DNA from: Candidatus Neomarinimicrobiota bacterium | GTDB lineage: Bacteria; Fidelibacterota; SORT01 | DNA: 35,892 nt | NCBI GenBank assembly: GCA_022567655.1 | Contig: JADFGO010000012.1 | Location: 1-35,892, forward strand | Direction of reading: 5' to 3' | In this document: in pieces, positions 1 to 35,892 of the stretch | Layout of the letters: each line of letters begins with the position of its first letter | Numbering within the stretch: the first letter of the stretch is position 1 | Notes under the pieces: model-generated | What the model was told of the DNA's origin: nothing | Database searches by the model: none | The model's input: only the letters and a program-made list of their open reading frames with translations | Translations under genes and position numbers: made by a program

Positions 1-231
1 TTCTTAACGTGAGGATGAAAGCCTCACCGAGTTTATAGAATAAACTGATTGAAACCCTCTGTGAGATCCTGAAAGCAAGGTCCCGTATCTCTTATTCTCG
101 TTTGCATACCAAAATCAGCACTTATACAAGATATGCTCAATCAAATAAATTTTTAAACTATATTGTACAGGGTACAATTAGACTTGATAACTATATCAAT
201 CTCTGTTAGCTTTAGGTTTGGAGTTAAATGA
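1..231. other. Non-coding start of window with hairpins and one palindrome
   Basis: No convincing gene is seen here. Three small inverted repeats follow each other: GTGAGG/CCTCAC (9-14 with 22-27), GTTTAT/ATAAAC (31-36 with 40-45) and GAGAT/ATCTC (about 63-90). A separate palindrome lies at 162-178. Short open frames on the minus strand (about 25-30 codons) have no supporting features. The region could be an intergenic repeat element, a structured leader, or the downstream end of a gene outside the window. Confidence 0.4.
162..178. promoter_or_regulatory. Palindromic operator-like site
   Basis: ATTGTAC-AGG-GTACAAT is a perfect 7-bp inverted repeat with a 3-bp spacer. It lies 54 bp upstream of the lipoprotein gene at 232, a usual size and position for a dimeric repressor site. 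I do not recognise the regulator, and no second copy was noticed upstream of other genes in the window. Confidence 0.35.
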
Positions 232-714
232 ATGAATCCGATTTATAATAAATTATTTATCTCAGCATTCCTTCCACTGAGTATGTGGATATACGGTTGC
301 GGCGGTCATTTCTCAAGACTCAATATCGGTGGAGAAAATAACGATTCACCTCAACCTATTCTTGAAGAACAATACCACAAATCAGACTACTGGGGAGGAA
401 AGAAGGGAATCTATGTTTCGGTTAGAAAAAAAAGTTCAACCATCGGCAGGCAAAAATACATTAGAATAAAATTGATGAATTACAGCGGTAGTTATCTGTT
501 ATTGGAATCCGAGAAGGATTCTTATTGGTTTGACAGATATGGAAAGCGTTATTCACTTTATAGAAGACCGGGAGATAGATATCCCTCCAGGATATCGGAT
601 AAGAGGCACGTTGAGTTTGACCTGCTTGGAATTGAGAGTTTCACCAACGTTGACAGTGTCGTGTTCCTGTTCAGTGAGATGGATAGTCTGAGCATTGCTG
701 CGCGACTCAAATGA
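232..714 (+). CDS. Small putative lipoprotein, unknown function
   Basis: This 160-residue protein matches no family I recognise. Residues 1-22 form a short basic, hydrophobic leader that ends in IYG-Cys23, an approximate lipobox, so it is probably an envelope lipoprotein. The mature part is rich in basic and aromatic residues, with alternating polar and hydrophobic stretches that suggest beta structure (for example around residues 85-105). The start is the ATG at 232; another Met is not close by. It stands alone between a non-coding region and a 270-bp gap before the FecR-type surface protein, in the same direction. The envelope location is inferred from the leader only, and the function is open. 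Confidence 0.6.
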   Translation: MNPIYNKLFISAFLPLSMWIYGCGGHFSRLNIGGENNDSPQPILEEQYHKSDYWGGKKGIYVSVRKKSSTIGRQKYIRIKLMNYSGSYLLLESEKDSYWFDRYGKRYSLYRRPGDRYPSRISDKRHVEFDLLGIESFTNVDSVVFLFSEMDSLSIAARLK

Positions 715-728
715 TCATTAAAAATTAG

Positions 729-914
729 GGTGTTAGTGTAGCAGGAGATCGAATTGCCGAGAACTTGGTATTAGCGGTCAGAAAGCCAATTACCAAACCG
801 GTGAATGTTTTAACACAGGTAGAGCCAAACACAGCTGAAATAGAGAAGGATAATAGAGGTAGACCGATATACAAAGCTAACTCTCTGCTTGCCTTTAGAC
901 TGAAGTGCAATTAA
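729..914 (+). pseudogene. Open frame without a start codon, possible gene remnant
   Basis: Between the lipoprotein and the FecR-type gene, one plus-strand frame is open for about 61 codons after a TAG at 726-728 and ends in TAA at 912-914. Its composition looks protein-like (segments such as ENLVLAVRKP and NRGRPIYKANSLLAFR), but there is no ATG or GTG near its beginning and no Shine-Dalgarno sequence. I read it as either the tail of a decayed gene or chance. A hydrophobic frame on the opposite strand across the same bases looks like its mirror. Confidence 0.25.
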
Positions 915-984
915 GTTGTTACCCGGTAAACGCTTGGCAGGTTTACACTACTATTACTATCGATGAAAATTTTTACGGAGATTT

Positions 985-3165
985 ATGATGTTCTTTCTTA
1001 AAACGATTATCCCGGCTCTTTTCCTTATATTTCTGTTAGTTAATTCCCCGTTTGCTCAGAGCGTTGACGAGTCGGCGCTCGCTCTCAAGAAAAGCGGTAA
1101 GGCATTCAGAAAACCCGCCGGATTTGAAACTTCCGATGAACAGATTCAGGTTGGAACATGGTTCTCAAATTTCGATTCGCTGAGGACTGCTGCGGCAAGT
1201 TTTCTCGCGATACTTTTTACGGACGACAAAAGCATGTTGAAGATGAAAGAAAACACGAGAATGACTATCCAGGGGAATGTATCGCCGACCCGGAGTTTGA
1301 GACAGGTAAGGATCGATCGGGGCGCCCTGCGAACCACAATAAACTATCAAGACAAAAGAGAATATGAGATCATTACGCCGGTCAGTGTCGCTTCTGTGAA
1401 AGGCACCGATTTTTGGTTGACTGTTGATCCGAACGGGACTGATACCTTTATCGGCCTGGAAGGCAGTGTGGAGATCCTGAATATCGAGAGCGGACTATCA
1501 ATGCTTTTAACAGCGGGGAATACGATTATATCAACCTGGACGGGAACTATGAACATCAATCCTACCGACCCCTCTACGATTCCGTCGGACCCGGATACAG
1601 AACCTGAGGGTGAGCAGGAAGGAGAGGGTGGAGAATCGCCTGATCAAGAACCGGCTCCGTCAAGCCCGGAACAGCCGACTCCCGCACAGGAGCAGTCTGA
1701 GCAGGAATCCGAACCAACCCTGTCTCCGGAAAAGGGAGGTTCAAAACTGCCGGGCGGCATCGGACTTTCCGCAAGCGTGGGCGCTGCAGTCTTAGATGGG
1801 CAGGTTTACAACCAAATAAGCATCAGACCCGATTTTCCTATCGGTCCGTTTGGGGTTGGACTGGATTTGAATCTGTATTTTGATGCTGACGGAAATTTAA
1901 GGGAAGAAGATTGGGACGAACCTTTAGACGCTGTAGATAAAATATTTTATATTCGCTACAACCAGCCGGACGACCCGTTTTACATTCGCGCCGGAGGTTT
2001 AACGAATGTAACCATGGGACAGGGACTCATCATGGACAATTACAGCAATATGATAGAGTATCCTCAAATCCGGAGAGTAGGTCTGTTGGGTCACCGTGAA
2101 TTCGGTAAGATCAAGTTTCAGGGATTGGTAGCGAATCTACGCGAATTGGGGAGTCCGGGGCTTGTCGGTACGAGAGTTACATATCCGCTTATCGGGAACT
2201 TAAGGATCGGAGGCACATTCGTATTGGATGGCGATCAATTCGCCGGATTGCCCGATAAAGACGGTGACGGTGTTCCTGACGCCGTTGATGATTTTCCCGA
2301 TGACAAAAAATATGCGGTAGATTCAGATGGTGACGGGATCCCGGACGAGATAGATCCTGACCGGGATGGAGACGGCTACACTGATAACTCGCAGAGGTTT
2401 GGTGTTTTCAATAACGACCTGGATGGAGCTGTCGGCTTAAAAACTCCCCTGAGTTTTAAGGATAAAAAGGACGGAGTATCTTCATACGGAGTAGATATTG
2501 AGTATGCTCTCTTCAGCAATGATTTGATTGGTATAACGGCTTATGGTGAAGTGGCGGCAATAAAGGATTTCGGGTCAGGTTTCACCTTCCCGGGAGTTCG
2601 CGCCACCCTGGGTCCGGTATTTCTGCGAGCCGAATACCGCCAATACGGCAAAGAATTTATCGGAAACTATTTTAACCAGACGTACGATATTGAGAGGGCT
2701 CATCTCTTTGTTCAAGCCGGCGATAGTACCATAGCAAAAACTCGGGAAGAACTTCTGCTGAAATCTATTAAAGATCCGTTATCGGGAGTGTTTGGAGGAG
2801 CTTCGATAAACTTGCTGAACCTATTTACCTTATCGGCTTCATATTCAAAGATGCAAAGCAGCAATCCTGACAGCACCCCAAACTTTGAAAGTTTCTTTGC
2901 AGACATTTCGATTGACCCCGTATTTATTCCGAAGATCAACAGAGCGTCTCTCTTCTATCAACAGACGAACGTACCGAACGTATTTGATTTCATAAAAACA
3001 CCGAGCATGCTGTTAGGCTATCTTATCGGGTATGAAATCGCGCCGAGCGTCACGCTCCTGATCCGGGTTCAACAGACCTACATCGACAGGAACGGAGACG
3101 GAAAAATTAGGGGAGATGACGAGACTATAAAGTTAATGTCAATCGAAACCGAGTTTACGTTCTAA
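985..3165 (+). CDS. FecR-domain protein with TSP3 calcium repeats and outer-membrane barrel-like C-terminus
   Basis: This is a 726-residue secreted protein. Residues 1-25 are a clear signal peptide ending SPFAQ-S. Residues about 45-190 resemble the FecR fold: a strongly alternating beta pattern with RIDRGALRT and VSVASVKGTDFWLTV, typical of FecR proteins that bind or sense polymers in the periplasm. Residues about 190-250 are a Pro/Glu/Ser-rich linker. Residues about 423-469 hold Asp-rich repeats (DKDGDGVPD, DSDGDGIPDEIDPD, DRDGDGYTD), the thrombospondin type-3 calcium-binding pattern. The remainder has barrel-like amphipathic strands and ends in EFTF with a terminal Phe, common in outer-membrane barrels. 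The ATG at 985 follows a GGAG. The combination suggests a calcium-stabilised surface protein; its ligand is unknown. The gene at 3180 follows by 14 bp and is probably co-transcribed. Confidence 0.7.
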   Translation: MMFFLKTIIPALFLIFLLVNSPFAQSVDESALALKKSGKAFRKPAGFETSDEQIQVGTWFSNFDSLRTAAASFLAILFTDDKSMLKMKENTRMTIQGNVSPTRSLRQVRIDRGALRTTINYQDKREYEIITPVSVASVKGTDFWLTVDPNGTDTFIGLEGSVEILNIESGLSMLLTAGNTIISTWTGTMNINPTDPSTIPSDPDTEPEGEQEGEGGESPDQEPAPSSPEQPTPAQEQSEQESEPTLSPEKGGSKLPGGIGLSASVGAAVLDGQVYNQISIRPDFPIGPFGVGLDLNLYFDADGNLREEDWDEPLDAVDKIFYIRYNQPDDPFYIRAGGLTNVTMGQGLIMDNYSNMIEYPQIRRVGLLGHREFGKIKFQGLVANLRELGSPGLVGTRVTYPLIGNLRIGGTFVLDGDQFAGLPDKDGDGVPDAVDDFPDDKKYAVDSDGDGIPDEIDPDRDGDGYTDNSQRFGVFNNDLDGAVGLKTPLSFKDKKDGVSSYGVDIEYALFSNDLIGITAYGEVAAIKDFGSGFTFPGVRATLGPVFLRAEYRQYGKEFIGNYFNQTYDIERAHLFVQAGDSTIAKTREELLLKSIKDPLSGVFGGASINLLNLFTLSASYSKMQSSNPDSTPNFESFFADISIDPVFIPKINRASLFYQQTNVPNVFDFIKTPSMLLGYLIGYEIAPSVTLLIRVQQTYIDRNGDGKIRGDDETIKLMSIETEFTF

Positions 3166-3179
3166 TCTGAAAACGTTGA

Positions 3180-3827
3180 ATGATGAGGGAGCGCATGAAT
3201 AATGTAGTGTTCATAGTTTCCTATTCTTATAATGAATTGAAGCGGTTATCAAAATCATCAGCGGTTTTACTCTTTATTATTCTGAATGTCGCCTGCAGCA
3301 TTATTCCAAGAAACCTTGAGAAGTACGATGGCGACGTAAAATCGATAACTTATGTAAGTCCGATCGGCGTTGATGCCCGTCCTCCAAACGGAGTGGACAT
3401 TTACATATTTCGGACTGTTATGCTCAGAAGAAAACCAATGATAGGAGGGGGAGTAGAATTTGCTCAAGTGATGTACATGCGTGACTCGCAAATTTTTGTA
3501 TCGCTTTTAGCGCCCTACATTTTTTTCTCACCGCTGGGAATAATCGAACCGGATGAATTCGGACCCGACGGTAAAAGGGGAATACGAACTCGAATAATGA
3601 CGTTTTTATATGCAGGTGGCAGTTTTTTATCGATACCCCGTAAGAAGACACCCGAAGATCCGTCCCGCACTATCTATGATTTCGGAGCAGGACTCAATTT
3701 CAAGAAATTAGAATTTCGCGCCGGAGGAGTATTCAAGTACAGAAAATCGACTGAAGTTCAGGATATCTTCTGGTACTGGGGTTTCACGTATAATCTATTC
3801 GGGGGGAAGTGGAAATTAGAATGGTGA
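3180..3827 (+). CDS. Hypothetical envelope protein, small barrel-like
   Basis: This 215-residue protein has no family I recognise. A hydrophobic segment at about residues 27-38 ends in NVA-Cys39-Ser, which could be a membrane anchor or an imperfect lipobox. The rest contains short Gly- and aromatic-rich segments of alternating pattern (FLYAGGSFLS, FGAGLNFKKLEFRAGG, YWGFTYNLFGG), as in small outer-membrane beta barrels. It begins 14 bp after the FecR-type gene and is probably its partner. The start is uncertain: ATG 3180 has no ribosome site, while ATG 3195 follows AGGGAG closely. Function unknown. Confidence 0.55.
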   Translation: MMRERMNNVVFIVSYSYNELKRLSKSSAVLLFIILNVACSIIPRNLEKYDGDVKSITYVSPIGVDARPPNGVDIYIFRTVMLRRKPMIGGGVEFAQVMYMRDSQIFVSLLAPYIFFSPLGIIEPDEFGPDGKRGIRTRIMTFLYAGGSFLSIPRKKTPEDPSRTIYDFGAGLNFKKLEFRAGGVFKYRKSTEVQDIFWYWGFTYNLFGGKWKLEW

Positions 3828-3833
3828 AAAATA

Positions 3834-3862
3834 TTGACAAATCTGATAGAGTAACATATGTT
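3834..3862 (+). promoter_or_regulatory. Sigma70-like promoter for the fmdB/UVR genes
   Basis: A perfect TTGACA at 3834-3839 is followed, 17 bp later, by TATGTT at 3857-3862. It lies about 48 bp upstream of the TTG start at 3910 and just after the stop of the preceding gene, where a new transcript would be expected. Only the -35 is a full match. Confidence 0.45.
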
Positions 3863-3909
3863 ATATTGATGGAGAATGAAATTAGAGAATAAAATTCCGG
3901 AGAAATAAA

Positions 3910-4122
3910 TTGCCTACATACGAATACAGTTGTCACAATTGCAACCACAATTTCGACATATTTTTTAAGACGTTCGGAAGCGTCACAGATATTACCGTCT
4001 GCCCGAAGTGCAGTTCGGAACAAACTGAGAGGAGGATGTCCGTATTTGCCTCATCTGAATCTTCCGAGGCACAGGAATTTATGGGCTGTGGTCCCGGCTG
4101 TGGATGCGCTATGGATCAATAG
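3910..4122 (+). CDS. FmdB-type zinc-ribbon protein
   Basis: This 70-residue protein begins PTYEYSCHNCNHNFDI, the signature of the FmdB/CxxC_CxxC_SSSS family of small putative regulators. A zinc ribbon is formed by Cys8-x2-Cys11 and Cys34-x2-Cys37 (VCPKC). The tail is Cys- and Gly-rich (GCGPGCGCAMD) and could bind more metal. Translation starts at TTG 3910, preceded by GGAG with good spacing; no ATG fits, since the family starts at this Pro-Thr-Tyr. The biological role is poorly known for the whole family, although FmdB was named as a regulator of formamidase expression. It is followed by an inverted repeat and the UVR-motif gene. Confidence 0.85.
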   Translation: MPTYEYSCHNCNHNFDIFFKTFGSVTDITVCPKCSSEQTERRMSVFASSESSEAQEFMGCGPGCGCAMDQ

Positions 4123-4150
4123 TTAACGTTTATTGTAAAATAAATGTTAA
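4123..4150. repeat. Long AT-rich inverted repeat after fmdB
   Basis: TTAACGTTTATT and AATAAATGTTAA form a 12-bp stem with one G-U pair and a 4-nt GTAA loop, starting right after the fmdB stop codon. No U-tract follows, so it is not a classic terminator. It may stabilise the upstream mRNA, act as a protein-binding palindrome, or attenuate the downstream gene. Confidence 0.6.
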
Positions 4151-4192
4151 TTATCCGCTGAAATCGGTTCCATAAAGAGCTAAAACGATTAT

Positions 4193-4948
4193 ATGGATAT
4201 AAAGAACATATTAGACAAATGGCACTATGATCCGTACGGATTCTCAGTACGGCTTGTCGAAGGTACCGACGGAAAAGAAAAGATTCAGATAAGACTCGAT
4301 CTCGGCTTGCTCCAATTGGAGTTGGAAGGACGCCCTGACGGGACCAAACCGCATAACAAAGAATCGCTCCTCGATTATTATCTTGAAAAGATCGAAAATG
4401 CAGACAACAAAGGCGTAGAGGAGAGCGACATGGAATTGAGCATTGAAGAATGCGAGTTGCTGCGCCATGAAGCAATACAATATTACCATCGATACATAAG
4501 TCTCTTAGAACTTGAGAAATACCATGGTGTGATAAAAGATACCGAGCATAATATTGGTATACTCGATCTTATGAGCAGCTACGCCGAGGATAAATCCGAT
4601 TTTATGAGTTATGAGCAATTCCGACCGTATATAATCATGATAAATACTCTTGCGAGAGGCAGGTTAGCCTTAGAGAAGGATAAAGATGACGTGGTAATGA
4701 AGATAGTGGATAAAGGCATAGGCATGATAAACGAAGCAAGGGAGACTCTGGACTTGCAGGACTCATTATACGGTTTTAGGGAGATAAAATTTTTGGAAGA
4801 GTGGAAAACTGATATTTCATCCGATCATCCGCCGTCTGATCTTGAAAAGTTAGAGAATAAACTCGCAAGAGCTGTTCGCGGTGAGAAGTATGAATCAGCT
4901 GCGCTCCTCAGGGACGAGATTCACTTAATGAAAAAAATCAAGAAGTAG
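4193..4948 (+). CDS. UVR-motif (UvrB/UvrC-motif) protein
   Basis: This 251-residue soluble protein has, at residues about 218-250, a UVR helix-hairpin (LEKLENKLARAVRGEKYESA, then ALLRDEI), the short motif by which UvrB and UvrC contact each other and which also occurs in McsA and ClpC-type proteins. The rest is acidic and mostly helical, with no Cys zinc ribbons, so it is not McsA. The N-terminal 60 residues are beta-rich (KIQIRLDLGLLQLELEG). Proteins of this layout occur as uncharacterised UVR-motif proteins. The start is ATG 4193. It follows fmdB by 70 bp and probably shares its promoter. A role in repair or protease adaptation is inferred only from the motif. Confidence 0.7.
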   Translation: MDIKNILDKWHYDPYGFSVRLVEGTDGKEKIQIRLDLGLLQLELEGRPDGTKPHNKESLLDYYLEKIENADNKGVEESDMELSIEECELLRHEAIQYYHRYISLLELEKYHGVIKDTEHNIGILDLMSSYAEDKSDFMSYEQFRPYIIMINTLARGRLALEKDKDDVVMKIVDKGIGMINEARETLDLQDSLYGFREIKFLEEWKTDISSDHPPSDLEKLENKLARAVRGEKYESAALLRDEIHLMKKIKK

Positions 4949-4951
4949 TCG

Positions 4952-5160
4952 TCATCCCGCATACTGAAATTTCAGCCTTTTAAATTCACTTCCGTTACAA
5001 AACAGAGTCAACGCATAGGTTCCCGGCAATCGGCAATCCTGGTTTTGATTGTCCAGATCTGATTTTGATCGGCACCTTCAATCCATTTTGAGCAGCATTC
5101 GAGAACATGATCCGGACTATCTTTTAAAATGTCGTTAAGATTATTGGCAGCGACTTTCCA
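4952..5160 (-). pseudogene. Remnant of an AlkC-like DNA alkylation repair gene
   Basis: Directly behind the TAA of the barrel gene, in the same frame, the minus strand reads KVAANNLNDILKDSPDHVLE and then CCSKWI before a TGA at 5008-5010. This resembles the HEAT-like ANNLNDI-K-PDLVLE-W segment of COG4335/AlkC-type DNA alkylation repair proteins. In another frame the following bases read LPGTYALTLFCNGSEFKRLK and stop at 4952-4954, like the PG-H-x-L-x-NG C-terminal segment of the same family. The middle of the gene and everything upstream are missing, so it cannot be functional. The assignment rests on remembered family motifs and needs a search. Confidence 0.45.
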
Positions 5161-6717
5161 TTAGAATCGGCTGATGACAATTAGTTCGATGCCTTCAAAA
5201 GGCAGCACGTCATAACAGGTGCCGGCTGTGCATGCCGGACCTCCCCTGCGTTGACCGCCGAAAATTCTCACTTCATGGTTTCTACCCGGCTCAAACGAAA
5301 GGTAAAATGATGACCACCATCGTGGATTGGTTTCAGTTGTTTCCCTTGTAGACGGGTCGTCGGTCAGTAACGGGTCTGTCGTTCGTTCTGTTATCAAACC
5401 GAAGTTGAAGGTTTTCGACCTGCCTATGGAACCGGATATCAACAGATTGCTGAATTCAGTAGGTGAAAATGACCTGGAATTATCGTCCTCTTCTAAATAA
5501 TATTCAAAATCCCTCGTGGCATTTTGGTATGACACGTCGATTCCGATACCAGTTCTCGAGCCAAGATCATAATTCAACACCGTTCCAATCGTGTTTTTAT
5601 TCGAGATTGCTTCGAACTCATTCTTCGAGCCGGCTATATAAAGCGCGCCGTCAAGATCGTCGTTAAATTTATGCTCGATTTCAAAAAAACGTTCCGAAAA
5701 ATCGGTTGGATGGATAAATAATTCATTCCGGGCAAAGCTTACGTTTGCCGTAAATGAGGTAGATGCTGAAAGATAGTAATGCCCTTCAAGCTGGTACCCT
5801 TCTTCATCTGTAGGTATTAGAACGTGGGTATCTCTGTTCAGGAGCAGATGGGAGTGTTCTTTAATCAGAGAGGGAGGATCGTTAACCCCGATGTTATAGT
5901 TCATGTAGTCTTTATACTCGGCGCTGAGACTGAATTTTTTGTAATCGAGATTCGCCGCTAAATAAAGAGCGTGAGGAATTTCATTGGAGAGCGTGAACCC
6001 TCTAATTAATAAATGTCTGTTCCTGTTACTCACTTCGCCTGTGATATGCATATAAAGGTCTTCTACCTGAATCAGATTTCGAAAAGCATCCGAATTAAGG
6101 TTCATTCTGAATGAGTATATTTCATCGTCTGAACCTGCATCGGGTTTGATGTGTAAATATGAAGCTCCGAAGTCAAGAATGGTATTCATGTGATATTCAG
6201 CGTTCAAGCCCTGTATCTTTCCAGACCTACGGTCTTTTACTGCCGGGGAGGAGGTACTTTCAACCGGGACTCCCATCATCAGGTTCAATTTGTATGAAGG
6301 GTGCAGGTACTCAATAAGAACGCCATCGATATCTCTGGACGGCGAATATCTGGTTTTAGTCCTGAAATCATCAAGAATTACGCCGGGAAGTTCAAAGGCT
6401 CTCGATACTATTCCGCTGCCAAATATATTATAGAAATTTCCCGCTCTTATTCTGAGATCATCCTGCCGGAATTCAACGTACCGCTGAGTCACAGCCCTGT
6501 AACCCTCAAGTGAATCTGTAGAGCCATAAGACTCAACTCTTACTCCGAAAAGGAGATCGCCTTCAGAATATCTGGCATTAAATTGATTATATAAGCCATA
6601 TTCTTTCTCAGTGCCGATCCTCGAATTTCCAAACTGATTGTCAGCAAAGTTATAAATGCTGACTTGAGCAAGAAGCGTATTCGCAGATAGAAGAAGAGAT
6701 ATGATTATGCGGTATAT
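5161..6717 (-). CDS. DUF6029-like outer-membrane barrel protein, probable AUA start
   Basis: From the first usable frame position this is a 518-residue protein with a signal peptide (YRIIISLLLSANTLLAQ) and an N-terminal strand region (FNARYSEGDLLFGVRVESYG) followed by RIRAGNFYNIFGSGIVSRAF, as in DUF6029-type outer-membrane proteins of Bacteroidetes-like bacteria. Alternating beta strands continue to a terminal Arg-Phe, fitting a barrel. The only standard start in frame, GTG at 6490-6492, would remove the signal peptide and about 75 domain residues. The frame is open to TAG at 6733-6735 and has no ATG, GTG or TTG; AUA at 6715-6717, about 10 nt after AAGG, is the best placed codon. It is last in the redoxin operon, 35 bp after the TlpA-like gene. 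Function unknown; a partner role to the redoxins is inferred from position. Confidence 0.7.
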   Translation of the reverse strand: MYRIIISLLLSANTLLAQVSIYNFADNQFGNSRIGTEKEYGLYNQFNARYSEGDLLFGVRVESYGSTDSLEGYRAVTQRYVEFRQDDLRIRAGNFYNIFGSGIVSRAFELPGVILDDFRTKTRYSPSRDIDGVLIEYLHPSYKLNLMMGVPVESTSSPAVKDRRSGKIQGLNAEYHMNTILDFGASYLHIKPDAGSDDEIYSFRMNLNSDAFRNLIQVEDLYMHITGEVSNRNRHLLIRGFTLSNEIPHALYLAANLDYKKFSLSAEYKDYMNYNIGVNDPPSLIKEHSHLLLNRDTHVLIPTDEEGYQLEGHYYLSASTSFTANVSFARNELFIHPTDFSERFFEIEHKFNDDLDGALYIAGSKNEFEAISNKNTIGTVLNYDLGSRTGIGIDVSYQNATRDFEYYLEEDDNSRSFSPTEFSNLLISGSIGRSKTFNFGLITERTTDPLLTDDPSTRETTETNPRWWSSFYLSFEPGRNHEVRIFGGQRRGGPACTAGTCYDVLPFEGIELIVISRF

Positions 6718-6752
6718 TCTATTATGACCTTGCTATAGGGTAAGAATTCCCG

Positions 6753-7253
6753 CTATTCTCTGACTTTGTCGAGAATGGACTTGATCTCGTTCTCCAGCAG
6801 CAATTCATCGCCGGTAGTGTAACCTCTGTGGGATTTCAAAATCTTGCCATCGCTCCCGACCAGGAACCAAGAGGGGAGACTGTAAACTCCATAGTCGGAC
6901 ATCACTTCCGCAGTCTCGTCGAGAAGGATTATGAAAGATATGTCCATCGAACGGAGGAATGAGCGTATTTTACTTCGATTTCGCGGACCGTCCTCGCTGA
7001 TCCCTACAATCGTTAAACCATCTTTACTATATTTGCGGTGCAATTTTTCTAAGTAGGGAAAATATTCTTTGCAGGGTTCACACCACGTAGCCCAGAAATC
7101 GATCAACACAGGTCCTCCGGATAAGAGTGTTTTAAGGTCGTACTGCTCCCCATCTAAATTTGATAGATTAAACCGATGCGCCTTATCCTGAGAATAAGCG
7201 TCCGCTCCGAGAAATATCAGTAGAACCAGAGTAAAGAATGATTTGATCATCAT
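6753..7253 (-). CDS. TlpA-like periplasmic thioredoxin
   Basis: This 166-residue protein has a signal peptide (residues 1-21, ending AYSQ) and a thioredoxin fold with the active site W57-C58-E59-P60-C61, the WCxPC pattern of TlpA/ResA-type proteins. The conserved cis-proline segment is SLPSWFLV, near residue 125. Such proteins reduce or exchange disulfides in the periplasm, for example during cytochrome c or outer-membrane protein maturation. The ATG start overlaps the stop of the upstream redoxin gene in an ATGA (7250-7253), so translation is coupled. The barrel gene follows. The likely client is an envelope protein of the same operon, but this is inference. Confidence 0.88.
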   Translation of the reverse strand: MMIKSFFTLVLLIFLGADAYSQDKAHRFNLSNLDGEQYDLKTLLSGGPVLIDFWATWCEPCKEYFPYLEKLHRKYSKDGLTIVGISEDGPRNRSKIRSFLRSMDISFIILLDETAEVMSDYGVYSLPSWFLVGSDGKILKSHRGYTTGDELLLENEIKSILDKVRE

Positions 7254-8059
7254 TTTATAAAAAGCATTTTGCGCGTGATAACGGTTCCGTCAGTCATAAG
7301 ACGGTATATATAAATCCCGGTTGGAATTCCATTTGGACTCCATTCGACCTCATACTCGGAAGGAGGTTGAAAAGCGTTAACTATCGTACTTATCAATCGC
7401 CCCCGGACGTCGAATACCTGAAGCGATACGTGGCTTCTGTTTAAAATCGAATAATTTATCAGAGTAGAAGAATTAAATGGATTCGGATAGTTTTGAGATA
7501 GTTCAAAATTTAGTGGAATTTCACCCGGATTCAGTCCGGTCTTCGCAAGATATTCCTCTATTACATCCTGAATGTCGCTGAGTCTGTACCTTTCCCCCAG
7601 GCTTCCGTTACCGGCGCTTGAATAACGGAGCACTCCCTGATGATCTATGACGACATAGTTATCGTACGTCATTCCAAACAGGTCCAAAGCTGAACTTGCT
7701 TCAATAAGAAGAGGATACGTGATTCCGGAAATGTCAGCATAGGACTGAGCCTGCGCTAAAGAGCCGTCCCAGGTATCCAGCGCCAGAGCCTGAAACGGAT
7801 TATCTTTATATACTTGCCATATGTTTGCTTCGGTGGAAGGCGCTTCCGCTCTGCAAAAAGGACAGCCGTAACCGATTAAGGCGATGAATACCACCTTTCC
7901 CTGATAATCGGAAAGATTGTGACCGTTTCCGGCGAGATCGTTATACTCGAAATCTGGTACCAGCTGACCTATATCGACCTGCGCCGAAATCATTTCAGAA
8001 GTGAATACAAGTCCGAACGCTGTTACAAGAGAGCAGAACTTTCTCAGCTTGATATTCAA
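7250..8059 (-). CDS. Secreted AhpC/TSA-type redoxin with T9SS sorting tail
   Basis: This 269-residue protein has a signal peptide (to about residue 26, ISAQ), then a peroxiredoxin/thioredoxin-like domain, residues about 30-172, with GYGC66PFC69, a CxxC redox pair. Residues about 184-269 form a type IX secretion sorting domain: SQNYPNPFNSST, then a beta domain with VFDVRGRLI and the final RKMLFIK. The protein is therefore predicted to cross the outer membrane and be anchored or released outside. TTG 8057-8059 is the start, with GGGA about 8 nt upstream. It is first in the three-gene operon and overlaps the TlpA-like gene by 4 nt. An extracellular thiol-redox role is inferred; the substrate is unknown. 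Confidence 0.85.
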   Translation of the reverse strand: MNIKLRKFCSLVTAFGLVFTSEMISAQVDIGQLVPDFEYNDLAGNGHNLSDYQGKVVFIALIGYGCPFCRAEAPSTEANIWQVYKDNPFQALALDTWDGSLAQAQSYADISGITYPLLIEASSALDLFGMTYDNYVVIDHQGVLRYSSAGNGSLGERYRLSDIQDVIEEYLAKTGLNPGEIPLNFELSQNYPNPFNSSTLINYSILNRSHVSLQVFDVRGRLISTIVNAFQPPSEYEVEWSPNGIPTGIYIYRLMTDGTVITRKMLFIK

Positions 8060-8256
8060 TATATAATTCCCAGTCTATCCTAATTGCGTTATTACCCCAC
8101 CAAATTATCATATCAAATATATAACATGCAAATTTCGAGAAAAGTAATGCCCCACACTTTTTTAGATTCAGGTAATGATTTTTATCTCGGCATAATAGGT
8201 TTAAGTGTTGCTTCATTCGACAGATTAGTATAATTTCGTACCCGAAAGGGTCAATA
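8060..8256. promoter_or_regulatory. Divergent promoter region
   Basis: These 197 bp separate two divergent operons. A perfect TATAAT at 8229-8234 with a TTG about 17 bp upstream serves the plus-strand peptidase; its start codon at 8257 follows a GAAAGGG ribosome site at 8244-8250. For the minus-strand redoxin operon, AT-rich segments with TATGAT near 8100-8120 are possible but not convincing. No gene is seen in the gap. Confidence 0.5.
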
Positions 8257-10284
8257 ATGAATCTTAGGTACGCCCTATATATCTGTCTAATCCATACAAG
8301 TTCAGTTCCAGCTTTTCAAGATTCGGGGATAATAGATAAACACTTATTCGACTTGGTCTCACACGAAGTTTCCGGAATTCTCGCGAAAGAGCATGTCAGG
8401 TATATATCGGCAAATCATCGGGTTCAGGCAACAGCGGGATATTTGAAGGCGGCAGAATACGTTAAAGGTAAACTTGAGGAGTATGGTGTAAACGACATTA
8501 AAATGCATAAGTACAAGTCAGACGGCAAAACAAGATATAACGGAATCACTTCACCGCTGTCTTGGTCGGTCAAGAGCGCCGTTCTGAAAATGGAGGAACC
8601 TTACGAACGAACAATTGCCGATTATAGCAAGGTTGCGACGAGTCTTACCACACTTTCAAACGGAGGTAAGTGGCGCGGCGAGCTGATAGACGTGGGAGAG
8701 GGAATCTCGGCTGAAGATTATGATGGTAGAGACATAAGGAATAAGATTGTAATGGCTTACGGGTATGCAGCCAAAGTACACAGGGAAGCGGTAATTAAAA
8801 GAGGAGCAATGGGTGTGGTAATTAGGCCTGCGGATGATGATAGGCCTGAATTAGTGGATGCCGTGCGGTATAACGGACTCTGGCCAACGGCGGGTGAGAT
8901 CAAAAAAGTGGGATTCGGATTTCAAATATCAAGACGCAGATCGGAGAACTTATTGAATCTGATCGAGTCGGGAGAAAAAATAGTCCTGAACGCCACGGTC
9001 AGCGCAAAAATCCATCCGGGCAAGCTGGTAGTGTTAAGCGCGCTCATACCCGGTAGTTCAAACAGTTCGGAGCAGTTTGTCCTGATAAGTCATCTCGATC
9101 ATTATAAGCCGGGAGCAAACGACAACGCAAGCGGTTCGGCGGCTATCCTCGAAATAGCAAGAGTCGTAAAGCAACTCGTAAAATCCGGGAAGATCAGTCA
9201 GCCGAAACGCTCAATCCGTTTTTTATGGGTGCCCGAACATTTCGGAACGATGGCGTATCTTACAAAGAATATCGATGAATTGGATGGAGCGTTTGCGGGG
9301 CTAAACCTTGATATGGTGGGCGAAGATACCAACTTGACTAATTCAAAATTAGAGGTTATAAAAACACCGGCGTCGTCTCCAACTTTTTTGAATGATCTCA
9401 TAGCCGAAGTTGTAAGGGAGGTAGAGAAAAGAGCTGTCCGCTCAGCGGAAGGGTCTGATAACTTATTTAATTACACCGTACTGGCCAATAAACTGGGGAG
9501 TGATCATGACATGCTGAATGATCCTCTTATTGGAATCCCGACCGTGGCGCTCGGATATTGGTCTGACATTTATCATCATACAAACGAGGATTCTCTTGAT
9601 AAAATAGATCCGACAACAATGAAGCGGAGTATTATCATAGGGGCATATACCGCTTTGTGGCTTGCAAAGGCCGGGAATAAAGAAGCTGACAAGCTTGCGC
9701 TGCTCGTTTTTGCCAGAGCGCGTGAGCGTATAATAGAGACAGGACTCGAAGTTTCGTATTCATCGGACGAAAATTCAGAAATCGAATCGCTTAGGCACGC
9801 ATTGAGCAAAATAGATCTTCAGACAGGTGTCGATGTAAAAGCAATAAACTCGATTAAGGGTTTGAGATCAACTGATGTAGCTGTGGAAGAGATGTACACG
9901 GTCGCCATAGAAGAGCTCGGGGAGTCGGAGAAGAAAATATTCCTTGGCAGGCTCGGGATGACTTCGATCGAGGCACCGGATTTAGAAACGGGCAAGGCAG
10001 CGAGGATTCCCGAAAGAAAATTTATCGGTCCCGTATATGATTCGTATGCCGACATTTGGTTTGAAAATAAATTAGGCAACAATTATGAATGGTATAGGAA
10101 TAACAGCACAAAACATTTTGATCTGATAAGATACGAGATTGTAAATCACATGAACGGCGCACGAAATATCTCACAAATACACAGGATTGTGAATGCAGAG
10201 TACGGTCCGTTCGATTTAGGCGTCACCGAACGGATAATAGATGATCTGGCGAAGTTAAAATTAGTAAAATGGGTTAAGATATAG
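8257..10284 (+). CDS. Secreted M28-type metallopeptidase with winged-helix-like C-terminus
   Basis: This 675-residue protein has a weak signal peptide (to about residue 20, SVPAF-Q). A PA-like insert (residues about 130-250) precedes the zinc peptidase core: SH279LD281HYKPGAND289NASGS supplies the first metal ligands, followed by VPE327H328FGTMAY, NLD352MVGED and YH440HTNEDS. The motifs fit M28 aminopeptidase-type enzymes, but the usual Glu-Glu pair is Glu327-His328, so one ligand appears changed. Residues about 590-675 (HFDLIRYEIVNHMNGARNIS, then VIDDLAKLKLVKW-like) resemble a small winged-helix domain of the PqqD type. The start is ATG 8257 after a good ribosome site. Predicted to cleave peptides in the envelope; the substrate is unknown. 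AmrS follows after 49 bp. Confidence 0.82.
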   Translation: MNLRYALYICLIHTSSVPAFQDSGIIDKHLFDLVSHEVSGILAKEHVRYISANHRVQATAGYLKAAEYVKGKLEEYGVNDIKMHKYKSDGKTRYNGITSPLSWSVKSAVLKMEEPYERTIADYSKVATSLTTLSNGGKWRGELIDVGEGISAEDYDGRDIRNKIVMAYGYAAKVHREAVIKRGAMGVVIRPADDDRPELVDAVRYNGLWPTAGEIKKVGFGFQISRRRSENLLNLIESGEKIVLNATVSAKIHPGKLVVLSALIPGSSNSSEQFVLISHLDHYKPGANDNASGSAAILEIARVVKQLVKSGKISQPKRSIRFLWVPEHFGTMAYLTKNIDELDGAFAGLNLDMVGEDTNLTNSKLEVIKTPASSPTFLNDLIAEVVREVEKRAVRSAEGSDNLFNYTVLANKLGSDHDMLNDPLIGIPTVALGYWSDIYHHTNEDSLDKIDPTTMKRSIIIGAYTALWLAKAGNKEADKLALLVFARARERIIETGLEVSYSSDENSEIESLRHALSKIDLQTGVDVKAINSIKGLRSTDVAVEEMYTVAIEELGESEKKIFLGRLGMTSIEAPDLETGKAARIPERKFIGPVYDSYADIWFENKLGNNYEWYRNNSTKHFDLIRYEIVNHMNGARNISQIHRIVNAEYGPFDLGVTERIIDDLAKLKLVKWVKI

Positions 10285-10333
10285 TGACTTATATTAGATT
10301 AGTATATAAAGTACATTATTAAAGTATATTAGT

Positions 10334-11368
10334 ATGAGTCTAAACACTAGACACTTAGGGAATTGGCAAACGCCTGTTGAAGGCGACAGAGTAAAATGCA
10401 CGCTCTGCCCGAGGTATTGCAAAATTCCGGAAGGAAAATCAGGATTTTGCTATATCAGGAAAAATTACGATGGTAAAATATATAACATCGCCTACGGGAG
10501 ACCGACCGGATTTGCTGTCGACCCGATAGAAAAAAAGCCGTTGTTTCACTTTTTGCCGGGCACAGGGGTTCTGAGTTTCGGAACGGCGGGATGTAACCTT
10601 GGTTGTAAATTCTGTCAAAATTGGCACATATCGAAGGTAAAGATCGATGACGCAAATAGCCTTGAAGCTTCTCCCGAAGACGTGATCGCAATTGCAAAGA
10701 AAAACGGGTGTCCATCTATCGCATTTACATATAACGATCCGACCATCTGGGCGGAATACGCAATGGACATTTCAAAATTAGCGAAAGAGGAAGGGATAAA
10801 AAGCGTCTGGGTTACGGCAGGTTACATAACTCCTGAAGCAAGGGTGGACGCATATGCTGACGTGGATGCCGCAAACGTAGACCTAAAGGCTTTTTCGCAG
10901 GAATTTTACGGTAAGATAACTCTATCAAAACTTGAACCTGTGCTGGATACTCTTAAATGGCTGAAAAACGAAACAGATGTTTGGATTGAGATCACCAACT
11001 TGATAATCCCTACTTTAAACGACTCGTCAGATGAATTCAGGAAAATGGTTGACTGGATTCTTTTAAACCTCGGAGACGAAACTCCTCTTCATTTCACGGC
11101 ATTTCACCCGGATTTCAAACTTATGGATCTGCCGCGAACAGACCCAAACGTATTAAATGAGGCGAGGGAGATAGCATTAGACGCCGGTTTAAAATATTGT
11201 TACGTTGGGAACGTATCAGACATAAAAGCTTCAACTACTTATTGTCCGGAGTGCAGGGCAGAGTTGATCAAAAGGGACTGGCACAGCGTTTTGCAAAACA
11301 ATATCTTGAATGGAGCATGCCCGGAGTGCGGGACTACTGTGCCGGGGGTATTCAATTCGGACAATTAA
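10334..11368 (+). CDS. amrS: AmmeMemoRadiSam system radical SAM enzyme
   Basis: This 344-residue protein carries the radical SAM motif C87-x3-C91-x2-C94 (GCNLGCKFCQNW) and an N-terminal Cys set (C22, C25, C29, C39; RVKCTLCPRYC). HFLPGTGVLSFGTAGCN and FTYNDPTIWAEYAMD are characteristic of the AmrS family, which is named after its neighbours AMMECR1 and Memo. Two late CPEC motifs (TYCPEC, GACPEC) suggest a C-terminal zinc ribbon. The enzyme class uses a 4Fe-4S cluster and SAM to make a radical; the physiological substrate is not well defined. Neither Memo nor AMMECR1 is in this window. It lies between the M28 peptidase and a ferritin-like gene in the same direction; the start is ATG 10334 without a clear ribosome site. 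Confidence 0.9.
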   Translation: MSLNTRHLGNWQTPVEGDRVKCTLCPRYCKIPEGKSGFCYIRKNYDGKIYNIAYGRPTGFAVDPIEKKPLFHFLPGTGVLSFGTAGCNLGCKFCQNWHISKVKIDDANSLEASPEDVIAIAKKNGCPSIAFTYNDPTIWAEYAMDISKLAKEEGIKSVWVTAGYITPEARVDAYADVDAANVDLKAFSQEFYGKITLSKLEPVLDTLKWLKNETDVWIEITNLIIPTLNDSSDEFRKMVDWILLNLGDETPLHFTAFHPDFKLMDLPRTDPNVLNEAREIALDAGLKYCYVGNVSDIKASTTYCPECRAELIKRDWHSVLQNNILNGACPECGTTVPGVFNSDN

Positions 11369-11426
11369 ACTCCGAATTCTTCTTGACAGGTTGCACTTCC
11401 ATGACTAACTTCCGTTCATAACAGTT

Positions 11427-11990
11427 ATGACAAGCGTTAATCTGAAATCAAAGGACACATATTCTACATCTAAGCTCCTTCACATCATGGGAGGATTAGA
11501 ACTTAGAATGCAGCAATTTTATCTCCAGTTATCCCATAGGTTCACAAAGCCTGAAGGGATAAGGATTTTCTGGGATTCACTCGCTCAGCAGGAATCGGTT
11601 CACGCGACGATAATCCACACGCTGTCGAACATGTACCGTAATAATCCAAATATGTTTAATGAAATGGTTGAGATGGATTATCTGACTATCGCAAAAGTTG
11701 AAGAATTTATTAAGACGTCCGAGGACAAATTATCGAATGAGAACTTCGATCTAAATTCAGCGCTTCAGGAAGCCTACGACTTAGAGACCCTCGAGATTAA
11801 CGAAATATACGACAGGATAATAGAGAGTCCGAAAGCGCCGTTCAGGGCGGTTATTGACCATTTAGTAGAGTCTGAGGAAGCGCATCTCAACGCATTGATA
11901 GAAGCCATTTTAAAGTATTCGACCGATGCCGGTCTTAAAGAGAAGGCTGTAATACTAAGATCTTCTCTCACGACGCAGACGGCAGCATAA
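11427..11990 (+). CDS. Ferritin-like/rubrerythrin-type diiron protein
   Basis: This 187-residue, mostly helical protein has the spacing of a four-helix diiron bundle: E25 in GLELRMQQFY, E56-x2-H59 in QQESVHATI, an acidic helix with E119 (LETLEINEIY), and E149-x2-H152 in ESEEAHLNAL. This is the ligand set of the rubrerythrin/ferritin-like superfamily. There is no C-terminal rubredoxin CxxC domain, so it is a stand-alone diiron protein. A role in peroxide or iron handling is inferred from the family. ATG 11427 is the start, 58 bp after amrS. No signal peptide, so probably cytoplasmic. Confidence 0.8.
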   Translation: MTSVNLKSKDTYSTSKLLHIMGGLELRMQQFYLQLSHRFTKPEGIRIFWDSLAQQESVHATIIHTLSNMYRNNPNMFNEMVEMDYLTIAKVEEFIKTSEDKLSNENFDLNSALQEAYDLETLEINEIYDRIIESPKAPFRAVIDHLVESEEAHLNALIEAILKYSTDAGLKEKAVILRSSLTTQTAA

Positions 11991-12035
11991 CAACCAGACC
12001 TCAATAATAAACCAAACTTTAACGCCACACCGGTG

Positions 12036-12064
12036 TTGACATATTCGACAGAAGGATGTAACTT
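12036..12064 (+). promoter_or_regulatory. Promoter of the tRNA-Ala/SRP RNA transcript
   Basis: A perfect TTGACA at 12036-12041, a 17-bp spacer and TAACTT at 12059-12064 place transcription start near 12071, 8 nt before the tRNA. The -10 is weak, but the -35, spacing and position fit. It is the last plausible promoter before the tRNA. Confidence 0.55.
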
Positions 12065-12078
12065 CCATCCGATAAAAT

Positions 12079-12151
12079 GGGGCCGTAGCTCAGCTGGGAG
12101 AGCGCTGCGTTCGCAATGCAGAGGTCGAGGGTTCGATCCCCTTCGGCTCCA
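12079..12151 (+). tRNA. tRNA-Ala (anticodon CGC)
   Basis: A 73-nt cloverleaf folds fully. The acceptor stem GGGGCCG/CGGCTCC contains G3-U70, the alanine identity pair. The D arm is GCTC/GAGC, the anticodon stem CTGCG/TGCAG, and the loop TTCGCAA gives anticodon CGC (codon GCG). The T arm contains GTTCGATC. The discriminator is A, and CCA is not encoded (CAA follows). It is transcribed with the SRP RNA, which begins 3 nt later. Confidence 0.97.
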
Positions 12152-12154
12152 CAA

Positions 12155-12427
12155 GGCTGTGCGCGATGGGGAGGTAGCGGTGCCCTGTGACCGGCAATCC
12201 GCTGTAGCCGGATCGATGCCATGATCGAGGGCAGACTGATTTTGTATCTCCTTGTCGACACGGGTGTTGATGCATTTAGCCCTGCGCAATGGGAAGTTAC
12301 TGAACCCCGTCAGAACCGGAAGGTAGCAGCGGTAAGTTTACGACTTGTGTGCCGCAGACAGCTTGTGCGGAGCCTGTAACGTCAAGGCAGCTGTAGATGA
12401 TGCTGCTCGGAATCTGGTGCACAGCCG
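12155..12427 (+). ncRNA. ffs: Large bacterial SRP RNA with Alu domain (6S-like scRNA)
   Basis: The conserved S domain is present: ACCCCGTCAG, then CCGGAAGGTAGCAG with the GGAA-type loop at 12318-12323 that binds Ffh M domain. The 5' part, GGGGAGGTAGCGGTGCCC and GCAATCCGC at 12169-12202, matches the Alu domain of the Bacillus-type large SRP RNA. The 5' end GGCTGTGC (12155-12162) pairs with GCACAGCC (12419-12426), closing the long helix. The size, about 273 nt, fits the B. subtilis type. It directs nascent membrane and secreted proteins to the translocon with Ffh and FtsY. It is 3 nt downstream of the tRNA and has no promoter of its own visible; dnaX follows. Confidence 0.95.
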
Positions 12428-12433
12428 TTTTTT
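12419..12433 (+). terminator. SRP RNA 3' helix with U-tract
   Basis: The closing helix strand GCACAGCC ends at 12426 and is followed by six T at 12428-12433. The long terminal helix plus U6 can terminate transcription. The dnaX ribosome site begins right after, so dnaX must use read-through or an internal promoter. Confidence 0.55.
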
Positions 12434-12447
12434 AAAGGAACGTTAAG

Positions 12448-14106
12448 TTGTCATACTTAGTATTATCGAGAAAATACAGACCGCAAAAATTTGACGACGT
12501 CATCGGTCAAAAACACGTCACTCAGACGCTTCAGAATGCGCTGAAATCAGAGAGATTGTCACACGCATATATTCTTTCCGGACCGAGAGGCGTAGGAAAA
12601 ACCACGACGGCCAGAATACTCGCAAAATCTTTGAACTGCACGGAAGGCGAAATTGCGGAACCATGCGGAACCTGTGAAATTTGCAAAGAAATTACAGAGG
12701 GCCGCAGCCTTGATGTTTTGGAGATAGACGGTGCTACCTACAGGGGTATAGACAAAATCCGGGATGATCTTCAGGATTATCTCCGTCATCCACCGATGAA
12801 ATCCGAGTATAAGGTCGTAATCATCGATGAAGTGCATATGCTGACGAAAGAAGCGTTTAACGCCCTTCTTAAAACGCTCGAAGAACCTCCTCCGAACGTT
12901 GTGTTCATATTTGCGACCACGCAGCCGAATAAAGTGCCGCCGACTATCTTGTCGAGATGTCAGAGATTTGATTTCAAACGAATCCCGAGTGCGGACATAA
13001 TCGAGGCTCTTAAAGAAATATCCGCTAAAGAATCAATCAAAATTGATGAAAACTCCTTAATCCTGATTTCGAGAAAAGCAGATGGAGGCATGAGAGATGC
13101 CTTGAGTCTGCTCGATCAGGTGATATCGTTTTCGAACGGCGACATCGAATATAATTCCATAGTGTCGATGCTTGGTGTGGTGAAAGAGGAAGTGTTTTTC
13201 TCGATAACGGATTTGGCAACGACGGGAAATTCCGAAGCCGCAATGAATCTTGTTGAAGATCTGATGTCGCAGGGTCATGATCCACAAACTCTCGTCATGG
13301 GCCTGCTTGAGCATTTACGGTCATTATTAATCGTACATACTTCTCAATCGGCTGATTTATTAGAATCTACAAAATCGATCAAGGAGCTATATCTCACAAA
13401 AAAAGATGATCTGACGACATCGGAGATTCAAAGAACGTTAAAGATGGCACAGGATACGCTGTCGGAATTTTCAAAGAGCGTTATGCCGAGAATGTTATTT
13501 GAAATGTTGATGATAAATATCTGTAACATGGATAAAAGCATTGAAATCGAATCTATCTTAAACGAATTGGGATATTCAACTGAACAAAAAGATGATGCGC
13601 CAAAGGATGCGGATAGTAAAAATTCTGAATCGCTCAAATCGAAGGAATCGAATGAAGTGACGAGTGATACTTCACCTGCAGCTGACCCGGTAAAGAGGGA
13701 GAACAAAAACGAATCAAGGAATGAGAATACGAATATAAATGAATTTATGGACGTATGGAGATCGATCGTGGCGGAGGTTTCCGATTCGAGAGGCACGCTC
13801 GGGAACGTATTGAAAAAAGCGATCCCGACAGCGATTAACGGTAATTATCTCGAACTCTCGTTCGATCAAAGCGATGAATATGCAAAAGATTCGGTTGAAC
13901 ACAACTCAGGATATATTAGAGATGTCATGAAAAAGATCACAGACCGGGATTTGATTATCAAAACGGCGTTAGGGGAATTCAAAGAGAGCAAAATCGAGGA
14001 TATCGATCCCGGCGAGAGTGAAATTGTCAGCACCGATGAGGAGATTTCAAAGAATCCTACAGTAGAAAAGATTATTGACTTATTTGGTGGTAAATTAACA
14101 CTTTAA
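12448..14106 (+). CDS. dnaX: DNA polymerase III tau/gamma subunit (clamp loader)
   Basis: This 552-residue protein starts at TTG 12448, 8 nt after AAAGGA. It has the AAA+ clamp-loader core: Walker A GPRGVGKTT (residues 45-53), zinc ligands C64, C73, C76 and C79, Walker B VVIIDEVHM (123-131), and LLKTLEEPPPN with the sensor ATTQPNKVPPTILSRCQRF. Residues about 235-365 form the collar domain. A charged linker (about 370-440) joins a C-terminal domain for polymerase contact. The order SRP RNA-dnaX-ebfC-recR is widespread in bacteria. A run of seven A at 13398-13404 may support -1 frameshifting to a shorter gamma form; see the separate feature. Confidence 0.97.
   Translation: MSYLVLSRKYRPQKFDDVIGQKHVTQTLQNALKSERLSHAYILSGPRGVGKTTTARILAKSLNCTEGEIAEPCGTCEICKEITEGRSLDVLEIDGATYRGIDKIRDDLQDYLRHPPMKSEYKVVIIDEVHMLTKEAFNALLKTLEEPPPNVVFIFATTQPNKVPPTILSRCQRFDFKRIPSADIIEALKEISAKESIKIDENSLILISRKADGGMRDALSLLDQVISFSNGDIEYNSIVSMLGVVKEEVFFSITDLATTGNSEAAMNLVEDLMSQGHDPQTLVMGLLEHLRSLLIVHTSQSADLLESTKSIKELYLTKKDDLTTSEIQRTLKMAQDTLSEFSKSVMPRMLFEMLMINICNMDKSIEIESILNELGYSTEQKDDAPKDADSKNSESLKSKESNEVTSDTSPAADPVKRENKNESRNENTNINEFMDVWRSIVAEVSDSRGTLGNVLKKAIPTAINGNYLELSFDQSDEYAKDSVEHNSGYIRDVMKKITDRDLIIKTALGEFKESKIEDIDPGESEIVSTDEEISKNPTVEKIIDLFGGKLTL
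13381..13409 (+). promoter_or_regulatory. Possible -1 frameshift site in dnaX
   Basis: An AAGGAG at 13381-13386 lies 11 nt before A7 (13398-13404), whose zero-frame codons are ACA AAA AAA. A slip of -1 gives AGA then TGA at 13407-13409. A Shine-Dalgarno-like element about 10 nt upstream, an A-rich slippery site and an immediate stop are the known E. coli dnaX arrangement. Against it, the product would end at about residue 320, inside the collar domain, and no strong downstream hairpin is seen. Confidence 0.4.
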
Positions 14107-14122
14107 AAGGGGAGGAAGAAGA

Positions 14123-14461
14123 TTGAAATTTGATATGAATAACATCTTGAAGCAAGCCCAAAAGGTACAGAGTCAGATCGAGAGCGTGCAAAAAGAACTT
14201 GAAAACTTAGAAGTAGAGGGCAGCGCCGGAGGTGGCATGGTAGTGGCTACCGTAAACGGAAAGCAAGAATTACTCTCGATTAAAATTGAGCCTCAGGTAA
14301 TTACCGAAGACGTTGAGATGCTCGAAGATCTGGTTTTAGCGGCGACCAACCAGGCGCTGACACGATCACAGGAAGCGGCAGCGGAGCATATGCAGCAGGC
14401 GACGGGTGGGTTGCTGGGTAGCTTACCCGGAGGAATGAAATTGCCTTTTTCAGGGATGTGA
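14123..14461 (+). CDS. ebfC: YbaB/EbfC nucleoid-associated protein
   Basis: This 112-residue protein has the EbfC/YbaB pattern: an amphipathic N-terminal helix (NILKQAQKVQSQIESVQKEL) and the GSAGGGMVVATVNGKQELLSI core, followed by the EDLVLAATNQA helix. It forms tweezers-shaped dimers that bind DNA. TTG 14123 is used after GGGGAGGAAG; an ATG at 14135 would lose the first four residues. It follows dnaX by 16 bp, and its last bases overlap recR in GTGA (14458-14461). Confidence 0.93.
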   Translation: MKFDMNNILKQAQKVQSQIESVQKELENLEVEGSAGGGMVVATVNGKQELLSIKIEPQVITEDVEMLEDLVLAATNQALTRSQEAAAEHMQQATGGLLGSLPGGMKLPFSGM

Positions 14462-15084
14462 CAAGTTATCAGATGGCTCATTTATCTCCACTCTTAGAAA
14501 TACTCATATCGGAACTTTCCCGGCTTCCCGGTATCGGAAGGAAATCGGCGCAAAGGCTTGCTTATTACTTTTTAAAACAAAGTAAATCGAGAGTGGAGAA
14601 GCTTGCTGAGGTTCTTTTAGAAGTTAAGGACAAAGTAGGTGAGTGCGAAATATGTTTTAACTTTACCGAAATTTCACCCTGCTCTATTTGTCAGAGTGAA
14701 CGTCGTGATAGGACCGTGTTATGCGTGGTGGAAGAGCCGAGTGATCTGTATGCTATCGATGGGAGTGGAGAGTACAATGGATTGTTTCATGTACTCGGAG
14801 GCGTCATATCTCCTATGGACGGCATAGGACCGGAAGACCTGCACATAAAGGAATTGTACAAACGATTAAAGAATGTCAAAGAGGTTATCATCGCTACAAA
14901 TCCGAGTATTGAAGGTGAGACAACTACATTATATCTGCAGAAAGAGCTGAAGAAAAGCAAGGTAAAAATAACCCGCATTGCACGCGGAATTCCTATGGGG
15001 AGCGCTTTAGAGCATACAGATCAGGTGACGCTTATCCGCGCATTAGAGGGAAGAGTAGAGTTGAAGGAAGAAGTTAGCGAATGA
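14458..15084 (+). CDS. recR: Recombination mediator RecR
   Basis: This 208-residue protein has a helix-hairpin-helix (LSRLPGIGRKSAQRLAYY), a C4 zinc finger (C63-x2-C66 and C75-x2-C78; CEICF, PCSICQ) and a Toprim domain (CVVEEPSDLYAIDGSGEYNG, residues about 86-165). It loads RecA on gapped DNA with RecO. GTG 14458 overlaps the ebfC stop (GTGA); an ATG at 14473 is an alternative. The stop overlaps pgsA by 4 nt. Confidence 0.96.
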   Translation: MTSYQMAHLSPLLEILISELSRLPGIGRKSAQRLAYYFLKQSKSRVEKLAEVLLEVKDKVGECEICFNFTEISPCSICQSERRDRTVLCVVEEPSDLYAIDGSGEYNGLFHVLGGVISPMDGIGPEDLHIKELYKRLKNVKEVIIATNPSIEGETTTLYLQKELKKSKVKITRIARGIPMGSALEHTDQVTLIRALEGRVELKEEVSE

Positions 15085-15701
15085 TATTACCTAATCAGCT
15101 GACCGTGCTGAGGATCGCCCTGACGCCGGCTTTTATCGTATTTTTATTATTCGGGAGCGGTTCCTATAACCTGATTATCGCAACCGGTATTTTCGCTATC
15201 GCCGCTTTAACCGATCTATACGACGGGATGATAGCGAGAAAATACGGCACGGTTTCAAGGTGGGGAGCTTTCGTCGACCCTCTCGCAGATAAGATATTGC
15301 TCAGCACGGCTTTTTTCGGTCTCGTAATGCTGGGCTACCTGAAGTTATGGATGGTTCTCGCCGTGATATTTAGAGACGCCGTAATCACCGGTGTGAGGGC
15401 ATATGGTCTAAGGAAGAATAAACATATCAAGACAGAAAAGTTCGCCAAGTGGAAGACTACATTTCAGATATCGCTCATATCTTTGATTTTGATTTATGAA
15501 AACCTAATACATAATCCATTCGGAAAGAGCCTCAAAATTGAATATCAAAATATCGTTGATCAAAGCGGTATATTCTATGCGGCTATGTTATTCATAGTCT
15601 TCATCACGATGTATTCGGGAATTTCCTACCTGATAGGTAACCGGAGATTCGTGAAGCAGATGGCGGTACGGATTTACAGGACAATCCTGAACTCTCAATA
15701 A
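15081..15701 (+). CDS. pgsA: CDP-diacylglycerol-glycerol-3-phosphate 3-phosphatidyltransferase
   Basis: This 206-residue membrane protein has the CDP-alcohol phosphotransferase motif D48-G49-x2-A52-R53, then G62 and D66-x3-D70 (AFVDPLADK). It makes phosphatidylglycerophosphate from CDP-diacylglycerol and glycerol-3-phosphate in the inner membrane, the committed step to phosphatidylglycerol. About five hydrophobic segments are visible. ATG 15081 overlaps the recR stop by 4 nt, and pgpA, the next enzyme of the pathway, follows after 3 bp. The pair strongly supports the assignment over other family members. Confidence 0.93.
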   Translation: MILPNQLTVLRIALTPAFIVFLLFGSGSYNLIIATGIFAIAALTDLYDGMIARKYGTVSRWGAFVDPLADKILLSTAFFGLVMLGYLKLWMVLAVIFRDAVITGVRAYGLRKNKHIKTEKFAKWKTTFQISLISLILIYENLIHNPFGKSLKIEYQNIVDQSGIFYAAMLFIVFITMYSGISYLIGNRRFVKQMAVRIYRTILNSQ

Positions 15702-15704
15702 TTC

Positions 15705-16154
15705 ATGAAATCCGTTCACTACCTCATTGCCACGGGATTTGGGGTCGGCAATATTCCTCCCATGCCCGGAACTTACGGCAGTCTTCTCGGTGCTGCGATA
15801 TTTCTTATCGTGCCGGTCTACCAAATTGAAATTAAGATTGCCGCGATTCTCGGTTTAATTTTATTAGGCGCTTACACCGCATCAAAAATAGAGATGGAAA
15901 CAGGGGTTCCTGACAATAATATTATCGTAATTGACGAAATTGCGGGTATGTGGGTAACTCTCCTTTTTATACCAATGCAAGTGTGGTGGATCATCGCTGC
16001 GATAGTGCTTTTCCGTATTTTTGACATTGTTAAGCCTTATCCGATAAAAAAAATCGAACGGCTGAAGGGGGGGTACGGAGTTATGTTAGACGACGCTGCT
16101 GCAGGAGTCTATGCCGGGGCAGTTTTATGGGGAACGGGAAGATTACTCGCATGA
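15705..16154 (+). CDS. pgpA: Phosphatidylglycerophosphatase A
   Basis: This 149-residue integral membrane protein carries ATGFGVGNIPPMPGTYGSLL, DEIAGMWVTLLF and FRIFDIVKPYPIKK, all signatures of PgpA. It dephosphorylates phosphatidylglycerophosphate to phosphatidylglycerol, directly after the PgsA step. Hydrophobic segments fill most of the chain, with the acidic DEIAG and DDAAAG motifs at membrane edges. It overlaps cinA in ATGA at 16151-16154. Confidence 0.95.
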   Translation: MKSVHYLIATGFGVGNIPPMPGTYGSLLGAAIFLIVPVYQIEIKIAAILGLILLGAYTASKIEMETGVPDNNIIVIDEIAGMWVTLLFIPMQVWWIIAAIVLFRIFDIVKPYPIKKIERLKGGYGVMLDDAAAGVYAGAVLWGTGRLLA

Positions 16155-17392
16155 ACGCGGTTTTGATAATTATAGGCGATGAGATACTGATAGGTCAAGT
16201 CAGAGATACAAATTCAGGTTATATCGCTGATGCTCTCGTCAGAGTGGGAATCCGATTAGAAAAGATTACAACCGTCGGCGATGAAATCGACGCTATCGTG
16301 GAGGCTTTAAGTGATTTTTCAGGTAAAAATGATCACGTAATAATCACCGGGGGTTTGGGTCCCACAAAAGATGACGTTACGAAAAGCGCATTTTTAAAAT
16401 ACTTCGGGGGTGAGCTCGTTCTTCATCAGGATTTGTTGCAGAATCTAAAAAATCGGTTTGCTGAAAGAGGTTGGGAATTTTACGATTCGAATATCGGACA
16501 GGCGGAATATCCCGACAGTTGCTCCATTATCCCGAACGAACTTGGTTCAGCGCAGGGGATGCATTTTCAAAAGGAGGGCTCGGAGTTCTACTCACTACCG
16601 GGAGTGCCGCATGAGATGCACAGAATCCTCGATGAATGGGTCATCCCGCATATAAGGAATCAAAATAAGGGACGAGTTATCAGGTATAAAACTATCGGCA
16701 CTGTCGGGATAGGGGAGACGGGGATATCGGAAATCGTGGAATCTTACAGGGAGAAATTCGACAATGTCTCAATAGCCTATCTTCCGGGCTACGACGGAGT
16801 CAGGATCAGGTTAACCGCAGAAGGTACGGATGAAGTTGAGGTAGATGAAAGATTGGCTGAATCCTTAAGAATGCTGAATAAAGAATTATCCCGGTACACC
16901 TATTCTACGGATGGTGATAGTCTTCCGGAGGTGATAGCAAAAGAGATGATCGGAAACAAGTTGACACTATCCGTCGCCGAATCATGTACCGGTGGTATGA
17001 TTCAGGACATTATTACGCTGGTACCCGGAGCATCAAAGTATTTTCTGGGCGGGATAGTTTCGTACAGCAATGATGTTAAGATAAATCAATTAGCGGTTAA
17101 AAGGGAGACGTTAGAGAAAGAAGGGGCGGTTAGTCCGGAGACAGCAGTCGAGATGGCTCGAGGGGTAAGGGAAAAACTTAAGAGCAGTATAGGTCTGTCG
17201 ATTACCGGGGTAGCGGGTCCCGGAGGCGGAACGGAAACTAAACCCGTCGGACTTGTCTATATCGGATATTCAGACTCGACGGTAAACGACTCGGTCAAAT
17301 ATCAGTTTGGCGATACGCGGGAGATCAATAAGAAAAGAAGTGCGGGGGCGGCTTTAGGATTTTTATGGAATAGGCTCAAAAAAAGAGATTAG
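16151..17392 (+). CDS. cinA: CinA-family protein with NMN amidase domain
   Basis: This 413-residue protein has an N-terminal MoaB/MogA-like domain (AVLIIIGDEILIGQVRDTN, and GGLGPTKDDVTK at about residue 67) and a C-terminal PncC-type nicotinamide mononucleotide deamidase domain (SVAESCTGGMIQDIITLVPG at about 274, and SITGVAGPGGGT). The family works in pyridine nucleotide salvage and ADP-ribose hydrolysis. ATG 16151 is chosen because it forms an ATGA overlap with pgpA and matches the family N-terminus; ATG 16127 would add eight residues. It is convergent with the minus-strand surface operon, 24 bp away. In many bacteria cinA lies next to thpR-recA, which here begins at 22493. Confidence 0.94.
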   Translation: MNAVLIIIGDEILIGQVRDTNSGYIADALVRVGIRLEKITTVGDEIDAIVEALSDFSGKNDHVIITGGLGPTKDDVTKSAFLKYFGGELVLHQDLLQNLKNRFAERGWEFYDSNIGQAEYPDSCSIIPNELGSAQGMHFQKEGSEFYSLPGVPHEMHRILDEWVIPHIRNQNKGRVIRYKTIGTVGIGETGISEIVESYREKFDNVSIAYLPGYDGVRIRLTAEGTDEVEVDERLAESLRMLNKELSRYTYSTDGDSLPEVIAKEMIGNKLTLSVAESCTGGMIQDIITLVPGASKYFLGGIVSYSNDVKINQLAVKRETLEKEGAVSPETAVEMARGVREKLKSSIGLSITGVAGPGGGTETKPVGLVYIGYSDSTVNDSVKYQFGDTREINKKRSAGAALGFLWNRLKKRD

Positions 17393-17416
17393 TCATTTCG
17401 TGCAACAGCAGCAACT

Positions 17417-19132
17417 TTACCTGAGCAGTATCATTTTTTTTACGGAATAGAAGTTTCCAGCTCTCAAAGAATAAAAGTATATACCCGATGACACTCTTTC
17501 GCCGGAATTGGAATCGGCATTCCAGGTAATATTTTGTCTTCCGGCTTTCCTTTCCTCGTTTATCAAGAGTCTCACCTCCTCACCCAAGAGATTATAAACG
17601 ACAAGCTTGACATGTCTTTGTTCGGGAAGATCGAAGGAAATCAGAGTTGAGGGATTGAACGGGTTGGGATAATTATTATGTAAAAGAAAATCTTCCGGCA
17701 GGGGAAGAGAAATTTCCAAAGGATAACTGAACATCCCCTTCTCAACTTCCCTCCCGGATTCATCCCTGAGATCATACGCCAATCCGATAGAACCGTTATA
17801 CTCTCCGGATATCGAGTTCAGAGTGATTTTCACAATCTTATCACGCCAATCACTGAGCGGCAATCCATCAAGCGGGGCAATTATTATATCGGATATTCCC
17901 GCTTCGTTTCGTTTTAGAAACAGATTGCTACGGTTTTCGGAGTATTCCGATGTTAGAGAGACGTCAGACACAAACAACCCATTTTCATCATATGAGAGCA
18001 AAAATCGCGCTGACCACACGTTAATAAGATCGGGAATTGAAATAAATAACGAAACGGTGGAATTATCGTTATTCACATTTTCTATCAGAACAGGATTCTC
18101 ATCTTTTTCATTAAACGATAGATAGGTCTCTTTGAGCAGGGTCGGATTTTCGTTTTCGTACGACCAGTTAAACATCAGGACGAATATCATCAGGTCCTCA
18201 AAGTCGATCACTCCGTCTTTTTGCACGATTAGCTCAGGGGGTTCAGTTCCGGGAACAATCGGACCGGTTTCGCGGATTGTATCCTGTCTTATCCATGTAT
18301 CCTGAAATCCTGCTACGTCATCAAAGTTGATCAAAGAGTCGCCCGAGAAATCCCCGACGAAGTTATTGACGACAAAATCATTAGTTTCCACAATATTGCT
18401 CAAGTCGTTATCAACCGATGCAATCCTAAGTCTGGTCTCCGCCCCGAGAAGAAATCCCAAATCAATAACAGAATCCCAGATAATGACAGGGTCGTAGTTG
18501 GCTCGAGTAATTCCGGATGACTCTCCGAAGGCTGTTCCCTGTTTCCACGTCGAGCCGCCGTTCCTGCTGAATTGAATCCAAATTGAGAGGGTATCGCTCT
18601 CCACGTCATCTACTTCAAGTGGAATATCCACCTTTCCCGTTATGGTATCGGGAATAGACGAAACCGAAAGAAGCTGAGGGCGTTCATTATTATCCACGTG
18701 TATCCCGGGAATTTCAAACCAGTCACCTGAATTTTCATCGGTTCCCCTGATCCTTAGCCCTGCATTAAATCGATCTTCGTGAGATAGCTGACCTAAAGAG
18801 TCAGTTCTCCATATTAACGTGCCGGTGTATCTGTCAGGCAATAATTCGCTTAGGCTACCGCTAATATCCGCTGTCAGCCATGGAAAAGATGTACCCCTGC
18901 GGAACTCCACTTCAAGAAATACTATATCAGATTCTTCGTCGATTATACGGTAATCGAAAGAAAAATCACCACTTATTTCCGAAGGTATAGAAGTCGTAAT
19001 AACTGTTTTGGGCGCTCCGATGTTATCTATCTGAAGCGTGACGGATGCGGAAGAGCCGATATCGTTGTCAGATGGGGTAAGGCGGATAAGGCTTCGCCGA
19101 CCAGTTCGGGTAGGTCGTTCAAGGAGTGCCAT
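17417..19132 (-). CDS. C-terminal part of frameshifted repeat protein: repeats, dockerin-like, cohesin-like, T9SS tail
   Basis: This frame continues the protein that begins at 20040. The start ATG at 19130-19132 is probably not real: residues 1-14 are out-of-frame, and the match to the repeat starts at L15 (LIRLTPSDND). Two further repeats of about 105 residues follow (each ending with VDNN-like). Residues about 259-322 contain GDFSGDSLINFDDVAGF and DGVIDFEDLMIF, two Ca-loop-like segments as in dockerin type I. Residues about 345-470 look like a cohesin-type beta domain (SARFLLSYDENGLFVSD). Residues 487-571 are a T9SS sorting tail (NNYPNPFNPSTLISF, ending KKMILLR). The intact protein would be exported and surface-bound. 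Domain names are inferred from pattern. Confidence 0.75.
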   Translation of the reverse strand: MALLERPTRTGRRSLIRLTPSDNDIGSSASVTLQIDNIGAPKTVITTSIPSEISGDFSFDYRIIDEESDIVFLEVEFRRGTSFPWLTADISGSLSELLPDRYTGTLIWRTDSLGQLSHEDRFNAGLRIRGTDENSGDWFEIPGIHVDNNERPQLLSVSSIPDTITGKVDIPLEVDDVESDTLSIWIQFSRNGGSTWKQGTAFGESSGITRANYDPVIIWDSVIDLGFLLGAETRLRIASVDNDLSNIVETNDFVVNNFVGDFSGDSLINFDDVAGFQDTWIRQDTIRETGPIVPGTEPPELIVQKDGVIDFEDLMIFVLMFNWSYENENPTLLKETYLSFNEKDENPVLIENVNNDNSTVSLFISIPDLINVWSARFLLSYDENGLFVSDVSLTSEYSENRSNLFLKRNEAGISDIIIAPLDGLPLSDWRDKIVKITLNSISGEYNGSIGLAYDLRDESGREVEKGMFSYPLEISLPLPEDFLLHNNYPNPFNPSTLISFDLPEQRHVKLVVYNLLGEEVRLLINEERKAGRQNITWNADSNSGERVSSGIYFYSLRAGNFYSVKKMILLR

Positions 19133-20040
19133 AGTATGCTGCCCGAACTTGCCGTAATTCCGGAAGTATCCCCTGTAATATCAGCGGGATTCCAGGAGGA
19201 ACCGTTGTCATCGGAATACTCGACCCTAATTCCAATGAGGTCGTTCTCATCGTCAAAGAGGTTGAAATTAATTTGTGCATCGCCTCTGAATTCGGCCAAA
19301 GGTCCAAACGCGAAAATGGAAGGAGGGTTGTTGTTATCCAGATGAAACGCCCCGGTTGCGGAACTGCCGCCTTCATCGTTATCACTTACGGTTATCCTGA
19401 ACAATACTCCGGTGTTATCGATTCCCGGCAGATCATTACCGGACGACCAGGTGAACGATCCGGAGTAATTTGCTGCACTGATCCCGGGTACAGACAGAGC
19501 CCCCTGCCAGACTCCGCTCACGTTATATTCGCCGATCAGGCTCAGGATATCTCCTTCAGGATCAGATAAAGTGTAAGTGAACTCGACGTCACGTGTGAGC
19601 TCGCCCGATGGAGTCTCAATGGCGGCGGACGGGAGCAGATTATTGTCAAGGTGGAATGAATTGCTTTCACCCGGTGCGCCGGTGCCGTTGTCGTTTGAAG
19701 GGGTAATACGAATCTTAGCATTAAAAGCATCGACCCCCTCAGCATTGGTTGACGAATTCCAGATAATGCTCCCCGAATAGGAAGCAGGGAGTATATCCGT
19801 CAGATTTCCTGTAGTCGCAGTCGGAAGCCAGCCGTTTCCCACATCGAATTCAACGAGCAGGCTAACTGCCAGACTATCAACGTCGGTGATCAAATAGTCG
19901 AATGATATATCTCCCGACATTTCGCCCGCTCTGACCAGAGTTACTGTTATCGAAGGAGTCAACTGGGCAGCTGTGATAACGGGTGCGAACGCTATTATGA
20001 GAGCGATAACAGGGGATATCGGTCTAAAATTACTCAGCAA
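19027..20040 (-). CDS. N-terminal part of frameshifted repeat protein, signal peptide and about 105-residue repeats
   Basis: This frame has a signal peptide (residues 1-24, ending VITAA-Q) and at least two complete tandem repeats at about 29-138 and 139-241, plus the start of a third. Each repeat contains an Asp-rich edge such as ITPSNDNGTG or ITVSDNDEGG and ends SFHLDNN or AFHLDNN, then pairs of hydrophobic strands. They look like Ig-like or cadherin-like extracellular modules. After residue A317 the frame turns to unrelated sequence (SALPHLTTISALPHPS) and stops, because of the frameshift at 19088-19095. TTG 20038-20040 starts the gene and overlaps the end of the cohesin-like lipoprotein by 11 nt, so translation is probably coupled. 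Confidence 0.75.
   Translation of the reverse strand: MLSNFRPISPVIALIIAFAPVITAAQLTPSITVTLVRAGEMSGDISFDYLITDVDSLAVSLLVEFDVGNGWLPTATTGNLTDILPASYSGSIIWNSSTNAEGVDAFNAKIRITPSNDNGTGAPGESNSFHLDNNLLPSAAIETPSGELTRDVEFTYTLSDPEGDILSLIGEYNVSGVWQGALSVPGISAANYSGSFTWSSGNDLPGIDNTGVLFRITVSDNDEGGSSATGAFHLDNNNPPSIFAFGPLAEFRGDAQINFNLFDDENDLIGIRVEYSDDNGSSWNPADITGDTSGITASSGSILWHSLNDLPELVGEALSALPHLTTISALPHPSRFR
19088..19095 (-). other. Frameshift point joining two halves of one gene
   Basis: The upstream frame reads ...PELVGEA to codon 19090-19092, then leaves the repeat pattern. The other frame continues LIRLTPSDND from 19090. One missing base around GAAGCCTT would restore GEALIRLTPSDND, matching the sister repeats (KIRITPSNDN and LFRITVSDND). 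It is a real mutation, an assembly error or a programmed slip. Confidence 0.8.
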
Positions 20041-20896
20041 TGATAATTCCGTCTACTCTATTGACAATCGTGATATCGCTGTTATCAAAGAATCTGTACT
20101 TTGATTCCGAAGAGAAACTAATTCGTGATGTTCCCGGCAGGAGCGGTACCAGAGTCAGCACCGCCAACTTTCCAGTTCCGTCGACGAAATACGGCGGAGC
20201 GCCTGCAACAGCCATGTTGAGAGTTATCGTTCCTGAGGCATCCGGGAGAATCGGATCCATGAACAGCGCTGTTCCGCCGTTTTTGAGCAGTATATTATTT
20301 TCATCGGCAGGAGCTCTGGCGCTTTCGATCTTGAGGGAATCGGGTGAATATTCCAAAACGATCTTAGCTCCCGTTAAGCTGTCCACCTCCTCCGCATATA
20401 TCTCCATGATGAAGGGTTCTCCTACTCTGGCGACGTCGAATTTTCTCGGGTGAAATCTGAGGGAGATGCCGTCAATATTATCAACTCTGAACTCATAGCG
20501 GGTAGGGGGAAATTCTACTTCTCCATTCGGGTAGTGCGTTCTGACTTCAAAGACATTGAGCGTATCGGTAAGGAAAGTGAATTTTACTGAATCGATTGCT
20601 GCGGAATCAGTGAATGTTCCGTTGTTGAGCCTGTATGACCATTTGATGTTTACGTATTCCGAGGTGTCTATTCCCGCAACGTCGGGAGAACCGGTTCGAG
20701 TGGATCGCCACTTGAAAACAGCAGTGTGTTTTTTTATATAAGAATTCGGTACTTCGGTAAGAATTGTTTCCGGTTTCTTGTAATCCGACGATTTATTATC
20801 CCATACGTTCGCATAATCGGTCGATTCAGGTTCGTCACCGAACAATGAACATGAAACAAACAACAGTGAGAATATCGGTAAATATTTGGCGCTCAT
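20030..20896 (-). CDS. Cohesin-like lipoprotein
   Basis: This 288-residue protein has a lipoprotein signal peptide (LLFVSC16). Residues about 25-135 are a beta-rich region without a name. Residues about 143-288 resemble a cohesin domain: hydrophobic strands such as FIMEIYAEEVDSLTGAKIV, LEYSPDSLKIESARA and KLAVLTLVPLLPGTSRISF. Cohesins bind dockerins, and the next gene encodes a protein with a dockerin-like segment. The lipid anchor puts it at the cell surface or inner leaflet of the outer membrane. ATG 20896 is 2 nt after the PEGA gene stop. The cohesin call is by pattern only. Confidence 0.72.
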   Translation of the reverse strand: MSAKYLPIFSLLFVSCSLFGDEPESTDYANVWDNKSSDYKKPETILTEVPNSYIKKHTAVFKWRSTRTGSPDVAGIDTSEYVNIKWSYRLNNGTFTDSAAIDSVKFTFLTDTLNVFEVRTHYPNGEVEFPPTRYEFRVDNIDGISLRFHPRKFDVARVGEPFIMEIYAEEVDSLTGAKIVLEYSPDSLKIESARAPADENNILLKNGGTALFMDPILPDASGTITLNMAVAGAPPYFVDGTGKLAVLTLVPLLPGTSRISFSSESKYRFFDNSDITIVNRVDGIIIAE

Positions 20897-20898
20897 AT

Positions 20899-22293
20899 TT
20901 AGAAATTTGCTTCCATTGATATAATTAAAGCATTTTCGGTCACAGAATAACTCAAAGCGGGGAATCTAGCTTTTTCCGATTCCCAGGGGTCTCTGATAGC
21001 AGGAGGGAAACTCATATACGCATCCATTACATTGAAAATCCATAATACTGTTGAAATAGCTACAGCTGTAAATCCTATCAGCCTTTTTTGATTAGCTTCA
21101 TCGAGTGCATTGTCCATTTCTGACCGTGTTATCTTAATCTGCTGATTTAGATTTAGCGAATCAATATATTTCATCCTCTTAACGTCATAATTATCGAGCG
21201 CTTTGGAATATTCGCGATCTGCAGAAACACTCCAGGCGATCACAGACGAAACTATGATTGGGAACGCGAGAGCTCTTTTCCAATGCTCGGAATAACTCTG
21301 TCCCCATCCGGGTATCACGAACGAATAAAATGCGGCAAGAGCCGGAGATTTTCGTTTCAAAACTATTTCAATGTGGTTTGGATTGTAACTACCTATCTCG
21401 GTCAGTACTTCCTCGCTATAGTATCCTATATGGTGCGCTTTGACATTATAGCTCCCCCAAAATACCATTGTGTCTTTATATGGAATCACGCCGACAGGCA
21501 GGTTGTTGATAGTCAAATCTGCGCCGTAAGGAAGGCCCGAAACGTATAGTTTTCCGAGTTTAAACCTGAAGTTAGATTCGACGGTTACTGCTGGTGTTTC
21601 GCGGGTTATGCTGATTATCTCAACCTGTTCTTTAAATTCGATCGTATTCACCGTTTTTACTGTATATTCTCCAAATGCAATATCGGACGTCGTGTATGGA
21701 GTCTTTCCAACGAGTATGCCGTCTATATAAACAATAGCGCTGTCAACATCGCTTTTCACAGTTAAAGATCTCGGGACGTCAGACTTCGGCGAAGCCAATA
21801 AATCGTTAATAATAGAAGGAATGTCGGTCTGTATAATATGAACGATATTATCTGTGAGTTTTTTTGAGATAGAATTCATCGCTCTGTTCTGGACACTGCC
21901 GACGAGAATTAATTTCAAATGATAGCCGCCCGGAACTAACTTTATTTCACCTCCGATAGTAAAATCTACACCTGTATTTTTTCCGAACGCCGCTAAACAA
22001 TTCACATCCATGCATGGGGTGTCAAACCGTATATTCTGGCTTCGGAGAATCTCTCTTGTTTGGTCATTGCTCAGCAATAAATAGTTCCCGTTCTTTTTTA
22101 AAGTAGTTTGAATTTTATTTGATATATCATTCATAATGCGATTATTTAAACCTTCAGACTGAAGAGGATATACCGCTAACCGCTGCGAAGGGAGACGTAC
22201 GGGCGAGACTGCGGAACTGTCCGCAAATTGCTGGCCTACAGAAGGCGCATGGAAGATCAGCAGAACGCCGCTCAAAATTATTATAAATTTTAT
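20899..22293 (-). CDS. CsgG-like/PEGA protein with DUF5683-like membrane tail, probable AUA start
   Basis: From AUA at 22291-22293 the protein is 464 residues with a normal signal peptide (KFIIILSGVLLIFHAPSVGQ). GAGG lies 8 nt upstream of this AUA. TTG at 22273-22275 is the only standard start in frame; it would cut off the basic start of the signal peptide. Next comes a CsgG/LpoB-like domain (RLAVYPLQSEGLN, SNDQTREILRSQ, NTGVDFTIGGEI). Two PEGA-type units follow (SLTVKSDVDSAIVYIDG; KLYVSGLPYGADLTINNLP). The C-terminal part is hydrophobic, with FYSFVIPGWGQSYSEHWKRA and VAISTVLWIFNVMDAYM, as in DUF5683. It heads the surface operon; the cohesin-like lipoprotein starts 2 nt after it. Confidence 0.72.
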   Translation of the reverse strand: MKFIIILSGVLLIFHAPSVGQQFADSSAVSPVRLPSQRLAVYPLQSEGLNNRIMNDISNKIQTTLKKNGNYLLLSNDQTREILRSQNIRFDTPCMDVNCLAAFGKNTGVDFTIGGEIKLVPGGYHLKLILVGSVQNRAMNSISKKLTDNIVHIIQTDIPSIINDLLASPKSDVPRSLTVKSDVDSAIVYIDGILVGKTPYTTSDIAFGEYTVKTVNTIEFKEQVEIISITRETPAVTVESNFRFKLGKLYVSGLPYGADLTINNLPVGVIPYKDTMVFWGSYNVKAHHIGYYSEEVLTEIGSYNPNHIEIVLKRKSPALAAFYSFVIPGWGQSYSEHWKRALAFPIIVSSVIAWSVSADREYSKALDNYDVKRMKYIDSLNLNQQIKITRSEMDNALDEANQKRLIGFTAVAISTVLWIFNVMDAYMSFPPAIRDPWESEKARFPALSYSVTENALIISMEANF

Positions 22294-22492
22294 TGTAACT
22301 GCCTCAAATTGCTGTTTTACAGGTCAATTCAAAGGTATTTTAATCACACGGTAAAGTCAATAGATGCACATAAATTGAATAAACGAGTATTGCTTCAATC
22401 GGTTCAGGATATTATTAAATTCAGTTAATGCCGACGAATATTTTCTTTTGCTTACGACTAAGTTAAGATTTACATTTACTATCTATCTTGAA
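22294..22492. other. Divergent gap between surface operon and thpR-recA
   Basis: This is an AT-rich region of about 200 bp with no gene. For the plus strand, TTGCTT at about 22448 and TACATT 17 bp later precede thpR, a weak promoter. For the minus strand, TTGACT near 22356 exists but lacks a well-spaced -10. Confidence 0.35.
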
Positions 22493-23056
22493 ATGAAAAT
22501 CAGGACATTTATAGCGCTTGAACTACCGGAAGAAGTTAAAAAAGAAATAGTAGAAATACAGAGGCGATTGGTCATTAAGGATGCGAAAATTAGATGGGTG
22601 AGTAAAGAAAATACTCATTTGACGCTCAAATTCCTGGGCGGCGTCGAAGAACGTTTAATTCCTGATATCTATGAAACGATAAACACTGCTTCAAAAAGCT
22701 TTAATTCATTTCAATTGAATTTGTCAAATGTGGGACTATTCCCCAATAAAAGACGACCAAAAATTATCTGGGCAGGTATAGGAGGACGTACCTCTGAACT
22801 TGAATTATTGGCGGAAAAATGTGATTCTGCGCTGCATCGGATCGGTTTCAAAAGAGAAAACAGGAAGTTTAAACCCCACCTGACTATAGGTAGAATAAAG
22901 AGTCTGGGTGACGCACAGGATTTTTCTCAGAGATTGAATGATCTTGAGGTTAATCCGATAGAATTTGAAGCGGTAAAGATCAATATAATCAAAAGCGACC
23001 TGACCTCCGGTAGTGCAGTATACACTCTGTTAAATTCCATAAATCTCATTAAATAG
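22493..23056 (+). CDS. thpR: RNA 2',3'-cyclic phosphodiesterase (2H family)
   Basis: This 187-residue protein starts MKIRTFIALELPEE at ATG 22493; an upstream TTG at 22448 would add unlikely residues. It has the two H-x-T motifs of the 2H phosphoesterases: H42-L-T44 (NTHLTLKFLGG) and H129-L-T131 (FKPHLTIGRIK). The family hydrolyses 2',3'-cyclic phosphate ends of RNA and was called LigT. It begins the operon and is 9 bp before recA. Confidence 0.94.
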   Translation: MKIRTFIALELPEEVKKEIVEIQRRLVIKDAKIRWVSKENTHLTLKFLGGVEERLIPDIYETINTASKSFNSFQLNLSNVGLFPNKRRPKIIWAGIGGRTSELELLAEKCDSALHRIGFKRENRKFKPHLTIGRIKSLGDAQDFSQRLNDLEVNPIEFEAVKINIIKSDLTSGSAVYTLLNSINLIK

Positions 23057-23065
23057 GAGAGCAAA

Positions 23066-24109
23066 ATGGCGAAATCCGTAGATGAAAAAGAAAAAGCTCT
23101 TGACTTAGCAATTACCCAAATAGATAAGCGGTTTGGAAAAGGTTCTATAATGAAACTCGGAGATCATGCGTCGCTGCTCGGAACAGTCGATGTAATACCG
23201 ACCGGTGCGCTCTCTCTTGATGCGGCGCTCGGCATAGGAGGAGTGCCCAGGGGAAGGGTTATTGAAATTTATGGACCTGAAGCGTCGGGCAAAACCACGC
23301 TGAGCCTTCATATCATAGCTGAAACACAAAAGTTGGGAGGGAAGGTGGCGTTTATCGATGCGGAGCATGCACTTGATCCACGTTATGCGAAGAAACTTGG
23401 TGTGGATGTTGACGAACTACTCCTATCCCAACCCGACTCCGGAGAACAGGCATTGGAGATAACCGAGACCCTTGTCAGGAGTAATGCTATCGACGCGATA
23501 GTAATCGATTCCGTTGCCGCGCTTGTTCCAAGGGCGGAATTGGAAGGGGAAATGGGTGACGCGCATATGGGACTGCAGGCTCGATTGATGTCTCAGGCGT
23601 TGAGAAAACTCGCCGGAATCGTGAAAAAATCGAATACTTGCCTGATCTTTATCAATCAAATTCGTGAGAAAATAGGCATTATGTTCGGCAATCCTGAAAC
23701 AACATCAGGTGGAAGGGCGTTGAAATTCTATGCTTCTATAAGAATGGATATCAGGAGGATCGGAGCCATCAAAGAAGGTTCTTTGTCGATTGGAAACAGG
23801 GTCCGGGTCAAAGTCGTAAAGAATAAAATGGCGCCTCCATTTCGTGAGGTAGAACTCGACATCATGTACGGTTTCGGGATTTCATACGAGGCTGATATCC
23901 TCGATTTAGCATTGGAAGCCGACTTAATTTCCAAAATGGGCAGTTGGTATTCATACGGGGATGAAAGGCTGGGACAGGGTAGAGAAAATACCAAGATTTA
24001 CTTACATGAAAACCCTGATGTATTGGAGGAGTTAACAATAAAAGTTAAAACTTTTCTCGGGATCGATCAGGATGGAGATGAGACTGAGAGCGAAGAAGAT
24101 AAGGAATAG
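23066..24109 (+). CDS. recA: Recombinase RecA
   Basis: This 347-residue protein has the RecA core: Walker [10 protein letters not shown] (residues 70-78), [10 protein letters not shown] with [28 protein letters not shown] and the loop region [18 protein letters not shown]. It forms filaments on single-stranded DNA, drives strand exchange and triggers LexA cleavage. An AGGAGA ribosome site precedes ATG 23066. recX follows by 33 bp. No obvious SOS box was noticed upstream in the operon. Confidence 0.99.
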
Positions 24110-24142
24110 AGTAAATTATTAGGAGCCGGTTTCTTTAATCAG

Positions 24143-24643
24143 ATGCACGAAGAAAATCAGGGGAATTTAAATTTAGACCTCCTTTCAAAAGCAAAAGAGA
24201 GTGCAATAATTTACCTGAGTTATCGTGACAGGTCTATCGCAGAAATGAATCGGAGACTTTCCAAAAAAGGATATCCGCCTGAAGTGATTGAGAACGTCAT
24301 TCACACCCTTGAAGAAACTGATTTACTGAATGACGAGCGGTTTGCATTAAGTTATTCGAGCTATAAAGTTGAGGATAAATCCTGGGGTCCGGAAAAACTC
24401 AGGTTCGAGTTGCGCGTCAAAGGAATAGACAAAGAGTTAGCCGAAAAGGTAATTAATAGAACTTATGAAAAATACAGTCAAAATGATCTCATACAGAAAC
24501 TAATATCGAAACGGTTAAAAAATCGGCAAGAGGCAAATCGCGCGGAAATGAAAAAACATATTGATTATCTTAAGAGGCGCGGGTTCAGGTGGGACGTGAT
24601 CAGGGAAGCGATCTCAGACAACGAAGGATATTTCACGGATTAG
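24143..24643 (+). CDS. recX: RecX regulatory protein
   Basis: This 166-residue protein shows the repeated three-helix pattern of RecX: YLSYRDRSIAEMNRRLSKKG, LNDERFALSYSSYKVEDKSW and GPEKLRFELRVKGIDKELAE. It inhibits RecA filaments. AGGAG lies 15 nt upstream of ATG 24143. It sits between recA and alaS, a common order; the alaS start is 1 nt after its stop. Confidence 0.93.
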   Translation: MHEENQGNLNLDLLSKAKESAIIYLSYRDRSIAEMNRRLSKKGYPPEVIENVIHTLEETDLLNDERFALSYSSYKVEDKSWGPEKLRFELRVKGIDKELAEKVINRTYEKYSQNDLIQKLISKRLKNRQEANRAEMKKHIDYLKRRGFRWDVIREAISDNEGYFTD

Positions 24644-24644
24644 A

Positions 24645-27260
24645 ATGAAATCGTCGAATGAAATCAGGGCGGAATTCCTAAAGTTCTTTGAGGACAGAGG
24701 GCATAAAATTGTTCCTTCCACTCCTGTCGTTCCAGCCGATGATCCCACGCTGTTATTTATCAATGCCGGAATGAACCAATTCAAAAACATCTTTCTCGGG
24801 ACGGAAAAAGTTAAGCACACAAGAATAGCGGACACTCAGAAGTGTATCAGGGTTAGTGGTAAACACAATGACCTTGAAGACGTAGGAATAGATACTTCGC
24901 ACCATACGTTCTTCGAAATGCTCGGCAATTGGTCGTTTGGTGATTATTACAAAAAGGAAGCCATCGAATGGGCGTGGGAACTTCTGACGGAGGTTTGGGG
25001 GCTGGAAAAGGAGAGGCTCTGGGCTACGGTGCACGAAACGGATGCCGAAGCGAAGAAGCTATGGCCCAAGGTTACGGAGCTGCCTCGTGAGAGAGTATTA
25101 GAATTCGGAGATAAAGATAATTTTTGGGAGATGGGCGAAATCGGTCCCTGCGGTCCGTGCTCGGAAATTCATTATTATATCGGAGATGATATTACCAAGC
25201 AATCCGCCGATAAAATTAACACGGACGATCCTGATTATATTGAAATTTGGAATCTCGTTTTCATCCAGTTCAACAGAGATTCTCAGGGTAGATTGAAAGA
25301 ACTTCCTCAAAAGCATGTGGATACCGGATTGGGACTTGAAAGGATTGTCTCGATCATACAGGATAAGCGGTCGAATTATGATACCGATTCTTTTTCTCCT
25401 ATCATAAATGAACTTGAGAAAATCACAAAAAAGAAATATAAGGGTGAAAATCAGCCGGCATTCAGAGTTATCGCAGATCATCTCAGGTCGCTCTGTATTT
25501 CAATAGCAGATGGAGTAATGCCGTCAAATGAGGGCAGGGGTTATGTCATAAGACGCTTGCTCAGGAGGGCAGCCAGGTTCGGAAGAACTCTCGGAATGGA
25601 AAAACCCTTCATTTATACGCTCGTGACTTCGCTGTCCGAAATGATGGGAGAGACTTTTCCGGAACTGATCGAAAAACAGGAGTACATTGAAAAAGTTATC
25701 AAAGCTGAAGAGGTGAATTTCGGCGAAACAATCGATAGGGGTATAGAGTTATTCGATTCGGTTGTAAGTCGGCTGGAAACGGAAAAGAAGAGCGTTATTC
25801 CCGGGAAGGATATATTTAAGTTATATGATACTTTCGGATTTCCTGTAGATTTGACGGAACTGATGGCGAAGGAAAAAGGATTAGGCGTGGATATTGAAAA
25901 GTTTAACGAAGAAATGGCATCCCAGAAGGAAAGAAGTCGATCCGGTAAGAAATTCGCCGTTGAAGAATTAATACCGGAAGGAGTCGAACTGAACTCTGAT
26001 CCAACGATTTTTTTAGGTTATGATACGCTTGAATCCGAAACGGAAATAACCCAGATTATATCTTTGAATAATAAGGATATATCGCTTTTACTTAAAGAAA
26101 CACCTTATTATGCGGAATCGGGTGGACAGATCGGTGATTCCGGAGTTATTAAGAACAAAGATATCAATATTCAGGTCAACGATACTCAAAAAGTCGGCGA
26201 TTCATATTATTTGCACATAGGAATAATTCTCGAGGGAAAGCCGAAGGAGGGTATGAAGGTTATCGTTTCGGTGGATGAAGACAGAAGAAAAAATATACTG
26301 CCCAACCATACTTCCACTCACCTGATGCATGCGGCGCTTAGAAAAATATTGGGCACTCATGTTCAACAAGCCGGTTCACTCGTAGCCTCTGACCGGCTGC
26401 GATTCGACTATACGCATTTTGAAAAACCATCGAAAAGTCTATTAAATGAAATTGAGAGTCTCGTTAACCGTAAAATTCGTGAGAACATTCAACTAAAGAC
26501 AAAAATCACGAATTTTGAGGACGCGAAGAAATCAGGAGCGATGGCGCTGTTCGGAGAAAAGTATGGAGACGAAGTACGAATGGTAGAAATCGGCGACTTC
26601 AGCAAAGAACTGTGCGGTGGAACGCACGTTGGAAGAACGGGTGATATCGGAATGTTCCTGATAACCCAGGAAACAAGTATATCATCGGGCATTCGCAGAA
26701 TCGAAGCGGTAACGGGAGTGGAAGCTTTCAAATATACTCAGGAAAATATGAATGTGCTTTCTGAAATTGAGGGAGAGCTCTCTACAAGTGGAAGCGAATT
26801 AGCTGAAAGAATCAGGAATTTATCAGATTCCAAAAAACAGCTGGAAAAGAAGCTGAAAGAAAAAGAAGTATCCTCTTATTTGTCAGAAATAGATTCATGG
26901 ATTTCGGAGGCGAGCGAGATTCAGGGCGTTACTCTGGTGGCAAAAATTATTGATTCATCTTCTGTTGATGAAATGAAAAGTATAGGAGATGCGCTCAGGG
27001 ATAAGTTAAAGAGCGGTGTAGGAGTTTTGGGTGCAAAGATTGATAACAAGGCGTCCTTAATTACAGTCATGACGAAAGACCTTATTGACTCTGGTCTGAG
27101 TTCAAAAGATATAGTAACCACATTGGGCAAAATTATAGGCGGAGGCGGAGGAGGCAGCGATCATATGGCTACCGCCGGAGGTAAAAACCCGGAATTATTA
27201 AAGGAAGCGATTGAAAAGTCAGCGTCGGTTCTGGAATCATTTCTAAAAGAAAAAGTATAG
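24645..27260 (+). CDS. alaS: Alanyl-tRNA synthetase
   Basis: This 871-residue enzyme has the class II catalytic start (FINAGMNQFKNIFLGTEK, residues about 38-55), the editing domain zinc site H555-x3-H559 (NHTSTHLMHAALRK) with C657 in CGGTH661V, and a C-terminal GGGGGGSDHMATAGGK in the C-Ala domain. The length is the usual for bacterial AlaRS. It charges tRNA-Ala, including the CGC tRNA at 12079 with its G3-U70 pair. ATG 24645 follows recX directly. Confidence 0.99.
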   Translation: MKSSNEIRAEFLKFFEDRGHKIVPSTPVVPADDPTLLFINAGMNQFKNIFLGTEKVKHTRIADTQKCIRVSGKHNDLEDVGIDTSHHTFFEMLGNWSFGDYYKKEAIEWAWELLTEVWGLEKERLWATVHETDAEAKKLWPKVTELPRERVLEFGDKDNFWEMGEIGPCGPCSEIHYYIGDDITKQSADKINTDDPDYIEIWNLVFIQFNRDSQGRLKELPQKHVDTGLGLERIVSIIQDKRSNYDTDSFSPIINELEKITKKKYKGENQPAFRVIADHLRSLCISIADGVMPSNEGRGYVIRRLLRRAARFGRTLGMEKPFIYTLVTSLSEMMGETFPELIEKQEYIEKVIKAEEVNFGETIDRGIELFDSVVSRLETEKKSVIPGKDIFKLYDTFGFPVDLTELMAKEKGLGVDIEKFNEEMASQKERSRSGKKFAVEELIPEGVELNSDPTIFLGYDTLESETEITQIISLNNKDISLLLKETPYYAESGGQIGDSGVIKNKDINIQVNDTQKVGDSYYLHIGIILEGKPKEGMKVIVSVDEDRRKNILPNHTSTHLMHAALRKILGTHVQQAGSLVASDRLRFDYTHFEKPSKSLLNEIESLVNRKIRENIQLKTKITNFEDAKKSGAMALFGEKYGDEVRMVEIGDFSKELCGGTHVGRTGDIGMFLITQETSISSGIRRIEAVTGVEAFKYTQENMNVLSEIEGELSTSGSELAERIRNLSDSKKQLEKKLKEKEVSSYLSEIDSWISEASEIQGVTLVAKIIDSSSVDEMKSIGDALRDKLKSGVGVLGAKIDNKASLITVMTKDLIDSGLSSKDIVTTLGKIIGGGGGGSDHMATAGGKNPELLKEAIEKSASVLESFLKEKV

Positions 27261-27273
27261 GGGAATATTTTCT

Positions 27274-28725
27274 GTGGAAAAGTTATTGAACGAGTTGAGT
27301 GTTGAGGGTAGAATAGGTTATTCATTGCCTAAGCTCGACGTGGAAGAGAAAGAACTGTCAGAATTAATACCGGTAAAATATATCTCGGAATCGAAGCCGG
27401 CGCTTCCGGAGCTAAGCGAACCGGAAATCGCCAGGCACTTCATAAATATGAGCATCAGTAACCATCATATTGATAAAGGGTTCTATCCCCTGGGCTCATG
27501 CACGATGAAATATAATCCGAAACTCAATGAAACTGTTTCTCGATTACCCGGATTTTCTGCAATCCATCCGCACCAGCATGAGAGTTCGATACAAAACGGG
27601 CTTAAATTACTTTATGACCTCGAAAAAAGCTTATGCACCCTGACAGGAATGGATGCGTTCACGCTCCAGCCTGCCGCCGGTTCTCAGGGCGAGTTGACAG
27701 GAATTATGATAATGCGAAAGTACCATTCAGCAAATGGGAACCCGAGAAAAAAAGTACTTATCCCTGATTCCGCTCATGGAACGAACCCGGCAAGTGTTGT
27801 AATAAGCGGGTATGAATCTGTTCCGGTAGTGTCCGATAAACGCGGGCTTGTCGACGTTGATGATTTATCCTCTAAGCTCGATGAAGAGGTTGCCGGAATG
27901 ATGATTACGAATCCGAATACTCTCGGCTTATTTGAGGAACGGATATTGGAAGTGTCTAAAATGATACATGATGCAGGCGCGCTTCTTTATCTCGACGGCG
28001 CCAACTTTAACGCTCTCGCAGCATCTCTCAATCCGTCCGATATGGGATTTGACATAATGCATCTTAATTTACATAAGACCTTCAGCACTCCTCACGGCGG
28101 GGGAGGTCCGGGATCAGGTCCTTTAGGGGTTGTGAGTAGTCTCGCCAAATATCTTCCTGTTCCACGGGTACAATTACAAAATGGAAAGTATAGTTTAGAT
28201 TATGATTTTCCCGATTCGATTGGGCGTGTGCATGGCTTCTATGGGAATTTCGGTGTTCTGGTACGAGCCTACGCATATATAAAACTACTCGGATACGACG
28301 GATTTAAAGCGGCATCGAAGAATGCCATTATAAACGCCAATTATCTCAAAGCGCTCATCAGCGATAAATATACGGTTCCCTTCTCTCAACACTGTATGCA
28401 TGAGCTTGTGATAAGTGCCTCTGAACAAAAAAATCGTGGTGTCAAAGCCGGTGATATTGTAAAACGGCTGCTTGATTTCGGAGTACATGCGCCGACAGTA
28501 TACTTTCCTCTGATAGTTAAAGAGGCTTTGATGATAGAGCCGACGGAATCGGAATCGAAGTCATCAATCGAAAATTTCGTTAATATCATGAAGCAAATAG
28601 ATGAAGAAATCGACACTGATCCCGAAATGTTGAAGAAAGCGCCGTATAACACCCCTGTGCGGAGATTGGACGAAGCCAGAGCTGTCAGACAATTGCGCAT
28701 TACATGGGACGCTGTGGGAGAATAA
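27274..28725 (+). CDS. gcvPB: Glycine dehydrogenase (decarboxylating) subunit 2
   Basis: This 483-residue PLP enzyme carries NLHK268TFSTPHGGGGPGSG, where the lysine binds PLP, and the N-terminal FYPLGSCTMKYNPK of the P-protein beta subunit. It pairs with GcvPA to decarboxylate glycine in the cleavage system. The two-subunit form is used, but gcvPA, gcvT and gcvH are not in this window, so they are elsewhere. GTG 27274 is the start, 13 bp after alaS. Its 3' end overlaps the next gene in another frame. Confidence 0.95.
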   Translation: MEKLLNELSVEGRIGYSLPKLDVEEKELSELIPVKYISESKPALPELSEPEIARHFINMSISNHHIDKGFYPLGSCTMKYNPKLNETVSRLPGFSAIHPHQHESSIQNGLKLLYDLEKSLCTLTGMDAFTLQPAAGSQGELTGIMIMRKYHSANGNPRKKVLIPDSAHGTNPASVVISGYESVPVVSDKRGLVDVDDLSSKLDEEVAGMMITNPNTLGLFEERILEVSKMIHDAGALLYLDGANFNALAASLNPSDMGFDIMHLNLHKTFSTPHGGGGPGSGPLGVVSSLAKYLPVPRVQLQNGKYSLDYDFPDSIGRVHGFYGNFGVLVRAYAYIKLLGYDGFKAASKNAIINANYLKALISDKYTVPFSQHCMHELVISASEQKNRGVKAGDIVKRLLDFGVHAPTVYFPLIVKEALMIEPTESESKSSIENFVNIMKQIDEEIDTDPEMLKKAPYNTPVRRLDEARAVRQLRITWDAVGE

Positions 28726-29155
28726 ATTCGACTACCAACCCGTCAAATATGGTTACCAGCTTCGATTAGAGAAGGGTGAGGAGATACATCGGTCTTTGAG
28801 AAAGTTTATTGAGCATGCCGGTATAAAAGGGGGTACGGTGGTCGGTTTGGGAGCAATGTCCTCTTACGTACTTGGATACTATGACATCCACAAGGAAGAG
28901 TACCAAAGGAAGGAGTATTCAGAAGAAGTAGAGCTTGTCTCCTGCGTAGGCAATATTGCTTATAAAGGTTCGGAGCCTATTACCCACCTTCACGCAGTAG
29001 TATCAAATCGTGAAATGGAAACGCGCGGAGGACATCTTTTTGAGGGAATAATCTCAGCGACGGGAGAATTTTCTATTATTGATTCCGATATTAGAATAGA
29101 ACGGCTTAATATAGGAACCGGCTTACCGTTATTAGATTTACCGAATAAACTCTGA
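28712..29155 (+). CDS. PPC/DUF296 domain protein, start uncertain
   Basis: The C-terminal part has KGGTVVGLGAMSSYVLGYYD, GNIAYKGSEPITHLHAVVSN and GGHLFEGIISATGEF, the signature of the PPC (DUF296) domain found in small, often trimeric proteins, some DNA-binding. The only standard start near, TTG 28796, begins at RKFIEHAG and omits the first strand. Upstream, the same frame reads FDYQPVKYGYQLRLEKGEE, which fits the missing strand, back to at least 28727. No ATG, GTG or TTG is there; CTG at 28712-28714 is the nearest non-standard candidate, and an indel in the AATAAA stretch at 28721-28726 is possible. It overlaps gcvPB 3' end. The role is unknown. Confidence 0.65.
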   Translation: MWENKFDYQPVKYGYQLRLEKGEEIHRSLRKFIEHAGIKGGTVVGLGAMSSYVLGYYDIHKEEYQRKEYSEEVELVSCVGNIAYKGSEPITHLHAVVSNREMETRGGHLFEGIISATGEFSIIDSDIRIERLNIGTGLPLLDLPNKL

Positions 29156-29225
29156 GTTTGACTTAAAGTATTACATCATATCCTTCCCCGTTTTATATTA
29201 TTAATAAGTATCGAGTAAGACTTCA

Positions 29226-31841
29226 GTGTCAAACATGAACGATCAATTAGAAAAGTACTCCAAATCTTTAGAACAAAGTAGGCTTGAGATAAAAAAAACT
29301 CATTCCCGGGGAAGTACAGGTAATGAGACTTCAATCGCATTGACCGATTTAGCTGATGTTTGCCTAAGGGATCTAATTAAAGCGGAGGATATCAGTGACG
29401 CAATTATATCCGCTATCGGCGGATACGGAAGATGTCAGCTTTCACCATATTCGGATCTTGACTTGCTGATAGTACATTCTCAGAACACCGAATTATCGGA
29501 AGACTCAATAAAAAGTATTATCAGAACTTTATGGGATTTGGGATGGTCTGTCTCGAGTCTGTATCTGACCAGGGAAGAAATAACCGAAAAAGCGCACGCG
29601 GATATTCATTTTTTTTCATCTCTATTGGACTTAAGGATATTGCACGGCGACAAAGAAATATTAAAAGATCTACATACGGAGCTTTATGAAAAAGTATTTT
29701 CGATCGGATTCGAGAAATTCATGGATTGTAAACTCGAAGAAATAAACCGAAGACACATGAAATACGGAGCGACAAGCCGCATGCTTGAACCAAATGTTAA
29801 AGAGAGCGCCGGAGGCTTGAGGGACGTCCATTCTCTTATCTGGCTCAATATGAATCGTTCGATGCTTCCGTCGGTCAAACACGAAAAGGTTTATTCGAGG
29901 GTAGATTCTCATCTGAACGAAATATCAAAAGTCAGAAATTGGAATCCGTATCTAACCAAAAGATTAATTGAATCAAACGACTTGATGCTTCGAATAAGAC
30001 ATGAGATACACTATCAGAAGAGTGTGAAAAATGATCTCCTCGCGTTCGACGTCCGCGACAGTGTCGTGGAGAATTTGATCGTAGATGACACGGGGAATGG
30101 AATACATCGGTTCTTGAGAAACTACTATAAATCCGCAAGATATATCTCTAACGCTTTGAGGCACGCGGAAGAAGAAATAAGAGACGCAAAACTTACCTCA
30201 AAAAAATCTCCGGGGAAGCCGGTAAATGAATTAAATCATATTTATTCGGACGGTACCAGACTGTATTTGCCGAAAGAGAGTAGCGCCAAGTTCAGCGCAA
30301 GTATGACGGAGATAATGGAAATATTTCAGTATTCGAAAATAAACTCTCTACGACCCTCTTCAGGGCTTCTCTACGAAATAGAATCACGGCTTTTGGAGTA
30401 CAAGCCATCGTCGTCGGATTTGGCCAAATCGAGATCAATATTTATAGAGCTATTCACGGATCTGAATAATCTGGCGCCCATATTGAGAAATCTTTTTGAA
30501 ACAAGTGTAATGAATCTGTTGATTCCCGAACTGAATGATATTTACTGCCATGCTCCGAAAAGCAGGTACCACTATTATACAACCGATGAACACACGATGA
30601 GAGCTCTTGAGATTCTGGAGAAAGTCGCTTCCCTCGATAGTGTCGGAGAGCTGCATGACGTAATGAATAGATTAGAAAGAAAGCAGGAATTATTACTTGC
30701 ACTGCTATTCCATGACATTGCCAAACCTCACGAAAAAACCGAGTCAACCCATCAGGTCGAAGGCGCTGTCATCACAGGGGAAATATTGGAAAAAATAAAA
30801 TACGATGGAAACAAAGAACTGATTACGCGGCTTATTAAACACCATTTGCTGATGGAGCAAACCGCCTTCCGCCGGGACTTAGTCCTTCCGGAAACTATTG
30901 AGAAGTTTGTAAGCAAAATAATCGACCATGAAACACTCGACGCTCTCTATCTATTGACGTATGCGGACCTTTATGCGGTCAACCCGGTTGTGTGGTCCGA
31001 GTGGAAGCGATCGCTGTTAAGCGAACTTTATGGAAGGGCAAAAAATCATATTGATGGACATATTCAGATAGAAATCGACGAGGTAAGCCGCGGGTTGTTG
31101 GAAGAATTGGAAGATGATGTTGATAAGAAAAGTTTTTCTGACTTACTAAGCCTATTGCCTCCATCTTATCAACTGGAATTTGACAGCAGGCAGATTGCCA
31201 ATCATATTGATATGGCGAATAGGGTCGAAAAAGAAATAGTCGTAATTGAAAGCAAAGGATTATTCAATTTCAGCGAGATCACTGTTATCACTGCAGATAG
31301 GAAATATCTACTTTCAGATATCTGTGGTGTTTTCTCAGTGAACAATGCAAGTATCTTTGAAGCGAAAGTATTTACACGGAAGGATAAACTAATTATAGAT
31401 AATTTTCGCGTTATCAATTTAGGTGACGGCGGTCCACTTTCGGATGATGTTATAGTAAACATTCAACTCGATTTGACTAACGTATTGAAAAATCACATAA
31501 GTATAGATGATTTGCTAAAGCAGCACAAGAAGCGATGGAAATGGAAGGCGAAGAAACATCGCGAAATCCCACTCTATTTAGATTTCGACGAGTCTGAAAA
31601 TTATTCAATAATTGATATTACCGGAAGCGATTCGCCGGGATTGTTATACTCTATTACGAGAGCGTTATCAGAATTGAATATAATGATATACACTGCGAAA
31701 ATATCAACCAAAGTTGATGGATTGATTGATTCTTTTTACGTATTAGATGCAAATGGGAAAAAGATAGGAGTTGATGTGTCTGAAAATTCGATCCGGAAAG
31801 CCATTTCTGACGCAGTCCGGACTACTACTCATCTCACTTAA
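29226..31841 (+). CDS. glnD: [Protein-PII] uridylyltransferase/uridylyl-removing enzyme
   Basis: This 871-residue protein has a nucleotidyltransferase domain (GGYGRCQLSPYSDLDLL, residues 65-81), the GlnD domain with ESAGGLRDVHSL, an HD domain (H496-D497, LLFHDIAKPHEKTE) and two C-terminal ACT domains (about 682-760 and 795-865, GSDSPGLLYSITRALSELN). It uridylylates PII proteins when glutamine is low and removes UMP when it is high. GTG 29226 or ATG 29235 starts it. It runs into glnE with an 8-nt convergent overlap at 31834-31841. Confidence 0.95.
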   Translation: MSNMNDQLEKYSKSLEQSRLEIKKTHSRGSTGNETSIALTDLADVCLRDLIKAEDISDAIISAIGGYGRCQLSPYSDLDLLIVHSQNTELSEDSIKSIIRTLWDLGWSVSSLYLTREEITEKAHADIHFFSSLLDLRILHGDKEILKDLHTELYEKVFSIGFEKFMDCKLEEINRRHMKYGATSRMLEPNVKESAGGLRDVHSLIWLNMNRSMLPSVKHEKVYSRVDSHLNEISKVRNWNPYLTKRLIESNDLMLRIRHEIHYQKSVKNDLLAFDVRDSVVENLIVDDTGNGIHRFLRNYYKSARYISNALRHAEEEIRDAKLTSKKSPGKPVNELNHIYSDGTRLYLPKESSAKFSASMTEIMEIFQYSKINSLRPSSGLLYEIESRLLEYKPSSSDLAKSRSIFIELFTDLNNLAPILRNLFETSVMNLLIPELNDIYCHAPKSRYHYYTTDEHTMRALEILEKVASLDSVGELHDVMNRLERKQELLLALLFHDIAKPHEKTESTHQVEGAVITGEILEKIKYDGNKELITRLIKHHLLMEQTAFRRDLVLPETIEKFVSKIIDHETLDALYLLTYADLYAVNPVVWSEWKRSLLSELYGRAKNHIDGHIQIEIDEVSRGLLEELEDDVDKKSFSDLLSLLPPSYQLEFDSRQIANHIDMANRVEKEIVVIESKGLFNFSEITVITADRKYLLSDICGVFSVNNASIFEAKVFTRKDKLIIDNFRVINLGDGGPLSDDVIVNIQLDLTNVLKNHISIDDLLKQHKKRWKWKAKKHREIPLYLDFDESENYSIIDITGSDSPGLLYSITRALSELNIMIYTAKISTKVDGLIDSFYVLDANGKKIGVDVSENSIRKAISDAVRTTTHLT

Positions 31842-34788
31842 GAGACTTCTCAACGTTAAGCAGCAAAGCTTCTACAACAGATTTAACTGAAGAACTGTAA
31901 CCCTCCAATAAATCGTTTAGTTCATACCAGGTATCTAATCCGATAACTTTGCTGATATAATGCCTTTTCTCCTGATCGATTGGAAATTTACTGTCCTTTA
32001 TATTTAGGGACATAAACAGATGCTGCTCAACAATTCTATAAAACTTATACGCTTCTTCTAATAACGCCGACTGTGATCGTGAAATAACATTTTGTTCGTT
32101 GAGAAATTTAATAGTATTAATAGTACCCTTTGGTGGAGTGTTCAACGCTGAACCGGATGAATAATGGATAGCAGATAATAGAACTGAATTTTCAATATCG
32201 GCTATCCCGCCTTCGGACCACTTCAGGTTAAAATCATCCGGAGACGTTTTTTCCTTCCGTGTCCTTAAAGTAATCCTCATAAACTCCCTGTAATCCTTGC
32301 GTGTCAGCTTTCGAGCATTGACTGAACTTTTAATAATCTCTTCGGCATCAGTGATAGAATTGCCGCTATTCCAGATTTGTCTTATTTTTGAAAAAGCCAT
32401 CACTTCCCAGAACAACGCTCTACTCTTCAAGTAATCGGTTAACTCAGTGAGGGTGGTCAATAATACAGCGTTTTTGCCTTCAGGTCTAACGCGGTAATCC
32501 AATTTGTAGATCGGAAATGATTCGTCATGCCCGGCGACCAATTGATTAAACATCTGGATGAACCTGGTACCGAGTTCTATATCCTTTGCTCTTATTTTCT
32601 GCCTATTTGGGGGAGAGAGAACAAAGATCAGATCAAGGTCGCTCGAAAATCCAATTTCTTTACTTCCATGTTTACCTAAGGTAAATAGGGTTAAGGGTAC
32701 ATTTATTTCATTGGTATAGTATAATTTCTCAACTGATTCTTTAAGTATAACATCAGCTAAATCAGTCAAAGCTGTTTCAACTGTGTTAATATGGCTGTCT
32801 CCGAGAAAATACCATAAGTATATTGTGATCTGCCATCTAAGAAAGAAAAACAATCCTGCCTTTTTGAATTCAACGACGTTCAAATTTTTATCAATTTCAT
32901 TTTTAAACATATTCTTTAACTTTGAAGCATCAAGAGGAAGATCCGGTTGAAAAACGCCATCTATGAGTTCAGGGTTTGCGGATAAAAGATCTGATGCATT
33001 AGATGAGCTGCCGGCCAGAAAGATCAATAGTTTAAGAAGATCCGGCTGTTGTAAGAATAATTCATATAAGGTGCCCGGTGCGTTATATGAATGAACAATC
33101 TTTTCGAGGTTATTTAAGGTGAGATCCATATCGGGTGATCTGCTTAAGTTATGATAGAAGACGTTCCAGAGGTCTATAAATTTGTTCTTGATCGATTCTG
33201 ATAAGAGGTGTGGAGGATGACCGTTGCATAAAAACTGAACATTCTTAAGCGAATTTTGAGTGTTTTTGAATCCCAATTGTTTCATAACAGTCAACGCTTC
33301 TTTGTTATCAGAATTGGAATCGAATATCAAATCGACGTCTATTTCGTTTACTTCCGAGATAAATAAATTTTCAAATATTTGCCTTACCGACTTCCGATAA
33401 TCGATAATTTTATTCATCAATTCACTTGCCGACGAGTGTGATAACCTTTTCGCCAAATGCAGAATGCTGCTGTGCTTTATAGGAAGCGTATGGACTTGAC
33501 GGTTATGGGCATACTGAAGAGCATGTTCTACCTTCCTGAAAAAACGATACGCTTCTTGTAATGTATCGGATTCTCCGGACGAAAGTTTACCGTTTAATTT
33601 CAACTGTTTAAGAGATTCTAAAGTACCTATTCCTTGAAGCTCCGGAACGGAACTGCCGAACAGATGCTGGAGAGTTTGACAGACCGATTCAATGTCTCTT
33701 ATGCCTCCGGGGCTCAGCTTGATGTTATTTCGTGATCGATATTTTCTTTCACTCCTCAATTTGACTCGATAAATATTTCTGATATATGACATGCCCGAGT
33801 CAGGTGAATAGATCCACGGTCTTACACGTCGTATAAATTCAGATCCCGTATTAATATCCCCGGCACTGATACGCGCTTTTATCAGCATCTGCCGTTCCCA
33901 TGTGTGACCACTGCGCTCATAATAGCGAAGGTAACCGGCTAAGTCCTTTACGATTGGTCCCGCTTCTCCATCCGGACGTAATCGCAAATCCACGCGGTAC
34001 ATTTGAAGGTCATCGGTTTTGTCGGAAAGGATCGAAGAGAGTTTTGAAGCGATTTCCGAATAATAGGAGAATTGAGTTGATTTATTCACATTGTCGCTGC
34101 TTGATTTCCCATTATTATAAACGAACAATAAGTCGATATCCGAACTGTAGTTGAGCTCCTTTCCGCCAAGCTTCCCGACGCTGATAACGCAAAATGTGCT
34201 CTCTTGAATATCATACTTATGATTAAGCGTCGATATAGCGATATCGAGAGATTTTTTAATGATGAAATCGGCAAGATTAGAAAGGTAGGTCATGGTCGTT
34301 TCGAGATCAGCATATCCGAGAATATTCCTCACACCAATTTGAAAAAACGCCTTTTCTTTGTATAAACGCAATTGGTGTAGCCGGTCATTTAAAGGGATGG
34401 TTGAGATACCAATATCTTCTAACGCACTATCCTCAATATCAAGATTTTGAGCTGAATTATTATCAGGATTCAGGTATTGAAAGAGGTCCGGTCTTCGTAA
34501 CAAAACTCCGGCGTAATACTCACTATGGCCAGATAATGTCAGCAAAGACTCGAGACCGGGTTCGTAAAACAGATTTGATAGATCGGTACGCTTCTTGTTG
34601 AGGTTTATATATCTTTCAAGAAAATTAATCGCCTGGTCCGGAGCCGGATTATTCTTAATTAGTTGAATGAGAAGTTTCTGATCAATACTTATGCTCAACG
34701 ATTTTTCAATCTTAGAAAGATTTTTTTTGAGAGTTCCGGGATTCTCAAAAAATGATATAAGATTCGGTTCTGTTTTGTCGGTAGTCAA
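31834..34788 (-). CDS. glnE: Glutamine synthetase adenylyltransferase/adenylyl-removing enzyme
   Basis: This 984-residue protein has two nucleotidyltransferase domains. The N-terminal one (adenylyl removase) has GKLGGKELNYSSDIDLLF, residues 205-222; the C-terminal one (adenylyl transferase) has GKHGSKEIGFSSDLDLIF, about 705-722. Each is followed by its GlnE partner helices (LSPGGIRDIE; LKWSEGGIADIE). It adenylylates glutamine synthetase in response to PII. It is convergent with glnD and overlaps it by 8 nt, so the two regulatory enzymes of nitrogen control are paired. The start is ATG 34788. Confidence 0.95.
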   Translation of the reverse strand: MTTDKTEPNLISFFENPGTLKKNLSKIEKSLSISIDQKLLIQLIKNNPAPDQAINFLERYINLNKKRTDLSNLFYEPGLESLLTLSGHSEYYAGVLLRRPDLFQYLNPDNNSAQNLDIEDSALEDIGISTIPLNDRLHQLRLYKEKAFFQIGVRNILGYADLETTMTYLSNLADFIIKKSLDIAISTLNHKYDIQESTFCVISVGKLGGKELNYSSDIDLLFVYNNGKSSSDNVNKSTQFSYYSEIASKLSSILSDKTDDLQMYRVDLRLRPDGEAGPIVKDLAGYLRYYERSGHTWERQMLIKARISAGDINTGSEFIRRVRPWIYSPDSGMSYIRNIYRVKLRSERKYRSRNNIKLSPGGIRDIESVCQTLQHLFGSSVPELQGIGTLESLKQLKLNGKLSSGESDTLQEAYRFFRKVEHALQYAHNRQVHTLPIKHSSILHLAKRLSHSSASELMNKIIDYRKSVRQIFENLFISEVNEIDVDLIFDSNSDNKEALTVMKQLGFKNTQNSLKNVQFLCNGHPPHLLSESIKNKFIDLWNVFYHNLSRSPDMDLTLNNLEKIVHSYNAPGTLYELFLQQPDLLKLLIFLAGSSSNASDLLSANPELIDGVFQPDLPLDASKLKNMFKNEIDKNLNVVEFKKAGLFFFLRWQITIYLWYFLGDSHINTVETALTDLADVILKESVEKLYYTNEINVPLTLFTLGKHGSKEIGFSSDLDLIFVLSPPNRQKIRAKDIELGTRFIQMFNQLVAGHDESFPIYKLDYRVRPEGKNAVLLTTLTELTDYLKSRALFWEVMAFSKIRQIWNSGNSITDAEEIIKSSVNARKLTRKDYREFMRITLRTRKEKTSPDDFNLKWSEGGIADIENSVLLSAIHYSSGSALNTPPKGTINTIKFLNEQNVISRSQSALLEEAYKFYRIVEQHLFMSLNIKDSKFPIDQEKRHYISKVIGLDTWYELNDLLEGYSSSVKSVVEALLLNVEKSLK

Positions 34789-34953
34789 ATCTCTTCCTTA
34801 ATCAAACGTTAAATATATATAACTCTCATGGAAAGTGGAAAAGATTCCATTATTATCAGCACAATATATTTCTTATATTAAAAGTGTATTCTCACACGAG
34901 ACTTTAAATAGTAATGGAAGTTAACACATATTCTGATTGAAGAAGGAATATTA
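34789..34953. other. Divergent gap between glnE and ridA
   Basis: The 165 bp are AT-rich and hold no gene. The ridA ribosome site AAGGA precedes ATG 34954. A promoter for each side is expected, but no box pair was clear enough to name. Confidence 0.4.
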
Positions 34954-35337
34954 ATGAATAAGGAGGTTATAACAACGTCAGGTGCACCTAAACCGGTGGG
35001 AGCCTATAGCCAGGCTGTAAAAAGTGGTAATTTTCTTTTTGTATCAGGTCAAATACCACTTGATCCGGAAACCGGTGAAATTATCAGTGGTGATTTTAGG
35101 GAGCAGACTCGCCGAGTTTTGAATAATATTATGGCTATCCTTGACGCTTCGGGTATGTCTGCCGAAAATGTTATTAAGACAAACGTTTATATGACCGATC
35201 TTACAAACTTTCCGATAGTGAACGAGGTCTATGCCGAGTTTTTTAAGTCGGACCCACCTGCGAGGGCAGCGGTAGAAGTATCCAAATTGCCGCTAAACGT
35301 TGAAATTGAAATCGAATGTATTGCGGAAACAGAGTAA
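34954..35337 (+). CDS. ridA: RidA family enamine/imine deaminase
   Basis: This 127-residue protein has the RidA/YjgF pattern: [20 protein letters not shown], then [20 protein letters not shown] and [20 protein letters not shown], with the substrate-binding Arg of PAR. It hydrolyses reactive 2-aminoacrylate-type enamines made by PLP enzymes. The length is typical. It starts at ATG 34954 after AAGGA, and the kinase gene begins 9 bp after its stop. Confidence 0.95.
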
Positions 35338-35346
35338 GATCAGTTA

Positions 35347-35892
35347 TTGAGTATCAAACTAATCATCAATCCTAAGGCAGGGAAGGGATCGGCTTTTAAA
35401 AAGAGTCAATCAGTCATTGCCGAATTAAAAAAAAGAAATGTCGATTTCGATTATGAGTTAACTAACGCACCGCGCGAGGCGGTCGGAATAGCCCGCGAGG
35501 CATCAGGGAAATTTGAGAAGATAGTGGCGGTTGGTGGAGACGGAACGATAAATGAGGTTGGTGAGGGGCTTGTAGAAAGCGATTCTATTTTTTGCGTCAT
35601 ACCTCTCGGATCCGGAAATGATTTCGCAAACGAGCTCAAGATTCCGTCCAAAGTAAATGCGGCAGTAGATCTGTTATTGAAAGGAAGTGTTCGAACTATA
35701 GATGTGATCAAGGTGAACGACAGGATAAGTCTTAACACGGCAGGCGTGGGATTCAACGCTTTAGTTAGCGACAGTGTAACTCAAATTAAATACTTGAGAG
35801 GTCTGTCGGTCTATATTTGGGGCGTTGTAAAATCTGCTGTTCGTTATGAAGCGATTCCGATGAAGATCGTTATCAACGACAAAGTAATCGAA
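35347..35892 (+). CDS. Diacylglycerol kinase-like lipid kinase, partial
   Basis: The first 182 residues are present; the gene runs out of the window. It has KLIINPKAGKGSAFKK (the N-terminal strand and glycine loop), VAVGGDGTINEVGEGL and VIPLGSGNDFANEL, the DAGK catalytic pattern (DgkB/YegS/LCB5 family). It phosphorylates diacylglycerol or related lipids. TTG 35347 is the start, chosen from the family N-terminus. It is probably cotranscribed with ridA. The C-terminal half is not seen. Confidence 0.9.
   Translation, partial: MSIKLIINPKAGKGSAFKKSQSVIAELKKRNVDFDYELTNAPREAVGIAREASGKFEKIVAVGGDGTINEVGEGLVESDSIFCVIPLGSGNDFANELKIPSKVNAAVDLLLKGSVRTIDVIKVNDRISLNTAGVGFNALVSDSVTQIKYLRGLSVYIWGVVKSAVRYEAIPMKIVINDKVIE

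Follow-up and report, generated by a model that had tools for sequence, protein, structure and literature searches.

Genes for tRNA-Ala(CGC), SRP RNA, and DnaX are adjacent on one strand of the window (the whole stretch of 35,892 nucleotides analysed here), as located by ARAGORN, Rfam, and NF004046 (Table 1). The genes after dnaX are ybaB, recR, and pgsA. The source is a metagenome-assembled genome (MAG) of 2.14 Mb in 150 contigs, 96.6% complete with 3.85% contamination. Among named records, those of Candidatus Neomarinimicrobiota/Marinimicrobia (NCBI phylum Fidelibacterota) come closest, with a DnaX identity of 61-63%. Elsewhere in the window, the ORFs at 24645-27260 (alaS, alanine--tRNA ligase) and 29226-31841 (GlnD-like uridylyltransferase) are both exactly 871 aa long; the two are mutually unrelated and the equal length is a coincidence.

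Table 1. Features of the tRNA-SRP-dnaX locus in the window
Feature	Position	Strand	Basis and remarks
-35 element TTGACA	12036..12041	+	exact consensus; invariant in 5/5 family genomes
-10 element TAACTT	12059..12064	+	17 nt after the -35 element; 3/6 consensus bases in the window
tRNA-Ala(CGC)	12079..12151	+	ARAGORN and Rfam RF00005 (63.3 bits), both placing it at 12079-12151/12152; discriminator A73 at 12151
Linker CAA (3 nt, tRNA to SRP helix)	12152..12154	+	sequence; 12152 is the encoded C74
Large bacterial SRP RNA	12155..12426	+	RF01854 match at 12157-12424, plus two helix pairs
SRP closing helix, 5' arm GGCTGTGC	12155..12162	+	covariation, 5/8 pairs
SRP closing helix, 3' arm GCACAGCC	12419..12426	+	covariation
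Six-T run 3' of the SRP helix (possibly a partial terminator)	12428..12433	+	sequence; not conserved in the family
dnaX (DNA polymerase III gamma/tau), TTG start	12448..14106	+	NF004046, 531.8 bits (cut-off 400)

The tRNA gene encodes C74 directly after the discriminator but not C75-A76. The SRP RNA is of the large bacterial type: it matches the full length of RF01854 (Bacteria_large_SRP, model positions 1-256 of 256) with 136.6 bits, above the gathering score of 60 bits, and its two ends pair in a closing helix. It is the only RF01854 match in the source genome. Two G-C pairs beyond the Rfam match extend the closing helix out to 12155/12426. Across 18 distinct SRP sequences, 99.3% of the cells of the resulting 8-bp helix are paired, five of the eight pairs vary on both sides (compensatory), and the covariation score was reached by no shuffle. 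Shifting the partner strand abolishes the pairing. A helix start set too far 5' is ruled out by the covariation. Because the covariation fixes the start of the SRP helix, the 3-nt spacer is real. The initial annotation had placed the two RNAs 3 nt apart, with the tRNA ending at 12151 and the SRP 5' helix starting at 12155, and both positions agree with A73 and the extended closing helix; the end of the SRP RNA, given there as 12427, is corrected to 12426, where the helix ends. The predicted fold of a joint tRNA-SRP transcript was no better than that of shuffles (z of -0.11), making folding energy uninformative.

The tRNA-Ala(CGC)-SRP pair, which had been proposed as something to check in relatives, is kept 3-5 nt apart in all five genomes of the source family, from three genera and including two genomes that are 66-69% complete. 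The spacers are CAA, CGAGA, CAGA, CAAA, and CAAA (3, 5, 4, 4, and 4 nt). Given the fragmentation and contamination of the source MAG, the junction might be taken for an assembly error. The same junction is present in the four further family genomes as well as in named single-cell/MAG records (L002-L004, some possibly identical assemblies), so this explanation has practically no probability left and was rejected. Chance as the cause of the closeness was also rejected, as the junction is found in five genomes and a scan of 245 genomes from the phylum with a reversed control pattern gave zero matches.

Elsewhere in the phylum, the majority of families either have the tRNA farther from SRP (16-102 nt) or yielded no tRNA upstream, as several genomes did. 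The distance from the same tRNA-Ala(CGC) to the SRP RNA downstream is 23-26 nt in family f8, 50 nt in f11, and 102 nt in f9, and in family f4 the tRNA is found 5 nt before an SRP helix extended to 17 bp. Longer spacing in relatives, which the initial annotation had named as evidence against its reading, is thus seen in most of the phylum's other families, whereas the source family does not show it. In a pattern scan of the 245 genomes the tight form was found in family f1 only and forms of about 16-19 nt in f16 and f27; this pattern is strict and may miss further cases. At locus L088 (genome G007, about 1491-1778), a 17-bp SRP closing helix begins 5 nt after tRNA-Ala, and RNase III may act on this extended helix as it does on the scRNA precursor of B. 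subtilis. At locus L087 (G021, reverse strand), a sequence that looks like a decayed tRNA (GGGCTATAGTTTTGCTGGTAGAGTGTCCGG...) is found immediately upstream of the intact tRNA-Ala, between it and a promoter-like region.

The gene order itself is found far more widely. Outside the phylum tRNA-Ser(GGA)-SRP-dnaX is common (e.g., Binatia, Acidobacteria, Desulfobacterota-type, and other genomes). In 35 such tRNA-SRP-dnaX loci, 11-483 nt (median 45) separate the discriminator from SRP, and 13 of them have a gap of 25 nt or less; an 11-nt gap is common to five records, mostly Binatia. While the surveyed loci mostly have tRNA-Ser(GGA) at 11-483 nt, the window family has tRNA-Ala(CGC) at 3-5 nt, and this arrangement is an extreme case of a widespread gene order. 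Tight linkage occurs with differing tRNAs and with both SRP RNA sizes, and it may have arisen more than once. At locus L008 of a Deltaproteobacteria MAG, a group I intron match (RF00028, 72.4 bits) is located downstream of dnaX at 4037-4284. Borrelia burgdorferi has two tRNAs, srp, and dnaX-ebfC in this order (PMC9879097), and shares with the window both order and strand, with dnaX directly after the SRP RNA. The gene order is known already from bacteria (PMC9879097), and it is the 3-5 nt spacing before SRP RNA in a bacterial family that appears to be new. No report of a bacterial tRNA-SRP RNA co-transcript stated as such was found in the part of the open literature that the search covered.

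Upstream of the tRNA, the TTGACA element that had been reported at 12036 is located there, and it is followed by a -10 element at the same distance in all five family genomes (TTGACA-17-TANNNT). Four genomes have TAACTT as the -10 element and G001 has TATTAT; the first T, the A, and the last T are invariant. The hexamer pair has 9-10 of 12 consensus matches. Transcription is predicted to start near 12071. The initial annotation had argued that there is no room for an SRP promoter. This argument alone is insufficient, since a promoter inside the tRNA gene was possible, but no promoter-like sequence for an SRP-specific start was found. Promoters inside upstream RNA genes do occur. In Borrelia, for example, the dnaX promoter has been placed just within the end of srp (PMC9879097). 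If the SRP RNA were likewise transcribed from within the tRNA gene, the closeness of the two would reflect compact packing only. In the window, however, the best hexamer pair at the required place matches 5 of 12 positions and is among the lowest scores of the window, no -10 candidate combines A in position 2 with T in position 6, and this part of the tRNA has too high a G+C content for a -10 element. A separate SRP promoter is thus very unlikely, with the caveat that the scan uses an E. coli-type consensus, which may not fit Fidelibacterota. A single tRNA-SRP transcript from the TTGACA promoter, as first proposed, is well supported by the conservation of this promoter in all five family genomes and the absence of an SRP-specific one.

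The same lack of room applies equally to dnaX, whose start codon follows the SRP RNA after 21 nt (12427-12447). A scan of this gap found no promoter (best 7 of 12, constrained 3). The T run at its start is matched by just 3-4 T nearby in the family relatives. dnaX is probably on the tRNA-SRP transcript by read-through, or else is transcribed from within the SRP gene, as described for Borrelia (PMC9879097). The best reading of the locus is a tRNA-SRP-dnaX transcript, in which co-transcription, judged from the gene arrangement, almost certainly holds for the tRNA and SRP RNA and likely for dnaX.

We consider it likely that tRNA-Ala(CGC) and SRP RNA form one transcription unit, probably running into dnaX, in which the SRP 5' end would come from the linker cut that frees the tRNA. 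Comparative sequence supports the tRNA-SRP pair and its spacing, the promoter and the absence of a second one, and the helix boundary. RNase P trims the 5' ends of tRNAs. In the proposed pathway the sigma70-type promoter TTGACA-17-TAACTT would start transcription about 8 nt upstream of the tRNA, and the tRNA 5' end of the joint transcript would be trimmed by RNase P. An endonuclease would then cut the 3-5 nt linker at or just past A73/C74 and free the tRNA 3' end for completion by the CCA-adding enzyme, which is present in the source genome. The same cut would give an SRP RNA 5' end 2-3 nt ahead of the closing helix. An endonuclease is presumably needed, because 3' exonucleases maturing the dicistron would destroy the SRP RNA. 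If the tRNA 3' cut falls at A73 or C74, it follows that this cut makes the SRP 5' end; that tRNA 3' processing generates the end is plausible and probably correct. If RNase P or RNase E/G were to cut elsewhere in the linker, the SRP end would move by just 1-3 nt. Co-transcription itself, the linker cut, and its enzyme are what we infer here, and candidates for the enzyme are, in rough order, an RNase Z-like enzyme, RNase E/G, and RNase P.

In the source genome (G000), C74 is encoded in every tRNA gene examined (33/33 by ARAGORN, 30/30 by Rfam coordinates; loci L111-L140) and the full CCA in only one of 33, tRNA-Phe. In G018 (L161-L190), C74 is encoded in 35/35 tRNA genes and CCA follows the discriminator in 2/35. 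The encoded C74 may help recognition by RNase P or mark the stop of 3' trimming. In B. subtilis, CCA-less tRNAs are usually matured by RNase Z, which is stimulated by U within 2 nt of the discriminator (PMC10100781). The family linkers contain no U. Canonical full-length RNase Z was not detected in the five family genomes, all of which are incomplete MAGs or draft assemblies. Among genomes G000-G040 of the phylum, full-length matches were seen only in family f5, where they score 255-285 bits and so fall short of the strict cut-off of 293. The source family has at most a shorter RNase Z-like protein, which in G001 is located at L142 (1207-1974, minus strand). G001, G003, and G004 have a 257-codon frame matching the RNase Z model in two segments with the middle of the profile skipped, G002 has fragments, and G000 has none; the candidates L145 and L146 in G000 are other metallo-beta-lactamase-fold proteins only. 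RNase Z, one of the two processing enzymes first suggested, is weakened in its canonical form by these results. Together with the linkers without U, the undetected enzyme counts against the main reading, as does the weak -10 element of the window.

For RNase P, the other enzyme first suggested, the RNA is present (RNase III is also present). RNase P might cut directly before the SRP closing helix, leaving the tRNA with a 3-5 nt tail to be trimmed by exonucleases, and co-transcription would still hold. E. coli pre-SRP RNA is cut by RNase P in this way, and bacterial precursor tRNAs two nt apart are separated by it (PMC10731613); the family, moreover, has RNase P RNA and no canonical RNase Z was found in it. 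Yet the usual RCC(A)-like signal is not conserved 3' of the SRP helix, the flanks in the family being GTT, CAT, AAC, AAC, and AAC, and the closing helix is 8-9 bp before a branched domain, as opposed to the long hairpin of E. coli. Such a cut seems quite improbable here. A single-strand endonuclease of the RNase E/G type, found in four of the five family genomes, could instead cut the linker, which is A-rich and ends before a helix, with both new ends trimmed later. This is unlikely too: a 3-nt linker between two stable helices offers little single strand, and no specific signal was found. Turning back to the linker cut by tRNA 3' maturation, a stronger form of it, in which this cut, made not by canonical RNase Z but by another enzyme, alone releases the SRP RNA of the source family and ties SRP supply to tRNA maturation, is possible but doubtful.

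Among known SRP RNAs, E. coli 4.5S RNA is matured by RNase P (PMC10731613) and B. subtilis scRNA by RNase III (PMC3531473). Trimming of a precursor SRP RNA by an endonuclease is shared with the route proposed for the window. In the window, by contrast, the sole neighbour on the 5' side is a tRNA at a distance of 3 nt, and the family does not conserve the RNase P signal 3' of the helix. In the archaeon Methanothermus fervidus, as cited in PMC3035299, the 7S RNA gene is linked to tRNA-Ser and an rRNA operon; linkage of an SRP RNA gene to a tRNA gene is shared, while the rRNA operon context and the tRNA are different.

Precedents for a tRNA cut that makes the 5' end of the next RNA have been described (PMC3491384, PMC4247193). 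tRNA-sRNA dicistrons are matured by RNase Z in plants and Nanoarchaeum equitans (PMC3491384). There as here, a small stable RNA comes immediately after a tRNA, and a cut at the tRNA 3' end would create the 5' end of that RNA. The window has a tRNA without encoded CCA directly before a second RNA with no promoter between them, and the proposed mechanism resembles that of the plant and archaeal dicistrons (PMC3491384, PMC4247193). The window differs in having SRP RNA downstream and a bacterial host, and in that the search found no canonical RNase Z; the comparison is made at the level of genes.

As this gene order occurs widely and several groups have gaps of at most 25 nt, SRP end formation in bacteria could be tested in cultivable species. 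The locus raises the question of how tRNA 3' ends are finished where the genes mostly encode only C74 and canonical RNase Z was not found. If the proposed mechanism is true, an essential bacterial RNA other than a tRNA would receive its 5' end from tRNA maturation, as in the tRNA-sRNA dicistrons of plants and archaea.
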